In this document: in pieces, positions 1 to 64,000 of the stretch
Layout of the letters: every line of letters starts with the position of its first letter
Numbering within the stretch: the first letter of the stretch is position 1
Source: Syntrophomonas sp. DTU019
GTDB taxonomy: Bacteria > Bacillota > Syntrophomonadia > Syntrophomonadales > Syntrophomonadaceae
NCBI GenBank assembly: GCA_913757435.1
Contig: CAJYDM010000003.1
Coordinates: 124,001-188,000, forward strand
Direction of reading: 5' to 3'
Length of the DNA stretch: 64,000 nt
Notes under the pieces: model-generated
Database searches by the model: none
What the model saw: the letters and a program-made list of their open reading frames with translations, nothing else
Told to the model about the DNA's origin: nothing
Position numbers and translations under genes: made by a program

Positions 1-1040
1 ACCTCCATAACGAATGCTTCGATAGCGGCTGGAAACGGGACCCCCTGGCGGTCAGCGGCGATCTTGAGGGCTAGTGAGGTCGGCAGCATTTCCTGGTGAA
101 AGGAGGTCAGAAGCACATAGGCCGATGAGCTGGATATGGCCAGAAACATAGCCAGGAGTCTGATCGATCTCCAAAAAGTACCCAGAATATATTTCTCATA
201 GTAATCAGTTGGGGATTGTAAAAAATTCCAGAATACTGACGGAGCGATGACCACAAAGGGCGTATTATCTACCATTATTACGATTCGCCCTTCCAATATC
301 GCCGCTGAGGCTTTGTCAGGCCTTTCAGTGCGTTCCATCTTGGGGAAGATGGAATACTTGGAGTCTTCGATAAATTCCTCGATATAATTACTGACCATAA
401 TGGCGTCGGTCTTTATCTTCTGCAGGCGCGTTCTTACTTCGTGCAATATCTGATCATTGACCAGGCCTTCGATGTAAACCATAACCACGTCGGTTTTAGA
501 TCTGTCGCCCAGGCGCATACCCTCAAAGCGCAGACCATAGTCTCTGACCCGTCGCCGAATCAACGCCATATTAGGCATGAGGTTTTCCACAAAGCTGTCT
601 TTGGGGCCTCTTATTTCTACCTCAGAAGTGGGTTCGCTTATGGCTCTCGACTCCCAACCTCTGTTGGCCAGGATAAAAGCAGCATCATATTTGTTTATTA
701 AAAGTACTGAATCCCCGGAGACGATGGCGTCACATATTTCGGTCCAGTCTTGGCTCTGTTTCACTCCCGCGATGAACAAGGTTGACTCTATGAATTCGGG
801 GAGGGGCGTTTTTTTGGCACCTTTTTCATTGGCGTTTCGACTTGGTGCGGTCAATGGCCTGATAATGGCATCTTCGAGTTCAGTGGTATTGATCAGTCCT
901 TTAATGTATACGATTAGAACACTTGCGTTGTTTAAGGCCGGAACAAGCAAATGACGGTATTCGGTATCCAGACCTTGACCGATAGTATCAATCAATAATT
1001 GTTCGTCTTTACGAAGATCTCCGCTTACCTTTTGCTGCAT
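1..1040 (-). CDS. GerA-family spore germination protein (partial)
   Basis: Reading the minus strand from ATG at 1040 gives an open frame that runs off the window start, so about 346 N-terminal residues are seen. GerA-family hallmarks are present: a segment reading GPKDSFVENLMPN followed by ALIRRRVRD, then VMVYIEGLVND, and later LEGRIVIMVDNTPFVV just before the membrane region. These proteins are the A subunits of germinant receptors in the spore inner membrane. A hydrophobic stretch begins near residue 300. A weak GGGGACAGG ribosome site lies upstream. Which receptor type (GerA, SpoVAF or other) cannot be settled from this part. Confidence 0.85.
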   Translation of the reverse strand, partial: MQQKVSGDLRKDEQLLIDTIGQGLDTEYRHLLVPALNNASVLIVYIKGLINTTELEDAIIRPLTAPSRNANEKGAKKTPLPEFIESTLFIAGVKQSQDWTEICDAIVSGDSVLLINKYDAAFILANRGWESRAISEPTSEVEIRGPKDSFVENLMPNMALIRRRVRDYGLRFEGMRLGDRSKTDVVMVYIEGLVNDQILHEVRTRLQKIKTDAIMVSNYIEEFIEDSKYSIFPKMERTERPDKASAAILEGRIVIMVDNTPFVVIAPSVFWNFLQSPTDYYEKYILGTFWRSIRLLAMFLAISSSSAYVLLTSFHQEMLPTSLALKIAADRQGVPFPAAIEAFVME

Positions 1041-1144
1041 ATCGATACACCTGTCCCCGTGATAAAATAAAAACTGCAATATTAGGTAGAATTTGCCCAA
1101 TTGGGAAATGGAAAATACCCTGTAACGGACGAATTCCCACCGGC

Positions 1145-1254
1145 ATGTGACAGGGGACGGTTCTGCATGTGAGATGTGACAGGGGACGGTTCTGTGACAC
1201 AAGGGAAGCGGTTTAACCGCTTCCCTTGTGTCACAGAACCGTCCCCTGTCACAT
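1145..1254. repeat. REP-like element: 40-bp perfect inverted repeat plus a 21-bp direct copy
   Basis: Arms 1174-1213 and 1215-1254 are exact reverse complements around a single central T at 1214. They begin ATGTGACAGGGGACGG. The first 21 bases of the left arm also occur as a direct copy at 1145-1165. The hairpin sits between the gerA start and the end of the oxidoreductase operon. Such GTGACAGGGGACGG repeats are, from memory, scattered in many clostridial genomes and resemble REP elements. The hairpin could also terminate the operon arriving on the minus strand. Confidence 0.85.
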
Positions 1255-1270
1255 GTGGTTTATCCTAAAT

Positions 1271-2209
1271 CTATATAGTGATCTTGGCCCGTTCTCGCAT
1301 GAAAGCGATCTCACGGTCCACGTCGCCCTGAATTTCGGCGATGCGCTCTTTGGCGTCAGGCCCTTGAAGCAGGCGGCTAAAGCGGCCTTGCCTCATTAAG
1401 TACTCATTTACTTGATCAGGGGTTTTTTTACCGTTGATGAAATGTGCGGTAGGATTACTAAAGCTGATCTTGCCATTTTCCGCTTCCCATAGCAGCCAGG
1501 CACCGCTGCGCACCGCCATGCGGCTCAACTGAACGGTGTCGGGCATATCAAACTGCCAGCCCAGATAACAGGGGGCCAGGATTTCGATGTATTTCATGCC
1601 TTTGATGCTTTTGGCCTTTACTACCTTGTCATACAGATCGGCCGGGTAAGCCACGGTGGCGGTAGCCACATAGGGGATATTGTGCTCCAGCATCATATGG
1701 GCCATATTCTTCTTAGGCTGGCGTTTGCCAGTCGGAGTGGTGGTGGTGAAGGTGCCGCGCGGAGTAGCTCCGCTGCGCTGCACACCGGTGTTGCTGTAAG
1801 CTTCGTTGTTGTAGCAGAAGTGAATGATATTCTCGTTGCGCTCAGCAGCGGCGGAGAGAGCCTGGAAGCCGATATCATAGGTGCCGCCGTCGCCCACCCA
1901 ACTAAACACGGTAGGGAGTTCACCTTCGATGCGGCCTTTTTCTTGCATGATTTCCAGCGCATGGGAAATACCTGAGGCGGAAGAGCCAGCACTGGCAAAA
2001 GTGATATTTATGCAAGGCCAGTTGTAGCCCAGCTTGGGGGTCATGCCCATGCTGGCTACTGAGCAAGCGGGCGTCAATAGCATGATGGCGTTGGGACCTA
2101 AGGCCTTGCCCACCATGCGCAAGGCCATGGTGGCGGGGCAGCCTCCGCAAGCCCCGTTGCCGCTTAAAACCTGCTCTATTTCTGGTAGCTTTTTGATACT
2201 GGTAGCCAT
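1271..2209 (-). CDS. porB: 2-oxoacid:ferredoxin oxidoreductase, beta (TPP) subunit
   Basis: The 312-residue protein has the PorB/VorB fold signature. Fe-S cysteines lie at GACGGC (residues 21 and 24), with further cysteines at TPACSV and LAPCYLGW. The TPP site reads WVGDGGTYDIGFQAL and then YNNEAYSNTGVQRSGATPRG. It binds thiamine diphosphate and one [4Fe-4S] cluster and interconverts a 2-oxoacid and its acyl-CoA with ferredoxin and CO2. It is the last gene of a gamma-delta-alpha-beta operon. The sequence does not separate pyruvate from branched-chain substrates; the leader upstream argues for the latter. The start follows AAAGGA. Confidence 0.88.
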   Translation of the reverse strand: MATSIKKLPEIEQVLSGNGACGGCPATMALRMVGKALGPNAIMLLTPACSVASMGMTPKLGYNWPCINITFASAGSSASGISHALEIMQEKGRIEGELPTVFSWVGDGGTYDIGFQALSAAAERNENIIHFCYNNEAYSNTGVQRSGATPRGTFTTTTPTGKRQPKKNMAHMMLEHNIPYVATATVAYPADLYDKVVKAKSIKGMKYIEILAPCYLGWQFDMPDTVQLSRMAVRSGAWLLWEAENGKISFSNPTAHFINGKKTPDQVNEYLMRQGRFSRLLQGPDAKERIAEIQGDVDREIAFMRERAKITI

Positions 2210-2325
2210 ATTTACCCATTCCTTTCATGGTCTAACCCGTTTATTCCTCTAGGAGGTATATCCGTTGCCGTAAGTACGGCAACGAATGCGAAAAAAGTAC
2301 TGTAAGGCCTGCGTGAGAATACTGT

Positions 2326-3471
2326 TTACAGCAGGCCTTTCTTGTCGTCCATCATCTCCAGGATCTGCTCGGCCATAAAGCGGCGTGTCAGATCGATACC
2401 GCCAATCCCCATCACCCGGTTTTTGACGATAACATCGTTGCGGCGGCCGAACAGTACGCTTTTCAGCTCTGCGGCTAAGATGCCGCCGGGATGTCCGAAG
2501 TTATAGTTGCGGTCTAAGACCATTACCTGGGCATTCTCGGGCAAGGCCTGGATAATATCCTCTGTAGGGAAAGGAACATAGAGCCGCGGTCTTAACAGCC
2601 CGGCTTTGATGCCCTGTTCACGCAGTATATCTACGGAGAGCTTCAATTCAGCCGCCATGCTGTTGACTGCAAAGGCCACCACTTCGGCGTCGTCCAGCCG
2701 GTAGGTCTCAATGCTGTCTCCATCCCACATACCAGTGCAATCCTTATATTCCTGAGCTGCCTGTTTTACCAGCGGGATGGCGGCCATGATATCATCGGAC
2801 AGCATCTGCCTAAAGGGAGCATATTCGGAAGCCATGGTGACATTGCTGAAGGAAGAGGGGTGATTAGGGTCAAGCCGCCATTCCGGTTGATGCGGGGGCA
2901 GGAATCGGTCGATATCCTCCTGAGCCGGGACCGTCAGGGGCATCAGGCAATGAGAGATGGCAAAACCGTCAAAGTTGACCATTATCGGTATATTTATCTG
3001 TTCAGCCACACGAAAAGCCTGGAGGATAGTATTGAAAACCTCCTGGTTGGAGGAACAATGATATTGGATCCAGCCGGTATCACGTTGACTAAATGAGTCC
3101 TGATGATCGGCCCACAGGGTCCAGGGAGCAAAGATACCGCGGTTTACGTTGCACAACACTACCGGCAAACGTCCTCCGGAAGCCATATGTAAAACTTCGT
3201 GCATGTATAACAAGCCGTTGGCGGAGGTGGCGGTAAAAACCCGCGCACCAGCCGCAGAAGCGGCCACAGCTGCGGCCAGAACACTGTGCTCACCTTCCAC
3301 CGGGATGAAGCGGGCGTGGAGTTCACCGTTTTCAACCATAGCAGCCACCGCTTCCATAATGCTGGTCTGAGGGGTAATGGGGTAGCCGGGCACTACATCC
3401 ACCCGGGCGCTTTTTACGGCCAGGGCGGCGGCATTGGCGCCGGTGGCCATCATGACTTGAGCTGTTTTCAT
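2326..3471 (-). CDS. porA: 2-oxoacid:ferredoxin oxidoreductase, alpha subunit
   Basis: The 381-residue protein opens with VMMATGANAAALAVKSARVDVVPGYPITPQTSIME, split here by the usual YPITPQ oxoacid-binding motif of the family. Further family marks are FIPVEGEHSVLAAAVAASAAG and ATSANGLLYMHEVLHMASG. It forms the pyrimidine-binding half of the TPP site with the beta subunit. The C-terminal part (VMVLDRNYNFGHPGGI) matches domain II of the family. AAGGAGGAG precedes the start, and the delta gene ends just 4 bases upstream, so translation is probably coupled. Confidence 0.88.
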   Translation of the reverse strand: MKTAQVMMATGANAAALAVKSARVDVVPGYPITPQTSIMEAVAAMVENGELHARFIPVEGEHSVLAAAVAASAAGARVFTATSANGLLYMHEVLHMASGGRLPVVLCNVNRGIFAPWTLWADHQDSFSQRDTGWIQYHCSSNQEVFNTILQAFRVAEQINIPIMVNFDGFAISHCLMPLTVPAQEDIDRFLPPHQPEWRLDPNHPSSFSNVTMASEYAPFRQMLSDDIMAAIPLVKQAAQEYKDCTGMWDGDSIETYRLDDAEVVAFAVNSMAAELKLSVDILREQGIKAGLLRPRLYVPFPTEDIIQALPENAQVMVLDRNYNFGHPGGILAAELKSVLFGRRNDVIVKNRVMGIGGIDLTRRFMAEQILEMMDDKKGLL

Positions 3472-3475
3472 GCCG

Positions 3476-3733
3476 CTACTCCTCCTTTTCCATGGCGATG
3501 GCCCCAGTTGGGCATTCCACCGCGCATACCCCGCATCCCTTGCAGTAACGATAATCTATAGTTATCTTTTTGCGGTCGATTACCGCTTCCGGGCAATAGA
3601 CCCAGCAAAACTGGCATTTGGTGCATAGCTCATGGTTGACCACTGGACGGTGCACTCGCCATGAACCGGTGTCGCCGCCGGCACCCAGGGTTGGCCAGGA
3701 AATCGGCCGGTAGGCTTTGGTGACTGATCTCAT
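3476..3733 (-). CDS. porD: 2-oxoacid:ferredoxin oxidoreductase, delta (2x[4Fe-4S] ferredoxin) subunit
   Basis: A small 85-residue ferredoxin-like subunit. Two clusters are predicted from CTKCQFCWVYCPEA and CKGCGVCAVECPTGA, both of the CxxCxxCxxxCP type. The N-terminal half (GDTGSWRVHRPVV) is the usual delta-subunit lead, where the first glycine-rich turn docks on the alpha/beta core. It passes electrons from the beta-subunit cluster to external ferredoxin. It lies between gamma and alpha in the typical archaeal/thermophile-style order. Confidence 0.9.
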   Translation of the reverse strand: MRSVTKAYRPISWPTLGAGGDTGSWRVHRPVVNHELCTKCQFCWVYCPEAVIDRKKITIDYRYCKGCGVCAVECPTGAIAMEKEE

Positions 3734-3775
3734 TTATTTCCTTCCTTTCACTGATTCAAATCAAGGGTTTGGGCC

Positions 3776-4318
3776 TTACACGCCGATCTGAGCCACAGTA
3801 TTATAAGCCTTGCCGGCTGCGCCCAGATTGCGCCGGCCGTTAGCACCCGGCCATTTGTTCATTAATGTTTGTTCCATGATGTTCTGCGGGATGTTTAAGA
3901 CCCGGCACACCGCGCCAAACAAGGGGATATTGATATTAGGCCCGTCGGCTGAAAACAGGTCGGCTTCGCGGGCAATGGTTTCGGCATCCACCTGCCAGGT
4001 GGGATAGTTATTTACCGCTAAGGCCTGGGGAGCATTGATGATGACCGTGCCGGTCTCACAGATGCCTTCATTGACTGCCGCCTGCACCAGTTTTTCACTC
4101 ATCACTACCACAAAATTGGGCAGCTCACATTGACTGTGAGCGTGTATAGTGGTGGGGGACATGCGCACCGCCGCACGTACCGGCGCTCCCCGGCGTTCCA
4201 CCCCAAAGAAAGGCAATGCCTGGCCATGTTCGCCGTTTTCCAACGCCGCCTGTGCCAGCAGGTGAGCCAGGGTTACCGAACCCTGCCCGCCAAATCCATT
4301 GATTCTAAGTTCTAACAT
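3776..4318 (-). CDS. porG: 2-oxoacid:ferredoxin oxidoreductase, gamma subunit
   Basis: The 180-residue protein starts LELRINGFGGQGSVTLAHLLAQAA, the classic gamma-subunit motif G-G-Q-G, followed by FFGVERRGAPVRAAVRMS. The gamma domain completes the catalytic 2-oxoacid:ferredoxin oxidoreductase core. It is the first gene of the operon, 82 bases after the T-box terminator, with GGAGGAG five bases before the ATG. Confidence 0.9.
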   Translation of the reverse strand: MLELRINGFGGQGSVTLAHLLAQAALENGEHGQALPFFGVERRGAPVRAAVRMSPTTIHAHSQCELPNFVVVMSEKLVQAAVNEGICETGTVIINAPQALAVNNYPTWQVDAETIAREADLFSADGPNINIPLFGAVCRVLNIPQNIMEQTLMNKWPGANGRRNLGAAGKAYNTVAQIGV

Positions 4319-4407
4319 AAATACTCCTCCATTCTTCCATGGGCTTGCCAGAGGTATTTGTTATCCAAGCTTACAATGAACCCAGACATCCTCTGATACT
4401 CATGTCA

Positions 4408-4705
4408 CCCCAAAATAAAATAAACCCTTCGCTCTCATATTCTGAGACGAAGGGTTATGCTCCGCGGTACCACTCACATTAACGGCTGATGCCGTTCACT
4501 CTATGGGTTGCGAAATCTGTGCGATCCGCCGCCCGCTTCCTGTTAACGGTGAAAGTGCCGGCCGAGCCTACTTTCTAAACGATTTCGGTCGGCGACTCCA
4601 GGATGAGTTCAACTCTCCCCATCGACCGCCTTGCAGCTGATGGCGGTTCTCTGTAGCCCGGGGACAGGCTTACTATTTCCTATCATCGTCTATTTAGTAT
4701 ATACG
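4408..4705 (-). promoter_or_regulatory. T-box leader, probable leucine (CUC) specifier
   Basis: Read on the minus strand, the leader holds a Stem I with AGTA opposite GAA. The specifier triplet CTC (4607-4605) directly follows GAA and is followed by A, as in known specifier loops. The T-box AGTGGTACCGCGG lies within 4462-4480. An intrinsic terminator follows, with stem AACCCTTCG/CGAAGGGTT (4423-4456) and then TTTATTTTATTTT. UGGU in the T-box pairs with a tRNA ending ACCA, and tRNA-Leu has A73. Uncharged tRNA-Leu would therefore stabilise the antiterminator and turn on porGDAB. The T-box call is very safe; the CTC reading is good but manual. Confidence 0.9.
4423..4456 (-). terminator. T-box intrinsic terminator
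   Basis: The stem AACCCTTCG/CGAAGGGTT, extended by CTCTCA-TGAGA pairing in the loop, is followed on the minus strand by a T-rich run. It is mutually exclusive with the antiterminator that uses the T-box sequence immediately upstream. Confidence 0.85.
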
Positions 4706-4709
4706 ATTT

Positions 4710-4738
4710 ATTTTACTTACCCGCTGTTTTTCTGTCAA
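4710..4738 (-). promoter_or_regulatory. Sigma-A promoter of the T-box/por operon
   Basis: On the minus strand there is a perfect -35 TTGACA (4738-4733), a 17-base spacer and TAAAAT (4715-4710). It starts transcription a few bases before Stem I of the T-box leader. Confidence 0.8.
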
Positions 4739-4931
4739 CAATTCCTTTGATACAGCAGCGTGATCTGTTTTAGAAACCTTGGCACCCTTAACCGGGGATG
4801 CAAAACTATATGGAGTTGGCCCAAGTTTAACCCAGACTGGTTTATTGTTCAACTGGGAGTGTGCGAATTGGGCTGGCAGACTGCTGCCGTGGCCTATAAA
4901 GGCTTTTCCGGCATTCCCTGGAGGCTGACGT

Positions 4932-5072
4932 GTGGTTCAGAATGGCTTTGTGGTGATGGGTCCAGATAACCCTGGTTGTGTATGGTTACAGGAATTACAG
5001 TCCATGTTTCATTATTCGCCGGATTTACTCAACCAGGAATTTGAACCTTGGCAATGCAGAATGGTCCTGTAA
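4932..5072 (+). pseudogene. Possible coding remnant in the 4741-5128 gap
   Basis: This gap between the T-box promoter and the sigma-54 activator holds no convincing gene. One 46-codon frame (GTG at 4932, stop 5070) reads like real protein: NGFVVMGPDNPGCVWLQE and later YSPDLLNQEFEPWQCRM. The same frame continues upstream past a TGA at 4926 (WPIKAFPAFPGG). It has no good ribosome site. It may be a decayed C-terminus or chance; no family is recognised. Confidence 0.2.
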
Positions 5073-5128
5073 TTATACGAGGTGAATAGCAGTCTCTTAG
5101 GGTAAGGACCATAACCATAACTGGCAGG

Positions 5129-7084
5129 CTATGTGCGTTGGTTTTGAGATATATGGTATAGTTTCAGTTTACGATACAGGGTGGTCCTGGAAAATCCCAT
5201 GGCTCTGGCTACCTGGGTTAAATTGCCGCCGTACTTCTGCAGAAGGCTTAAAATCAGTTCGGATTCCTGCTCCGCTAATAGATTTTGCTTTTTTTGCAGA
5301 TAAGGAACTTTTTCGATGTTATCTGCCCGCAAGACTGCTGCATCTGGTACAGAGCCTTGGTGCAAAGTTAATATTTCAGGGGGCAGGTCGGTAATAGTGA
5401 GTGGCTGGGAGTCGGCCATAATAGCCAGTCTCTCCGTAATATTCTGCAGTTCGCGCACGTTGCCAGGCCAATTGTATTTACTCAGACAGTGCATGATCGC
5501 CGGGTTCATAATTCTATCAACAATGACTGCTTCGGCCCCCAGCTTTGACAAATAGTGCCGCATCAGCAGGGCGATATCCTCTTTGCGATTGCGCAAGGGC
5601 GGAATGGAAATAGAGATTACATTGAGGCGGTAATAAAGATCCTGGCGGAAAGTGCCTTTTTCAACTCCTACCAGCAGATCTTTATTGGATGCACATATAA
5701 TGCGGACATCCACAGGTATGCTCTTGGAATCGCCTATACGGGTTACAAGTTTCTCCTGCAACACGCGCAGCAACACCACCTGCTGGTCCAATGGCATGTC
5801 GCCGATCTCATCTAGAAACAGGGTGCCTCCTGCCGCCATTTCAAATTTGCCTGCCTTGCCACCCTTCCTGGCACCGGTGAAAGCCCCTTCGACATAGCCG
5901 AACAGTTCACTGCCTATCAGTTCCCTGGGAATAGCCCCGCAATTAATGGCCACGAATGGTCCCTGGCAGCATGAACTGTGATTGTGAATAGCCTGGGCAA
6001 AGATCTCTTTCCCGGTGCCGCTCTCGCCCTGAAGCAATATATTGCTCATGGTATCGGCGGCCAACCTGGCCAGCTTTATTGTGTTTCTGATTGCGGGACT
6101 GGAGCCGATAATGTCATCGAAATTCAATTCGGCGCGGGTTCCATAGATACTGTTGACCATGCGGTGTACCCTGTCGATACTGTGTAATATGACGATTCCG
6201 CCGGTGATATGACCCTTATCATCCATGCTGGGCTGACCTGAAGCCAGGCAATGGACCCGGCCTGCGGGGGAGTCTAATAGCAGTTCGACGTCACTGAAGG
6301 GCTTGGCTGAATTGAGCATAGAAGTAAAACAAGTTTTCCCGGCAAATATCTTTTTTAAAGCCTGGGCTTTGCAACTGCCAGCCTTATTACCCAGAATTTT
6401 AGCCGCTGCGCGGTTCATATCCTCGATGTCTCCGTCACTGCTTACTACGACCACACCATCCACCATAAGATTGAAGATGTCTTTGAGGCGGCTGCTGTAA
6501 AGGGAAAGTTTCTTATTTTGTTCAGCCACTTGCCATTTGTTTACAATGATTTTAGAAACTTTATGCAGCATAGAAAGCACCCGGGTATGGTCTTCATAGC
6601 TTGGCCCGATAAGGCCTAAAGCAAGAAGCAGATCCCCATGCTCATCTGTTATTGGTACTGCTGAGGTGGTGAAGGATTCTAAATCGTTATGAAAATGCTG
6701 GGCAGCGGAAATTTGAATGGCGGCTCCGGTTTTGATGCAGGTGCCAATAGCATTCGTGCCCAGAACCTCCTCACTCCAATTATTCAACCACTGCTGTTTG
6801 ATGGGGGGAATGCTCTCGATCAGCCACCCTTCTGGGTCTGCCAGTAAGACACTGAAACCAGAGCCTTTCAAGGATTTGTAGATGTCATTCATGGCTATTG
6901 CGGCTACATCCAGAAGTTCGGGATACTTGTAGATAAGATCGGCTTTGTACGGAAAACAGCGTTCGTAGGGCGTGCGGTGGGGATCGACTCCCGCCTGTTG
7001 GGAGCGCTGCCAGGACGAGACTACAGCCGGGTCAATCTCTCTGCTGGCAGATGTGAACGCATCAATGGCTTGGGGCTTAGGCAT
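5129..7084 (-). CDS. Sigma-54-dependent transcriptional activator (AcoR type)
   Basis: The protein has 651 residues from the ATG at 7084, which is favoured over the in-frame TTG before it because GAGGTGA is well spaced. Domains in order are an N-terminal GAF-like sensor (LGTNAIGTCIKTG near 110), a PAS domain (about 200-300), and an AAA+ core. The core has Walker A GESGTGKE near 355, the sigma-54 contact loop GAFTGA near 403 and Walker B GGTLFLDEIGD. A Fis-type HTH (NLTQVARAMGFSRTTLYRKL) ends it. Sensor layout matches acetoin/glycerol-type activators. It lies beside a sigma-54 promoter driving the Mo operon, its likely target. The ligand is unknown. Confidence 0.9.
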   Translation of the reverse strand: MPKPQAIDAFTSASREIDPAVVSSWQRSQQAGVDPHRTPYERCFPYKADLIYKYPELLDVAAIAMNDIYKSLKGSGFSVLLADPEGWLIESIPPIKQQWLNNWSEEVLGTNAIGTCIKTGAAIQISAAQHFHNDLESFTTSAVPITDEHGDLLLALGLIGPSYEDHTRVLSMLHKVSKIIVNKWQVAEQNKKLSLYSSRLKDIFNLMVDGVVVVSSDGDIEDMNRAAAKILGNKAGSCKAQALKKIFAGKTCFTSMLNSAKPFSDVELLLDSPAGRVHCLASGQPSMDDKGHITGGIVILHSIDRVHRMVNSIYGTRAELNFDDIIGSSPAIRNTIKLARLAADTMSNILLQGESGTGKEIFAQAIHNHSSCCQGPFVAINCGAIPRELIGSELFGYVEGAFTGARKGGKAGKFEMAAGGTLFLDEIGDMPLDQQVVLLRVLQEKLVTRIGDSKSIPVDVRIICASNKDLLVGVEKGTFRQDLYYRLNVISISIPPLRNRKEDIALLMRHYLSKLGAEAVIVDRIMNPAIMHCLSKYNWPGNVRELQNITERLAIMADSQPLTITDLPPEILTLHQGSVPDAAVLRADNIEKVPYLQKKQNLLAEQESELILSLLQKYGGNLTQVARAMGFSRTTLYRKLKLYHISQNQRT

Positions 7085-7123
7085 CAAATCACCTCACAAA
7101 TTCTTGGGCTTATGGCGTATGCC

Positions 7124-7139
7124 GGTATATTGGTATACC
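7124..7139 (-). promoter_or_regulatory. Candidate GntR operator upstream of the sigma-54 activator
   Basis: The minus strand reads GGTATACCAATATACC, an inverted repeat GGTAT-N6-ATACC, about 40 bp before the activator start. The identical 16-mer occurs in front of the GntR gene. It also contains TTGGTATACCAA (7130-7141), like FadR/GntR-type operators. Confidence 0.65.
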
Positions 7140-7220
7140 AACAAAGGTCACCATTCACCACAACATCTGGGATTCCCCGTATAACCAAATCAAATTCACT
7201 ACGTCTAGGTACAACTGTGA

Positions 7221-7925
7221 CTAATCATGAAAAGCAGTTCTTTCAGTCATATCCAGGTGTTCTTGCATGAGCTGCTTGGCTTCCAGTATATTCTGTTCTT
7301 TGATCTTCTCCAGGATTTGCCGGTGAAAAACCAGAGCTACCGGGGCTTGCCCGTGTTCTTTCAGTGAGGTTTCCCGGGACATCTCTGTCAACGTGTTCAA
7401 GAGATCATTTATTCGAGTGAGCACCTTATTCTTAGAAGCCTTGCTAATGGCAGTGTGGAACTGGGTGGCGGCCTGAATGCCGTCTCCCCCTCTTGCAATA
7501 TCGGCTGCCATTTCGTTGAGAATGTCGTCCATGGCCTGTATATCGGCCTCAGTCCGTCTGGCCGATGCCAGTTCAACCGCTTTTAGTTCAATGGCCTGCC
7601 GGGCTTCAAACAAGTCAGAGATTATATCGCTGCTGGTTTCTATCATAAAATCGATTTTCAATAGTAAATCATTTATATCAACATATTTAAGGTACAGACC
7701 GTCACCGGGTATATTCTGTATGATTTCCATGAACTCCAGAACTTTTAGGGCTTCTCGCACCGGCACCCTGCTGACCTGAAACATCTCCGCCAGTTCACGT
7801 TCTGAAGGCAATTTGTCGCCTACCTTCAGATTGCCATCCAAGATCATAGCCTTAATTCGATTAATAATAATCTCATAAAGTCTTACCGACTGAGCCTCGC
7901 TTGCTCTGGCAATGGGCTTGTACAT
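7221..7925 (-). CDS. GntR-family (FadR subfamily) transcriptional regulator
   Basis: The 234-residue protein has an N-terminal winged helix (KVGDKLPSERELAEMFQVSRVPVREALKVLE, interrupted here by the SR recognition turn). An all-helical FCD effector domain follows (DLFEARQAIELKAVELA, later FHTAISKASKNKV with metal-site-like histidines). FadR/FCD regulators usually bind small organic acids and repress transport or catabolism genes. It lies between the sigma-54 activator and the Mo operon, and shares an operator with the activator. That suggests it represses both itself and the activator. Confidence 0.88.
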   Translation of the reverse strand: MYKPIARASEAQSVRLYEIIINRIKAMILDGNLKVGDKLPSERELAEMFQVSRVPVREALKVLEFMEIIQNIPGDGLYLKYVDINDLLLKIDFMIETSSDIISDLFEARQAIELKAVELASARRTEADIQAMDDILNEMAADIARGGDGIQAATQFHTAISKASKNKVLTRINDLLNTLTEMSRETSLKEHGQAPVALVFHRQILEKIKEQNILEAKQLMQEHLDMTERTAFHD

Positions 7926-7966
7926 ATGGCTATTGCACCTCGTTTAATAGGACTTTCCCAGTAGGT

Positions 7967-7982
7967 GGTATACCAATATACC
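7967..7982. promoter_or_regulatory. Candidate GntR operator at its own promoter
   Basis: The sequence GGTATACCAATATACC is embedded in a 9-bp inverted repeat, GGTGGTATA-CCAA-TATACCACC, spanning 7964-7985. On the minus strand it lies just downstream of a possible -10 TATACT (7999-7994), so bound GntR would block its own promoter. Confidence 0.65.
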
Positions 7983-8052
7983 ACCTTGATTTGAGTATAC
8001 AACAAAATTTGATTGTTCGCCAGAAAAAACTTTATTTTAGGTAGTTCAAGAC

Positions 8053-8088
8053 TGTAACAAAAACTTAACAGTGTAACAATCAGTTAAC
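8053..8088 (+). promoter_or_regulatory. Direct-repeat upstream activating sequence candidate
   Basis: Two copies of TGTAACAA-N5-6-TTAAC, at 8053-8069 and 8072-8088, start 19 bp apart (about two helical turns). They lie about 100 bp upstream of the sigma-54 promoter, the usual place for an enhancer-binding activator. Confidence 0.45.
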
Positions 8089-8177
8089 GTTGCAGTGACA
8101 CAATTCCAATCTTGACCCGGCAGAGTATTTTGAAAGCAGTTCAAATATATCGGGCAGTGCAGCACACAGTGTGAGAA

Positions 8178-8193
8178 TGGCATGCAAATTGCA
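8178..8193 (+). promoter_or_regulatory. Sigma-54 (-24/-12) promoter of the Mo-oxidoreductase operon
   Basis: TGGCATGCAAATTGCA fits TGGCACG-N4-TTGCA with correct GG-to-GC spacing (10 bases between). The only deviation in the -24 element is T for C. It lies 114 bp before the Mo gene start and has a sigma-54 activator gene close by. No competing sigma-A promoter was found in this gap. Confidence 0.75.
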
Positions 8194-8306
8194 CCTTTAA
8201 TCGTCAAAGCCCTGCGAAAAACTAAAACATTTACTGTTAAGGAGGTCGGTAAGAACAGTCTGCTAAATCTAACTACACTGCTTGAATGAGGAAAAGGAGT
8301 GAAGCC

Positions 8307-10883
8307 ATGAATACCCACAAGAAACTTAGCAGAAGGTCATTCCTGAAATGGACCGGTATATCCACCGCTATCATGGTGATGGATTCCCCGCTGCGTAACT
8401 TCGATGTAGCCTATGCGTTTGGGGAGCATCCCCAGGAAAAACCACGTTATCTGGTAAAGAAAAAAGTACCGCAGGTATGTGCCCGGGCATGCGAATGTGA
8501 TTGCCATTACGACATCGTAGTCGGGGTGGACCAGGTAACCGGTTTGGAAAGAGCTTTAACTATTGAAGGACGGCCTGAAGACCCGGTAGCCCGTGGCAAG
8601 TATTGCATTAAGGCCATGGGGTTCGTGGATGGCATGTACAACCCCGACCGTTTATTGGTTGCACTAAAAAGAACTAATCCCAAACGCGGTGAGGGTGAGG
8701 ACCCCGGTTGGATTACAGTCAAGACCGAGGATGCAGTCAATGAAATCATCGCCAAGATGAAGACCTACTCCCGTGACGAAATGTTGTTTGCCTGTCCGGG
8801 CGACCCCTATACCAACCGTTTATGCCGTTCTCTGGGGGTTTCCAGAAGCGATCAGAGAACTGAGTGTTTCGGAACTCATTACTATCTGAACTCTTTGATG
8901 ATCACCAATCCTCCCAACAAGTATTATTCCAGCACTTATACGGTTACTCATTCTCTGTGGGGATTTGATTACAGTCAGACCAAATACATGCTGTGGTTCG
9001 GATTCGACTCTTTCAGCAAGACGGCCAAGGCTGGCATCTTAAACCACATCGTGGAAGGCAAGCGCAATGGCACCAAAATCGTATTCTTTAACCCGGTCAG
9101 AACACCATTAACAGATGGCATGGCCGATGAATACTACGCCATCAAGCCTGGAACCGACCTGGCTGTGGCTCTGGCCATGATTAAAGTAATAATTGACAAC
9201 AAGCTGTATCAGACTGATTTCTTGCGAGACTACAGCGATGCCGGCGTGTTGATAGATGTGGCCACCAAAAAACGCCTCACCGATGCGCAGGGCACCTGGC
9301 TGGCCTGGAGTAATACCGAAAAGAAAGCGGTCCCGGTAAACACCGTCAAAGATATGGCCTTCGATGGCGGCCCCTTCACCTTTGATCACAATGGCCAACA
9401 GATAACGGCCAAGCCGGTTTTGCAGTTGCTGCAGGAAAATGTCAAAGACTGCACCCCGGAATGGGCGCAACAGGTCAGTGAAGTGCCGGCAGCGGATATC
9501 GACAGGATCGCCCGTGAGTTTGCCCAGGCCGCACCAACGGTATGCATACCCAATCTTAAACGCGACGCGGCGGGGCCCAATTATTCCAATAGCTGGAGGT
9601 TGATGCAATCCATCAATATCCTGCATATGTTAACCGGCTCTCTGGATCATGATGGAGCGGTATTATTCCTCAGCGGGGTGAAAATCCCCTGGCTGGAAGA
9701 TGTGGATCCCATAGTAAAGCCATACCCGGAACTGCCGGCAAGTCCTGCTGACTATCGCGATCAGTTCCCGGTTACTGACAACATTTATAAGAACAAGGAC
9801 TTCAGCGCACCCGGCCATTACGGCATGGTAGGGCACGGTCTTTATCACAAGAAAAATATAAAGATGCTGTTCTTTAGAGGACCGCATCGCGGACTGTTTG
9901 CCTTGATCCAACCGCAGATGACTGAAGCGGCTATGATGGATATGGACCTGGTGGTCGACTGGAACCTGTACCCGGATGACAATGCCTACTGGTGTGATTA
10001 TGTTCTGCCAGCTCCCCATCAGTATGAAGAATCCAAACTGGACATCAGACAGTATTATCCCAAATGGCCCTGTCTGGTGGGAGGAGACCCGGTGCAAAAA
10101 CCCCCTGGTGATGTCATAGGATGGGGCAAAGTGGCTAACATGATCGGTATGGCTCTGGCGCCTGAATACTGGACCACTGATGGCAGCTCAGATCCGGCTA
10201 AGCTGATTAAGGGTAATATGTATGACCCGGCCCTCAAAGCGGTAGGTGCAGCTGAGACAAAAGCCGAATTTATGAAGGATAAGGACGGTTTCTGGATTGA
10301 TAAGAAACCTTATGAAAACTACAAGACCATCCGTGAAATCGGTTATGGCAGACCTGATGGCCGAGTCAAGATGTATGTTGACGAGTTCGCTGAGGTTGGT
10401 TTTGACGGTTTACCCACCTTCCAACCCCGCTGGACCTCACCGGAAGGAGAATACGAGTTCTCCCTGCTCATCACCAGATCCGGGTGGCACATGCATGCCG
10501 ATCCCAACTTCATTGACAATCCAGTTCTTAATAAGCTCTCGGAGAAAAACCGCGTCGATTGCGTTTGGATCAGCCCCAATGCTGGCAAGAAGCTCAATCT
10601 GCAGAATGGGGACGAAGTCATTCTGGAAACCAACCCCAAGCATATGCCGGAGCTGCCCAGGCCGGTTAAATCCAAAGTCTTCATGTCTTCGCGCATAACC
10701 CGGGATGATTGTGTAATGCTCTTCCACGGCATCGGCCACCGCTCCAAATGGCTAAAGCATGGTGTATGGGGCTACCGCGACGGCGACTTGATTCCGCAGA
10801 AAGATCCGGCTATCTGTAAACAGCATGACCCCACCGGTATGGGCTGGGTTGAGGATGTTTATGTCCGGATCAAAAAGGCCTAG
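8307..10883 (+). CDS. Exported molybdopterin (bis-PGD) oxidoreductase, catalytic subunit
   Basis: The protein has 858 residues from ATG 8307, chosen over 8286 because AGGAG lies seven bases before it. The start is a Tat signal (SRRSFLKWTG, residues 8-17), so it is folded inside and exported. Four cysteines at 58, 62, 66 and 100 (C-x3-C-x3-C-x33-C) would bind a [4Fe-4S] cluster, with spacing as in DmsA/SerA/NarG relatives. The cysteine in RTECFGTHYY is a candidate Mo ligand. C-terminal GDEVILETNP marks the MopB C-terminal domain. The DMSO reductase family includes reductases for S, Se, As and Cl oxyanions and some oxidative enzymes; the substrate here is not evident. Confidence 0.88.
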   Translation: MNTHKKLSRRSFLKWTGISTAIMVMDSPLRNFDVAYAFGEHPQEKPRYLVKKKVPQVCARACECDCHYDIVVGVDQVTGLERALTIEGRPEDPVARGKYCIKAMGFVDGMYNPDRLLVALKRTNPKRGEGEDPGWITVKTEDAVNEIIAKMKTYSRDEMLFACPGDPYTNRLCRSLGVSRSDQRTECFGTHYYLNSLMITNPPNKYYSSTYTVTHSLWGFDYSQTKYMLWFGFDSFSKTAKAGILNHIVEGKRNGTKIVFFNPVRTPLTDGMADEYYAIKPGTDLAVALAMIKVIIDNKLYQTDFLRDYSDAGVLIDVATKKRLTDAQGTWLAWSNTEKKAVPVNTVKDMAFDGGPFTFDHNGQQITAKPVLQLLQENVKDCTPEWAQQVSEVPAADIDRIAREFAQAAPTVCIPNLKRDAAGPNYSNSWRLMQSINILHMLTGSLDHDGAVLFLSGVKIPWLEDVDPIVKPYPELPASPADYRDQFPVTDNIYKNKDFSAPGHYGMVGHGLYHKKNIKMLFFRGPHRGLFALIQPQMTEAAMMDMDLVVDWNLYPDDNAYWCDYVLPAPHQYEESKLDIRQYYPKWPCLVGGDPVQKPPGDVIGWGKVANMIGMALAPEYWTTDGSSDPAKLIKGNMYDPALKAVGAAETKAEFMKDKDGFWIDKKPYENYKTIREIGYGRPDGRVKMYVDEFAEVGFDGLPTFQPRWTSPEGEYEFSLLITRSGWHMHADPNFIDNPVLNKLSEKNRVDCVWISPNAGKKLNLQNGDEVILETNPKHMPELPRPVKSKVFMSSRITRDDCVMLFHGIGHRSKWLKHGVWGYRDGDLIPQKDPAICKQHDPTGMGWVEDVYVRIKKA

Positions 10884-10898
10884 GGAGGGTAGTGAAAT

Positions 10899-11603
10899 AT
10901 GAAACAATACGCAATTTTACTAGACAGCAGATTCTGTACCGGATGCAACAGTTGTTTCTACAAATGTGTGCAAGAGAACAGATTACATGATGTAGCTGCC
11001 AACGGCAACACCAGAACAGTGGTGCAGATAAATGACGAGGGTATGTATCACCAGCGCTGCATGCATTGCCTGGAACCTACCTGTGTGGACAACTGCCCCA
11101 AAAAGGCTTTGACCAAGAGTGATTATGGGCCGGTTTTATGGGATACTAACGTGTGCATTCGCTGCGGCACCTGTGTGCAGAAATGTCCCTTCCATGTACC
11201 CATGTTGGACCAGGAGCACAATCAGATAGTGAAATGCAGCATGTGCGCCCATCGCGAACTGGGCAAGGATGAACAAGCCATTCCCGCCTGTGTTCAGGTC
11301 TGTCCCACCGGTGCTCTGGAATTCGGGGAAAGAGCAGCCATGGTAGCCAAAGCTCAACAGATGGCCAAAGCTGGCGGGATGCACATCTATGGTCTGGAGG
11401 AGAACGGCGGCACCAGTATGCTGATTCTCTCCAAAGCCGATCCTACTGCAGTGGGCTATCCCGCCGTGGATAAATTCAAGGCAGGTATGAGTCCGGTGGC
11501 TATGGGCGGCACAGCAGTAGGTGTTGTAGCTGTAGCTGCGGCCGCTTATGCGGGCTTAAAGAAATACAGCGCCAGAAGAACCGAGATTGCCAAAGACGAG
11601 TAG
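10899..11603 (+). CDS. Four-cluster [4Fe-4S] electron-transfer subunit
   Basis: The 234-residue DmsB/PsrB-like subunit has four cysteine sets: CTGCNSCFYKC, CMHCLEPTCVDNCP, CIRCGTCVQKCP and CSMC with CVQVCPTG. It relays electrons to the Mo subunit encoded 15 bases upstream. Unlike many relatives, the C-terminus (about 200-225, GGTAVGVVAVAAAAYAGLKK) forms a hydrophobic segment that could anchor it in the membrane. The length is the same as several arsenate and polysulfide reductase B subunits, which is suggestive only. Confidence 0.9.
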   Translation: MKQYAILLDSRFCTGCNSCFYKCVQENRLHDVAANGNTRTVVQINDEGMYHQRCMHCLEPTCVDNCPKKALTKSDYGPVLWDTNVCIRCGTCVQKCPFHVPMLDQEHNQIVKCSMCAHRELGKDEQAIPACVQVCPTGALEFGERAAMVAKAQQMAKAGGMHIYGLEENGGTSMLILSKADPTAVGYPAVDKFKAGMSPVAMGGTAVGVVAVAAAAYAGLKKYSARRTEIAKDE

Positions 11604-11654
11604 ACCTGACGTGAGCGCATTTATGCGCTCACCAAAAGATCAGGGGGTTAATAA

Positions 11655-12284
11655 ATGCAGATTGATGAAAAACGTCTGGAAGAGCTGAGCACCAATATAA
11701 AAGTCTATTTTTGGATGTCCAAAGCCCTGGACTATCCGGATGAAGCCTTTGTAGAGGATCTGCTCAATAATCCATTTATGGAGAACCTGCCCGAGGATAG
11801 GTATAAAGCATTTCGCGACTATCTCGCTGCTTTCGATTCAACAGATGAGCTTTTGTTGGACTTGCAGAAGGAGTACACCCGCATGTGCTATGTATCCAAA
11901 CCCAGACTGGTACCCTTGTTTGAATCAGTCTATAAGGAAGGCAAGCTCTTTCAGGAGTCAACCTTCCAGATAGCCAGGTTGTACGATGAAGCCGGGTTAA
12001 GACCGGGCAGTGAATTCAAATTGCCTCCGGATCATATCGCTCTGGAATTGGAGTTTATGTCTTATCTCATCTATCAGGAGATGGAAGCAATAAAAAACGG
12101 AAATTCCGATAAAGAGCAAATGGCATTGCGGCTGCAAGAGGAAACCTTGTCAAAACACCTTAACCATTTGGGGCTGAGTGTAGCAGACAGGCTTTCCCAA
12201 CATGCCAAAAGCCCGTTTTACCAAGGTATGGGCGATATGCTCCGGACACTGTTTCAGCCCATCGACCAGCTCGATCAGAATTAG
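11655..12284 (+). CDS. TorD-family molybdoenzyme chaperone
   Basis: A 209-residue, all-helical protein with the TorD/DmsD signature region FESVYKEGKLFQES followed by LPPDHIALELEFMSYLIY (the PxDH-type motif). These cytoplasmic chaperones hold the Tat-dependent apoenzyme until its cofactor is inserted. Its place in the operon supports Tat export of the Mo subunit. AGGGGG precedes the ATG. Confidence 0.85.
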   Translation: MQIDEKRLEELSTNIKVYFWMSKALDYPDEAFVEDLLNNPFMENLPEDRYKAFRDYLAAFDSTDELLLDLQKEYTRMCYVSKPRLVPLFESVYKEGKLFQESTFQIARLYDEAGLRPGSEFKLPPDHIALELEFMSYLIYQEMEAIKNGNSDKEQMALRLQEETLSKHLNHLGLSVADRLSQHAKSPFYQGMGDMLRTLFQPIDQLDQN

Positions 12285-12308
12285 AGGCATAAAGGGGTGA
12301 TTCTATCA

Positions 12309-12974
12309 ATGCCCTTGTCAAAAAAATTATTAGCTTTGACTATTAGCATGTTCTTAATAGTGTTAGGATCGGCCAGTCTAGTTGTGGCTGATACCGCACA
12401 ACCCGACTTCAGCAATGAAAACTGTCTCAGTTGTCATGCTGAGGTGGGGCCGTTTATAACCACATCGGTCCACAGTGATTTTACGTGTTTAGCCTGCCAT
12501 CCCAATATCGGCAGTGAACATCTTCAAGACTACCGGGCGGATTACGAGAAACCTGCGGAAACCCTGATATCACCGCAGCATATCCCGGAAACCTGTGGCG
12601 CCTGCCACGCTGAGGAATTGGACTCCTATATGGAGAGTGTTCACGGGCGCGGCCTGCTTCTAGGCAGTATCGAAACCGCCAATTGCATCGACTGCCATGG
12701 ATCTCACAATGTTTTGGAGAGATCTGATCCTCAGGCCACCTATTCAGCCACCCGGCTGCCGGATACCTGTGCCAAGTGCCACGGGGGGGAAGCTCAGGAA
12801 AACTTTATTAAAGGTACAGAGCATAAATCCCTGGCTGCTGGCACTGGCATAGCGGAACACAATACACTCAAGTTCTTTGTCTGGCTGACCATTTTGACAG
12901 TAGTGGGCCTAATCGTGCATATGGAAGTGGAACTGTTCCACCTGTTTAAACGGTCCGGACGGAAAAAGAACTAG
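12309..12974 (+). CDS. Membrane-bound pentaheme cytochrome c
   Basis: The protein has 221 residues from ATG 12309; an in-frame GTG at 12297 is part of the ribosome site. An N-terminal hydrophobic segment (KKLLALTISMFLIVLGSA) exports it. Five CxxCH haem sites follow: CLSCH, CLACH, CGACH, CIDCH and CAKCH. A second hydrophobic segment near the C-terminus (FFVWLTILTVVGLIVHM) keeps it at the membrane. It probably links the membrane cytochrome b to the exported Mo enzyme, as NapC/NrfH-like proteins do, though overall it is not a classical NapC. Confidence 0.85.
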   Translation: MPLSKKLLALTISMFLIVLGSASLVVADTAQPDFSNENCLSCHAEVGPFITTSVHSDFTCLACHPNIGSEHLQDYRADYEKPAETLISPQHIPETCGACHAEELDSYMESVHGRGLLLGSIETANCIDCHGSHNVLERSDPQATYSATRLPDTCAKCHGGEAQENFIKGTEHKSLAAGTGIAEHNTLKFFVWLTILTVVGLIVHMEVELFHLFKRSGRKKN

Positions 12975-12990
12975 AAAGGGGTGAGTTTTC

Positions 12991-13797
12991 GTGGGCAGTG
13001 TATATCAGAGGTGGAATATTCATCACCGTCTGCAGCACATATTGCTGTTTGTGAGTTTTATTATCCTGGCCTTGACCGGGCTGCCCTTAAAGTATGCCGC
13101 CAAGGCCTGGGCAGTCAAGCTGTGCGCTGTTTTTGGCGGTTTCCACACCATGCTGACCATTCATAAGGTTGCTGCCGTAATGATGATCATCGCGGCTGTA
13201 TACCACCTGGGCTACCTGGCCTACTGTCTGCTGGTGGCCAAACAGAGTTCTAAGGCCATGGTCCCGACGTTAAAAGACGTCACCGACCTGTTGGACCATA
13301 TGGCTTACTGTCTGGGCATGACCAAGAAAGGAGCTCAATTTGACCGCTACTCCTACAAGGAAAAATTTGACTATTGGGCGGTCTTCTGGGGCATAGCCAT
13401 CATGGTCGGTTCGGGACTGATACTCTGGTTTCCTCAAGTTTCCGCACAGTTTTTGTCCCGTACCTTCATTGATAGCGCCCAGGTGGCCCACAGCGACGAA
13501 GCCATCTTGGCCATAATGGCGGTTTTCGTATGGCATTTTTATAATGCTCATTTCAGCCCCATGGTATTTCCCATGAACAAGGTGTGGCTGGACGGCAAAT
13601 TCTCGCACAAGGAGATGGAGGAATTCCATCCCTTGGAATTAAAGCACGACACCCCTCCGGTGGTAGGCCAGGAGGCAGTTGTATATGAAGGCTCCAGATT
13701 CCGTCGCAGCAGGGTATTGATAGCCATTCAAATGGTAGTCTATGCGGCGGTGTTAATCTGGTTCTTGTGGGGCTATCTGCCGCTGGGATTGATGTGA
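12991..13797 (+). CDS. Membrane cytochrome b subunit (cytochrome b561/FdnI-like)
   Basis: A 268-residue protein starting at GTG (AAAGGGGTGAG upstream). Five hydrophobic spans are visible. Conserved-looking histidines in RWNIHHRLQH, TIHKVAAV, AVYHLGY and WHFYNAHF are candidate b-haem ligands. The family exchanges electrons between quinones and periplasmic-side oxidoreductases. It is expected to be the quinone-side partner of the pentaheme cytochrome. The gene end is echoed in a partial 17-bp repeat downstream. Confidence 0.8.
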   Translation: MGSVYQRWNIHHRLQHILLFVSFIILALTGLPLKYAAKAWAVKLCAVFGGFHTMLTIHKVAAVMMIIAAVYHLGYLAYCLLVAKQSSKAMVPTLKDVTDLLDHMAYCLGMTKKGAQFDRYSYKEKFDYWAVFWGIAIMVGSGLILWFPQVSAQFLSRTFIDSAQVAHSDEAILAIMAVFVWHFYNAHFSPMVFPMNKVWLDGKFSHKEMEEFHPLELKHDTPPVVGQEAVVYEGSRFRRSRVLIAIQMVVYAAVLIWFLWGYLPLGLM

Positions 13798-13862
13798 GGT
13801 AAGAATGCGCCACCCGCACCTGATAATATCTTCCTATGTGATTTACTGCCGCTGGGATTGAT
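13777..13862. repeat. Duplicated 17-bp gene end
   Basis: CTGCCGCTGGGATTGAT ends the cytochrome b gene (13777-13793) and recurs at 13846-13862, with similar but imperfect flanks. It looks like a small old duplication of the stop-codon region. Confidence 0.6.
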
Positions 13863-13934
13863 ATGAAGGGAAGGGAAGGCTGCTGTTTCCCAAAGAAGCT
13901 ATTGTGACTTAATCCTTTGTAAGGAAGTGATCGA

Positions 13935-15332
13935 TTGTCTGGCGATAAAAGCTGGTTGACTAGATTCAGATCCATGAAAACGGGCCTGGTTCTGGTCCTG
14001 GTCATCATCCTGGCCTCCATAGCAGGAACGATTTTACCGCAGCAGCAGGGCTTGCATGGTTCTGCAGGAAAGTGGTTCAACTTGCTGCAGCTCGATGATG
14101 TGTTTCATTCCTGGTGGTATGCGACCTTATTGACACTTGCCGCCTTGAATCTGATGGCCTGCAGCTTTTATCGCCTTACCACCATCGCTCGTTGTGATAA
14201 AGGCCCCAGGCCTTTGTTGGAATGTAAGCAAGTGTCCCAACTAAAGCAACAGGTCGGTTTTTCCATAACTGGTCACTGTACGGAGCATGGCGATAGTATA
14301 ATCAGGCTGCTTAGAGGCCGGGGATACGATACTTGGTCAGACCGGCCAGTTGCGGGAAAATATAGGATTGGCGCTGAACACGGGCGCCTACACCGGTGGG
14401 GATCAGTCATCACCCATGGCGGTTTTCTGATAATCATGCTGGGGGTATTAATCGGCTCGGTGTTCGGGTTTCAAAGCGGCATAAATGTGCCTGTGGGAGC
14501 CGTGTTCGGTCTGGACAGCATTCCCGGGACGGGAGTTGCTCCAGGCACAGAGGGCTTTAAACTGCAGGTGAATGACTTTTTGATCGAACGTTATGCTGAT
14601 TCGTCACCCGCCGGGTATTTCAGCCGGGTAAGCATTATTGCCGATGGCGGAGTCCAGCAGACCGCAACTATTGGCGTCAACAGCCCGTTTAAGTACCAGG
14701 GAATCAAGTTTTATCAAGCTTCCTACGGGGAGGCCATCAGAGTAAGCATCGATGGCGCCGATGGCAATGTGATACGTTTGGGATTGATATTGCCAGGACA
14801 GCGTTTCTCGATACCGGGCACAGAATACAGTCTGGTTGCCTATGCTTCTGAATCGGAAATGCCGGCTGCGAACTCTGACGCTAATACCGTCGCCGATAAC
14901 CCCGTTCCCGGTACGGAACTGGTTTACGCGGTCTTTAAGGGCGGTCAGCACCTTAGCATGGGCAAGGCTCGATTTGAAACACCGATATCGATTGGTGAAC
15001 AGGGAAATACCGTTCAGTTCGTCGGCACTGTGCCTTATACCGGCCTTTTGGTCAAAAAAGATCCCGGGGTGCCCTTGATTTGGTTGGGTTCGTTTTTCCT
15101 CCTGACTGGTATGGGTATGTCATTCTTTCTTAATCCGCACCGGTTGTGGATCGTTTTAAAGCAGGAGGGGGCGTCAGTTCAGGTTTTAATAGGTGGCATT
15201 ACCGGTAAAAATCAGTTGATGCTGGCAGAGAGTATCGAAACTATTAGCCAGGCAATTCAGCGGGGGACGGGTACTGTAAATCAAAAAATGACCAGCGAGA
15301 GCGAGGAGGCGTTGTTCAATGGGAATATATGA
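13935..15332 (+). CDS. resB: ResB-like cytochrome c biogenesis protein (Ccs1)
   Basis: The 465-residue protein starts at TTG, with AAGGAAGTG six bases upstream. The N-terminus has paired hydrophobic spans (MKTGLVLVLVIILASIAGTI, residues 14-33) and GTILPQQ, then a large extracytoplasmic domain, with a last span near 385-405 (VPLIWLGSFFLLTGMGMSFF). ResB/Ccs1 works with ResC/CcsA in System II haem ligation to exported apocytochromes c. Its place behind the multihaem cytochrome gene makes a dedicated maturation role likely. Confidence 0.88.
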   Translation: MSGDKSWLTRFRSMKTGLVLVLVIILASIAGTILPQQQGLHGSAGKWFNLLQLDDVFHSWWYATLLTLAALNLMACSFYRLTTIARCDKGPRPLLECKQVSQLKQQVGFSITGHCTEHGDSIIRLLRGRGYDTWSDRPVAGKYRIGAEHGRLHRWGSVITHGGFLIIMLGVLIGSVFGFQSGINVPVGAVFGLDSIPGTGVAPGTEGFKLQVNDFLIERYADSSPAGYFSRVSIIADGGVQQTATIGVNSPFKYQGIKFYQASYGEAIRVSIDGADGNVIRLGLILPGQRFSIPGTEYSLVAYASESEMPAANSDANTVADNPVPGTELVYAVFKGGQHLSMGKARFETPISIGEQGNTVQFVGTVPYTGLLVKKDPGVPLIWLGSFFLLTGMGMSFFLNPHRLWIVLKQEGASVQVLIGGITGKNQLMLAESIETISQAIQRGTGTVNQKMTSESEEALFNGNI

Positions 15333-16158
15333 AGATCTGGCTTTCAGTACCGCCTTCGTGGCCTACACGGCGGCCATCCTGCTGTCTGTATGGGGGTTCG
15401 CCGCTAAGCACGAGCATGTTACTCGCTTTGCCGACTATATCACCGCTTGTGGCTGGGCAGCCAATACCTTGGCTTTAATACTGCGTACCATAAGCGCAGA
15501 AAGACTGCCTCTGTCTAATGGGTTTGAGTTCTTGGTGGCATTTGCCTGGGGAATTGTCTTGTTTTACATGTGGATGCGATACCGTCACCGCCTTCAGGCA
15601 GTAGGTTTGTTCCTTCTACCCATAGTCTGGGGCATTCTGGCATACGCAGCGGTTGAGATGCCGGCCAGCCAAAAAGCGATCACCCCGCTGATGCCGGCCT
15701 TAAAAAGCAATTGGTTGAGTGTGCACGTTGCAACTGCCATTTTGTCTTATGGAGCACTGGCAGTGTCTTTTGCCCTGGCGGTCATGCATTTGGTTAAAGA
15801 ACGCTATGCCCAGAATAAATCCACTACTTCGAGATTATACAAGAACCTGCCCGGTATGGATGTACTGGACGAGTCTTGCTACCGCTTCATCACAATAGGG
15901 TTCTTCCTGCTTTCCATGGTTATTATCAGCGGAGCCATATGGGCGGAACAGGCCTGGGGGTCCTACTGGAGCTGGGACCCAAAGGAGACCTGGTCATTGA
16001 TTACCTGGCTGATATACGGGGCCTGCTTGCATGTCAGGCAGACCTACGGCTGGCGTGGCCGACGTTCATCAGTGATAGCGGTCATCGGCTTCGCAGCGGT
16101 CTTGTTCACCTTCTTTGGAGTCAATTACTGGTTGGTGGGACTGCACAGCTACGCTTGA
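15319..16158 (+). CDS. resC: ResC/CcsA haem-handling cytochrome c assembly protein
   Basis: The 279-residue polytopic protein carries the WWD haem-binding motif, WGSYWSWDPKETWSLITW, near residue 215, between flanking histidines (SVHVATAILSYG and CLHVRQTYGW). It overlaps resB by 14 bases, so the two are coupled. ResC exports and presents haem for thioether attachment to the CxxCH sites of the pentaheme cytochrome. It closes the respiratory operon before a strong terminator. Confidence 0.92.
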   Translation: MGIYEDLAFSTAFVAYTAAILLSVWGFAAKHEHVTRFADYITACGWAANTLALILRTISAERLPLSNGFEFLVAFAWGIVLFYMWMRYRHRLQAVGLFLLPIVWGILAYAAVEMPASQKAITPLMPALKSNWLSVHVATAILSYGALAVSFALAVMHLVKERYAQNKSTTSRLYKNLPGMDVLDESCYRFITIGFFLLSMVIISGAIWAEQAWGSYWSWDPKETWSLITWLIYGACLHVRQTYGWRGRRSSVIAVIGFAAVLFTFFGVNYWLVGLHSYA

Positions 16159-16183
16159 TAATATGCTCCCCCCTCTTCCCTTG

Positions 16184-16226
16184 GGGGACGCAGGGATGCG
16201 GACATCCTTGCGTCCCCATATTCTTT
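16184..16226 (+). terminator. Terminator of the Mo-cytochrome operon
   Basis: A 14-bp stem (16184-16197 with 16204-16217, one G-T pair) has a 6-base loop and an ATATTCTTT tail. The rest of 16159-16414 shows no gene. Confidence 0.8.
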
Positions 16227-16414
16227 ACCCGCCTGATCAGATCCTGTTCGGAAAAACGGTTGTCACAGCAGAAGAATAACTGGGGAACAAGCCGCGATTT
16301 AAATTGTCGCGGTGAAGAATGCCCTTAGATGCTCATTTTGGTGCTTATCTGGAATTTTTATGCACTACAGGATATGATAGACTATTTATTAAAAGCTATA
16401 AGGAGGTTTAATTC

Positions 16415-16957
16415 ATGAATACACTCGATGCGATTGCCCGGAGAAGAAGTATCCGAAAGTACAAAGCCGAACAGATCAAGGATGCGGATTTAGAGCAGAT
16501 AATAAAGGCCGGGAAAATAGCTCCCAATGCTGGGCCTTTTCAGATTAGCGTGATTCAGAATGCTGAACTGCTCAACAAAATATCCGCAGTTTCCGTACAG
16601 GCGATGAAGGATTCGGGTATTAAGATGATGGTAAGCCGTGCAGAGATACCTGGATTTGATCCGCTTTATGGGGCACCCACCCTGGTGGTCTTGTCCGGTT
16701 CTGCCAAGAATCCCTACAGTCTGGCTAATATAGCTGCCGCCGGCGCCAATATGACTATCGCCGCCACCGCCCTGGGGCTGGGCTCATGTTTGATGGCTAC
16801 TCCTGAACTGGGCTTTAAAGCCGATGCGGCTTTGGCTGCTCTCGCAGGTATTCCTGAAGGCAATGCGGTGATATTATGCGTTACCCTGGGCTACGCTGCA
16901 GAAGATGTCAAAATCCCTGATAGGGCTGAAACTGACAATGTGAATTATGTTAGGTAG
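16415..16957 (+). CDS. Nitroreductase-family FMN protein
   Basis: The 180-residue protein opens TLDAIARRRSIRKYKAEQI, the FMN phosphate-binding R-R-S-x-R-K-Y motif of the family, and has GAPTLVVLSGSAK and the C-terminal glycine-rich ALGLGSCLMATPELG. Members reduce nitro groups, quinones or flavins with NAD(P)H. Good AAGGAGG lies 8 bases before the start. It is a single gene between two terminators; its substrate is unknown. Confidence 0.85.
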   Translation: MNTLDAIARRRSIRKYKAEQIKDADLEQIIKAGKIAPNAGPFQISVIQNAELLNKISAVSVQAMKDSGIKMMVSRAEIPGFDPLYGAPTLVVLSGSAKNPYSLANIAAAGANMTIAATALGLGSCLMATPELGFKADAALAALAGIPEGNAVILCVTLGYAAEDVKIPDRAETDNVNYVR

Positions 16958-17014
16958 GTTGCAGGCGATTTTATAACAGCCTGCCGCATATCAATTGAAT
17001 CTCTACATAAGAGA

Positions 17015-17062
17015 GGCTGTCTCATATTCCAAAATGGACCTTGGGGACAGCCGTTGTTTTTG
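17015..17062 (+). terminator. Terminator after the nitroreductase
   Basis: GGCTGTC (17015-17021) pairs with GACAGCC (17046-17052), followed by GTTGTTTTTGT. It may also serve the convergent kinase gene. Confidence 0.65.
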
Positions 17063-17111
17063 TACAATTAAGTTCCCTTTGTAAGGGCCGTTCCCTCAGT
17101 ATGACCACCAG

Positions 17112-19406
17112 CTAACTGTTGGACCCACTCTGACTACAATTGGGAAAGCACATTTCAAAGGTAGTGCCCTGGGCATTGCTTTTGATCACTAAACGGGCAT
17201 TATGTCGAGCGGCGATACTGTAGCATATCGAAAGTCCGAGCCCGGTTCCATTTCTTTTGGTGGTAAAGAAAGGGGTGCCGATTTTATCCATAATCTCCGG
17301 TCTGATGCCCGGTCCCTGGTCTTTGACATACAGTACCACATCATCATTGGTCACACTGGTTCCGATGGTGAGTATGCCGCCATAGGTCATGGCTTCCAGG
17401 CTGTTGTTAGCCAGATTTACCAGTACCTGCCGAATCTCATTCTGGTCGATCAAGAGCTTGGGGGTATGACCCAGCTTAAGGTCAATTTTCATGCCCTTGC
17501 CATTGGCTTCAGCCTCGAGCATGGGATAGAGGGATAAAACCACCTGATTAAGGCTTTGAGGCCTGAAACAGACCGCCTTATCCTTGGCCATACCCAGGAA
17601 CTCAGTTATGATGGCATTGGCCCGGTCTAACTCCTCTACCATCAGGTCTATGAATTCGATATCTTCACTGTACTTCTCCCTGAATAACTGCAAAAAACCA
17701 CGTACTGAAGTCATAGGGTTTCTGATTTCGTGACCGATACTGGCCGCCATGCTCCCGATTAGATTGAGCTCGGATAGTCGTGACATCTCATGCTCGATGC
17801 GCTTTTGTTCGGTTATGTCGATAAGGCTGGCAAGTCGGCATTTGGTGCCGTTTAACTGTATTAAGTGGCACCACAGCAAACCCTGTCGCACATCCCCGGA
17901 ACGGCTGCGGAAACGCACCTCTGAGCCTTCCACTTTGCCATCCTTTAATAACTTTTGATCCAGCGAATCCTTGATTTGGGCATCCACATAGATATCGATA
18001 TCATTGTGAGGTATGCCTATAATTTCATATCGCTCATATCCCAGATTATCACAGAAGGCCTGATTGGCATCGAGAAAAATGCCCTGCGAAAGATCGATCA
18101 AAGTCATCATTATGGGACTGTTATGGAATACCTTGGAAAATTTCTCCTCGGAAGAGCGCAGAGTGTTTTCAGCCTCTTTGCGTGCGGTGATATCGGTGCA
18201 GGTCCCGGCGGCACGCAGGGGTTTACCGTTATGGTCCCGGGAGACCACTTGGCCGCGGGCCAACATCCATTTCCATTGACCGGATTTGGTCAGCATGCGG
18301 TATTCCGCTTCAAAAAAAGGACTGGCCCCTGACAGGTGATTGATAGCAGCCTGCCTGACCAGCGGGTAGTCTTCAGGATGCATCAAGGTTGTCGCGGTTT
18401 CAAGGCAGGGTTCCAATTCTTGTTGCGAGTACCCGAGCATCTCAGCCCAGCGAGGGCTTAAATATGTGCTTTGATTCTTCAGGTCAAAATCCCAAAAGCC
18501 ATCATGGCTAGCCTCCAGAACCAGTCGCAGACGTTCTTCACTCTGTTTTAAGGCCAGGTCGGCGGCCTCCAATTGGCGTATCCTCTCCATGCCCATCGAA
18601 GCCATCAGCTGTGCCATATGGGAGTAAAACCTCATTATTAGTTGAACTTCTGAATCAGGTATGATGGGCACCTTATGCAGGGCCTGTATATAAGCGTTCT
18701 CGTCGAAACCAAAGTCATGAGCCTGCTGGCGGAAAAAGTCCTCGTCAGGTGGTTCGTTAAATACTTGTCCCAAATAGAGTGTGGCCAGATGCTGACCGTC
18801 CACCACCACCGGAGTGGCATAATCGATCAAACCGTTAAGGCAGTGGATTTTGGTATAAGAGCCAAACCGCAGGCGCTGCGAGGCATAAGTGTTGCTCATA
18901 CGGCAGCGTTTTTCAGTCTGAGGACAGGCGCGGTGGAAATTCAGGCATATCTCGGTCCAGCCGTTGCGGCATAAAATATTGTTGTCAGAGTCCATTAAAG
19001 TATGTCGTATTCCAGTCAGTTCATAGAATGAGTCCATCAATTGCTGCAGCAGGGGAAGATCGATAAGTTCGGAGATATGGTATGTACGGGCACAATTGAT
19101 GGTCGGCCGGTTTAACCGCCCATCCGCAATTGGAGTCTGCACCGGGCTGCTATCCGAGTCCGAGGACGCAGTCCCATCGCAGACATCATGATTGAAGATG
19201 GGACGTGTTTGGTTAACCCCAACCATTTTGGCCGCCTGCTGCAACAACTGAACGAACAGCTGTTGAGAGGTTTGGACATTTCGACTCACGATATGTTTGC
19301 CCCTTATAGTGTCATATTTTCTATAACAATAACCTATAAAACCGACGCAATTTGTCGAATATGGTAATTGGCATTTTTTTTGTGCATTTTGGTGTGGAGT
19401 GTTCAA
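17112..19406 (-). CDS. PocR-PAS-PAS sensor histidine kinase
   Basis: Up to 764 residues are encoded from a TTG at 19406 that overlaps the TetR stop, so translational coupling is likely. The low-quality first 45 residues allow a later start, for example a GTG near 19290. A PocR sensory domain (about 105-270) has several cysteines (CLNFHRACPQTEKRC) that could bind a metal or ligand. Two PAS domains follow (about 290-530), then HisKA with IGHEIRNPMTS and a HATPase with NLANNSLEA, DQGPGI and GTGLGLSI. There is no receiver domain and no obvious response regulator nearby. Confidence 0.87.
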   Translation of the reverse strand: MNTPHQNAQKKCQLPYSTNCVGFIGYCYRKYDTIRGKHIVSRNVQTSQQLFVQLLQQAAKMVGVNQTRPIFNHDVCDGTASSDSDSSPVQTPIADGRLNRPTINCARTYHISELIDLPLLQQLMDSFYELTGIRHTLMDSDNNILCRNGWTEICLNFHRACPQTEKRCRMSNTYASQRLRFGSYTKIHCLNGLIDYATPVVVDGQHLATLYLGQVFNEPPDEDFFRQQAHDFGFDENAYIQALHKVPIIPDSEVQLIMRFYSHMAQLMASMGMERIRQLEAADLALKQSEERLRLVLEASHDGFWDFDLKNQSTYLSPRWAEMLGYSQQELEPCLETATTLMHPEDYPLVRQAAINHLSGASPFFEAEYRMLTKSGQWKWMLARGQVVSRDHNGKPLRAAGTCTDITARKEAENTLRSSEEKFSKVFHNSPIMMTLIDLSQGIFLDANQAFCDNLGYERYEIIGIPHNDIDIYVDAQIKDSLDQKLLKDGKVEGSEVRFRSRSGDVRQGLLWCHLIQLNGTKCRLASLIDITEQKRIEHEMSRLSELNLIGSMAASIGHEIRNPMTSVRGFLQLFREKYSEDIEFIDLMVEELDRANAIITEFLGMAKDKAVCFRPQSLNQVVLSLYPMLEAEANGKGMKIDLKLGHTPKLLIDQNEIRQVLVNLANNSLEAMTYGGILTIGTSVTNDDVVLYVKDQGPGIRPEIMDKIGTPFFTTKRNGTGLGLSICYSIAARHNARLVIKSNAQGTTFEMCFPNCSQSGSNS

Positions 19407-19993
19407 ATCATGAATGAGATGGGGAAGCCGTTTTTAATAAAGTCTTCTACAATGATGGCGGCCTGTTCTTCTGAATATTCCTCCTGAGTAAGCCACCACT
19501 TGGCAACTACCATGTAAAAAGAGGTGGTCAGACTGTTAAGCAACGTATGTGGATACTGATTTTGGGGATATAGTTCCTCATCCTTGGCTGCGGCCAGTTT
19601 CTCCGAAAAATGTGATTGAAGGCACCTTTCGATCTGCTGGTTTAATACGTATACCGAGACATGATTGAGAAGGGTCCGCAAAGTCTCTTTATTGCGGCTC
19701 AGGTTTCTCAGAAACGCATGGATGTTTGCTGACAACAAAACAGGTGATGAGTCTTCATCACCACCCTGACAAATTGATGGGGACAATAATGCACAAGTGC
19801 TTTCATGCAATATATCTTGGAATAAAGCATCAATGCTCTCGTATCTATTGTAAAAGGTTTTGCGGTTGATCATAGCCCGCTCGGCAATATCTTTTATGGT
19901 GACATGCTGGTAGCCTTTTTCCGCGATCAACTCCAAAAAGGCCGTTTTAATCATCTTCTTGCTGCGCCTCACGCGCAGGTCCGATGGTTTCAT
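19403..19993 (-). CDS. TetR-family transcriptional regulator
   Basis: The 196-residue protein has an N-terminal TetR HTH (LRVRRSKKMIKTAFLELIAEKG, then ITIKDIAERAMINRKTFYNRYESI in variant form) and a helical ligand domain. It is divergent from phaE-phaC-phaJ and co-transcribed with the PocR kinase. A GGTCAA-T-TTGACC palindrome lies between it and the pha promoter. Control of the pha operon is therefore a reasonable inference. Confidence 0.85.
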   Translation of the reverse strand: MKPSDLRVRRSKKMIKTAFLELIAEKGYQHVTIKDIAERAMINRKTFYNRYESIDALFQDILHESTCALLSPSICQGGDEDSSPVLLSANIHAFLRNLSRNKETLRTLLNHVSVYVLNQQIERCLQSHFSEKLAAAKDEELYPQNQYPHTLLNSLTTSFYMVVAKWWLTQEEYSEEQAAIIVEDFIKNGFPISFMI

Positions 19994-20076
19994 CCATTCA
20001 CACCCTTATTACAGAAATTAACAAATAAGTAAATAGGCAACTAAGTCTCGGTTCCAGTGAGTTAAGCCACATTATG

Positions 20077-20089
20077 GGTCAATTTGACC
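20077..20089. promoter_or_regulatory. Candidate TetR operator, GGTCAA-T-TTGACC
   Basis: A perfect 6-1-6 inverted repeat lies 31 bp upstream of the pha -35 box, in the divergent tetR-pha gap. Assignment to the neighbouring TetR is inferred from position only. Confidence 0.4.
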
Positions 20090-20120
20090 ATTGAATTGTC
20101 TGGGGAAATCCTTAAAATAG

Positions 20121-20149
20121 TTGATGTTGTGTTTCTATTCTAATACAAT
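20121..20149 (+). promoter_or_regulatory. Sigma-A promoter of the pha operon
   Basis: TTGATG (20121-20126), 17 bases, TACAAT (20144-20149). About 120 bases of leader follow, with no clear riboswitch. Confidence 0.65.
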
Positions 20150-20269
20150 TGCGCAACCATATGTGCCGACAAATACCGATAAAATGGGACACAGGCACAA
20201 AAGACAAATTAGCAGTAATAACAATAATGAAACACCAATATAATAATAAGTTATGTAGGAGGATGTTTA

Positions 20270-21376
20270 ATGACACCACAAAACTTTTTAGGGGATTGGG
20301 TAAATTTTCAGCAAAATATGTTGAATCTTTTCCAGGAAAGCATTAACCCCCAACCCAGGTCGGAAGAGAAAGAAAATAATTCCTCAGGCTGGTTTGAGGT
20401 GAGTATGAAACCGGTTCAGGATTTGATGCAGAAGTGGATGGATATGTCCAGCGCATTTTTTGATCAGAGTATGAAGAGCATAGCTGAGGCATATCCACAG
20501 CAGCAGGAATTGGTCAATAAGATGCTGGGAAGCGTTAATCTTTATCAGAATCTCAAGTCCTTCTGGGAGAGCCTGAATACGGCCATAGTCGGGCCGGACA
20601 GCGATGTGACAGAGTTCTATGACAAATGCAAAAAAGACTATGTTCAGATGCTCAACCATAATATCCTACCGCTGTGGCCTGAACAAGTACAGAATCTTTT
20701 CAAACAGTCGATGGAAATCCATGATATGGCCGAAGAAAGCAGCAAAAACATGTTTAGGCCCTGGTTGCAGACCGCCAACGAACTGCAAGCCCTACTGCAC
20801 AAGAGCATAGGCGGTGATCAGGAGGCTTATGTGGAATTCAACAAGTTGTGGCAAGAGAATTTCTCGGCCAGCTTCGGTAAAATTTTTAGCATTCCACAGT
20901 TTTCCATGAACAGAGAGATGATGCAGAAGCAGATGCATAGCATAAATGCTCTGATAAGTTACATTAACACCATGAATCAATTCATGGGAACAATGGTCAA
21001 AGTCAATCAACAGACCCTGCAGAAAATAATTAAAGAATACCAACAGATGGTGGTGGCAGGAACCAATCCTAAAACCTATAAAGAATTCTATGATTACTGG
21101 TGGAAAACTAATGAAGAGGCCTATCTCAAGGTTTTCGCCACCCCTGAATTCTCCGAGGTCATGGGGAAAGCCTTGGATGCCGGGGTCAACTTCAAAAAGG
21201 AGTTCGATGGTCTTGTTGAAAAACAATTGGAGTTTTTACCCTACCCAAGCAGAAATGATATGGACAGTGTTTATAAAACCTTGGACAGCTTGAAAAGAGA
21301 AATCCGCAGTTTGAAGAAAGAAATCGCCGCATTAAAAGAGGGCAAAGCAAAAAACAACCAGTCAAAGAATAATTGA
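20270..21376 (+). CDS. phaE: Class III polyhydroxyalkanoate synthase subunit PhaE
   Basis: The 368-residue, mostly helical protein matches the PhaE family in length and in its tail motifs (YKEFYDYWWKTNEEAYLKVF and VEKQLEFLPYPSRNDMDSVY, broken here by family-typical turns). It ends in a coiled coil, LKREIRSLKKEIAALKEG. PhaE has no catalytic residues but activates PhaC in the heteromeric synthase on PHA granules. AGGAGGATG sits before the ATG. PhaC follows at once. Confidence 0.88.
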   Translation: MTPQNFLGDWVNFQQNMLNLFQESINPQPRSEEKENNSSGWFEVSMKPVQDLMQKWMDMSSAFFDQSMKSIAEAYPQQQELVNKMLGSVNLYQNLKSFWESLNTAIVGPDSDVTEFYDKCKKDYVQMLNHNILPLWPEQVQNLFKQSMEIHDMAEESSKNMFRPWLQTANELQALLHKSIGGDQEAYVEFNKLWQENFSASFGKIFSIPQFSMNREMMQKQMHSINALISYINTMNQFMGTMVKVNQQTLQKIIKEYQQMVVAGTNPKTYKEFYDYWWKTNEEAYLKVFATPEFSEVMGKALDAGVNFKKEFDGLVEKQLEFLPYPSRNDMDSVYKTLDSLKREIRSLKKEIAALKEGKAKNNQSKNN

Positions 21377-21400
21377 AGAAGCATGATTGAGGAGGGTAAA

Positions 21401-22471
21401 ATGGTAAGCGTTTTCGATATAGAAAAAAACATCAGCGAAATGCTGGAAAGCCAGAAGAAATTCATCAGCAGTTTGGATTTGCTTGTCAATATGGGAGACC
21501 CCCAATCGGACACTACCGCTAAAGACCTGATATACCAGGAAGACAAGATGAAGCTCTATCACTACCGGCCTTTGGCTAAAAAGACCTGCAAGGTGCCCAC
21601 TTTGATAATCTATGCTCTGGTAAACCGTCACTATATGATGGATCTGCAACCTGACCGCAGCGTGATCAAGAATTTACTGGAGTTGGGATTGGATCTGTAC
21701 ATCATTGACTGGGGATACCCCACTGCCGAGGATAAGTATATCACCCTGGATGATTACATCGATGTTTACATTGAAAATGCCGTTAATCGGGTCTTGAAGG
21801 AATCGGGTGCCAGCAAGTTGAATATCCTGGGGGTTTGCCAGGGGGGCACCTTCTCTGCAGTTTATACCGCTTTAAACCCCCAGAAGGTTAAAAACCTCAT
21901 TACCATGGTAGCGCCGATCGACTTTGAATCCGGGGCTTCAGATGGCTTGCTTTTTAAATGGAGCCAGAACCTGAATGTAGATAACATGGTGGATACCTTC
22001 GGGGTAATCCCGGGGGAACTCTTAAACGGCGGGTTTGATATGCTCAAACCTTTTCAATTGATGATCAATAAATACCTGGGCATTATCGATAACTTTGATG
22101 ATCCGGAAACAGCGGCCAATTTCATTCGCATGGAAAAATGGATTCTGGATAGCCCCGACCAAGCCGGTGAAGCCTATCGGCGTTTTATCAAAGATTTCTA
22201 TCAGGAAAATAAGTTGGTCAAAGGCACCCTGGAGATCGGCGGTCGGGTCGTTGACCTGGAGGATATCGACATGCCGGTACTCAACATTTATGGCGAGCAA
22301 GATCACCTGGTACCACCATCTGCCACCATTCCTTTCAATGATTATATAAGCAGTGCTGATAACGAATTGGTAGGTTTCCCAGTTGGTCATATCGGCATGT
22401 ATGTCAGCGCTAAAGCCCAAAAGCTTTTGGCGCCCAAGATAGCGGAATGGCTGTGGGAAAGAGATAAATAG
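21401..22471 (+). CDS. phaC: Class III polyhydroxyalkanoate synthase catalytic subunit PhaC
   Basis: The protein has 356 residues from ATG 21401, chosen because GAGGAGGG lies just before it. It is an alpha/beta-hydrolase with the lipase-like box GVCQGG, giving nucleophile Cys146, plus catalytic Asp in YGEQDHLVPP and His in PVGHIGMYVS. It polymerises (R)-3-hydroxyacyl-CoA into PHA with PhaE. The length of about 355 residues is typical of class III. In an anaerobe this would store carbon and reducing equivalents from acyl-CoA metabolism. Confidence 0.92.
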   Translation: MVSVFDIEKNISEMLESQKKFISSLDLLVNMGDPQSDTTAKDLIYQEDKMKLYHYRPLAKKTCKVPTLIIYALVNRHYMMDLQPDRSVIKNLLELGLDLYIIDWGYPTAEDKYITLDDYIDVYIENAVNRVLKESGASKLNILGVCQGGTFSAVYTALNPQKVKNLITMVAPIDFESGASDGLLFKWSQNLNVDNMVDTFGVIPGELLNGGFDMLKPFQLMINKYLGIIDNFDDPETAANFIRMEKWILDSPDQAGEAYRRFIKDFYQENKLVKGTLEIGGRVVDLEDIDMPVLNIYGEQDHLVPPSATIPFNDYISSADNELVGFPVGHIGMYVSAKAQKLLAPKIAEWLWERDK

Positions 22472-22598
22472 ACACTGTCTCGATTGAATCGGATAGGTTT
22501 TGATACAGCCGCAGGCCTAAGGCCTTATCAACTGCTATAAAGGTAATTATGAGATGATTGATTTAAAATCAATGGGGTTATTAAAAGGAGATTTTTAT

Positions 22599-23075
22599 AT
22601 GGTGGAGAATACTTACAGCGAACTCAAGGTCGGGGATACCGGTTATGTGGAAAAGACCATCAGCGAAACCGATGTCTATCAATACGCCGGCATAACCGGA
22701 GATTTCAGCTGGTTGCATGTAAACCAGATGAGAGCCCAACAGGGCCACTTCAAAACCCGCATCGTACATGGGATGCTCTTGATGGGCCTGATCTCCAATG
22801 TAGTCGGCAATCTGATGCCAGGAGCGGGTACTATTTATGAGGCTCAGAATGTGAGGTTTTTAAAGCCCTGTTACATCGGGGACACCATCAGAGCCCAGAC
22901 CGAAGTCATTCAACTGCTGGACAAAGGCAGAGTGCGTTTGCGTACCTTGTGCGTGAACCAAAAAGGGGAACTGCTCATCGAAGGTGAGGCCATAGTAATA
23001 CCGCCCCGTCAGCATATCGTTGACCTGCCCTGTCCGGGAATAGAAGCAGCCCAGGCTATAAATGTAAAGGCCTAG
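22599..23075 (+). CDS. phaJ: MaoC-like (R)-specific enoyl-CoA hydratase
   Basis: The protein has 158 residues from ATG 22599, preceded by AAAGGAG. It is a single hotdog domain with the hydratase-2 motif DVYQYAGITGDFSWLHVN, containing the catalytic Asp and His, and HGMLLMGLISNVVG. It converts trans-2-enoyl-CoA to (R)-3-hydroxyacyl-CoA and so feeds PhaC from fatty-acid oxidation intermediates. It is the last gene of the pha operon, 127 bases after phaC. The symbol rests on this context. Confidence 0.8.
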   Translation: MVENTYSELKVGDTGYVEKTISETDVYQYAGITGDFSWLHVNQMRAQQGHFKTRIVHGMLLMGLISNVVGNLMPGAGTIYEAQNVRFLKPCYIGDTIRAQTEVIQLLDKGRVRLRTLCVNQKGELLIEGEAIVIPPRQHIVDLPCPGIEAAQAINVKA

Positions 23076-23142
23076 GCACAGCCCAAAGACCCCGGGCGGA
23101 TTGTCCCGCAGGGGATAGCGAAAGAACTGTAGCTTCATCTTC

Positions 23143-23194
23143 AAAGGCCTGGGTTTTCGCGTGATAGCTGGAAATCAGGCCTTTAGTAGTTTTT
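23143..23194 (+). terminator. Terminator after phaJ
   Basis: AAAGGCCTG (23143-23151) pairs with CAGGCCTTT (23176-23184), then AGTAGTTTTT. Confidence 0.65.
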
Positions 23195-23208
23195 GCTTAA
23201 CAAGGATA

Positions 23209-23237
23209 TTGACAACCCTTGGGGTGTATGTTACATG
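23209..23237 (+). promoter_or_regulatory. Promoter of the hsp20 gene
   Basis: TTGACA (23209-23214) is followed 17 bases later by TACATG. The -10 is poor but is followed directly by a CIRCE-like site. Confidence 0.5.
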
Positions 23238-23262
23238 ATGGGTAAGTGAATAATTAATGGTG

Positions 23263-23289
23263 TTAGCCTACGCGGGGCAAGAGTGCTAA
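23263..23289 (+). promoter_or_regulatory. CIRCE-like HrcA operator
   Basis: TTAGCCTAC-N9-GAGTGCTAA. The right half matches the CIRCE consensus exactly (GAGTGCTAA) and the 9-base spacer is correct; the left half keeps TTAGC only. It lies just downstream of the hsp20 promoter. Confidence 0.65.
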
Positions 23290-23318
23290 CAAATATTACG
23301 GAAAAGGAGTTGTTAAGA

Positions 23319-23765
23319 ATGGCTGGACTGGTTCCTTTTAACAGAAACAAGTTGTGGTTGAGGCCTTCTGGTTTTGAGGAATTTTACAACATGCTTGATG
23401 ACTTTTTTAATGATACCCGCATAATGCCGAGAAGCCTGGCGGCAGATACTTTCAAGATCGATGTTCAGGACACTGAAAAGGAATATATTATCGACGCCGA
23501 ATTGCCCGGAGCCTCCAAAGAGGAGGTCAGCCTGGAATTCAACGAAGGTCGGCTCACCATCTCTGTCAACCGAGAAGAGAATGTGGAAGAAGAAAAGAAG
23601 AATTACATCCACAAAGAGAGACGCGTAAGCTCCATGCAGCGCAGCATGTATCTGGCTGATGCTGACGCTGATGGCATTAAAGCCAGGCTGGAAGATGGCA
23701 TGTTGCATGTCAATGTTCCTAAGCTGGCAAAAAAAGAGAGCAGCTTCAAAATTGATATAGAATGA
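23319..23765 (+). CDS. Hsp20/alpha-crystallin small heat-shock protein
   Basis: The protein has 148 residues from ATG 23319 (AAAAGGAG upstream). The alpha-crystallin domain spans about 45-145: FKIDVQDTEKEYIIDAELPG, EEVSLEFNEGRLTISV and ARLEDGMLHVNVPK. It is an ATP-independent holdase. A CIRCE-like element suggests HrcA control, which is less usual for small heat-shock proteins than for groE and dnaK. Confidence 0.92.
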   Translation: MAGLVPFNRNKLWLRPSGFEEFYNMLDDFFNDTRIMPRSLAADTFKIDVQDTEKEYIIDAELPGASKEEVSLEFNEGRLTISVNREENVEEEKKNYIHKERRVSSMQRSMYLADADADGIKARLEDGMLHVNVPKLAKKESSFKIDIE

Positions 23766-23787
23766 TCCTTTCAACTATCTATGAAGA

Positions 23788-23820
23788 AGCACTAGGGCAG
23801 CCCCTCCTAGTGCTTTATTT
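23788..23820 (+). terminator. Terminator after hsp20
   Basis: AGCACTAGG (23788-23796) pairs with CCTAGTGCT (23806-23814), then TTATTT. Confidence 0.8.
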
Positions 23821-24151
23821 ATGCTGGGTTACTGCTCTGCCGCTGGCATACCCCAACAACCGGCAGTAGACAGCAGCAGAATATCTGACCAACCCGCACT
23901 GCAGCTGGATCGCACTCCAGGCTGATAAATTCCTTGCGGCTGAATGTTGTGCCCGCCAGGAAAAATATTGCCCGATAAGCTGTTTGTGAATCTTGTCCTA
24001 ACCTGCCGGAATCCACTTCAACCATCATATAACTGAATATATGCTGACAGCCCAGGCTATCTCTTTTTTGGGTTTGTTGGGTATATTTACATCATCTGGC
24101 CTTTTACCACATTCTGCCGCTCTATATCAGAGAGCTTTCCATACCGCAACC

Positions 24152-24195
24152 GGTTGCCCAGCAAATAAACCCGTATTTGCCGGGTTTGAGCAACC
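24152..24195. other. Nested hairpin in a 640-bp gene-free stretch
   Basis: The gap 23821-24467 has no credible gene. It holds an outer stem GGTTGC/GCAACC (24152-24157, 24190-24195) around an inner stem AAACCCG/CGGGTTT (24167-24173, 24181-24187). No promoter-terminator pair was seen, so RNA function is only a possibility. Confidence 0.3.
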
Positions 24196-24467
24196 TTGCA
24201 AGCTGGTGCCATAATCGCTGGTAGGCAAGTGAGAGATAGCCAGTTGTCAGCATATCCCATTACCCCGAATTTTAGCTTGGGAAAACAAAATTGCATAATT
24301 CTCTTCAGGACTTGTCATTACAGCCAGTCTTGTCCAATTAAGAGAGTCTGTAGGCGGTTTGAGGATAAATGGTCTTTTCTTTAGACTATAACAAAACTAC
24401 CAGTGTGCTCGCCGTAATATATCAGACCAGTCCTCTCTAAAGGAGGCAGTTATGAAAGGAGTCTTGC

Positions 24468-25280
24468 ATGCCGATCAAAAAGTTGTGCAGCATAGTATTG
24501 ATGACTGCCCTGATGTTCTCTGCTCTGTCTGTAGCAGCCCCAGGCAATGCCGCTGCCGCTAACCTTGCCTGGGGCTCACGGGGAAATGAAGTAATGCAAT
24601 TGCAGGCGACGCTCAATTCCAGGGGCTTCTGGTGCGGGCCGGCCGACGGCATATTTGGCCCCAATACATATCAAGCAGTAGTAAACTTTCAAAGAAGTGT
24701 TTTTCTTGCCCCTGACGGTATCGTCGGTCCCAATACCCGGGCGGCCTTGTACACTGACACATCGGTATCGCGGGGGGAAAAGACCGATATGGTCAGGTAT
24801 CCCAAACTGAGCAAAGCCAACGGCCGCTTCGGGCAGTTCCGCTATCGTGATTTGACCGGGGGAAGGATCGAAGTCGACCCGGTGTGGGTGGCTAACAATA
24901 TCGTCACCATTAAGTTGCCCGGCCTGAATCGCAATGTGCAGGTGCACAGACTAGCCGCGAATCAGTTTATCCAAGCCTTCAACCTTATCAAAAATGGCAG
25001 CGCTATTGTGAATGGACGCACCGTATCCTTGCTCAGTCTGGTCTGGACAATGGACGGAACCTATGTGCCCAGGCATATAAACTGGAATCCGGCTAAAGGA
25101 CTGAGTAATCATTCCTGGGGGACGGCTATAGATATTAATGCCGCCACTCATTTACGTTATGTCAACTCCTGGGAACGAAGCGACCCCAATCTGATACTGT
25201 GGGAAAAGGCCTTCGGTCCAGCCGGTTTCAGTTGGGGAAACAGCTACGGTGATGCTATGCACTATGAATTGTTATATTAG
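24468..25280 (+). CDS. Exported peptidoglycan-binding M15 peptidase (D-Ala-D-Ala carboxypeptidase-like)
   Basis: The 270-residue protein has a signal peptide (CSIVLMTALMFSALSVAAPGNAAAA, broken at the usual AxA site). A PG_binding_1 domain follows (about 33-95: GSRGNEVMQLQATLNSRGF and DGIVGPNTRAAL). A C-terminal M15 zinc peptidase fold has SNHSWGTAIDIN (SxHxxGxAxD) and DAMHYEL. It should trim peptidoglycan peptides outside the cell. GAAAGGAG precedes the ATG. Its natural terminator has been split by an IS element downstream. Confidence 0.88.
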   Translation: MPIKKLCSIVLMTALMFSALSVAAPGNAAAANLAWGSRGNEVMQLQATLNSRGFWCGPADGIFGPNTYQAVVNFQRSVFLAPDGIVGPNTRAALYTDTSVSRGEKTDMVRYPKLSKANGRFGQFRYRDLTGGRIEVDPVWVANNIVTIKLPGLNRNVQVHRLAANQFIQAFNLIKNGSAIVNGRTVSLLSLVWTMDGTYVPRHINWNPAKGLSNHSWGTAIDINAATHLRYVNSWERSDPNLILWEKAFGPAGFSWGNSYGDAMHYELLY

Positions 25281-25330
25281 TGTCATACATAAATTTTATA
25301 ATAAACCGCATTGACAACCTGGCTAACATA

Positions 25331-25360
25331 AAAAACGCCCGCCAATCAGCGGGCGTTTCT
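25331..25360 (+). terminator. Left copy of the duplicated terminator (IS target duplication)
   Basis: ACGCCCGC-CAATCA-GCGGGCGT with A-run before and TTTCT after: a bidirectional-looking terminator behind the M15 peptidase gene. The 30 bases 25331-25360 are repeated exactly at 27303-27332. Confidence 0.85.
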
Positions 25361-27302
25361 CCTGACTTTTGCAAAATAGAGGAAGAAGAAAGCTCTCCGC
25401 GCCCCTAGATGATAGGCAATTGAGAGCTTTTCTTTTAATTGTAGGATTGTATATCTAAGCTTTGCGGATGTCTTTCAGTTTACCATACGGTAAGATTTCA
25501 GGAAGTTGTAAAGTACTTAGGATTGCCGAAAAGTCTTCATTTGATTGGTTCTTTAGATAATATGAGCTGTTGCTTTTTGCATCATCAATAACAGTAAGAT
25601 TAGCACTTCGAAGAGCATCTTGGATCTTTTCGGTAGACAACTCAAGTTTTTCTTTTCTGAGTTTGTATTCTAGATACCGCTGGATTACCAAAGCCAGGTA
25701 GCACATTACGAAATGGCCGCGAATACTCGATTCTGTCCAAACAAAGATGGGTCTGGCCTCTAAATTGCTTTTCATAACCCTGAAGCTCTCCTCAATCTTC
25801 CAAAGGCCTTGATAGATCCCTATCACCTGCGCCGCTGACAGGCTTTTGTCCGAGCTTTGAATTCCATAATATCCATCGAATTGTGCATCCATTTCAACCT
25901 GATTTTCGTTGAATGAAACGTGATCGTCATCAAAAATGGCCAGTTGCACATACTTTTTGCCACCCTTTTTCATTTCTGCTTTGAGACTGGATTTGGAGTC
26001 CACAAGGCGCCGGGACTTCTCTATCAATCGTTCGCGGTCTCTACGGTCTTTCTCAGCACGTTTAGCTGACCAAGTTATCACCATATTGTCATCGAGCAAG
26101 ACTTTTTCGCCATTAATCTTAACACTGTTCTGAAAATTGCAGACCTTCCATTTAAATTGCGGGCTCTCCACAGTGTAGCCCTCGTCCCCAAGAACTAGGT
26201 TCTTAATTGCTTTACTTGCAGATCGGATTTTGTATGCCATGACATAATCAAAACCTTTTGACCTGAGGTAGGCCAGGTTCTGTTTAGAATTTAGCCCACG
26301 ATCAGCGGTTATTATAATCTTCTTTATGCCATAGGTTTCCCGTAAGTATTCCATAACTGGCACCAGCGTCTTAAAATCATTGGTATTTCCGGGGAACAGT
26401 TCATAGCTAATTGGGATGCCCTCATCGTCAATTAAGAGCCCCATTACGACTTGGACCTGATTTACTTTGTTGTCTTTAGAATAACCGAACTTCTTAAGTT
26501 CATCGGCTCTGACTGACTCAAAGTAATAAGTGGTAACATCGTAGAAAGCAACTCCAAGGTTGCGTGTCATTTTAAGTGATAGCTGCTTGTTCAAGTGCCT
26601 TTCCAGAGATTTCTTTTCATTGGCAAGAAAAGAAAGACTCCGGTATATTTGTTCTAAATTCATTTCCTTGGAGTTGATAAAGAACTCCTTTTGTTCAAAG
26701 CTCTTTTTCTTTGATGCCGGTTTTAGCAGCCGGAAGTAAACGAGCATAGATGTCGTATCTTTGACTTTGAACTTAAGGTTGGAATCACGCTTCTGGCGAT
26801 AATCGAAGAAGTAATCAAGTTTCAATTCATCCCAGATACTCTCGTATACCTTAACGCCGTAATTACGAATAGGAAAGCCTTTAGCAGCGTCGTTATCAGA
26901 TCCTTCCAGGTAATGCTGGATATCTTTAAATATTGCTTCTTGTTTAAGACTCTCGTTGAAAGCCCTGGACTCCCGGCATTCTCTGCGCAAACGATTCAGA
27001 ATTCCAGGCTCCTGCGCTTCCAATTCGTCTGCACGCCCTAATACCTTAAGTACCCTGGTCTTGGGCTTCTTATTAACTGGATCCCGATAAGACTCCACGA
27101 TTCTCACATATTTGATCCCTCGGCTGTTATATACCTGTAGACTGCTCATGCCTGCACCCCTCGTATGAACCAAGTATAGTATAACCATATTATAACATAC
27201 ATACGTTAGATATACAGTAGAGGGATATAAAAAATACCCGATAAATACTAATATTACAGCATTTACACGGGTATTCTTTTCAGCTTATCTGCAAAAGTCA
27301 GG
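25361..27302 (-). mobile_element. IS1634-type insertion sequence, 1942 bp, intact
   Basis: Terminal inverted repeats CCTGACTTTTGCA (25361-25373 and complement 27290-27302) are perfect over 13 bp. A single full transposase gene lies inside on the minus strand. The element is bracketed by an exact 30-bp direct repeat. Long target duplications are known for IS1634 and IS1549. An internal hairpin AAGCTCTC/GAGAGCTT near 25390-25432 probably ends transposase transcription. Confidence 0.9.
25455..27149 (-). CDS. IS1634-family DDE transposase
   Basis: The protein has 564 residues from ATG 27149 (GAGGGGTG upstream); a longer frame to 27188 has no such site. IS4-superfamily marks are the first Asp region AFYDVTTYYFES, the second Asp in IITADRGLNSKQN, and the YREK-like GLWKIEESFRVMKSNLEARP with the catalytic Glu. 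RGHFVMCYLALVIQRYLEYKL follows, as in IS1634. No frameshift or stop is seen, so it should be active. Confidence 0.92.
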   Translation of the reverse strand: MSSLQVYNSRGIKYVRIVESYRDPVNKKPKTRVLKVLGRADELEAQEPGILNRLRRECRESRAFNESLKQEAIFKDIQHYLEGSDNDAAKGFPIRNYGVKVYESIWDELKLDYFFDYRQKRDSNLKFKVKDTTSMLVYFRLLKPASKKKSFEQKEFFINSKEMNLEQIYRSLSFLANEKKSLERHLNKQLSLKMTRNLGVAFYDVTTYYFESVRADELKKFGYSKDNKVNQVQVVMGLLIDDEGIPISYELFPGNTNDFKTLVPVMEYLRETYGIKKIIITADRGLNSKQNLAYLRSKGFDYVMAYKIRSASKAIKNLVLGDEGYTVESPQFKWKVCNFQNSVKINGEKVLLDDNMVITWSAKRAEKDRRDRERLIEKSRRLVDSKSSLKAEMKKGGKKYVQLAIFDDDHVSFNENQVEMDAQFDGYYGIQSSDKSLSAAQVIGIYQGLWKIEESFRVMKSNLEARPIFVWTESSIRGHFVMCYLALVIQRYLEYKLRKEKLELSTEKIQDALRSANLTVIDDAKSNSSYYLKNQSNEDFSAILSTLQLPEILPYGKLKDIRKA

Positions 27303-27332
27303 AAAAACGCCCGCCAATCAGCGGGCGTTTCT
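27303..27332 (+). terminator. Right copy of the duplicated terminator (IS target duplication)
   Basis: Exact copy of 25331-25360, continuing into original flank CGACTGCTTAAGG. The gap 27333-27496 shows no gene. Confidence 0.85.
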
Positions 27333-27496
27333 CGACTGCTTAAGGTGCTGCTCGATCATCGTCAACATTGCCAACAGAGGTTTTCGCTAGCCAAAGCGGC
27401 AGGTGAGAAGTGGATGCCCTATTTTCCAATGGAAGGAATGACATACTCCTGGCCCCTTTGCCTTTATGCTCACTCTCCTTAGATGTCCATAACAGC

Positions 27497-28756
27497 TCAG
27501 CACCGGGGCGGCTCTCCGGTGCTTTTTGGATCTGAAACAGCCAACATTTGAACTATCCGGGTAATGACTCTTACTGCCGCATGCATCGATTCAAGGCTTA
27601 TGAATTCAAAGCGGCTGTGAAAATTATGACCACCGGTAAAGATGTTGGGGCACGGCAGACCCATGTAGGACAAGCGGGCTCCATCTGTACCCCCTCGCAC
27701 CGGTTTGATCAAGGGGGTTACGCCCTCCTTAAGCATGGCCAATTCAGCCAGAGTCACTATGTGATACACCGGATCAATCTTTTCTTTCATGTTATAATAC
27801 TGGTCCTGCATATGAAGACTGACTGTCTTTGGGCCATACTTGCTGTTAAGGAAATCTACGCAGCTCTTCAAGAAGGCTTTCTTGGATTCAAACCTGCCCC
27901 GGTCATGATTTCTAATTATATAAGTCATTTGGGCTGCCTCCACGTTGCCTTGCAGGTTGGTAAGGTGGTAAAAGCCTTCATAATCACGGGTATATTCTGG
28001 ACGCTCCTGTGGAGGCAGCATGGCATTCAATTCCATAGCCAGCAGGTTGGCATTTTTCATACGCATATAGGCTGAGCCGGGATGAACATTACAGCCTTTG
28101 ATGTCAAGCTGTGCCAGGGCTGCATTGAAGGTTTCATATTCCAACTCTCCCAATGCGCCGCCGTCAACTGTATAAGCAAAATCTGCCCCGAAAGCAGCCA
28201 CATCAAAATAGTCCGCACCGTGACCAATCTCTTCGTCGGGGGTAAAAGCTACCGCCAGCCTGCCATGTTCAAAATTATTCTGTGCCAGGATGCCGGCTAA
28301 CGCGGTTATAATTATGGCGATGCCGGCTTTATTATCTGCTCCTAGTAGGGTGGTTCCGTCGCTGGTAATGATGGTTTGGCCTTGGTAATGGCTCAGTTCT
28401 GGAAAGTCCCGTACTTTTAAGGTCAGGTTTATGGCTTGATTTAGCATCAGGTCACCGCCATCGTAGTCTGCAAACACCTGGGGCTGCACATTTTTGCCAG
28501 TTACTTCCGGACTGGTATCAAGATGGGCAATAAATCCAACCGTGGGAATGTTTTTATCTGTGTTAGCAGGTATTTCAGCCATTAGATAACCTTTGTCACT
28601 GAGGCTTACTTTGCTAAAACCTAACTGCCACAGCTCCTTTTCCAGCAGGCGCGCCAATTCCAGCTGGCCTGGGGTGCTGGGATGAGTACCGCTTTGTACG
28701 GCAGACTGTGTATCAATCCTCACATATTTTAAGAACCTATCCAGTAATGATTGCAT
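27497..28756 (-). CDS. pepT: Peptidase T (tripeptide aminopeptidase)
   Basis: The 419-residue M20B metallopeptidase has all zinc-site motifs: GFIAHLDTSPEV, LLGADNKAGIA and FTPDEEIGHGAD, with VRGGTDGARLSYMGLPCPN near the C-terminus. It removes N-terminal residues from tripeptides in the cytoplasm. The last codons and stop lie inside an AGCACCGG/CCGGTGCT hairpin (27499-27523). GGAGGAAA precedes the start. Confidence 0.93.
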   Translation of the reverse strand: MQSLLDRFLKYVRIDTQSAVQSGTHPSTPGQLELARLLEKELWQLGFSKVSLSDKGYLMAEIPANTDKNIPTVGFIAHLDTSPEVTGKNVQPQVFADYDGGDLMLNQAINLTLKVRDFPELSHYQGQTIITSDGTTLLGADNKAGIAIIITALAGILAQNNFEHGRLAVAFTPDEEIGHGADYFDVAAFGADFAYTVDGGALGELEYETFNAALAQLDIKGCNVHPGSAYMRMKNANLLAMELNAMLPPQERPEYTRDYEGFYHLTNLQGNVEAAQMTYIIRNHDRGRFESKKAFLKSCVDFLNSKYGPKTVSLHMQDQYYNMKEKIDPVYHIVTLAELAMLKEGVTPLIKPVRGGTDGARLSYMGLPCPNIFTGGHNFHSRFEFISLESMHAAVRVITRIVQMLAVSDPKSTGEPPRC

Positions 28757-28887
28757 ATTTTCCTCCTACGGACTTAGTCGGTTTTCTTCTATAGCTTTTT
28801 CCCGTTGAGGCTGTGTTCATCCTAACCTAATCGACACTCAAGAGCGGTTGTAAAACATCCCCATAGGCTTTTTCAGGGGAGGCTGAA

Positions 28888-29116
28888 GTGTGCCTGCTAA
28901 GTCCTCCCGCCTTGACAGGGCTTTGCTTGTCAAGCAGTAAAACGACGAAGAGAAGCAATTAGCACTGCCCATGCAAGGATGGCCATGAAGACGAACGCTC
29001 AGCGTGGAGACTGAATGGTCGCAATGTACAGCGGAAGCAGTATCAGTACTGGTCAAGGAGATGTTTTGGAGCATTAACACCGGATAAAAACACTGTGACG
29101 GTCACGGCCGGTTCGG
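28888..29116 (+). ncRNA. Possible degenerate group II intron remnant
   Basis: The 360-bp gap between pepT and the nitroreductase has no gene. It starts GTGTGCC (fits the group II 5' GUGYG) and has AAGACGAAC and GGTCGCAATGT (29017-29027), resembling domain I of IIA introns. It ends ACCGGAT...CACGGCCGGTTCGG, like the closing stem of domain V. The AGC...GAAA core of domain V is not intact, the length is only about 230 bases, and there is no maturase. This is comparison from memory. Confidence 0.3.
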
Positions 29117-29118
29117 TT

Positions 29119-29691
29119 TTAATCAATTATGGTTACCATTTCCTCCAGGGGTTTTCTATTGATAGTTGCTTCAGGTTGAGTGGGATAGCCGAGCACAATC
29201 ATACTGACGACATCAAGTTCATCAGGAATGTTTAGCAGCTGTTTGATTTGGTCGGTTTCATAAAGACTGAACCATAAGGTGCCCAAACCGAGTGCATGGG
29301 CGGCCAGATGCATGTTCTGAATGGCGGCGCAGCAAGAAAAGGCATAACCGGTGCCCCGGCCGGGTAGAAATTGATCTGCCCCAGTTTTCTTGGGGTCGCC
29401 TACTACCACTAAAATCACCGGGGCTTCGGTTAAGAAATCAATATTAAATTTGCTGACCCATTTCCAGCCGCTGGCTTCGTAAATTTTCTTCAGGGTTTCC
29501 TGGCAACTGGCCTTCAAACGGGCTTGAACCTCTGGGTTCCTTACTACCAGGAACTTCCAGGGCTGGAGGTTCATCACCGAGGGAGCCCAGCGGCCAGCCT
29601 CTAAAATAGCATTCAGCTTTTCCTCTTCTACCGGCTGACTCAAAAAGCTGCGATAGGAACGTCTCCCTTTAATGGCAGTAAAAATATCCAT
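29119..29691 (-). CDS. Nitroreductase-family FMN protein
   Basis: The 190-residue protein opens DIFTAIKGRRSYRSFLSQPVE, the FMN-binding arginine motif, followed by RWAPSVMNLQPWKFLVVRN. The C-terminal part has ALGLGTLWFSLYETDQIKQLL and VSMIVLGYP. It is a different subgroup from the shorter nitroreductase at 16415. TACTCCTCCTCC on the plus strand provides a strong ribosome site. Role unknown. Confidence 0.87.
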   Translation of the reverse strand: MDIFTAIKGRRSYRSFLSQPVEEEKLNAILEAGRWAPSVMNLQPWKFLVVRNPEVQARLKASCQETLKKIYEASGWKWVSKFNIDFLTEAPVILVVVGDPKKTGADQFLPGRGTGYAFSCCAAIQNMHLAAHALGLGTLWFSLYETDQIKQLLNIPDELDVVSMIVLGYPTQPEATINRKPLEEMVTIID

Positions 29692-29989
29692 ATTACTCCT
29701 CCTCCGCTAAATATTATTTCTACAATTACCACTATACAATGATTTACTAATTATGGGAACACGTGAGCAGTGTGCTTTAACGATTGGCGGCAACTAGATA
29801 AACCTTTTTAAAGCCAAGAGACAACCTCTTGGTCGATTTAGGATGCTGAAGAGTATATGATGTGACGGGTCCAGCGCAGGCGGAGGGTGCCACCTCCTTC
29901 TGTGCATTATACCCCATGAAATCCTGGCTGATGCAATACCGACGGGATATACTGCCCACTTTTTCGACACCAAGAAATTATCTGGGATA

Positions 29990-30018
29990 TTGAATTTTAT
30001 CCCGAATTGAAGTATATA
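29990..30018 (+). promoter_or_regulatory. Promoter of htpG
   Basis: TTGAAT (29990-29995), 17 bases, TATATA (30013-30018). The rest of the 29692-29989 gap holds nothing recognised. Confidence 0.6.
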
Positions 30019-30029
30019 TATTTTTGACA

Positions 30030-30044
30030 ACTCTGGACCAGAGT
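30030..30044. promoter_or_regulatory. Operator candidate ACTCTGG-A-CCAGAGT before htpG
   Basis: A perfect 7-1-7 palindrome just after the expected transcription start and 32 bp before the htpG ATG. It resembles neither CIRCE nor a CtsR site; the binder is unknown. Confidence 0.45.
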
Positions 30045-30076
30045 GTCCAATTATTGATTTTTTCGAGGTGATGAGC

Positions 30077-31972
30077 ATGGAAAAGATTCAATTCAAAACC
30101 GAATCCAGGCGTCTGTTGGACTTGATGATCAACTCGGTCTATACTAATCGCGAGATTTTCTTGAGAGAACTCATTTCCAATGCCAGCGACGCCATCGACA
30201 AGCTGTATTTTATCTCTCTGACTGATCAGCATGTGGGTCTCACCCGTGAGGATTTCGCTATTCGGATAGAAGTCGACAAGACTGCTCGAACCATTACCAT
30301 ATCCGATAATGGCATCGGCATGAACGCAGAAGAATTGGAGAGCAACCTGGGAACCATCGCCAACAGCGGTTCGCTGGCGTTTATGCAGGAAAATGAGGAG
30401 AACCTGGAAGATATAGATATCATCGGGCAATTCGGAGTGGGATTCTATTCTGCCTTTATGGTCAGCAAACGGGTAGATGTGATCACTCGGGCATACGGCT
30501 CTGAAGAAGCCTGGCACTGGGAATCAGAGGGTCTGGATGGGTATGTCATCAACAGCTCCGGGCGGGCAGTTCCTGGAACTGATATTATCCTGACTCTTAA
30601 AGACAACAGTGATACCGACAACTATGATCAGTTTCTGGAAGAGTATACTATCCGCCGTATAGTCAAAAAGTATTCAGACTATATTCGCTACCCTATAAAA
30701 ATGGAAGTGGAGAAAAGACGCCCGGCAGAAGGCCAAGAGGGTGAATTTGAAACCTACCGGGAGACTGAAACCCTGAACAGCATGATTCCCATTTGGCGTA
30801 AGAACAAGAGCGAACTGAGCGAGGAAGACTACAATTATTTCTATAAAGAAAAGTTTTATGACTTTGAGAACCCGTTGCGGGTCATTCACAGCAAGACTGA
30901 AGGCAAGGCCACTTATAACGCGCTGTTGTTCATCCCTGCCCGAATCCCTTACAACTACTACAGCAAAGAGTATGAGAAAGGCCTGCAGCTTTATTCCAAC
31001 GGGGTTTTGATCATGGAAAAATGTCCTGATCTGCTCCCGGATTATTTCAGCTTTGTGCGCGGCCTGGTGGATTCGCAGGACTTGTCATTGAACATCTCCC
31101 GGGAGATGCTGCAGCACGACCGGCAGTTGAAGCTGATTGCCGGGAATTTGGAAAAGAAGATTAAAAGCGAACTGTTAGATATGCTCAATAATCAGCGCGA
31201 GACGTATGAGAAATTCTACAAGAGTTTCGGTTTGCAGTTAAAGTGGAGCATTTATAAGGAATTCGGTCTTAACCGGGAGCTGTTATTGCCACTGATCATG
31301 TTTTACTCCTCTAAAGCCCAGCAATTGGTTACTCTGGAGGAATACCATCAGGGCATGCTGCCGGAGCAGAAGTATATTTACTATGCCAGCGGGGAAACAG
31401 TAGACCGCATCGACAGACTGCCCCAGACTGAGTTGTTGAAGGACAAAGGATTTGAAATCCTGTATTTGACAGATGATGTGGATGAGTTCACCCTTAAGAT
31501 ACTGCACCAGTATGAGGATAAAGAATTCCGCTCCGTTTCCAGCGGCGACCTGGGCTTGGAGGATGAGGCTGACAAACAGGCGGCTCAAGCACAGTCTCAG
31601 GAGAATCAGCCCTTGCTGGATTTTATGCAGGAGGTTCTGGACGGCAAAGTCAAATCTGTTAAGCTCTCGCAGCGTCTTAAGTCGCACCCCGTGTGCCTTA
31701 GTAGTGAAGGCATGGTCTCGCTGGAGATGGAAAAGATATTGAGCAGCAGGCCTCAAGATAACACGGTAAAGGCTGAGCGGGTATTGGAGATCAACGCCAA
31801 TCACCCCATCTTTCCGACCCTGCGCCGTTTGTTTGCCGAAGACCAGGAGCGGCTGAAGCTGTATACGGATATTATCTATAACCAGGCCATGCTTATTGAA
31901 GGCCTGAACATTGAGGATCCGGTAGCCTTTTCCAACGCTATGTGCGAGATCATGGCCGGACAGTTCAGCTAA
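30077..31972 (+). CDS. htpG: Molecular chaperone HtpG (Hsp90)
   Basis: The protein has 631 residues from ATG 30077, chosen because GAGGTG lies six bases before it. The GHKL ATPase domain shows ELISNASDAIDKLYF, ISDNGIGM and IGQFGVGFYSAFMV. The middle domain has VRGLVDSQDLSLNISREMLQ with the catalytic Arg region, and a C-terminal dimerisation domain follows. It is a standard bacterial length for a cytoplasmic chaperone. The strong terminator downstream makes it monocistronic. Confidence 0.95.
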   Translation: MEKIQFKTESRRLLDLMINSVYTNREIFLRELISNASDAIDKLYFISLTDQHVGLTREDFAIRIEVDKTARTITISDNGIGMNAEELESNLGTIANSGSLAFMQENEENLEDIDIIGQFGVGFYSAFMVSKRVDVITRAYGSEEAWHWESEGLDGYVINSSGRAVPGTDIILTLKDNSDTDNYDQFLEEYTIRRIVKKYSDYIRYPIKMEVEKRRPAEGQEGEFETYRETETLNSMIPIWRKNKSELSEEDYNYFYKEKFYDFENPLRVIHSKTEGKATYNALLFIPARIPYNYYSKEYEKGLQLYSNGVLIMEKCPDLLPDYFSFVRGLVDSQDLSLNISREMLQHDRQLKLIAGNLEKKIKSELLDMLNNQRETYEKFYKSFGLQLKWSIYKEFGLNRELLLPLIMFYSSKAQQLVTLEEYHQGMLPEQKYIYYASGETVDRIDRLPQTELLKDKGFEILYLTDDVDEFTLKILHQYEDKEFRSVSSGDLGLEDEADKQAAQAQSQENQPLLDFMQEVLDGKVKSVKLSQRLKSHPVCLSSEGMVSLEMEKILSSRPQDNTVKAERVLEINANHPIFPTLRRLFAEDQERLKLYTDIIYNQAMLIEGLNIEDPVAFSNAMCEIMAGQFS

Positions 31973-32011
31973 CCGGATGGATGGTGTATGAGCTACCAAT
32001 AACAATTGAGC

Positions 32012-32036
32012 GGGAGAGCAGTGCTCTCCCCTTTTT
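32012..32036 (+). terminator. Terminator after htpG
   Basis: GGGAGAGC-AGT-GCTCTCCC followed by CTTTTT. Confidence 0.85.
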
Positions 32037-32209
32037 GTGCATATTGCAGGCGGTGATGCTGGTATTTGCCGGTTAAATAAAAATTGTTGTTGGAGCAGGA
32101 TTATGTTCTCAAACAGTCGAAAAAGAATTATATCAAAATGCTGTAAAGGTATTACAATTTAGAGAGGATAAATTGTTGGGTTAAGAGGGTTAAAAGAGGA
32201 GCTGAGGCA

Positions 32210-34060
32210 ATGGTTCGCTACAGATATTTCCTGGATTGCATCGAATCTCCACTGGTAGCTATCAATAAAGACCTGCAAATCGTGTATTGTAATGCCGCCT
32301 ATGCCCGCCTGGCGGGTCAAGCGGCGGATGCCATTATTGGCCAGAAATGGCTGGACGTACTGCCCGAACTAGTGGGCAGCAGCACTCAGGATGCATACAT
32401 GCAGGTTCTTGAAACGGGACGTATGGGCAGCGTTGAAAGCAAAGTCAGTCACCGCTTCTTCGTAGAACGGATCTACACTACTCCCGATGGCCTGGTTTCA
32501 ATATTTGACGATGTCAGTGCCGCCCGCCGCTTCGAAGCGGTTGCTCAGGAACTGGGCAGCAAATATCATGAAGTGTTCGATGAATCCTGGGATTCCATAT
32601 TCCTCCTGGATACATACACCACCGAGATCCTGCATATGAACCGTTCCGCCTGTGAAATGTTCGGATACAGCCGGGAAGAATTAACGCGGCTCAATATCGG
32701 CGATCTTTGCCCGGAAGAACCGCCTTATAGCGGTGAGGAATTCAAGCGCTGGCTGCGCATGTCTTCCGATTCTCGCTCTCAATCCATGGAGTGGAGGATG
32801 CGCGACCGCAATGGCAGGGTGTTCTGGATAGAGGTCAAATCAAAACGAGTGGTTTTTGAAGACCGCACCCGTCTGATGGCATCCATTCGCGACATCAATC
32901 CGGTCAAACTGGCCAGCGAGAAGCTGCGCCACTCACGCGATACATATGAAGATTTCTTTTACAATGCCAGTGATATGATATTCCTGCACGATTTGGGCGG
33001 CAACCTGATATCGGTCAACCCGGCGGCAGAACGCATTACCGGGTACTCGGTGGCCGAACTGGTGCGCATGAACATACAGGAATTGTCGGCCGGCGAGAGC
33101 CTGGAACTGCTGCGTGGTTTTCAATACCAGCGTCTCGCTCCGGGCAGGCATATAAATTATGAACTGTCGGTAATGACCAAATGGGATACCTTGCTGCACC
33201 TGGATGTGAGCATTTGGCCTCTTTATGTTAACGGCAAAACTGTAGCCATTCAAGGTATAGCCCGCAGTGTGACCCGTCTCAAGGAAGAAATGAACCGGCT
33301 CACTATATCTGAACAGGATTTGAAGGGACTGGCGGACTGCCTGCCCGATGCCACCATGGCCATCGATATGGAAGGTAAAGTGGTGGTATGGAACAAAGCT
33401 ATGGAAAGACTTACCGGCATTAAGGCCAGCGACATGCTGGGGCGGGGCAATTTCGAGTATGCACTGGCTTTTTATGATAGCAGGAGGCCTATCATGGTTG
33501 ACCTGGTATTGAGGCCGGAAGAGGTCAAACAGTATTATAAGGTAATTGAGGTGGATGATTACACGGTTATAAGCGAATTCAAGACCCCTAAGCTGCGCGG
33601 CGAAGGCCGCAATCTGTGGGGGCGGGCCATGCCCTGGTACAGCGCCGACGGCAGGCTGCTAGGCGCCATTGAGTGTTTGCGCGATGTTACTGAACGCCAT
33701 ACCATCCTGCAGAACCATAAGCAATGGCTCAGGGAATCGGAAGGTCAGTGCAAGCAGCTACTGGCGGCCTTAAACAGCTTAGGAGCCAGTGTCCTGACTT
33801 ATGACCACAAAGGGAAAATCGATGCTGCTTCTGAAGCCATGGCGGAATTCTTGGGCTATGAGAAATCTTCGCAGCTAGTCGGCAAAGAACTGAAGACTGT
33901 GCTGGGAGCCAGGACCGCTAAAAAATTGCTCAACCCTTCGTCCAAAATCAATACCCTGGAATGGAATTGTAAGGACGGCACCAAGACTTCAGCCCAGGTC
34001 GAGGTGCAGAACATTCCCCATGAAAGTCAATTCAGCGGAGGCATGATCCGCATCCTTTAG
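32210..34060 (+). CDS. Multi-PAS protein with no output domain
   Basis: The 616-residue cytoplasmic protein is built only from PAS units, about five: 5-95 (IVYCNAAYARLAGQ), 125-240 (ILHMNRSACEMFGYSREEL), 250-365 (LISVNPAAERITGYSVAEL), 370-505 (VVVWNKAMERLTGIKA) and 510-610 (IDAASEAMAEFLGYEKS). No HisKA, HATPase, GGDEF, EAL, HTH or AAA domain follows; it ends right after PAS 5, then a terminator. It may act as a separate sensory partner for a kinase or regulator. GAGGAGCTGAGG precedes the start. Confidence 0.85.
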   Translation: MVRYRYFLDCIESPLVAINKDLQIVYCNAAYARLAGQAADAIIGQKWLDVLPELVGSSTQDAYMQVLETGRMGSVESKVSHRFFVERIYTTPDGLVSIFDDVSAARRFEAVAQELGSKYHEVFDESWDSIFLLDTYTTEILHMNRSACEMFGYSREELTRLNIGDLCPEEPPYSGEEFKRWLRMSSDSRSQSMEWRMRDRNGRVFWIEVKSKRVVFEDRTRLMASIRDINPVKLASEKLRHSRDTYEDFFYNASDMIFLHDLGGNLISVNPAAERITGYSVAELVRMNIQELSAGESLELLRGFQYQRLAPGRHINYELSVMTKWDTLLHLDVSIWPLYVNGKTVAIQGIARSVTRLKEEMNRLTISEQDLKGLADCLPDATMAIDMEGKVVVWNKAMERLTGIKASDMLGRGNFEYALAFYDSRRPIMVDLVLRPEEVKQYYKVIEVDDYTVISEFKTPKLRGEGRNLWGRAMPWYSADGRLLGAIECLRDVTERHTILQNHKQWLRESEGQCKQLLAALNSLGASVLTYDHKGKIDAASEAMAEFLGYEKSSQLVGKELKTVLGARTAKKLLNPSSKINTLEWNCKDGTKTSAQVEVQNIPHESQFSGGMIRIL

Positions 34061-34087
34061 ATTTAGAAGAGGAGAAGAGGGGCGTTG

Positions 34088-34138
34088 GACCCAGGTGAGG
34101 CCTACATCGGCAAGGCATCACCTGGGTCTGACGTTTTT
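34088..34138 (+). terminator. Terminator after the PAS protein
   Basis: An 11-bp stem GACCCAGGTGA/TCACCTGGGTC (34088-34098, 34118-34128) ends in TGACGTTTTT. Confidence 0.8.
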
Positions 34139-34289
34139 CTACGGGGTTGCAACGGTGGTGAGACTGAGCTGCAGGGAAATGGGGATGAATCCGGCGTTGA
34201 GCTGGCCTGAGGCGCTTAAAGCGGCAGTTGTGTTGTCCGGTGCGGTGGCGTAAAATGGAACATACCGGACAGTGATAGGGAGGTATACA

Positions 34290-34736
34290 GTGCGCTTCTG
34301 GATTTGGATGGCCATGGTGGTGCTGATCGACCAAGGGAGCAAGTGGATGGTGGGGATGAAGATAATGCCCGGTCAGAGTGTGGAAGTCTGGCCTGAGGTG
34401 ATGTGGTTTACCCATGTATTCAACCGTGGCGCCGCTTTCAGCATGTTGCAGGGGCAGACCGTATTCTTTATAATAGCTGCGGTAATGGTGGTGCTGGTAT
34501 TGGCGGGCTATAACCTATTGGCCAAACCGGAACCTTTGGTGCAACATATTGCTGGCATAATGGCCGGCGGGGCATGGGGCAATCTGCTTGACCGTTACCG
34601 CCTCGGTCATGTGGTGGATTTTATAGATTTTCACTGGTTTCCGGTCTTCAATGTGGCTGATATAGCCATTGTTACGGGGGGTATCCTCTTGGTCGGGTAT
34701 TTTATCTGGTTTGATAAGGATGGTATTGAGCAATGA
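34290..34736 (+). CDS. lspA: Lipoprotein signal peptidase II
   Basis: The protein has 148 residues from GTG 34290; AGGGAGG lies seven bases before it, whereas the in-frame ATG at 34272 is upstream of that site. It is a four-helix membrane aspartic peptidase with catalytic Asp in VVDFIDFHW and NVADIAI, and the NRGAAFSM motif. It cleaves prolipoprotein signals. It overlaps rluD by 4 bases. Confidence 0.93.
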   Translation: MRFWIWMAMVVLIDQGSKWMVGMKIMPGQSVEVWPEVMWFTHVFNRGAAFSMLQGQTVFFIIAAVMVVLVLAGYNLLAKPEPLVQHIAGIMAGGAWGNLLDRYRLGHVVDFIDFHWFPVFNVADIAIVTGGILLVGYFIWFDKDGIEQ

Positions 34737-35644
34737 ACCATAAAACCTCTCTGCTGGTGGGAGAAGATGTGGAAGGGGAGCGTCTGGACGCCTTTGTTGC
34801 GGACAGTGTCGGCAGCCTGTCGCGTTCTCAAGTGCAGAAGTTGATCGTTGAAGGCCAGGTCCGGGTGGACAGTGAGATGCGCAAGGCCAGCTATAAAGTC
34901 CGTGCCGGGGAGGTGGTGTCAGTGGAGGTGCCGGAAGCGCTTCCGGTCAGGCTGCAGGCCGAAGACATTCCACTGCAGATCATTTATCAGGACAACGATG
35001 TAGTGGTGGTAAACAAACCCAAAGGTCTGGTGGTCCACCCCGCCCACGGCAACTGGGAACACACCCTGGTGAACGCCCTGCTCTACCATGTTAAGGACCT
35101 TTCCGGAATCAATGGCGAACTGCGTCCCGGCATTGTTCACCGCCTGGATAAGGATACTTCCGGGGTGATGGTAGTAGCCAAGAATGACGCCGCCCACCGA
35201 TCCCTGGCTGAGCAGATCAAGGCCCACACCATTCTGCGCCAGTATCTGGCCGTGGTTTACGGGGTCATAAAGGAGAATCAGGGCAGCATCGAGGCGCCTA
35301 TCGGGCGCAGCAAGACTGATCGCAAGAAAATGGCGGTGGTAGCTGACGGCAGAGCTGCGACCAGCCAGTATCAGGTCTTGGAGAGGTTTGACGGATACAC
35401 TTTGCTCAAGGTGACGTTGTTGACCGGGCGCACTCATCAAATCAGGGTGCATATGCAGTATCTCAAACATCCGGTAGTTGGTGACGCTCTTTATACTTCA
35501 CGCCAGTCTCCTGCAGGGGTGACTTCTCAGCTTTTGCATGCCAGTGTCTTAGGTTTTAACCACCCTGCCAGTGGGGCCTACCTTGAATTCAGCTCAGATC
35601 CGCCTGCGGAGTTTCAACAATTCCTTTCCCGGCTGCGGACCTGA
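34733..35644 (+). CDS. rluD: RluD-type 23S rRNA pseudouridine synthase
   Basis: The 303-residue protein has an N-terminal S4 RNA-binding domain (ERLDAFVADSVGSLSRSQVQ, VRVDSEMRKASYKVRAGE). The catalytic domain has HRLDKDTSGVMVVAKN, with the active-site Asp, and LLTGRTHQIRVHM. It is paired with lspA as in many Firmicutes. The last 45 codons and the region behind the stop were duplicated in tandem, leaving this gene intact. Confidence 0.92.
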   Translation: MNHKTSLLVGEDVEGERLDAFVADSVGSLSRSQVQKLIVEGQVRVDSEMRKASYKVRAGEVVSVEVPEALPVRLQAEDIPLQIIYQDNDVVVVNKPKGLVVHPAHGNWEHTLVNALLYHVKDLSGINGELRPGIVHRLDKDTSGVMVVAKNDAAHRSLAEQIKAHTILRQYLAVVYGVIKENQGSIEAPIGRSKTDRKKMAVVADGRAATSQYQVLERFDGYTLLKVTLLTGRTHQIRVHMQYLKHPVVGDALYTSRQSPAGVTSQLLHASVLGFNHPASGAYLEFSSDPPAEFQQFLSRLRT

Positions 35645-35878
35645 GGGGACACAAAAAAACAGTTACAAGCTGTGTCGTATTAGGTAATATAATTCCTGCA
35701 GGGGTGACTTCTCAGCTTTTGCATGCCAGTGTCTTAGGTTTTAACCACCCTGCCAGTGGGGCCTACCTTGAATTCAGTTCAGATCCGCCTGCTGAGTTTC
35801 AACAATTCCTTTCCCGGCTGCGGACCTGAGGGGACACAAAAAAACAGTTACAAGCTGTGTCGTATTAGGTAATATAAT
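35509..35878 (+). repeat. 185-bp tandem duplication of the rluD tail
   Basis: Unit one (35509-35693) covers the last rluD codons, its stop and 49 bases beyond. Unit two (35694-35878) is the same apart from two single-base changes (AGCTCAG to AGTTCAG, GCGGAG to GCTGAG). The second copy is a promoterless gene fragment. Confidence 0.95.
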
Positions 35879-35984
35879 AAGTGATGCTAGGGGAGAAGGA
35901 TATTTTTATGGGGTAGTTCATATAATGAACAACCCAATATTGTGTACTTGCGACCGGTTACGGCGGTTGGGGAGGAGAGTATAG

Positions 35985-36512
35985 TTGAATTCTATTATCG
36001 GTTTTTTTCGTGGCCGCGAGTTAAAGCTGCTCTATTTTATCAACCAGCATTATAAATGCCGGGTCCTGGACATACTAATGCAGGTTTTTACCAATTTGGG
36101 TTCACTGCCGGTAGTGGTAGCAGTGCCGGTGATATTGATGTTCTCCGACAACAATCATCTTTACGCTTTGGGGCGGGATATGGCCGTTGTCCTTATTATC
36201 AGCCAGACCCTGGTGCACACCATTAAATGTATGGTTTACCGCGAACGGCCTTTCAAGGTCCTGGAAGATATCATTGCCAATAAGCCGCCCACATCAAAGC
36301 GATCCTTTCCTTCCGGCCATACTTGTGCCGCGTTTGCCCTGGCCTTGCCGGTAAGTTGGGTAGCGCCTGATTTGGCCCCGTTGGCTCTGGGTATGGCAGG
36401 CATCGTGGGGGTGTCACGGGTATATTTGGGAGCACATTATCCCAGCGATGTCCTGGCCGGATTGGGCATAGCCCTGGCATCATTCTACATGGCTTCACAC
36501 TATTGGATATAA
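35985..36512 (+). CDS. PAP2-superfamily membrane phosphatase
   Basis: The 175-residue protein starts at TTG with GGGGAGGAG upstream. The tripartite acid-phosphatase signature is complete: KCMVYRERPF, SFPSGHTCAAFA and SRVYLGAHYPSDVLAG. Several membrane spans surround it. Members dephosphorylate lipid phosphates such as undecaprenyl pyrophosphate or phosphatidic acid. It precedes a glycosyltransferase by 28 bases, suggesting a shared cell-envelope role. The substrate is not clear. Confidence 0.85.
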   Translation: MNSIIGFFRGRELKLLYFINQHYKCRVLDILMQVFTNLGSLPVVVAVPVILMFSDNNHLYALGRDMAVVLIISQTLVHTIKCMVYRERPFKVLEDIIANKPPTSKRSFPSGHTCAAFALALPVSWVAPDLAPLALGMAGIVGVSRVYLGAHYPSDVLAGLGIALASFYMASHYWI

Positions 36513-36540
36513 TACTTTAAAGTAGATGAAGGTAAATACC

Positions 36541-37644
36541 ATGCGCCTCGCGATTTTTTCAGATACCTATTTCCCTCAGGTCAATGGGGTCAGCGTCATC
36601 CTGGGGAAAATGAAAGATTATATGCAGCAAAATGGAATAGAATACGTGTATTTTGTTCCGGGGGATAAGTCTGAACCCGGGGTTTTTACTTTTGGCGGGA
36701 GTAAGTTCCCGCTTTATCCGGAACTGCTGATCACCATGCCGCGTTATCATGAGATTGCTCGTATACTGGACGAATTCAAGCCTGATGTGGTTCATCTGGC
36801 CACCGAATTCACCTTGGGCTGGCAGGGGATGAAATACGCTCTTCGCCATGACCTGCCCTTAACATCCACTTATCACACCAATTTCGTGCAATATCTGAGC
36901 TATTACGGCCTGCCCTTCCTGGAAAAACCGGGCTGGCGCTATCTGCGCTGGTTCCATCGGCATTGTCAGGTCAATTTCAGCCCTTCAGTGAGCACCCTGC
37001 GCCTCTTAGAGGAGCATGACATCCCTAATCTGCGCCACTGCCCCCATGGAATTGACAGTGAGCTGTTTAACCCTGCCTATCGCAGCGAAGCAATACGCCT
37101 GCGCTATATGGAAGACCCACAGGGAAAAATACTCCTGTATGTGGGTCGCATTGCCCCGGAAAAGGACCTGGAGGTATTGATGGAGGCGGCCGCCCATTTG
37201 AACCGGCGCGGCTTGAAGTACCGCCTGCTCATGGTGGGGGATGGCCCGGCGCGCCAAAAACTAGAGGAAACGAAGATCGAAAATGTAGTCTTTTTAGGCT
37301 ATCAACGCGGACAGGATCTTTATGACCTGTATGCCTCAGCCGATATCTTCGTGTTTCCATCGGTGACCGAGACCTTCGGCAATGTGATACTGGAAGCCAT
37401 GGCTTCGGGGCTGCCAGTTGTGGCAGCCCCCGCCGGAGGAGTCGAGGACAATCTTATCGAGGGTCATAACGGTCTGGCTTTTAAGGCTGGCGATGCTGCC
37501 GATATGGCGGATCAGATTGAAATTTTAATCAAACAGCCCGAGTTGCTGGCAACCCTGGCTAAAGGAGCATTGGACCACGCCCGCTCCCGCAATTGGGACG
37601 GTATACTGGCGGATTTTTATCAGACTTTGTACCAATTGACTTAA
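36541..37644 (+). CDS. GT4-family glycosyltransferase
   Basis: The protein has 367 residues from ATG 36541 (GAAGGT upstream); an in-frame ATG at 36526 is less well placed. It is a GT-B fold with the N-terminal motif LAIFSDTYFPQVNGVSVIL, the donor-side YVGRIAPEKDLEVLMEAA and E-x7-E in ETFGNVILEAMASGLPVVA. The pattern resembles MgtA/PimB-like mannosyl- or glucosyltransferases acting on membrane lipids. The donor and acceptor cannot be read from sequence. Confidence 0.85.
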   Translation: MRLAIFSDTYFPQVNGVSVILGKMKDYMQQNGIEYVYFVPGDKSEPGVFTFGGSKFPLYPELLITMPRYHEIARILDEFKPDVVHLATEFTLGWQGMKYALRHDLPLTSTYHTNFVQYLSYYGLPFLEKPGWRYLRWFHRHCQVNFSPSVSTLRLLEEHDIPNLRHCPHGIDSELFNPAYRSEAIRLRYMEDPQGKILLYVGRIAPEKDLEVLMEAAAHLNRRGLKYRLLMVGDGPARQKLEETKIENVVFLGYQRGQDLYDLYASADIFVFPSVTETFGNVILEAMASGLPVVAAPAGGVEDNLIEGHNGLAFKAGDAADMADQIEILIKQPELLATLAKGALDHARSRNWDGILADFYQTLYQLT

Positions 37645-37665
37645 CGGTTTTAGGCAATAAAAAAA

Positions 37666-37694
37666 TTGACACAGACCGCAGCTTTGTTTAGAAT
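37666..37694 (+). promoter_or_regulatory. Promoter of the pyr operon
   Basis: TTGACA (37666-37671), 17 bases, TAGAAT (37689-37694), close to consensus. Confidence 0.8.
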
Positions 37695-37699
37695 TGCTT

Positions 37700-37793
37700 A
37701 AGAGCCTTTAAGTTGGCCCCGTGAGGCTAGCAAGGATTAATGTGTCAGGTTGCGCCTGCCTTGAGTCTTACGGACCAGGCAGGCTTTTTATTT
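37700..37793 (+). promoter_or_regulatory. PyrR attenuator 1 (leader)
   Basis: A PyrR-binding loop TTGGCCCCGTGAGGCTAGCAAGG (shown as 37714-37735; key CCCCGTGAGGCT) is followed by the terminator GCCTGCCT/AGGCAGGC (37754-37784) and TTTTTATTT. UMP-bound PyrR would favour termination. Confidence 0.88.
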
Positions 37794-37814
37794 GGCGGAG
37801 ACCAGGGGGGATGA

Positions 37815-38372
<558 letters not shown>

Positions 38373-38386
38373 ATAACATCCCTTTA

Positions 38387-38466
38387 AACTGGTCCAGAGA
38401 GGCCGGCAAGGGAGAAACCCAGCAGACACGGGCACCTTCCTTGCATCAACGGGGAAGGTTTTTTTG
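38387..38466 (+). promoter_or_regulatory. PyrR attenuator 2 (pyrR-pyrB gap)
   Basis: A second PyrR-binding loop (GGTCCAGAGAGGCCGGC, from 38391) matches the consensus TCCAGAGAGGCY almost exactly. A terminator ACCTTCC/GGAAGGT (38434-38459) with seven T residues follows. It separates pyrR from the biosynthetic genes. Confidence 0.88.
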
Positions 38467-38623
38467 TGCCATAAGCCGGGGGATGCCGGATCAGACCATG
38501 GCTTATACAATCGGGATGGCAGAGCAATGGTTTTGTATGCAATGCAGCATAAGCGAATGACAGGCAGCATAGTGGGACGAATGGGGCTTAGTGGCAAAGG
38601 CAGCAGTTAAAGGAGGCTTTAAG

Positions 38624-39565
38624 GTGAAACTGGACCGCAGAAAAGATCTACTGGGCATCAAGGATCTGAGCAGGGAGGAGATCGATCAGATTCTGGATAC
38701 AGCAATACCCATGAAAGACGTTATTAAGCGGGATATAAAAAAGGTGCCCACCTTGAGGGGCAAAGCCATGGTAACAATTTTCTATGAGAACAGCACTCGT
38801 ACCCGTACCTCATTCGAGATCGCGGGCAAATATCTCAGCGCCGATACTGTCAATCTGGCTGTCAATACCAGCAGCGTGCAGAAGGGGGAAAGTCTGCGCG
38901 ATACCCTCAAGACCATAGAAGTGATGGGCTTTGATCTCATGGTGATGCGCCACAGCATGAGCGGTACTCCCCATTATGCGGCCCGCTGCACTAAAATGCG
39001 GGTAGTCAATGCGGGTGACGGGCAAAATGAGCATCCCACCCAGGCCCTCCTGGATATGTTCACCATCAGGGAGCACAAAGGCACCCTGGAAAACCTGAAA
39101 GTGGCCATTGTGGGCGACATCCGCCACAGCCGGGTAGCCCGCTCCAATATATACGGATTATCCCGCTACGGATGTGAGATCCGCGTGGTCGGACCAGCTA
39201 CATTAATCCCCCCGGAGGTGGAAAAACTGGGGGTTAAGAGTTATTACAGCCTGGAGGCGGCGGTCAAGGATGCCGATGTGGTGAACGTTTTGCGCGTGCA
39301 GCGGGAACGGCAGCAAGCCGGCCTGTTTCCCTCCCTGGATGAGTATGCCGAACTTTACATGGTAAGCCCAGAGCGCCTCAAAGGGGCCAAGGATGACGTA
39401 TTAGTACTGCACCCCGGGCCAATGAACCGCGGCGTGGAGATATCCAGCAGCCTGGCCGACAGCACTCAGGCGGTGATCAATGAACAGGTGACCAACGGAG
39501 TAGCAGTGCGGATGGCCATTTTATTCCTGATGATGGGGGGCGCCAAAGATGAAATTGCTGGTTAA
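38624..39565 (+). CDS. pyrB: Aspartate carbamoyltransferase catalytic subunit
   Basis: The protein has 313 residues from GTG 38624, chosen because AAAGGAGG lies seven bases before it; a frame from 38591 adds 11 unlikely residues. Carbamoyl-phosphate site [12 protein letters not shown], then [15 protein letters not shown] and [12 protein letters not shown]. It forms carbamoyl-aspartate. No pyrI partner is nearby, so a class without regulatory chains is expected. It overlaps pyrC by 17 bases. Confidence 0.93.
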
Positions 39566-40841
39566 AGGCGGGCGAGTTATAGACCCGGAAAACGGGCGTG
39601 ACGAGCTGCTCGACATCCTGGTGAATAATGGCAAAATCGCGAAAATAGGCAAGAATATCAGAGCCAAGGATGCACAAATCCTGGATGCTCAAGGCAAAAT
39701 CGTATGCCCCGGCTTTATAGATATACACGTACATCTCCGTGAACCGGGATTTGAATACAAGGAAGACCTGGCCACCGGCACCCGTGCTGCCGCCGCCGGC
39801 GGCTTCACCACGGTGTGCTGTATGCCCAACACTGATCCGGTCATCGACAATATGGCGGTGGCGCGTTTTATCAAGGAGCAGTCCCAGCGCCGCGGAGTAA
39901 TTAACGTGCTGCCCATCGGCAGCATAACTAAGAAACAGGGCGGAGAAGAATTAAGTGAATATACCGACTTGCTGGCAGCGGGTTGTGTGGCTTTCTCGGA
40001 TGATGGCAGACCGGTAATGAGATCGGATGTGATGCGCAATGCTCTGGAATATAGCAAGATGTTCGGGGTACCCCTGTTGACCCACAGCGAAGATGCCTAT
40101 CTGAGTGCCGGAGGGCAGATGCATGAGGGCTTTTACTCCACCTTCTACGGTCTGAAAGGCATTCCAGCGGCTGCAGAAGAAGCCATGGTAGCCCGGGACA
40201 TAATCCTCACCCGCCTCACCGGAGGAAAGCTTCATATCTGCCATGCTTCCACGGCTGGCACCATGGAGTTGATCCGCCAGGCCAAAGCTGAAGGGCTTCA
40301 GGTTACCTGTGAGGTAACCCCCCACCACCTGACCTTGAGTGATGAGCTAGTGGGCAGTTATGACACTGACACCAAGGTGGCTCCGCCACTGCGCAGCCAC
40401 GAACATATCGAGGCCTTAAGGGCGGCTCTCTTAGACGGCACGGTCGACTGCCTGGCTACTGATCACGCCCCTCACCATTTGGAGAGCAAAGATTGCGAAT
40501 ACGACATGGCAGCAGCGGGAATTTCGGGACTGGAAACCGCTGTAGCGGTGATAATGGATCGACTGGTCAACACCGGTATTTTGCCCATAGCGGATTTGGT
40601 CAGGCTGTTTACCGTCGGCCCGGCAGACATAATAAACCTGCCCAAAGGCCGTCTCAACATCAGTGATGCCGCCGACATCACCATAATCGATCCTGAATTG
40701 ACTAGAATCGTGGAACCTGAAAAATTCTATTCCAAGGGCAAAAACACGCCATTTAAAGGCATGCAGCTTACCGGTTGGCCCTGGGCCACCATCGTGGCCG
40801 GCAAACTGGTCTATATTGACGGCAACATAGCGGAGGAGTGA
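39549..40841 (+). CDS. pyrC: Dihydroorotase
   Basis: The 430-residue class I dihydroorotase (amidohydrolase) has zinc motifs [18 protein letters not shown] and HICHAST, and the catalytic Asp in [10 protein letters not shown]. It closes carbamoyl-aspartate to dihydroorotate. It is the second pyr gene, overlapping pyrB. Confidence 0.94.
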
Positions 40842-40848
40842 CATTGAT

Positions 40849-41913
40849 TTGAAAGGCTACCTGGTGCTCGAAAACGGCCGGGTTTTTACCGGAAAACTAT
40901 TGAACGATTGCCTTCGGGCGGGTGGTGAAGTGGTCTTTACCACCGCCATGATCAGCTATCAAGATATCATAACCGACCCTTCTTATTACGGTCAAATAGT
41001 AGTCATGACCTACCCTTTGGTAGGCAATGTAGGCCTGGTAGAAAAGAGTTATGCCTCCCGCGGGGCTATGCTGCGCGGTCTGGTGATGCGCGAAGCTACC
41101 GATTTTCCCAGTCATTATGAGATGGAAACCGATTTGATCAGCTTCCTCAACAAAAGCGAGATAGCGGTGTTGACCGAGGTCGATACCCGCGCTCTGACCC
41201 GGGCGATCCGCCGTGAGGGTAGTATGGGCGGGATTATTACTGATACTATAGATCAATTGGCCGGCTTGATCGCCAAGGCGGAGAACGCCCGCCGGGAATT
41301 GCAGGGAGATCTGGTACAGTATGTTACCCGCAAGAACATTATGAAATTTGGGAACGGAGAAAGCCGCGTGGTCATGCTCGACTTGGGCACCAAGCGCGGC
41401 TATATAGACCTGTTGACCGAGCGTGGCTGCGAAGTGGTAGCGGTTCCCGCCGGCACCACTGCAGTCGAAATCCTGGAACTGAATCCGGACGGGATTATGG
41501 TTTCCGATGGCCCCGGCGACCCTACCGCTATCTCCTATGCCGCTGCCGCCTGCCGGGACCTGTTGGGCAAGAAGCCTATGTTTGGTATTGGTCTGGGGCA
41601 CCAGGTTCTGGCCCTGGCTCTAGGTGCCAGCATCAGCCGCCTGCCTTACGGGCATCGCGGCAGCAACCATCCGGTAAAAGATCTTAAGACGGGGCGGGTG
41701 TACATCACCACCCAAAACCATGGGTTTCAAGTTGAAGAAGATACTCTGGGGAGTAATATTGAAGTGATTCTGCGCAGCCTGAATGACGGGAGCGTGGAAG
41801 GCATCAGGCATCGCCGCCTGCCTATATTTTCGGTGCAGTTTGATCCCGAAGGGTTCCCCGGATACAGTGAAACCGGTTTTTATCTGGACGACTTTGTGGG
41901 TGCGCTGAAATAG
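40849..41913 (+). CDS. carA: Carbamoyl-phosphate synthase small subunit, glutaminase triad lost
   Basis: The 354-residue protein, TTG start, aligns end to end with CarA: N-terminal domain (VVMTYPLVGNVG, DTRALTRAIRREGSMGG), then a class I glutamine amidotransferase domain. The nucleophile elbow, normally GICLGHQ, reads GIGLGHQ (Gly248), and the usual HPE reads DPE (Asp332-Glu334). Cys and His of the triad are both absent while the surrounding fold (GHRGSNHPV, TQNHGF) is kept. It should bind CarB but cannot hydrolyse glutamine. It is in normal operon position between pyrC and carB. Confidence 0.9.
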   Translation: MKGYLVLENGRVFTGKLLNDCLRAGGEVVFTTAMISYQDIITDPSYYGQIVVMTYPLVGNVGLVEKSYASRGAMLRGLVMREATDFPSHYEMETDLISFLNKSEIAVLTEVDTRALTRAIRREGSMGGIITDTIDQLAGLIAKAENARRELQGDLVQYVTRKNIMKFGNGESRVVMLDLGTKRGYIDLLTERGCEVVAVPAGTTAVEILELNPDGIMVSDGPGDPTAISYAAAACRDLLGKKPMFGIGLGHQVLALALGASISRLPYGHRGSNHPVKDLKTGRVYITTQNHGFQVEEDTLGSNIEVILRSLNDGSVEGIRHRRLPIFSVQFDPEGFPGYSETGFYLDDFVGALK

Positions 41914-41937
41914 CGCGCCTTGACTGGAGGATATATT

Positions 41938-44900
41938 ATGCCATTGGACAGTAACCTCAAAAAGGTGCTGGTCATCGGCTCCGGCCCGATCATCATCGGG
42001 CAGGCCGCGGAGTTCGACTATGCCGGCACACAGGCCTGTAAAGCCATCAAGTCAGAGGGTTTGGAGGTAATTCTATTAAACAGCAATCCGGCCACTATAA
42101 TGACCGACACCGACATTGCGGACCGGGTCTATATGGAGCCTATCACCGTAGAAACGGTGGTAAAAATTCTGGATCGGGAAAACCCCGATGGAATCATCGC
42201 TAATTTAGGCGGGCAGGTCGGTTTGAATATGGCTCTGGCCCTGGACAAGGCCGGTATCCTGCGAGAAAAAGGAGTGCCGGTATTGGGGATGCCCCTAGAT
42301 GCCATCTATCGCGCCGAGGATCGGGAGATGTTCAAAGCCACCATGGAAGAGCTCGGCCAGCCGATTCCGGAGAGCAGCATAGTGCATAGCGTGGGTGAAG
42401 CTCTGCATTTCGCCGCCCAGGTGGGCTATCCTCTGATTGTCCGGCCTGCTTACACTTTGGGTGGCACCGGAGGCGGCACCGCCAATAATGATGATGAACT
42501 GGCCGAGATCGTAACCCGTGGCTTAAAGAGCAGCGCTATCCATCAAGCCCTGATAGAGCGGAGTGTGGCCGGTTACAAGGAAATTGAATTCGAGGTGATG
42601 CGAGACCATAATGACAACTGCATCACCATCTGCAGCATGGAGAACATCGACCCGGTGGGAATACACACCGGCGACAGCATTGTGGCCGCCCCGGCTCAGA
42701 CTTTAACCGACGAAGAGTATCAGATGCTGCGCTTCGCCTCTTTGAAAATCATCCGTGCCTTGAAGATCGCCGGGGGCTGCAACGTGCAATTCGCTCTGGA
42801 TCCCTTCAGCAAGAGATATTTTGTCATCGAGGTCAACCCCCGGGTCAGCCGCTCTTCGGCCCTGGCCTCCAAGGCCACCGGCTATCCTATCGCCACAGTG
42901 ACTACCAAGATCGCCCTCGGCTACAACCTGGATGAAATCCCCAACGCCATCACCGGCAAAACTACTGCCTGCTTCGAACCGGCCATTGACTATGTTGTCC
43001 TTAAGGTGCCGCGCTGGCCTTTTGACAAGTTCGTATTCGGCGACCGCCGCCTGGGTACGCAAATGAAGGCCACCGGTGAGGTCATGGCTATCGACCGCAG
43101 TTTTGAAGCCGCGTTCTTAAAATCCATCCGCTCGTTGGAAATCGGCATTAACGGCCTGCGGCTGCCAGAATTGACCGAACTGAGCGATGTGGAACTGAAA
43201 GCCCGGTTATCCGATGCTGACGATGAACGGATTTTTATCATTGCTGAAGCCTTTGTGCGCGGGGCTTCGATCGAGGAATTGCACCGCATTACCGCTATCG
43301 ATAAATATTTTCTAAAGAAATTTAAAAACATCATAGATTTCTCCAAACGATTGCAAGAGACCCCGTTGGGACTGGATATTCTCTTTGAAGCCAAGAAGAT
43401 AGGGGTCTCTGACAGTGAAATCGCCTGTTTGAAAGGCTGCTGTGAGGATGAAGTGCGCCGTTTGCGCCAATCCTATGGAATTCTCCCCACCTACAAGCTG
43501 GTAGACACCTGCGCAGCTGAGTTCGATGCCGAAACACCCTATTTTTATTCTTGCTATGAGGAGGAAAATGAAGCCGAACATGAGGAGGGGCAGCGCAAAG
43601 TCCTGGTGATTGGTTCCGGTCCCATACGCATCGGCCAGGGTGTGGAGTTTGACTACTGTTCGGTGCACTGTGTGTGGGCATTACGACAGGCCGGAATCAA
43701 GGCCATCATCGCTAACAATAACCCTGAAACGGTAAGCACCGATTTTGACACCTCTGACCGGCTGTACTTTGAACCATTGGTGTATGAAGATGTGATGAAC
43801 ATCATAGAAGAAGAGCGTCCCGAAGGGGTGATAGTGCAATTCGGCGGGCAGACCGCCATCAATCTGGCCAATCCTCTGGCCAGGGCAGGAGTGAAGCTGC
43901 TCGGCACCAGCAATGACAGCATTGATCGGGCCGAGGACCGCAACCGCTTCGACGCCATGGTAGCACAACTGGGCATACCCCGCCCACCCGGAAAAAGCGT
44001 ATTCAACCCTGATGAGGCAGTTTTGGTGGCAAGGCAGATCGGCTACCCGGTCCTGGTCAGGCCTTCTTATGTTCTAGGAGGGCGGGCTATGGAGATCGTG
44101 TACAGTGAAGCAGAACTGCGTCAATATATGCATACTGCGGTCAAGGCCAGCCGAGAACATCCAGTACTGGTGGATAAATACCTTTTGGGCCGTGAGATTG
44201 AGGTAGATGCGGTTTGTGACGGCAGGGAGGTTTTGATCCCCGGCATCATGCAGCATATCGAACGGGCCGGGGTGCATTCCGGGGATAGTATAGCAGTTTT
44301 CCCTGCCTACAGCTTGAGCCCCGCCATCAGGGATAAGGTGGTTGAACACACCACTGCTCTGGCTAGGGAATTGAAGGTGATAGGCCTGATCAACATACAG
44401 TTCGTAGAATTTGAAGATGAACTGTATGTACTGGAGGTCAATCCGCGCTCCAGCCGTACGGTGCCTTTTATCAGTAAAATAACCGGCATCCCGCTGGTCA
44501 AACTGGCTACCGAGATCATGCTGGGCAAAAGTCTTGAAGAACTGGGATACCTGGGCGGATTGTTTGTGACCCCGAATTTCTATGCGGTCAAGGTGCCGGT
44601 ATTCTCCTTCAATAAACTGCAACAGGTGGACATTAACCTGGGGCCGGAGATGAAATCCACAGGCGAGGTGTTGGGGATTGCCCATAGCTTGAACAGCGCC
44701 ATTTATAAGGGGCTGCAATCAGCCGGGGTGGATATCAAGGGTTCCGGCACCATGGTGGTCACGGTATCCGACAAGGACAAAGGCGAAGCCATCCCGGTCA
44801 TAGCGGAATTTGCCGAGCGGGGCTTCAAGATCATCGCCACCGAAGGAACTGCCCGGGCTTTGCGCAATCATGGCATTGAAGTGCAGACGGTCAAAAAGCT

Positions 44901-45162
44901 CAAGGAAGGCTCCCCCAACATTGTGGATCTGATTCGGCAGGGTAAAGTGGATGTGGTGGTGAATACTTTGACTCAGGGTCGCAGGCCGTTCAGCGATGGT
45001 TTCCATATCCGCCGCGCAGCGGTGGAATTAAATGTCCCCTGCCTGACCTCGCTCGATACTTTGAAGGTAATCCTGCAGGTATTGAAAGGCGATGAAGGTG
45101 CTAAGCCTCAAAAAGTGTTAAGCCTGCAGGAATATGTGGCTGAATATCATAGCCAAATTTGA
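41938..45162 (+). CDS. carB: Carbamoyl-phosphate synthase large subunit
   Basis: The protein has 1074 residues from ATG 41938 (GGAGG eight bases upstream). Two ATP-grasp halves are each introduced by [18 protein letters not shown] (residues near 10 and 550). The oligomerisation domain lies between, and an MGS allosteric domain at the C-terminus ([15 protein letters not shown]). It looks fully functional: it phosphorylates bicarbonate, takes up ammonia to give carbamate, then makes carbamoyl phosphate. Confidence 0.95.
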
Positions 45163-45189
45163 TGATATATTTTAGTCGGAGGTAAAACC

Positions 45190-45972
45190 ATGCCTGCTGT
45201 AGAAAAAGCTTTGGTGGCCGCCCACCAGGAAGTGGCCCAGGGACTGTATGAGATAGAAGTGCTGGCTCCACAAATTGCTTCTGGTGCCAGACCCGGACAA
45301 TTTGTGCACGTTCGTCCTGGAGGGACTAGTGATCCCCTACTAAGACGGCCGCTCAGCCTGTATGATGTGGATCAGGAGCTGGGCAGCATAACCCTGCTTT
45401 ACAAGGTAGTGGGGCGAGGCACGGAACTGCTCAGCCGGGTGAAAAGCCGGGAATATATCGATATGATGGGACCTCTGGGGAGAGGTTTCACTTTGCCTCA
45501 GACTGGGCAAAGCATTCTTCTGATAGGGGGCGGTGTCGGCATAGCCCCCCTGATCTATCTGGCCCGGGTATTAAAGGCGCAGGACTGTACTGTTCAGGCT
45601 GCCTATGGAGCGGCCTCATTGCAGGATGCGGCGGTCTATCAGCGCAAATTTCAGCAACTGGGAATTGAAGCCTGGCCGGCAACTATGGATGGCAGCCTGG
45701 GTTACCAGGGCACGGTGGTGGGACTGTTGCACCAAATGGCACCTGCAATAAAAATCGATATGATTTATACTTGCGGCCCGGAAGGAATGATGAAGGCGGT
45801 CACTGACTATGCCCAGAGCCACCAGATACCCGGAGAGGTCTCCCTGGAAGAGACCATGGCCTGTGGAGTAGGAGCCTGTCTGGGCTGCGCCCGCAAGCTG
45901 AAACCTGAAGATGCCGATTATGCGAAGGTGTGCAAAGACGGGCCGGTCTTCAGCATGGATTTGATGGCCTAA
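45190..45972 (+). CDS. pyrK: Dihydroorotate dehydrogenase electron-transfer subunit
   Basis: The 260-residue protein has an FAD domain (RRPLSLYDVDQELGSITLLYK, broken by its R-P-L-S motif) and NAD site LLIGGGVGIAPL. A C-terminal [2Fe-2S] site follows, ETMACGVGACLGCARK with a later KVCKDG. It couples PyrD to NAD+, defining the class 1B enzyme. Confidence 0.93.
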   Translation: MPAVEKALVAAHQEVAQGLYEIEVLAPQIASGARPGQFVHVRPGGTSDPLLRRPLSLYDVDQELGSITLLYKVVGRGTELLSRVKSREYIDMMGPLGRGFTLPQTGQSILLIGGGVGIAPLIYLARVLKAQDCTVQAAYGAASLQDAAVYQRKFQQLGIEAWPATMDGSLGYQGTVVGLLHQMAPAIKIDMIYTCGPEGMMKAVTDYAQSHQIPGEVSLEETMACGVGACLGCARKLKPEDADYAKVCKDGPVFSMDLMA

Positions 45973-45975
45973 GCA

Positions 45976-46001
45976 ATAATGACCGGTAGACCGGTCATTA
46001 T
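45976..46001. repeat. 12-bp perfect palindrome between pyrK and pyrD
   Basis: ATAATGACCGGT-AG-ACCGGTCATTAT. With no T-run after it, an operator or RNA-processing hairpin is as likely as a terminator. Confidence 0.6.
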
Positions 46002-46126
46002 CTGTGAGGACACAAAGGGACATTTAGTTTTTGCCAACACTGTAATCAGATTGTAGAACAAATATTTTAAGCTGGAATTAGGCCTGTGTTAAAATTGGGT
46101 AAATAATTGGATAGGAGGGCCATACT

Positions 46127-47071
46127 TTGCACAAGGATGCGGCCATATCTAAACCAGGTCCCGATATATCGGTCAACCTGGGTGGGCTGTGGATGAAGAA
46201 TCCCGTAGCGGCAGCGTCGGGCACTTTCGGCTATGGATTTGAATACCAGGATTACATAGATTCCGCTTCTATCGGAGCAGTGATCGTCAAAGGGACCACC
46301 CTGGAGAAACGGGTGGGCAATCCGCCGCCGCGCATCTGTGAGACCGCGGCGGGCATGCTCAATGCCATCGGGTTGGAAAACCCTGGCGTGGAAGTCTTTG
46401 TGACCGAGTACCTGCCCCGGTTGCGCCAGCACGGGGTTACGGTGGTGGCTAACATTGCCGGTAATACCGTGGAGGACTATGAGCATACCGCGGCCATCAT
46501 TGACAAGCAATCCGGGGTGGCGGCTATTGAACTAAACATTTCCTGTCCCAATGTGAAACAGGGCGGGCTGCAGTTCGGAACCGACCCGGCCATGGTGGAA
46601 GCGGTGGTAGCGGCGGTCAAAGCCCGCACCAGCCTGCCGGTGATCCCTAAACTGTCCCCTAACGTCACCGATATCGTTACTATCGCCCGGGCCGCACAGC
46701 GCGGCGGGGCTGATGCCCTGGCCATGATCAATACCCTGTTGGGGATGGCAATAGATATTAAAACTCGCCGTCCGGTGCTGGGCAACGTTTTCGGGGGTTT
46801 ATCCGGTCCGGCCATCAAACCGGTAGCCTTGCGCATGATTTATCAGGTCTATCGGGAAGTGGACCTGCCTATCCTGGGCGGGGGCGGCATTGTCAACACT
46901 GCTGACGCTCTGGAATTTATCATGGCAGGCGCAACCGCGGTGTCGATAGGAACCGGGCTGTTCGTCAATCCAACCTTGCCGGCTGAACTCAGCCTGGGTA
47001 TCAAACAGTATCTGACCGAGCATGGTCTTGATAAGATTGGGGATTTGGTCGGCGCCGCACACCGCTTTTAA
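46127..47071 (+). CDS. pyrD: Dihydroorotate dehydrogenase catalytic subunit (class 1B)
   Basis: The 314-residue protein starts at TTG behind AGGAGGG. It is an FMN TIM barrel with active-site Cys in [16 protein letters not shown]-contact [13 protein letters not shown] and the C-terminal [19 protein letters not shown]. It works with PyrK, oxidising dihydroorotate to orotate with NAD+ in the cytoplasm. Confidence 0.93.
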
Positions 47072-47111
47072 TTAGCTTGAGGGGAACCTAATAACTGGTC
47101 ACACAAGAAGC

Positions 47112-47163
47112 GACGGCATTGTGGACAGGACGGGTGACTGTGGTCAAGCAAAAGAATGCCGTC
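47112..47163 (+). other. Inverted repeat between pyrD and pyrF
   Basis: GACGGCATT (47112-47120) is complementary to AATGCCGTC (47155-47163). The 34-base loop and lack of a T-run make its role unclear. Confidence 0.35.
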
Positions 47164-47202
47164 AAATCTTTAATAACGATTAATACCTGAGGAGGAATGG
47201 CG

Positions 47203-47931
47203 TTGCAGGCGAAGGATAGAATCATTTTAGCCCTGGATGTGGATACCAGGCGCCAGGCTTTGGACCTGGTTCAGGAATTGGCCCCCTTTGTGGGGGTATT
47301 TAAAGTTGGCATGCAATTGTTCAACAGCACTGGACCTGATATTGTTTCGCAAATCAGCGATTACGGCGGTGAGGTCTTTGTGGACTTGAAGTTCCATGAT
47401 ATCCCCAATACGGTAGCGTCAGCAGGCAGGGTCATGACCCGGCTCAACTGTCGTATGTTCAACTGTCATGCGGCCGGCGGCAGGACCATGATGAGCGAAC
47501 TGAGTCGAGCGGTGGAGCAAGAAGCGGCCAGGCGAGGCCTGGCAGTTCCCCTCACGCTGGCGGTGACGGTATTGACCAGTATTGCCCAGAGTGAACTGGA
47601 AAACGATATGTTGATTTCGAACTGGAGCGTTGAAGAAGTGGTAGTCAAATGGGCTCTGGCTGCCAAAGAATGCGGCATCGGCGGAGTGGTATGTTCACCT
47701 CAGGAGATAGCCGCGATCAGAGCCGCCTGTGGGCCGGAATTCAAGATCGTCACCCCGGGAATCAGACCGGCTTGGTCAGAGAGCAATGATCAGAAACGCA
47801 TCACCACGCCCAGGCAGGCCATTGAACTGGGGGCCGATTATATAGTTATCGGGCGGCCGATTACCGCAGCAGCTGATAAAGTTTCTGCAGCGCAGAAGAT
47901 AATTGAGGAATTGGAGGCAGCATCATGCTAG
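47203..47931 (+). CDS. pyrF: Orotidine-5'-phosphate decarboxylase
   Basis: The protein has 242 residues from TTG 47203: GGAGG at 47191-47195 is seven bases from this TTG but only one base from the ATG at 47197, so the TTG is favoured. The catalytic motif VFVDLKFHDIPNTVA is complete, followed by VTPGIRPA and GADYIVIGRPI. It forms UMP. It overlaps pyrE by 7 bases. Confidence 0.92.
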   Translation: MQAKDRIILALDVDTRRQALDLVQELAPFVGVFKVGMQLFNSTGPDIVSQISDYGGEVFVDLKFHDIPNTVASAGRVMTRLNCRMFNCHAAGGRTMMSELSRAVEQEAARRGLAVPLTLAVTVLTSIAQSELENDMLISNWSVEEVVVKWALAAKECGIGGVVCSPQEIAAIRAACGPEFKIVTPGIRPAWSESNDQKRITTPRQAIELGADYIVIGRPITAAADKVSAAQKIIEELEAASC

Positions 47932-48500
47932 AAAAATCACAGGCCATAGACATATTCAGCCAGGCCGGAGCGCTTTTAGAGGGCCATTTCCGGCTCACCT
48001 CGGGAAGGCACAGCAATCAGTATATGCAGATGGCCCAGGTATTGAAATATCCGGCGTTCACCGAGCAACTAGCCCGGCATCTGGCCGAGGCTTTCCGGGA
48101 TGACGGGGTTGAACTGGTGGTCGGACCGGCTATGGGGGGCATTGTGGTTGCCTATGAAGTAGCCCGCCAGCTGGGAGTACCGGGTTTCTTCACCGAGAGA
48201 GAAAATGGCCTTATGGCCTTGAGGCGCGGTTTCGTCATCGAACCGGGACAGCGCGTCCTGGTGGTGGAAGACGTGGTCACCACCGGGGGATCGGTCAAAG
48301 AGGTGATCGAGTTGGTTCAGCAGCATGGCGGCCAGGTAGTCGGGGTAGGGGTACTGGTCGATCGCAGCAACGGTCAGGTGGACTTCGGGGCAAAGCTTGA
48401 GGCGGTTCTGACTTTAGACATCAGCAGCTGGGAAGCTGACGAATGCCCGCTGTGCCAGGAAGGCAGACTGCCGGTGGTAAAACCCGGCAGCCGGACTTAA
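47925..48500 (+). CDS. pyrE: Orotate phosphoribosyltransferase
   Basis: The 191-residue PRTase has the PRPP motif VLVVEDVVTTGGSVKEV, HFRLTSGRHSNQYMQ and MGGIVVAYEVARQLG. It converts orotate to OMP for PyrF. It carries a C-terminal extension with CPLCQEG, common in a clostridial subgroup. It is the last recognised pyr gene. Confidence 0.92.
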   Translation: MLEKSQAIDIFSQAGALLEGHFRLTSGRHSNQYMQMAQVLKYPAFTEQLARHLAEAFRDDGVELVVGPAMGGIVVAYEVARQLGVPGFFTERENGLMALRRGFVIEPGQRVLVVEDVVTTGGSVKEVIELVQQHGGQVVGVGVLVDRSNGQVDFGAKLEAVLTLDISSWEADECPLCQEGRLPVVKPGSRT

Positions 48501-48520
48501 GCGGCTGAAGGGGCAGCGTC

Positions 48521-48814
48521 ATGAGAGTATATCTTAATGGCAAAGAGATGCAATTTAAAGAAGGCGGCTATGAATACGTGTTTATGAAGCCGTACCAGTA
48601 CAGCCAGAGTGATGTGATCAAAAAGGACTACGGGCAGTTGACCCTGCAGCTGTATGATAACGGGGTGCAGATCCGCACCCTGGCTACAGCTAATGAGGTT
48701 GCCACCCTGATCAATCGTGATGTGGCTGTTGATGAGGTCAAGAATAAGGTCTACATTCTGGAGCCGGGCAACACCGTAACCGTCAATGAAGATGGATCCC
48801 TTCGCGTAGAATAG
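48521..48814 (+). CDS. Small protein of unknown function
   Basis: The 97-residue protein is not recognised. It looks beta-rich (LNGKEMQFKEGGYEYVFM near the start, ILEPGNTVTVNEDGSLRVE at the end), without signal peptide, cysteines or membrane span. It begins 20 bases after pyrE and ends before the convergent rqcH, so it is probably transcribed with the pyr operon. Confidence 0.65.
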   Translation: MRVYLNGKEMQFKEGGYEYVFMKPYQYSQSDVIKKDYGQLTLQLYDNGVQIRTLATANEVATLINRDVAVDEVKNKVYILEPGNTVTVNEDGSLRVE

Positions 48815-48840
48815 TGCCCGCTTAAGACCGCAGCTCTATA

Positions 48841-50616
48841 TCAAGGCTCACCGTCTTTGATTTCCGACTCCAGCAAACTGGTCACCCGGGGCTCCTGAGG
48901 ATTGACGACAATGGTCCAATAATTATCGTATATCACCATCCCCGGCTTGGCACCGCCCGGTTTGCGCACCTGGGAACGGAAGGTGTAGTCTACCTCCACC
49001 TTTTCGCTCTGACGGGCCTTGCTGAAGTGGGCGGCTAACAGCGCTGCCTCCTCCAAGGTGGCATCAGGCACGTCGTGTATGGTCCTAATTTTGCGGGGCA
49101 GGCGCACGATGACATGTGAGCCGGGGATATTCTTAGTGTGCAGCCACAGATCCTGGGATTCCGATTGTTTTAATGTGAGGCTGTCGTTCTGGCGGTTGTT
49201 GCGCCCTACCAGTATCTCCATGTTGTCGCTGGAAAGATAGCGACGCGGCACGGTGCGGGGGGGCGATTTTTTGCCTTTGGCGCCTTTGCCGCCCTTATCC
49301 CGTTCCAATTCCTCACTTATCTCTTCCATATCGCTAGTACTTTCAGCCTGTTGAATAGACAACAAGACCGATTCCAGATAGTCGATCTCCAATTGATTGG
49401 CAGCCATCAGACTTTCCAAATGGGCAATGGTCTTGCGGCTTTTGTTATAGATCTTAAAATAGCGCTGTGCGTTCTTGATAGGACTTAAGCGCACGTCCAG
49501 GGGTATGACCACCTGCTCTCCGGTAGAATAATCCTCCACCACCGCCTCGCTCATGCCCTTTTCCAACTGGTAGGCATATCCGGTTAATAACTCGCCCCAG
49601 GTTTTGTAGTTCTCCTGACCCCGGGCCTGGATGAGGTCGCTCTCCTGGTAGAAGCGCTTTTTATAGGCTTTGTCGAGGATGAGTTTGATGTGTCGGGACA
49701 GGTTGGTTTTCCATGATTCCAGGCGCAAATTATTTAATTTGGCGGTATAGAAGTGGTCGCAGGCCGAATTGATGGAATCGAAATCACGCCGCTGGTCGGC
49801 CTCAATAGGGTATGCGGCATACTCTATGGGCATTTCGTTATGAAATGAGATACTGGGCTGGGCTGCACCGTTTTGCACCTTTTCGAGCAGATCTCTCACC
49901 TTTTGATACAGTTTGCCCAATTCGTATTCACCGCTCTGCGCCGCAGGCAAGGCCGGGTTTATGCCGCTCATCAGACATATCTCCCGGGCAGTGAAGGGGC
50001 TGATGCCCGAAAATAAGCCGAACAAGGCCTGAGATAGGGCAGTATCTTCATTCTCCCAGATGCCTCTGCAGAAGGTCTCATATGCGGTATCCAAAGGATT
50101 GAGTTTATCCTGTGCGGGAGGCTCTACATAAGGCTTTCCGGGCAGAACCTCGCGGTAAGAGCTGACTTCACTGCTGAATTTTTTGATGGCATCAATGATA
50201 ATATTATTCTCCGGGTTGATCAGTATGAGGTTGGAGTGCCGCCCGGTAAATTCGCACATCAAACGGCGGATAGTCCACTCCCGAAAATCATCCAATGCTT
50301 CGATATCAATCATTACTATGCGTTCAAAACCGACTTGTTTTACTGCCCTGATCTTGCCGCCTTCGAGATACTTGCGCAACAGCATGCAAAAGGCACTAGG
50401 CCGGGGCGGATTGGTCTTGCGGGTCGTGGTCAGATGCATTCTGGCCCAGCGTGCATTGGCTGACAGCAAGAGGCGGTGATTGCCGCCATGAGCCATGCGG
50501 ATGGAGATCATCAGTTCATCCTTTTCTGGCTGGTGGATTTTGTCAATGCGGGCTCCCTGCAAAGCCTGGTCTAATTCAAAGCACAAAGCAGATATGGTGA
50601 ATCCGTCAAAAGGCAT
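48841..50616 (-). CDS. rqcH: RqcH/NFACT ribosome quality control factor
   Basis: The 591-residue protein (older name FbpA, fibronectin-binding) has NFACT-N (PFDGFTISALCFELDQAL; LLRKYLEGGKIRAV), a central coiled coil (about 370-430), and a C-terminal NFACT-R domain (ILVGRNNRQNDSLTLK, DLWLHTKNIPGSHVIV). RqcH binds stalled 50S-peptidyl-tRNA and directs C-terminal alanine tailing. GAGGTGAGG precedes the start. The 150-bp gap to the next gene is divergent and A/T-rich. Confidence 0.92.
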   Translation of the reverse strand: MPFDGFTISALCFELDQALQGARIDKIHQPEKDELMISIRMAHGGNHRLLLSANARWARMHLTTTRKTNPPRPSAFCMLLRKYLEGGKIRAVKQVGFERIVMIDIEALDDFREWTIRRLMCEFTGRHSNLILINPENNIIIDAIKKFSSEVSSYREVLPGKPYVEPPAQDKLNPLDTAYETFCRGIWENEDTALSQALFGLFSGISPFTAREICLMSGINPALPAAQSGEYELGKLYQKVRDLLEKVQNGAAQPSISFHNEMPIEYAAYPIEADQRRDFDSINSACDHFYTAKLNNLRLESWKTNLSRHIKLILDKAYKKRFYQESDLIQARGQENYKTWGELLTGYAYQLEKGMSEAVVEDYSTGEQVVIPLDVRLSPIKNAQRYFKIYNKSRKTIAHLESLMAANQLEIDYLESVLLSIQQAESTSDMEEISEELERDKGGKGAKGKKSPPRTVPRRYLSSDNMEILVGRNNRQNDSLTLKQSESQDLWLHTKNIPGSHVIVRLPRKIRTIHDVPDATLEEAALLAAHFSKARQSEKVEVDYTFRSQVRKPGGAKPGMVIYDNYWTIVVNPQEPRVTSLLESEIKDGEP

Positions 50617-50767
50617 ATCAAATCCTCACCTTCTCTGGTACAAAACGGTAATTGTAGTCATTGTCGATATTCTCTGTCTATATTAACAAAATATAAAAAG
50701 GAATACCGCCAAGAAAAGAGAACTAAAAATATTAACAACATATAATAAAAGGCCGGGAGGTGATTAC

Positions 50768-51193
50768 GTGTCTCAGCTGGTGGTCAGTATATACAACAAC
50801 ATACTTGAACAGGTTATGCAACTGGAGGGTTCCAAGAAGGAAATCAGCACCGAGATACTTCTGGCTCGTGAAGAACGTAAACGTCTGGCCTTAATATATA
50901 ATTTCCTCAGCTATGACTTGAGTAAACATGAACTCCTGGAACAGGCTGCTGTAATAGCCCTGACCAACCGGGAGAAGTTGGTCCTGGATCATCTCAATCG
51001 GCTCTACGCCAATGTCCGCGAACAGGAGACGATAGATAAAATCAGACACGAAATAAAGTGCACCCAGCGCTTCATGAAGGTAGTAAGCCGGGCCAAGGAT
51101 GAAAAGACTGCCCTGACTTTTTCGGAACGGCGTATGGTGCAGGAGATCATCAAGTTCGTGGTAGCCCAAGCCAGGTTATATAATCAAGTTTAA
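50768..51193 (+). CDS. Helical protein of unknown function
   Basis: A 141-residue protein from GTG behind GGGAGGTGA. It is nearly all helix, rich in charged residues (LLAREERKRLALIYNFLSYD, EQETIDKIRHEIKCTQRFM in broken stretches), with no signal peptide or membrane span. The family is not recognised. It stands alone before a terminator. Confidence 0.7.
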   Translation: MSQLVVSIYNNILEQVMQLEGSKKEISTEILLAREERKRLALIYNFLSYDLSKHELLEQAAVIALTNREKLVLDHLNRLYANVREQETIDKIRHEIKCTQRFMKVVSRAKDEKTALTFSERRMVQEIIKFVVAQARLYNQV

Positions 51194-51215
51194 ATGCAAC
51201 TTGCACCAACGCTCA

Positions 51216-51244
51216 GCCCGGGAAATCCCCGGGCATTTCTATTT
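51216..51244 (+). terminator. Terminator before dapB
   Basis: GCCCGGG-AAATC-CCCGGGC followed by ATTTCTATTT. Confidence 0.75.
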
Positions 51245-51366
51245 GTAGCGGAGCTGCTCTATGCAGGTGGCCTTATTGCCCCCGAATAATGCAGATTATA
51301 ACAAATCTTGACTCAGCTCACAAAATATATAACACTTAATGCTAAGTAACAACGGGAGGTTCGAGT

Positions 51367-52164
51367 ATGTCTACACCGATCAAGGTAATAGTTGTAGGGG
51401 CTTTAGGCAAGATGGGGCGGGAAACTGTCAAAGCCTTGAACAGCCAGTCTGACATAAATGTTGTGGGGTTGCTGGATATAGCTTATCATGATGAAGCATT
51501 CGCGGTGCTCACCGGCATTGATTGTGGCCTCAAGCTGGAAAATGACCTGGAAATTCTCATTGAAAGGGAAAGGCCGCAGGTTATGGTCGATTTCACCAAT
51601 CCCCAGGCAGTCTTTAATAACACCCGGACCGCATTGTCCCGGGGGGTGGCATGTGTGGTTGGTACCACCGGCCTTAACGAAACCGAACTCTCACAGCTGG
51701 AGCGATTAGCTATAGACAATAGAACTGCTGTGGCGGTTATACCCAATTTCGCCATCGGAGCTGTGTTGATGATGAGATTTGCTCAGGAAGCCGCCCGCTA
51801 CCTCCCCGATGTGGAGATAATTGAAACCCATCATGACCAGAAGATGGACGCGCCTTCCGGCACCGCCATCAAAACCGCTGAGATGATCACGGCCAACCGG
51901 GGAATTCTGCCCCCCAAAAATACCCGGGAATTTGAAAAAATTCCTGGCAGCCGGGGAGGCAAAGCCGGTGATATACGCATCCACAGCGTGCGTTTGCCCG
52001 GATTCGTAGCTCATCAAGAGGTGATTTTCGGCGGTCCTGGACAGAGTCTGACCATTCGCCACGATTCCTATGACCGGGTTGGTTTCATGCCCGGGGTCAT
52101 AATGGTGGTGAGGAAGATACCAGGCCTTAACGGCCTGATCTATGGGATGGATGCCTTGATGTGA
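51367..52164 (+). CDS. dapB: 4-hydroxy-tetrahydrodipicolinate reductase
   Basis: The 265-residue protein has the NAD(P) motif VGALGKMGRETVKAL, the catalytic ETHHDQKMDAPSGTA and VVGTTGL. It reduces hydroxy-tetrahydrodipicolinate on the way to diaminopimelate. In mother cells the same substrate is diverted to dipicolinate by the next two gene products. GGGAGG precedes the start. It has its own terminator. Confidence 0.94.
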   Translation: MSTPIKVIVVGALGKMGRETVKALNSQSDINVVGLLDIAYHDEAFAVLTGIDCGLKLENDLEILIERERPQVMVDFTNPQAVFNNTRTALSRGVACVVGTTGLNETELSQLERLAIDNRTAVAVIPNFAIGAVLMMRFAQEAARYLPDVEIIETHHDQKMDAPSGTAIKTAEMITANRGILPPKNTREFEKIPGSRGGKAGDIRIHSVRLPGFVAHQEVIFGGPGQSLTIRHDSYDRVGFMPGVIMVVRKIPGLNGLIYGMDALM

Positions 52165-52192
52165 AACCGACCCTGCAATAACTGAAATTGGT

Positions 52193-52220
52193 GCCGCCGG
52201 GATTACCCGGCGGCTTTTTT
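52193..52220 (+). terminator. Terminator after dapB
   Basis: GCCGCCGGG-ATTA-CCCGGCGGC followed by six T residues. It separates dapB from the sporulation pair. Confidence 0.92.
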
Positions 52221-52392
52221 GCCTTCTTTTCTAATCCACCAATTACCATCTGCATGTGTATACAAGCCTCACCCCAAAGCCCCTAGTCAACTGCGGTGCT
52301 GCTATAAGCCCGTTTCTGACAAGCACCAGCCGTTCCCGGTGCTCATATAATGCTAATAATTGTATCCACTACATCCATGAAGGAGGAAGACA

Positions 52393-53307
52393 GTGAGTTC
52401 AGTCTTGTCAGGAATAAAGATCGCCGTTTTGGGCGGGGATGAGCGGGAAGCCATTCTGGTGCATGAACTGGTTAAAATGGGGGCTACGGTTACAGTGGCC
52501 GGTTTTCCCCGTGAAATGGTGTGTCATGGCGCCCTGCTGGTGAACACTGTCGAGGACGCATGCCAGGAAGCGGAGGTATTGATAATGCCTCTTCCCGGAA
52601 CCAATCCCGAAGGGGTGATTCGTGCCGTTTTTACTGAGAAACCCTTGGTATTAACCTATGCGGCTCTGCAGATGCTGCCCGAGCAAGCTCTGGTGATGAT
52701 CGGTTCCGCCCGTCCCTACCTCAAGGAGTGGTGCCAGAGCCTCAATTTAAACCTTATGGAGATAGCCGAGATCGATGCCATTGCCATACCCAATTCCATC
52801 CCCACTGCGGAAGGCGCTCTGCAGATAGCCATGATGGAAAGCCGCATTACCATCCATGGCAGTAAATCCTGTGTTATAGGTTTCGGGCGCATCGGCATAA
52901 CCCTGGCTCGATGCCTTAAGGCTCTGGGCGCAGAAGTAACTGTAGTAGCCCGCAACCCTGGCCAGCTAGCCCGCGCTCATGAAATGGGATGCCAGCGGGC
53001 CGGGTTTGAACAGCTCAAACAGCTGATGCAGGTCAGCGATCTGGTATTCAATACTGTCCCCGCTCAGGTATTGACGGCCGAGTCGTTAAAGTACGCCAAT
53101 CCTAATGTGATCATCATAGACCTGGCTGCTCAGCCGGGTGGGACAGATTTTGAAGCCGCCAATTGCTTTGGCCTTAAGGCCATTCTGGCCCCAGGATTAC
53201 CCGGCAAAGTAGCTCCAGTTTCCTCGGGAAAGATCTTAGCCGAGGTCATCCCTCGACTGATTGTGGAAGAACTATCCAGGTTGGGTGAACCCCTGCTCCT
53301 GGATTGA
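52393..53307 (+). CDS. spoVFA: Dipicolinate synthase subunit A
   Basis: The 304-residue protein starts at GTG behind AGGAGGAAG. A DpaA N-terminal domain (IAVLGGDEREAILVHELVKMG, with family-typical GGDxR) leads to a Rossmann domain, CVIGFGRIGITLARCLKALGA. With SpoVFB it oxidises the DapA product to dipicolinic acid in the mother cell. Expected control is by a late sporulation sigma; no sigma-A promoter was seen. Confidence 0.93.
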   Translation: MSSVLSGIKIAVLGGDEREAILVHELVKMGATVTVAGFPREMVCHGALLVNTVEDACQEAEVLIMPLPGTNPEGVIRAVFTEKPLVLTYAALQMLPEQALVMIGSARPYLKEWCQSLNLNLMEIAEIDAIAIPNSIPTAEGALQIAMMESRITIHGSKSCVIGFGRIGITLARCLKALGAEVTVVARNPGQLARAHEMGCQRAGFEQLKQLMQVSDLVFNTVPAQVLTAESLKYANPNVIIIDLAAQPGGTDFEAANCFGLKAILAPGLPGKVAPVSSGKILAEVIPRLIVEELSRLGEPLLLD

Positions 53308-53324
53308 AACGGAGGTGAGAATAA

Positions 53325-53930
53325 GTGCAGGGGACAATTAACACCAGACTGGATAATATCAAAATCGGTGTGGTTATTACTGGGTCGCACTGTACCGTAG
53401 GAGAGGTCATACCGCAGATCAAGCGGCTTCATGAAGCTGGAGCCGAGCTCTATCCAATTTTTTCATATACCACCGACCAGACCGATAATCGGTTTTACCG
53501 GGTAGATGATTTGAAAAGGGAAATACAGGATATTACCGGTCACGGCATAATCAACAGCATAGTAGGGGCCGAGCCAATCGGACCTCAGAAGTACTTGGAT
53601 ATCGTGGCTGTCATGCCCGCCACCGGAAACAGTATCGCCAAATTCGCCAATGGCATCGTCGATACCCCGGCATTGATGGCCATGAAGGCGCAGCTTAGAA
53701 ATCAGCGTCCAGTGGTTATTGCCATATCCACCAATGACGGTTTAGGTATAAATGCTAAAAATATCGGGCTTTTACTGAATACTAAAAACATTTATTTTGT
53801 CCCTTTCAGACAGGATAATCCGCTGGAGAAGTGCAATTCGCTGCAGGCTGACATGACCCTGGTGCTGGATACCATCGTGGCAGCCTTAAAAGGTCAACAG
53901 CTGCAGCCGGTTTTGCTCGGACCCCGCTAA
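53325..53930 (+). CDS. spoVFB: Dipicolinate synthase subunit B (flavoprotein)
   Basis: The 201-residue protein starts at GTG behind GGAGGTGAG. It belongs to the flavoprotein (UbiX/EpiD-like) fold: IKIGVVITGSHCTVGEVIP, VVAVMPATGNSIAKFANGIVDTPALMA (cut by the usual turn). It pairs with SpoVFA, 17 bases upstream. Confidence 0.92.
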   Translation: MQGTINTRLDNIKIGVVITGSHCTVGEVIPQIKRLHEAGAELYPIFSYTTDQTDNRFYRVDDLKREIQDITGHGIINSIVGAEPIGPQKYLDIVAVMPATGNSIAKFANGIVDTPALMAMKAQLRNQRPVVIAISTNDGLGINAKNIGLLLNTKNIYFVPFRQDNPLEKCNSLQADMTLVLDTIVAALKGQQLQPVLLGPR

Positions 53931-53934
53931 TTCA

Positions 53935-53963
53935 TTGAGTCGGCCCAAGTGGTGTGCTATATT
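53935..53963 (+). promoter_or_regulatory. Sigma-A promoter of asd
   Basis: TTGAGT (53935-53940), 17 bases, TATATT (53958-53963). It would let asd-aspartokinase-dapA be made in growing cells, apart from spoVFAB. Confidence 0.6.
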
Positions 53964-54002
53964 ATATAAATAGTATTTTTAGCAGCAGGAGGTACTAGTC
54001 CG

Positions 54003-55019
54003 ATGGCCGAAGGAATTAAGCTGGCAATAGTTGGAGCAACTGGAGCAGTAGGGCAGGAAATGCTCAAGATCTTAGAAGAGAGGAAGTTCCCGGTGGGGAA
54101 ATTGATTTGCCTGGCAGATCCCCGTGAAGCCGGAACCCGTTTGAAATTCAAGGGTGAAGAGCATATTGTGGCAGGAGCCACCGAAAAAGCCTTTAAAGAG
54201 GCTGATATTGCCCTGTTGGCAGTCGGTTCCGATGTCAGCAAGATGATGGCCAGGGATATTGTAGCCCAGAATTGCGTGGTTATAGATAACAGCTATGCTT
54301 TTCGCATGGAGCCAGAGGTGCCCCTGGTGGTGCCGGAGGTGAATGCGGATGATATAAACTGGCACCGAGGCATAATCGCCAACCCCAATTGTTCAACCAT
54401 TATCATGGTTGTAGCCGTCAATCCCTTGCATAAGGCCGCCACCATCAAGAGGATCGTAGTATCCACTTACCAGGCTGTGTCTGGCGCCGGAAAAGCAGGT
54501 TTGGATGAATTGGATCAACATGTTCAAGCCGCTTTAAGCGGCACTGAGCCGATTTTGGACGTTTTCCAGCATCCTATTGCCTTTAATGTCATTCCACACA
54601 TCGATGTTTTCGAAGACAATGCTTATACCAGAGAAGAAATGAAAATGGTCTGGGAAACCCGGAAGATCATGCATGCTCCTGAATTGCGGATAGCGGCAAC
54701 TGCAGTACGCATTCCGGTTTATCGCAGTCATTCTGAAGCCATAAATATTGAAACCGAAAAAACATTGTCCCCTGAAGAAGCCCGGCAGATCCTGGCCGCT
54801 GCCCCTGGGGTGGTCGTGCAGGATGATCCCGGTTTGAATATCTATCCAATGCCTTTACTCAGTTCCTACCTAGATGAGGTTTTTGTAGGCCGTATTCGCC
54901 GTGATCTGTCCTCTGACAATGGCCTGGTAATATGGGTGGCTGCCGATCAGATCAGGAAAGGGGCGGCGACCAATGCCATTCAGATCGCTGAGATCGTCGC
55001 CGCCAGAAACCTCTATTAG
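54003..55019 (+). CDS. asd: Aspartate-semialdehyde dehydrogenase
   Basis: The 338-residue protein has NADP motif IVGATGAVGQEMLKIL, active-site Cys in IIANPNCSTIIMV, and the GAGKAGLDELDQ and NVIPHIDVF segments. It reduces aspartyl phosphate to the semialdehyde for lysine, DAP, Thr and Met. AGGAGG is upstream. Confidence 0.94.
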   Translation: MAEGIKLAIVGATGAVGQEMLKILEERKFPVGKLICLADPREAGTRLKFKGEEHIVAGATEKAFKEADIALLAVGSDVSKMMARDIVAQNCVVIDNSYAFRMEPEVPLVVPEVNADDINWHRGIIANPNCSTIIMVVAVNPLHKAATIKRIVVSTYQAVSGAGKAGLDELDQHVQAALSGTEPILDVFQHPIAFNVIPHIDVFEDNAYTREEMKMVWETRKIMHAPELRIAATAVRIPVYRSHSEAINIETEKTLSPEEARQILAAAPGVVVQDDPGLNIYPMPLLSSYLDEVFVGRIRRDLSSDNGLVIWVAADQIRKGAATNAIQIAEIVAARNLY

Positions 55020-55032
55020 GAAGGTGTTTAGA

Positions 55033-56259
55033 CTGAAAATAGTAGTCCAGAAATATGGTGGCACCTCACTGGCCACTGCGGAATCCAGAGCGAGGGTCTG
55101 CCAGATAATCAGTCAGACCGTGCAAGAAGGCTACCGGGTGGCGGTAGTGGTTTCCGCCATAGGACGATGCGGAGATCCCTATGCCACCGATACCTTCATC
55201 AATCTGATGCGAGAAGTCAATCCAACTCCCAACCTGCGCGAGTTAGACCTCTTGATGTCCTGCGGGGAGATGATCTCCGGGCTCTTGTTATCCTCTCAGC
55301 TAAACGCCCATGGGATATCAGCCCGCTTTTTAAGCGGCGCCCAGGCGGGATTGGTAACTGATGGAAACCATGGCAACGCCCACATTTTGTACGTCAACCC
55401 CAAGAAGGTGATGGATTGCCTGGAACAGGGAATAGTGCCGGTAATAGCAGGTTTTCAGGGGATGGCTGAAGCAGGCGAACTGACTACTCTGGGCAGAGGA
55501 GGCAGCGACACTACCGCCAGTGCACTGGGAGTGGCTTTGAATGCGGAATTCATTGACATATTCACTGATGTGGAAGGCATCATGACCGCTGACCCGCGCA
55601 TAGTAACCAATGCCAGGCTCTTAAACGCTATCACTTATAACGAGATCTGCCAGCTGGCCCGCGACGGCGCCAAAGTCATTCATCCCCGGGCGGTGGAAAT
55701 CGCCATGCATCGTGGCATACCGCTGCGGGTACGCTCTACCTTCTCTGATTCCACCGGTACCTTAGTCACACATCAGACCATGGGCTATGACGACATCAGC
55801 ATTATTAGAGATGCACTTATTGCCGGAGTGACTTATACTTCTAATATAGCCCAGCTCAAGATCGAGATAGATGACACGGTCAATGGACGAAGTGTGCCTT
55901 TGCAGGTTTTCAAAGGCCTGGCTCAGGCCAATATAAGTGTCGACTTTATTAGTGTTCAGCCCAATCTCTTATTGTTCACCGTAGCAGGTGATATGGCTGC
56001 TGAAGCCGAAAGAATTCTGCGGGGGATGGGCTTTTGCCCCGGAGTGGATCGCAATTGTGCCAAGGTAGCCATAGTTGGTGCTGCTATGACCGGGATTCCA
56101 GGGGTGATGGCACGGGTGGTGGAGGCCTTATCCGAACATGATATTCCCATCCTCCAATCCGGGGATTCGTATACCAATATATGGTGTCTGGTCAATCGAG
56201 AACAAATGGAACAGGCTGTCAGAGCCCTTCATGATAAATTCGAACTGGGAAAAAATTAA
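55033..56259 (+). CDS. dapG: Aspartate kinase, apparent CTG start
   Basis: The protein has 409 residues if it begins at CTG 55033. AGGAAGG (55018-55024) ends eight bases before that CTG, and the product then reads (M)KIVVQKYGGTSLA, the normal start of the family. Any longer frame (to ATG 54973, inside asd) or the GTG at 55024 inside the ribosome site is less likely. Kinase motifs (RGGSDTTASALGVALNA) precede two ACT regulatory domains. The gene order asd-dapG-dapA is that of Bacillus, hence the symbol. Confidence 0.88.
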   Translation: MKIVVQKYGGTSLATAESRARVCQIISQTVQEGYRVAVVVSAIGRCGDPYATDTFINLMREVNPTPNLRELDLLMSCGEMISGLLLSSQLNAHGISARFLSGAQAGLVTDGNHGNAHILYVNPKKVMDCLEQGIVPVIAGFQGMAEAGELTTLGRGGSDTTASALGVALNAEFIDIFTDVEGIMTADPRIVTNARLLNAITYNEICQLARDGAKVIHPRAVEIAMHRGIPLRVRSTFSDSTGTLVTHQTMGYDDISIIRDALIAGVTYTSNIAQLKIEIDDTVNGRSVPLQVFKGLAQANISVDFISVQPNLLLFTVAGDMAAEAERILRGMGFCPGVDRNCAKVAIVGAAMTGIPGVMARVVEALSEHDIPILQSGDSYTNIWCLVNREQMEQAVRALHDKFELGKN

Positions 56260-56280
56260 TTAATTGGTGGTGATCGTAGG

Positions 56281-57159
56281 ATGGCACAACCCCGAATGAT
56301 GACAGCGATGGTGACTCCGTATAACGAAGACTTGAGCGTGAACTACGCCAAAGCGGCCGAGTTGGCCGAGTACCTCTGCGATAATGGCAGTGAGGGTCTA
56401 GTAGTATGCGGCACTACGGGCGAGTCGCCTGTATTAAGCGATGAGGAAAAACTGAAACTGTACCAGACCGTGCAGGACCGGGTAGGAGAGCGGGTTCCGG
56501 TCTGGGCCGGCACCGGGTGCAACGATACCGCGGCAGTGGTGGAGTTGAGCCAGGCGGCGGCGAAAACTGGAGTGGCCGGGATTATGGTAGTAGCTCCTTA
56601 TTATAACAAACCGACTCAAGAGGGTTTATACCAGCATTTTCGTAAAGTCGCCGAGAGCGTGACCTTGCCGGTGATGCTCTACAATGTGCCCGGCCGCACC
56701 AGTTCCAACCTTTTGCCTGAAACCATTGCGCGTCTCTCCGAGGTGGAGAATATTACCGCCGTCAAAGAGGCCAGCGGCTCAATGGATCAGGTTTCACAAC
56801 TGTTGAGCCTGATACCTGAGCGGATCAAGGTGTACTCGGGTGACGATTCGCTTACCCTGCCCCTGATGGCCCTGGGAGCCCATGGGGTGGTGAGCATTGC
56901 TTCGCATGTGATCGGTTTAGCCATGACAGAAATGATTACAGCATTCGTAGCTGGAGAGGTAGGCAAAGCCAGCCGCCTGCATCGGGAATTATTCCCCATG
57001 TTTAAAGGGCTGTTTGTCACCACCAATCCAATCCCGGTCAAAGCGGCTTTGAATATCATGGGTCATGACATGGGAGGTTACCGTCTGCCGTTGACGCCGC
57101 CGACGGAAAGCGAACAGGCTTTCTTAAGGCAGCTCTTGGAACGTTATCATCTTATATAA
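56281..57159 (+). CDS. dapA: 4-hydroxy-tetrahydrodipicolinate synthase
   Basis: The 292-residue TIM-barrel aldolase has VVCGTTGESPVLSDEEK, the catalytic Tyr in VMLYNVPGRTSSN and the Schiff-base Lys in ITAVKEASGS. It condenses pyruvate with aspartate semialdehyde, feeding both DAP and dipicolinate. The following 57160-57376 gap shows no gene. Confidence 0.94.
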   Translation: MAQPRMMTAMVTPYNEDLSVNYAKAAELAEYLCDNGSEGLVVCGTTGESPVLSDEEKLKLYQTVQDRVGERVPVWAGTGCNDTAAVVELSQAAAKTGVAGIMVVAPYYNKPTQEGLYQHFRKVAESVTLPVMLYNVPGRTSSNLLPETIARLSEVENITAVKEASGSMDQVSQLLSLIPERIKVYSGDDSLTLPLMALGAHGVVSIASHVIGLAMTEMITAFVAGEVGKASRLHRELFPMFKGLFVTTNPIPVKAALNIMGHDMGGYRLPLTPPTESEQAFLRQLLERYHLI

Positions 57160-57376
57160 TTAATTGATTATAAAACAATTGCAGAGATTAGAGGGGCATT
57201 GCGCAAGCCATCCCGAAAGAGTTGGCTTTGGCATTGTCCCTTTTTGCATTGCAGCAATTAATGGCAAGTTGCGCTTGCAGTTGTTACCTGCCTTGATATC
57301 AGCTATAATAAGCCAAATGGAAGTGTGCGGTGGTATCTTTCATTAACAACCAATAATTTAATAAGGAGGTGACCGA

Positions 57377-59041
57377 GTGTCAGAACTTGATTCCCGCTTG
57401 CAGATAATTCCCCTGGGCGGATTGGGGGAAGTAGGGAAAAACATGGCGGCAATCAGATACGGTGACACCATTCTGGTAATTGACGCAGGGCTGATGTTCC
57501 CCGAGGATGAGCTCCTGGGTATTGATATAGTATTGCCGGATATCACCTATTTGATCGAGAACAAGGAAAAAGTCAAGGCGGTCCTGTTGACCCATGGACA
57601 CGAGGATCATGTGGGCGGACTGCCCTATATGCTCAAAGAGATCAACCGGCCGGTTTATGGGAGTCGGTTGACAATTGGCATCGCTGCCAACAAACTGCGC
57701 GAGCATGATATAGAGGATGCCGCCCTGCATGTGGTCAAACCCCGCGACTGCATCGATTTCGGCGAAATGCAGGTGGAGTTTATCAGGGTATGCCACAGTA
57801 TCCCTGATTGTATGTGTATCGCCATTCATACCCCCTTGGGGATAGTATTGCATACCGGAGATTTTAAACTCGACCAGACCCCGGTGGACGGACAGACGGT
57901 GGATTTTCGTAAACTGGCGGAGATTGCCGAAAAGGGTGTTCTGGTCATGCTGTCCGACAGCACCAACGCTGAGCGGCCCGGATTCACCATGTCCGAAAAA
58001 GTGGTGGGCAATACCTTTGATGACCTTTTCGGCAAATGCGATGGCCGCATCATTGTTACCACATTTGCTTCTAATGTGCACCGCATCCAACAGGTGATCC
58101 ATACTGCCGAAAAATTTAACCGCAAGGTAGCCGTGTCAGGTAGAAGTATGGTCAATAATGTTCAGGTATCAAGTGAACTCGGCTATATAGATATTCCCCC
58201 AGGGATACTGGTCGATATTGAAGATATCAGCCAGTACCCTCCCGAGCAGATGGTAATAGTGACTACCGGTTCGCAGGGTGAACCCATGTCAGCCCTCACC
58301 CGAATGGCAACCGCCGATCATCGCTGGGTGGCGATCGAGCCCGGTGATACGGTGATTATATCCGCCACCCCCATCCCCGGCAATGAAAAACTGGTAGCCC
58401 GTACTGTGGACTTGCTCTACCGCCAGGGTGCGGAGGTCATTTACCAAAAAAGCATGGGGGTGCATGTTTCCGGCCATGCCTCCCAGGAAGAACTTAAGAT
58501 GCTTTTAAACCTGATCAAACCGCGCTATTTCATGCCTGTACATGGCGAGTACCGGCACCTCATGACCCATGCTAAACTGGCCGAAAGCCTGGATATGCCA
58601 CGCTCAGCCATCTTCGTGATGGAGAATGGTCAGATTCTGGAGGTGGATGAGGAGAAAGCCGTGATAGCCGGGAAAGTTACTTCAGGCAAGATCCTGGTCG
58701 ATGGCCTGGGGGTGGGCGATGTTGGCAATATTGTGTTGCGCGACCGTCGGCAACTGGCTCAGGACGGGATCATTATCGTGGTGGTGACTATAGATAAAGA
58801 AGTCTTGGAGATAGTAGCCGGCCCTGACCTGGTCAGCCGCGGTTTCGTCTATGTGCGCGAATCCGAGCAATTGATGGAAGATGCCCGCGAAAAGGTCAAG
58901 GAAGCCCTGGATATATGCATGAAAAAGGGACTTACGGAATGGGCTATGATCAAGGCTCAGGTAAGAGAGAAACTCAATCGGCATTTGTATGAAAAGACCG
59001 GGCGCAGACCCATGATTCTGCCCATAATCATGGAAATATAG
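57377..59041 (+). CDS. rnj: Ribonuclease J
   Basis: The 554-residue protein starts at GTG behind AAGGAGGTGA. It is a metallo-beta-lactamase/beta-CASP nuclease with LLTHGHEDHVGG, LHTGDFKLD, SDSTNAERPG, VSGHASQEEL and PVHGEYRH, plus the C-terminal dimerisation domain. It acts in 5'-to-3' exo- and endonucleolytic mRNA and rRNA processing. Confidence 0.95.
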   Translation: MSELDSRLQIIPLGGLGEVGKNMAAIRYGDTILVIDAGLMFPEDELLGIDIVLPDITYLIENKEKVKAVLLTHGHEDHVGGLPYMLKEINRPVYGSRLTIGIAANKLREHDIEDAALHVVKPRDCIDFGEMQVEFIRVCHSIPDCMCIAIHTPLGIVLHTGDFKLDQTPVDGQTVDFRKLAEIAEKGVLVMLSDSTNAERPGFTMSEKVVGNTFDDLFGKCDGRIIVTTFASNVHRIQQVIHTAEKFNRKVAVSGRSMVNNVQVSSELGYIDIPPGILVDIEDISQYPPEQMVIVTTGSQGEPMSALTRMATADHRWVAIEPGDTVIISATPIPGNEKLVARTVDLLYRQGAEVIYQKSMGVHVSGHASQEELKMLLNLIKPRYFMPVHGEYRHLMTHAKLAESLDMPRSAIFVMENGQILEVDEEKAVIAGKVTSGKILVDGLGVGDVGNIVLRDRRQLAQDGIIIVVVTIDKEVLEIVAGPDLVSRGFVYVRESEQLMEDAREKVKEALDICMKKGLTEWAMIKAQVREKLNRHLYEKTGRRPMILPIIMEI

Positions 59042-59049
59042 CCAGACAA

Positions 59050-59092
59050 AAGGGGCTGTTCCAACAGGGGCAGCCCCTTGATTATTCCGTTT
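59050..59092 (+). terminator. Terminator after RNase J
   Basis: AAGGGGCTG (59050-59058) pairs with CAGCCCCTT (59071-59079), followed by a T-rich stretch. Confidence 0.75.
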
Positions 59093-59144
59093 TTGCACAA
59101 AATGCAGGTGGCAAGTGGGAGGGTTGTGGCCTCCTGAACAGCAC

Positions 59145-59196
59145 AAAAGGGACTGCCCTACTATGTCCATTTTGGACATTTAAAACAGTCCCTTTT
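59145..59196. terminator. Bidirectional hairpin between convergent genes
   Basis: AAAAGGGACTG/CAGTCCCTTTT (59145-59155, 59186-59196) encloses a second hairpin ATGTCCA/TGGACAT. It probably stops transcription from ylzJ on the minus strand as well. Confidence 0.65.
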
Positions 59197-59199
59197 GAT

Positions 59200-59424
59200 T
59201 TACTCCAGAGTAGCCCCAGTCGGGTCCAGGTTGAGGATATTGCCGGGTTGGTAGCGCAGGTCCAGATAATCCATAGGATCAGTGCTTGATACCGATAGGA
59301 TGCGGATTTTGCCTCCCTCCAGGCCTTCTGCTTCCACGTGCCCCCCGGAAGCCAGTGGTATGCGGTAATTGGCGTGTGCCTCCCAGGAAACCAGACTCAT
59401 TGGATCTGATGAATACATGATCAT
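59200..59424 (-). CDS. ylzJ: YlzJ-like small protein
   Basis: The 74-residue protein ([17 protein letters not shown] at the start, [11 protein letters not shown] near the end) resembles YlzJ, which follows the TepA-type gene in Bacillus. It overlaps that gene by 4 bases (ATGA), so it is translationally coupled. Function unknown. Confidence 0.7.
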
Positions 59425-60173
59425 TGCAAAAGCCCCTTCTGTTCCTTAAGCTGGTTGATCTTGGCGATGGCATCGCGAATGCCTCCTACCGCATCGATCA
59501 AACCGCACTGGACCGCGTCTTCTCCCACCAATACAGTGCCAATATCCCTGGCCAGGTTCCCGGTCCTGAACATCAATTCCCGGAAGGTCTCTTCCGTGAT
59601 GTGGGAATGCTCCACCACAAAGCGCACCACCCGGTCCTGCATCTTATCCAGGTATTCATAGGTCTGCGGCACCCCGATGACCAATCCGGTCAGACGAATC
59701 GGATGTATGGTCATGGTAGCAGTAGGTGCTATCAGTGAGTAATCCGAGCTGACCGCTATGGCTGCACCGATAGAATGCCCTCCGCCCATTACGATAGATA
59801 CGGTGGGCTTAGAAAGGGATGCAATCATTTCCGATAAGGCCAGGCCGGCCTCTACGTCGCCGCCGACTGTGTTCATAACTATTAATAATCCCTTAATATT
59901 GGGATTCTCTTCTACAGCCACCAGTTGGGGTATGAAATGCTCATACTTGGTGGTCTTATTCTGCGGCGGCAATACCATGTGGCCTTCGATCTGCCCGCTG
60001 ATGGTGAGGCAATGAATATCACTCTTAAACCCTGGCACTTCCGGGGTACCCAGTTCCTTTATGGCATTTATTTTGTCATCTTGCCTGGGTTCTTCCTGAT
60101 TGGGGAGGTTTGGATCTGTCAAAAGAATTACCCCTTCCTTGATAAATTCTTTGATTAGCATTCCCCAGCCCAA
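59421..60173 (-). CDS. tepA: ClpP-like serine protease, TepA family
   Basis: The 250-residue protein may start at ATG 60173 or 60161. The ClpP-fold core (about 60-225) has [21 protein letters not shown] with the oxyanion glycines and the nucleophile Ser in [13 protein letters not shown], plus TMTIHPIR with the His region. TepA of Bacillus degrades small spore proteins or assists translocation; the exact role is unsettled. Confidence 0.82.
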
Positions 60174-60292
60174 TCAAACCTACACCCGCACAAAATCCTT
60201 CCATATTAAACCGTCATAGCGAAGAAAGCGGCATGTTTTGAAATGGCTGTGCTATAATTTACTAAGCTAGTTTTCTGGGAGGTATATGGAAA

Positions 60293-61075
60293 TTGACCGT
60301 AATACAGGCTCTAATATTAGGCGCAGTGCAAGGATTGACCGAGTTTCTCCCCGTTAGCAGTTCCGGCCACCTGGTGATTTTCCAGCATTGGTTGGGCTTA
60401 GAAAACACCCCGCTGGCTTTTGACGTGTTGGTGCATATTGGCACACTTTTGGCGGTTTTCGTGGCCTTTTGGTCCGACATCGCCGCTTTGCTGAGAAAAC
60501 CCTGGAGCAAGCTGACCTTTCTGATAGTTGCTGGTTGCATCCCTGCGGCGGCAGCAGGCTTTCTTTTGGAACCGATTTTTGAACAGACTTTTAAATCATT
60601 ATTAGTGGTGGGAATCGGTTTGCTGATAACCGGTGTGGTACTGATGGTATCCGAAAAATGGGCATTAGCCCATCCGGGGCTTAAAGAGATCGAAGAGACC
60701 AGCTATAAGGATGTCTTGTTTGTGGGACTTTTGCAGGCTATAGCCATCGTGCCAGGGATCTCCCGCTCTGGTTCCACCATTTCAGCAGGTCTTTTAGCGG
60801 GAATGGAAAGGCCTTTTGCAGCCCGCTTCTCCTTCTTGCTCTCTATTCCAGTTATCCTGGGTGCCGGGCTTTTGGAGCTCAAGGACCTGGGCGGCGGAGC
60901 TATGGGCGGTATTTCAGCTGCGGCCATCATCACCGGCCTGTTGTCGGCCGCTTTGTTCGGCTATATAGCCATTAAAGTGGTCTTGCGCCTGGTGAACCAG
61001 GGACGCCTTTCGATATTCTCATGGTATGTATGGGCACTAGGGCTTGCAACCCTGGGCTGGTATTTTATGAGCTAG
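60293..61075 (+). CDS. uppP: Undecaprenyl-diphosphatase UppP (BacA)
   Basis: The 260-residue, eight-span membrane protein starts at TTG behind GGGAGG. It carries both BacA motifs, [15 protein letters not shown] and [15 protein letters not shown]. It recycles undecaprenyl pyrophosphate for cell-wall synthesis and confers bacitracin tolerance. Confidence 0.94.
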
Positions 61076-61177
61076 AAGACAGAGCCTTTATAATTACGGC
61101 TGTGTGGCAGGAATTATACAGATATAGGAGAAATCACCAATTAAACCTTGACTTTAGACAGACACTGGGAGGCTGTG

Positions 61178-63427
61178 ATGGCAGTCAAAAAAAAGAACGC
61201 CACCCGTACCCGGACGGTAAAAGTCACCCCTGCGGTGGATAAAAAAGCATCGCCCGGTGCGCTGGAACACCTTAAATTTGATATATTATCGCTGCTGGCT
61301 TTTACCCTGGCGGTGTTTGCCTTTGTATGCCTGCGCAAAGCCCAGGGATTGCCGGATGACAGCCGCATCATCGGCTGGCTGGGGACAGGCATCAAGGCAG
61401 GGCTGGAGTTTTTATGCGGTGACGCAGCGGCTCTGGGACCGTTGTTCCTTCTAGGCTGGTCAGCCCACTTGGGTATCAACAAGAACACTTGGTCGACTCA
61501 GATGTGGGGGTTTTTGATCGTCAGTCTGGTGGGAATTACTATGGTAGCGGTATATAAAACTCCCGCTGGCATGAATCATTGGGAAGCCGGACAGGCCGGG
61601 CTGGGTGGAGGTTATCTGGGCGGGAGCCTGGCTTATATCTTGACCCGGTTGGTAGGCAATGTGGGTCTGAGCATACTGGCATTGTTCGCCGGGTTGGTAG
61701 GGGTATTGATGCTGATCGATCAACCTGCCGAAACCATTCTCAAAACCCTGCGCAAAGGCCTACTGCAGGCTAAGGTACGCCTTGACGAGGTCATGTTTTA
61801 TCAGGCTCCTGCGGAGGAAAACCAACCGTCGCCAGTCAATCTGGCCCCGGTAGTGATAGAACCTGAAACAGCAGTTCCCCGGCGTGAAGAGCGCCCCCCG
61901 GTGCCGATAGTAGATATCCAGCAGCCGCTGCCTATGGCAGCTGTTCAGGCGGATCCCGAGCCAGTCGCGCCTCTGCAGCTTGTCAAAGCACGGCCCCGCC
62001 AGGAGGAAAACTACTGCCTGCCTCCATTAGATCTGTTGAGTGATGTCAGCAATGAACGGCTTATTGATAAAAAGAACATTAAAGAGAGTATCACCGTATT
62101 GGAGGACACGTTCGCCAGCTTTGGAGTGGCGGTCAAGGTAAACCAGGTGAGCTGCGGCCCGGCAGTCACCCGCTATGAATTGACCCCGGGTGCGGGAGTG
62201 AAAATCAGCCGCATCATCAGCCTGACCGATGACCTGCAGCTCAACTTGGCGGCACCGGGCATCCGTATCGAGGCCCCTATACCTGGAAAAGCCGCCATCG
62301 GCATCGAGGTGCCTAACCGCAAAATACTCAGTGTGGGCTTACGCAGTCTGATATCATCTCCAGCCTTCAAGAAGCTGAAGAGTCCGTTGGCTTTCGCCCT
62401 GGGGGAGGATATCAGCGGCAATGCGGTAGTGGCCCGCTTAGGTGATATGCCCCATTTACTGATAGCGGGCTCTACCGGTTCGGGCAAGAGTGTGTGTTTG
62501 AACTGTATTATTATGAGCATGTTGTATCACAGCACACCAACAGAACTTAAGATGGTATTTATCGATCCCAAGATGGTGGAGTTGACCGTTTACAACGGCA
62601 TACCGCACTTGATGACTCCAGTGGTGACCGATCCCAAAAAGGCCTCTTTGATTCTGCGCTGGATGGTCAGGGAGATGGAGAAGCGCTATCAGCTCTTCGC
62701 CAGCAGCGGAGCCCGGGACATTCTGCGCTACAATCAGATCACTGCCGAGAAACTGCCGTATATTGTTATAATCATCGATGAACTGGCCGATTTAATGATG
62801 GTAGCACCCGTAGATGTGGAAGATGCCATTTGCCGCCTGGCCCAAATGGCCCGTGCTGCCGGCATGCATCTCATCGTAGCCACACAGCGGCCTTCGGTCG
62901 ATGTAGTCACAGGCATAATCAAGGCCAATATTCCTTCACGGATAGCATTTGCGGTTTCATCCCAGACCGATTCCCGTACCATACTGGACTCTGGCGGGGC
63001 TGAGAAACTGCTGGGCAAAGGAGATATGCTGTTTCTCCCCGTGGGAGCAGCCAAGCCCTTCCGCATTCAGGGGGCTTATGTCTCTGATCGTGATATCGAA
63101 CAGACCGTGGAGTACATAAAAGCTCAGTTCAATGAAGCCGATACGCCTGATGAGATCGAAACCCTGGAATTGGAAGACGGTGATGACGGTGATGGCAGCG
63201 AAGATGAACTGTTCTGGGATGCCCTGAAGATTTTCGTCGAAGGGAAAAAGGCTTCAGTTTCACTCTTGCAGAGACGTTTGCGGGTGGGCTATGCCCGCGC
63301 TGCCAGATTAGTTGATATGATGGAAGAAAGAGGCCTGATATCAGAGCAGGATAACAATAAACGACGCGAAGTCTTGATTGATGAGGAGCAATTTGAAAAA
63401 CTATACGCCAGGAATAAACTATGTTAG
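61178..63427 (+). CDS. FtsK/SpoIIIE DNA translocase
   Basis: The protein has 749 residues from ATG 61178 (GGGAGG five bases upstream; a longer frame from 61148 is less likely). N-terminal basic region, then four membrane spans (about 30-190), a linker, and the motor domain with Walker A AGSTGSGKSVCLN near 450 and Walker B IVIIIDELADLMM. A C-terminal gamma winged helix (SVSLLQRRLRVGYARAARLVD) reads KOPS/SRS-like DNA. The length fits SpoIIIE/SftA-type pumps of Firmicutes; which paralogue is unclear. Confidence 0.92.
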   Translation: MAVKKKNATRTRTVKVTPAVDKKASPGALEHLKFDILSLLAFTLAVFAFVCLRKAQGLPDDSRIIGWLGTGIKAGLEFLCGDAAALGPLFLLGWSAHLGINKNTWSTQMWGFLIVSLVGITMVAVYKTPAGMNHWEAGQAGLGGGYLGGSLAYILTRLVGNVGLSILALFAGLVGVLMLIDQPAETILKTLRKGLLQAKVRLDEVMFYQAPAEENQPSPVNLAPVVIEPETAVPRREERPPVPIVDIQQPLPMAAVQADPEPVAPLQLVKARPRQEENYCLPPLDLLSDVSNERLIDKKNIKESITVLEDTFASFGVAVKVNQVSCGPAVTRYELTPGAGVKISRIISLTDDLQLNLAAPGIRIEAPIPGKAAIGIEVPNRKILSVGLRSLISSPAFKKLKSPLAFALGEDISGNAVVARLGDMPHLLIAGSTGSGKSVCLNCIIMSMLYHSTPTELKMVFIDPKMVELTVYNGIPHLMTPVVTDPKKASLILRWMVREMEKRYQLFASSGARDILRYNQITAEKLPYIVIIIDELADLMMVAPVDVEDAICRLAQMARAAGMHLIVATQRPSVDVVTGIIKANIPSRIAFAVSSQTDSRTILDSGGAEKLLGKGDMLFLPVGAAKPFRIQGAYVSDRDIEQTVEYIKAQFNEADTPDEIETLELEDGDDGDGSEDELFWDALKIFVEGKKASVSLLQRRLRVGYARAARLVDMMEERGLISEQDNNKRREVLIDEEQFEKLYARNKLC

Positions 63428-63469
63428 TATGAAAATCAAGAGATCAATCGTTCAGCAAGGGGAGCAATC

Positions 63470-64000
63470 ATGCGGTTAACCTCCCGGGAAAAGGAGATTC
63501 TCGACCTGCTCAAGAAGGAACCCCTCATATCCCAGGAGGAAATGGCCCAGAGGTTCGGAATCACCCGCTCTTCGGTAGCGGTGCATATATCCAACCTGAT
63601 GAAGAAAGGCGTGATCCTGGGTAAAGGCTATGTGCTGAATGAGGCGGTTTCTGTTGTTGTCTTGGGGAACTGTGTGCTGACCGTAGAGGTCAAGAAACAG
63701 GGCGGGGCAACTGCAATCGATTTAAACTGGGGTGGTTTTGCATACAAAGCCAGCCAGACCCTGGCCGACTTCGGGTCGAATGTTAAGATAGTATCTGTTA
63801 TTGGAAACGATGAACAGGGAGACTTAATGGTCAGTCACCTGTCCAGTAAAAAGGTTGACATATCCAATATATACCGCCATAACAGTCGGCGTACCACCCG
63901 TCAGATAAGATGTGATGGGGAAATACTATTTAGCGAAGGCTTTTTCGCCGATGATTATGAAAAGGCGCTAAACCTCCGCGAATGGGTCATATTCAATTGT
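63470..64000 (+). CDS. HTH-PfkB sugar/nucleoside kinase (partial)
   Basis: The gene starts at ATG 63470 (AAGGGGAG upstream) and runs past the window end; 177 residues are seen. A winged HTH (SREKEILDLLKKEPLISQEE, then FGITRSSVAVHISNLMKKGV) is joined to a PfkB kinase N-terminus (GGFAYKASQTLADFGSNVK, VSVIGNDEQGDLMVSHL). This fusion resembles the pseudouridine kinase/ribokinase group with an HTH head. The substrate is undetermined. Confidence 0.8.
   Translation, partial: MRLTSREKEILDLLKKEPLISQEEMAQRFGITRSSVAVHISNLMKKGVILGKGYVLNEAVSVVVLGNCVLTVEVKKQGGATAIDLNWGGFAYKASQTLADFGSNVKIVSVIGNDEQGDLMVSHLSSKKVDISNIYRHNSRRTTRQIRCDGEILFSEGFFADDYEKALNLREWVIFNC

Follow-up and report, generated by a model that had tools for sequence, protein, structure and literature searches.

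The window analysed here is a stretch of 64,000 nucleotides from Syntrophomonas sp. DTU019, whose genome is assembled as 3.2 Mb in 17 contigs with a completeness of 100. Its forward strand carries a pyrimidine biosynthesis operon in the order pyrR, PyrR-binding site, pyrB, pyrC, carA, carB, pyrK, pyrD, pyrF and pyrE. The first gene, pyrR (37818..38372, +), was assigned from its open reading frame (ORF) and the conserved operon order, and is followed by a PyrR-binding RNA, the attenuator of the pyr operon (38377..38467, +), which matches Rfam family RF00515 at 56.7 bits, above the gathering score. ORFs for pyrB, encoding aspartate carbamoyltransferase (38591..39565, +; 77-81% identity in relatives), and for pyrC, encoding dihydroorotase (39549..40841, +), lead up to a gene for the small subunit of carbamoyl-phosphate synthase (CPS), termed carA1 here (40849..41913, +), which was identified by its ORF, by alignment and by fold match and which starts with TTG preceded by GGAGGAG. 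The downstream carB (41938..45162, +; ATG at 41938) encodes by ORF and alignment a full-length synthetase subunit. It is the only carB of the genome, in which a search for a second copy gave a single PF02787 match and a query with an orphan CarB matched the pyr carB only. The ORFs of pyrK, pyrD, pyrF and pyrE occupy 45190..48500 (+). A sequence-only reading of this DNA had described an intact CarB in a complete pyr operon, and this is borne out in that CarB is full length and the operon looks complete from pyrR to pyrE. Elsewhere in the window a T-box leader (RF00230, 105 bits) lies on the minus strand at 4440-4695.

CarA1 is homologous to E. coli CarA along its full length (E about 1e-77 against 1A9X/1C30). 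It combines, as a CPS small subunit should, a PF00988 domain (6.2e-43) with a class-I amidotransferase domain (PF00117, 4.6e-40) and is encoded beside CarB. An AlphaFold model of the protein (mean pLDDT 67.6, with good values confined to the catalytic half) served for fold assignment and not for pocket geometry; its best match was E. coli CarA (1JDB/1A9X), with human CPS1 next. An active class-I amidotransferase carries the Cys of GxCxGxQ, but the elbow of CarA1 (residues 246-252, context PMFGIGLGHQ) reads GIGLGHQ, with Gly248 (codon GGT, 41590..41592, +) in place of the nucleophile, Cys269 of E. coli. In the triad region (residues 330-334, QFDPE) the expected HPE has become DPE: the catalytic His353 is replaced by Asp332 (codon GAT, 41842..41844, +; context SVQFDPEGFPGYSE), while Glu355 is retained as Glu334. 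Both losses had been claimed in the sequence-only reading, and the ORF and the alignment with E. coli agree with it. The other class-I amidotransferases of this genome with readable triads, namely GuaA, PyrG, a HisH-like enzyme and a second CarA (CarA2, see below), keep both Cys and His. Three further replacements were mapped by alignment: Asp220 (E. coli Asn240; 41506..41508, +), a fixed change beside the oxyanion-hole glycines, Tyr339 (E. coli Pro360; 41863..41865, +) in the tunnel-wall loop, and Ser272 (41662..41664, +) at the ammonia-tunnel residue that is Gly293 in E. coli and Gln318 in human CPS1 (PMC4655335). By sequence the rest of the CPS is intact, the pattern expected of an ammonia-dependent CPS that has lost a glutaminase catalytic residue, although CarA1 and CarB are separate ORFs and not the single fused chain of CPS I. 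The glutaminase chemistry of CarA1 has almost certainly been lost, and no known mechanism would let an enzyme built with such a subunit depend on glutamine, which makes the use of ammonia the natural inference.

The pyr-operon type of CarA1 was found through the family at 65-84% identity, the named matches in public genomes being Syntrophomonas and Syntrophomonadaceae, and by motif and sequence a Gly-form CarA is present in 34 of 54 family genomes, spread over 18 genera. Residues were compared between 28 distinct pyr-operon CarA proteins (the clade) and 36 Cys-type CarA proteins, and are given in E. coli numbering. Position 269 is Gly in 28/28 of the clade and Cys in 36/36 of the Cys-type proteins, position 240 is Asp in 28/28 against Asn in 36/36, position 353 is Asp in 27/28 against His in 35/36, and position 360 is Tyr in 28/28 against Pro in 35/36. 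At position 293 the clade has Thr (14), Ser (12) or Gly (2). Glu355 is invariant in the clade and present in all 36 Cys-type proteins. Conservation of Gly248 and Asp332 among relatives, proposed in the sequence-only reading as a check, is therefore found in practically every protein of the clade. The clade's Gly269 codons are varied (8 GGC, 8 GGG, 6 GGT and 6 GGA) and both Asp codons are used at position 353. The dN/dS of carA1 against genus relatives is 0.085-0.091, close to or below the 0.082-0.171 of the intact CarA2, and in a tree built without the substituted columns the clade forms one group with full SH-aLRT support. These comparisons show that CarA1 has genuinely lost its glutaminase, that the loss is old and that purifying selection maintains it.

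Substitutions of the same kind were sought across 84,980 species genomes by a scan for the Gly elbow, which yielded at least 119 loci in a sample picked by the Gly motif. Raw counts of GxGLGHQ from a whole-phylum scan proved useless, most of those inspected outside the family being unrelated frames or the motif GAHxGVGLGHQ, which we take to be that of an Obg-type GTPase, and motif matches were kept only where a CarA match was present. Most of the listed loci are true CarA, usually beside carB. Gly-type CarA among the listed matches come from Sporosarcina, Lederbergia, Siminovitchia, Allobacillus, Aliibacillus, Virgibacillus, Kroppenstedtia, Yaniella, Pelotomaculum, Thiopseudomonas, gut Clostridia, Bacteroidales, Coriobacteriia and a Hadesarchaea bin. 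Some of these genera are known for urea breakdown. Example loci are L131, L135, L146 and L183 for Sporosarcina, L133, L138 and L168 for Lederbergia, L097 for Streptococcus agalactiae ATCC 13813 and L184 for the Hadesarchaea bin; some of these genes sit in pyr operons. About 10 changes between Cys and Gly are needed on the tree, of which at least 2-3 are forced by well-supported branches. The catalytic His is kept in some of these proteins (HPE in Sporosarcina) and is otherwise Tyr, Gln, Glu or Thr. Since the scan selected for Gly only, the loss of His in most of them, for which there was no selection, is an independent sign of glutaminase loss. By the evidence of these sequences, a Cys-to-Gly CarA has arisen repeatedly in bacteria outside the family, and with several origins the Gly-for-Cys form is no isolated curiosity.

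Among the residues of E. coli CarA, Ser47, Gly241, Gly243, Gln273, Asn311 and Gly313 are taken here to be those that hold glutamine. The clade shows no variation at Ser47, Lys202, Gly241, Gly243, Gln273, Asn311 and Glu355 and almost none at Gly313, such that its CarA still has the residues of a glutamine-binding site. The 74 Gly-type CarA of other lineages keep Ser47 in 37/74, Asn311 in 55/74, Glu355 in 34/74 and His353 in 18/74. With its pocket kept where several of these residues decay in other Gly-type proteins, the clade has thus removed the chemistry but retained the site. To call CarA a structural or allosteric partner, as the sequence-only reading did, is not specific enough: the glutamine pocket is preserved, catalysis is removed and residues of the tunnel loop are changed. 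The changes at positions 353, 357 and 360 fall in the loop that begins at the catalytic His, and the E. coli G359F mutant (1M6V) is altered at a position in that same loop. This mutation reportedly opens an escape route for ammonia. In human CPS1 the old tunnel is blocked by Gln318 in place of Gly293 and external ammonia has another path, and E. coli CPS variants whose tunnel is blocked or perforated remain normally active with external ammonia (PMC4655335). Taken together these facts make it plausible that the pocket and tunnel of CarA1 have been remodelled for the entry of ammonia.

A second carA gene is present in the same genome (carA2; G000:C1:901619-902665). Its product is 49% identical to CarA1 and retains intact GICLGHQ and SVQFHPE motifs. 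It heads a nitrogen cluster composed of carA2, glnB and amtB, with nadE on the other strand, and genes for an ANTAR response regulator and glutamine synthetase (glnA). The window genome has two carA genes to one carB, as do six relatives (G001, G004, G010, G013, G017 and G032). The sequence-only reading had named a second active carA, combined with lack of conservation of the first, as grounds for abandoning it; the second gene exists, but CarA1 is conserved through the 34 genomes and 18 genera. Its claim of an ammonia-dependent synthetase stands for the loss, which is real and selected, and needs the qualification that the genome, which also encodes an intact CarA2, is not limited to ammonia. 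An intact carA next to glnB-amtB was found in 18 family genomes, often with ANTAR-glnA; 14 of these have no adjoining carB and 4 have one (carA2-carB-glnB-amtB, in one case with nadE before). Two relatives with single-contig genomes, G023 (2,936,195 bp) and G005 (2,360,781 bp), have a dead CarA as their sole CarA, with one carB and a complete pyr operon, and there glutamine cannot be the nitrogen donor for the CPS step. In two near-complete genomes, G439 and G018, an orphan CarB was found and no CarA was detectable (no PF00988 match). Lone carB genes were also observed as monocistronic second copies without an adjoining carA at L225:5393-8641 and at L226-L232 (G003, G024, G366, G033, G006, G007, G434 and G230), and those at L259 and L260 (G439 and G018) are the only CPS gene found there. 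A lone carB is a candidate for a stand-alone, ammonia-dependent CarB by its gene content, and in several relatives the orphan second carB could be the true partner of CarA2.

The region upstream of carA2 carries an element, RGTATACWGTATWA, about 165-185 bp ahead of the gene, which is exact in 9 loci and has one mismatch in 2; 0.9 Mb of other loci held no exact copies. Its positions include L034:11440, L035:3878, L036:7885, L040:6524 and L249:7734, and L038 holds a further exact copy, at 8587, upstream of dapF and a gene for an aminotransferase. The element was considered as a shared nitrogen operator and rejected, as it occurs in exact form once in the window genome and near-matches number 8 against 9 in the control; with that single exact copy it defines no nitrogen regulon by itself. 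Downstream of it in the leader come a sigma-70-like promoter and a terminator, whose 5' arm shares sequence with a hairpin that has a hexaloop of the A1/G4 type (AATGAC, AAAGGC or AATGAG). This terminator-overlapping hairpin is present in most carA2 loci, and an ANTAR protein is encoded in the cluster. Such A1/G4 loops are recognised by ANTAR proteins, and in other bacteria ANTAR target RNAs precede genes for PII, ammonium transporters and glutamine synthase (PMC3369931). A scan for the dual ANTAR motif was positive in 1/10 carA2 leaders, which is not above shuffles, the first hairpin not being found, and in the carA2 clusters the one Rfam match was a group II intron, with neither a riboswitch nor any other leader family found. 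With a PyrR site on the pyr operon and a nitrogen-type context around carA2, the two carA genes look set, by their surroundings, to answer different signals, carA1 pyrimidines and carA2 nitrogen.

It is probable, taking the scheme as a whole, that an ammonia-fed CarA1-CarB serves pyrimidine synthesis and that a nitrogen-controlled CarA2 supplies a glutamine-fed form when ammonia is scarce. CarA1, its glutaminase chemistry gone (Cys269Gly, His353Asp), would be kept by selection as the partner of CarB in the PyrR-controlled operon, and CarB bound to it would make carbamoyl phosphate from free ammonia. That CarA1-CarB uses ammonia is very likely from the residues lost and kept. In the absence of glutamine E. 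coli CPS works only at very high ammonia (PMC6245113), so that CarA1-CarB must be assumed to be better at using it. Ammonia would probably enter through the remodelled pocket and tunnel loop of the small subunit, by a direct path to CarB, or by both; Asp240, Asp353 and Glu355 could attract ammonium, and Tyr360 together with an aromatic residue at 357 may reshape the tunnel wall. When ammonia is scarce CarA2, whose gene is clustered with those for PII, AmtB and glutamine synthetase, would be made, presumably on induction by nitrogen limitation, and would form the glutamine-fed enzyme by sharing the single CarB in the window genome or with its own CarB in some relatives. A switch of nitrogen donor by exchange of CarA1 and CarA2 on one CarB is, from the gene content, a serious possibility, if not quite a probable one.

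The pattern of conserved and decayed residues also bears on other roles for CarA1. It could be a pure scaffold, catalysis having decayed where ammonia was plentiful and CarB needing a small subunit for its stability or assembly. The decay of triads and pockets in many convergent Gly-type CarA fits this, as do the two near-complete family genomes that seem to dispense with CarA, but the pocket of the clade is not decaying, dN/dS is 0.09 and Asp353, Tyr360 and Asp240 are fixed, and we regard the idea as conceivable but rather unlikely. A role as a sensor of glutamine (or glutamate), which CarA1 would bind without hydrolysis to tune the ammonia-dependent activity of CarB, would explain why the clade keeps its pocket residues with little or no variation when convergent Gly-type CarA have lost several of them, and the fixation of Asp353 in 27/28 argues against simple relaxation. 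Such conservation may instead reflect folding and the interface with CarB, however, and the pocket is made more negative by Asp240 and Asp353, which leaves a sensor doubtful. The one CarB and the intact CarA2 of the window genome would also allow CarB always to work with CarA2, with CarA1 as an inhibitor or as a relic without enzymatic role, but this is very improbable given that the complete relatives G005 and G023 have CarA1 only and no CarA2, and that CarA1 lies in the pyr operon beside carB in the loci read and is under strong purifying selection. The related notion of a drifting pseudogene, with CarA2 as the main copy, is ruled out by conservation, by dN/dS and by the complete genomes that have the dead copy only. 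A sequencing or assembly error at both codons, which the sequence-only reading had allowed might undo it and which the oddity of two changes within one gene might suggest, has virtually no chance of being right and is ruled out, relatives in dozens of independently assembled genomes carrying both changes in varied codons.

Vertebrates are already known to have a CPS that uses only ammonia and whose glutaminase domain is dead; in human CPS1 the Cys is replaced by Ser294 (PMC4655335). Vertebrate CPS1 (human 5DOT/5DOU) resembles CarA1-CarB in that both are ATP-grasp CPS enzymes which have kept a class-I glutaminase domain but lost its catalytic function, and the tunnel position Gly293 is changed in both, to Gln318 in CPS1 and mostly to Ser or Thr in the clade. 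Unlike CarA1-CarB, CPS1 consists of a single fused chain that N-acetylglutamate activates, and it is located in mitochondria as part of the urea cycle, whereas CarA1 is a bacterial subunit on a chain of its own, in which Cys has become Gly and His has become Asp, encoded in a PyrR-controlled operon and in many genomes accompanied by an intact spare. E. coli CarAB (CPS II; 1JDB, 1A9X, 1C30) shares with CarA1-CarB the two-subunit architecture and the residues of the glutamine site, but in the CarA1 clade Cys269 and His353 are lost and Pro360, Asn240 and usually Gly293 are changed. The E. coli mutants C269S (1C30) and G359F (1M6V) represent an engineered dead glutaminase and an altered tunnel loop, whereas the changes in the clade are natural, combined and ancient. 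Bacterial CPS has been described as glutamine-dependent, the ammonia-only form with dead glutaminase being vertebrate CPS1 (PMC6022934), and no earlier report of a glutaminase-dead bacterial CarA was found in the openly accessible literature, subscription journals lying outside the search. The subunit-exchange reading would be new. A conserved, naturally dead bacterial CarA with repeated origins represents an independent evolutionary replay, in a two-subunit enzyme, of the step from CPS II to CPS I, with stages preserved in which Cys is lost and His kept, both are lost, or CarA is missing. Sharing of one CarB by CarA1 and CarA2, if real, would be a clear case in which the nitrogen source is chosen by swapping the glutaminase subunit. 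In annotation and metabolic models, the 'glutamine-hydrolyzing carbamoyl-phosphate synthase' of syntrophic butyrate oxidisers such as Syntrophomonas should be treated as an ammonia-using enzyme.

A parallel case to the CarA pair is offered by the paired NH3-type and glutamine-type NAD synthetases, both of which are encoded in the window genome. The glutamine-type NadE (553 aa, with a glutaminase domain; L034:14744-16405) lies inside the carA2 nitrogen cluster, and a short NadE of 259 aa without a glutaminase domain is encoded elsewhere (G000:C5:185324-186019; L238:1453-2232). In NadE the whole enzyme is duplicated, whereas in CPS this applies to the small subunit only. Upstream of the nitrogen cluster, shortly past the gene for ribosomal protein S9, a group II intron with a reverse transcriptase occupies L034:4966-6937.
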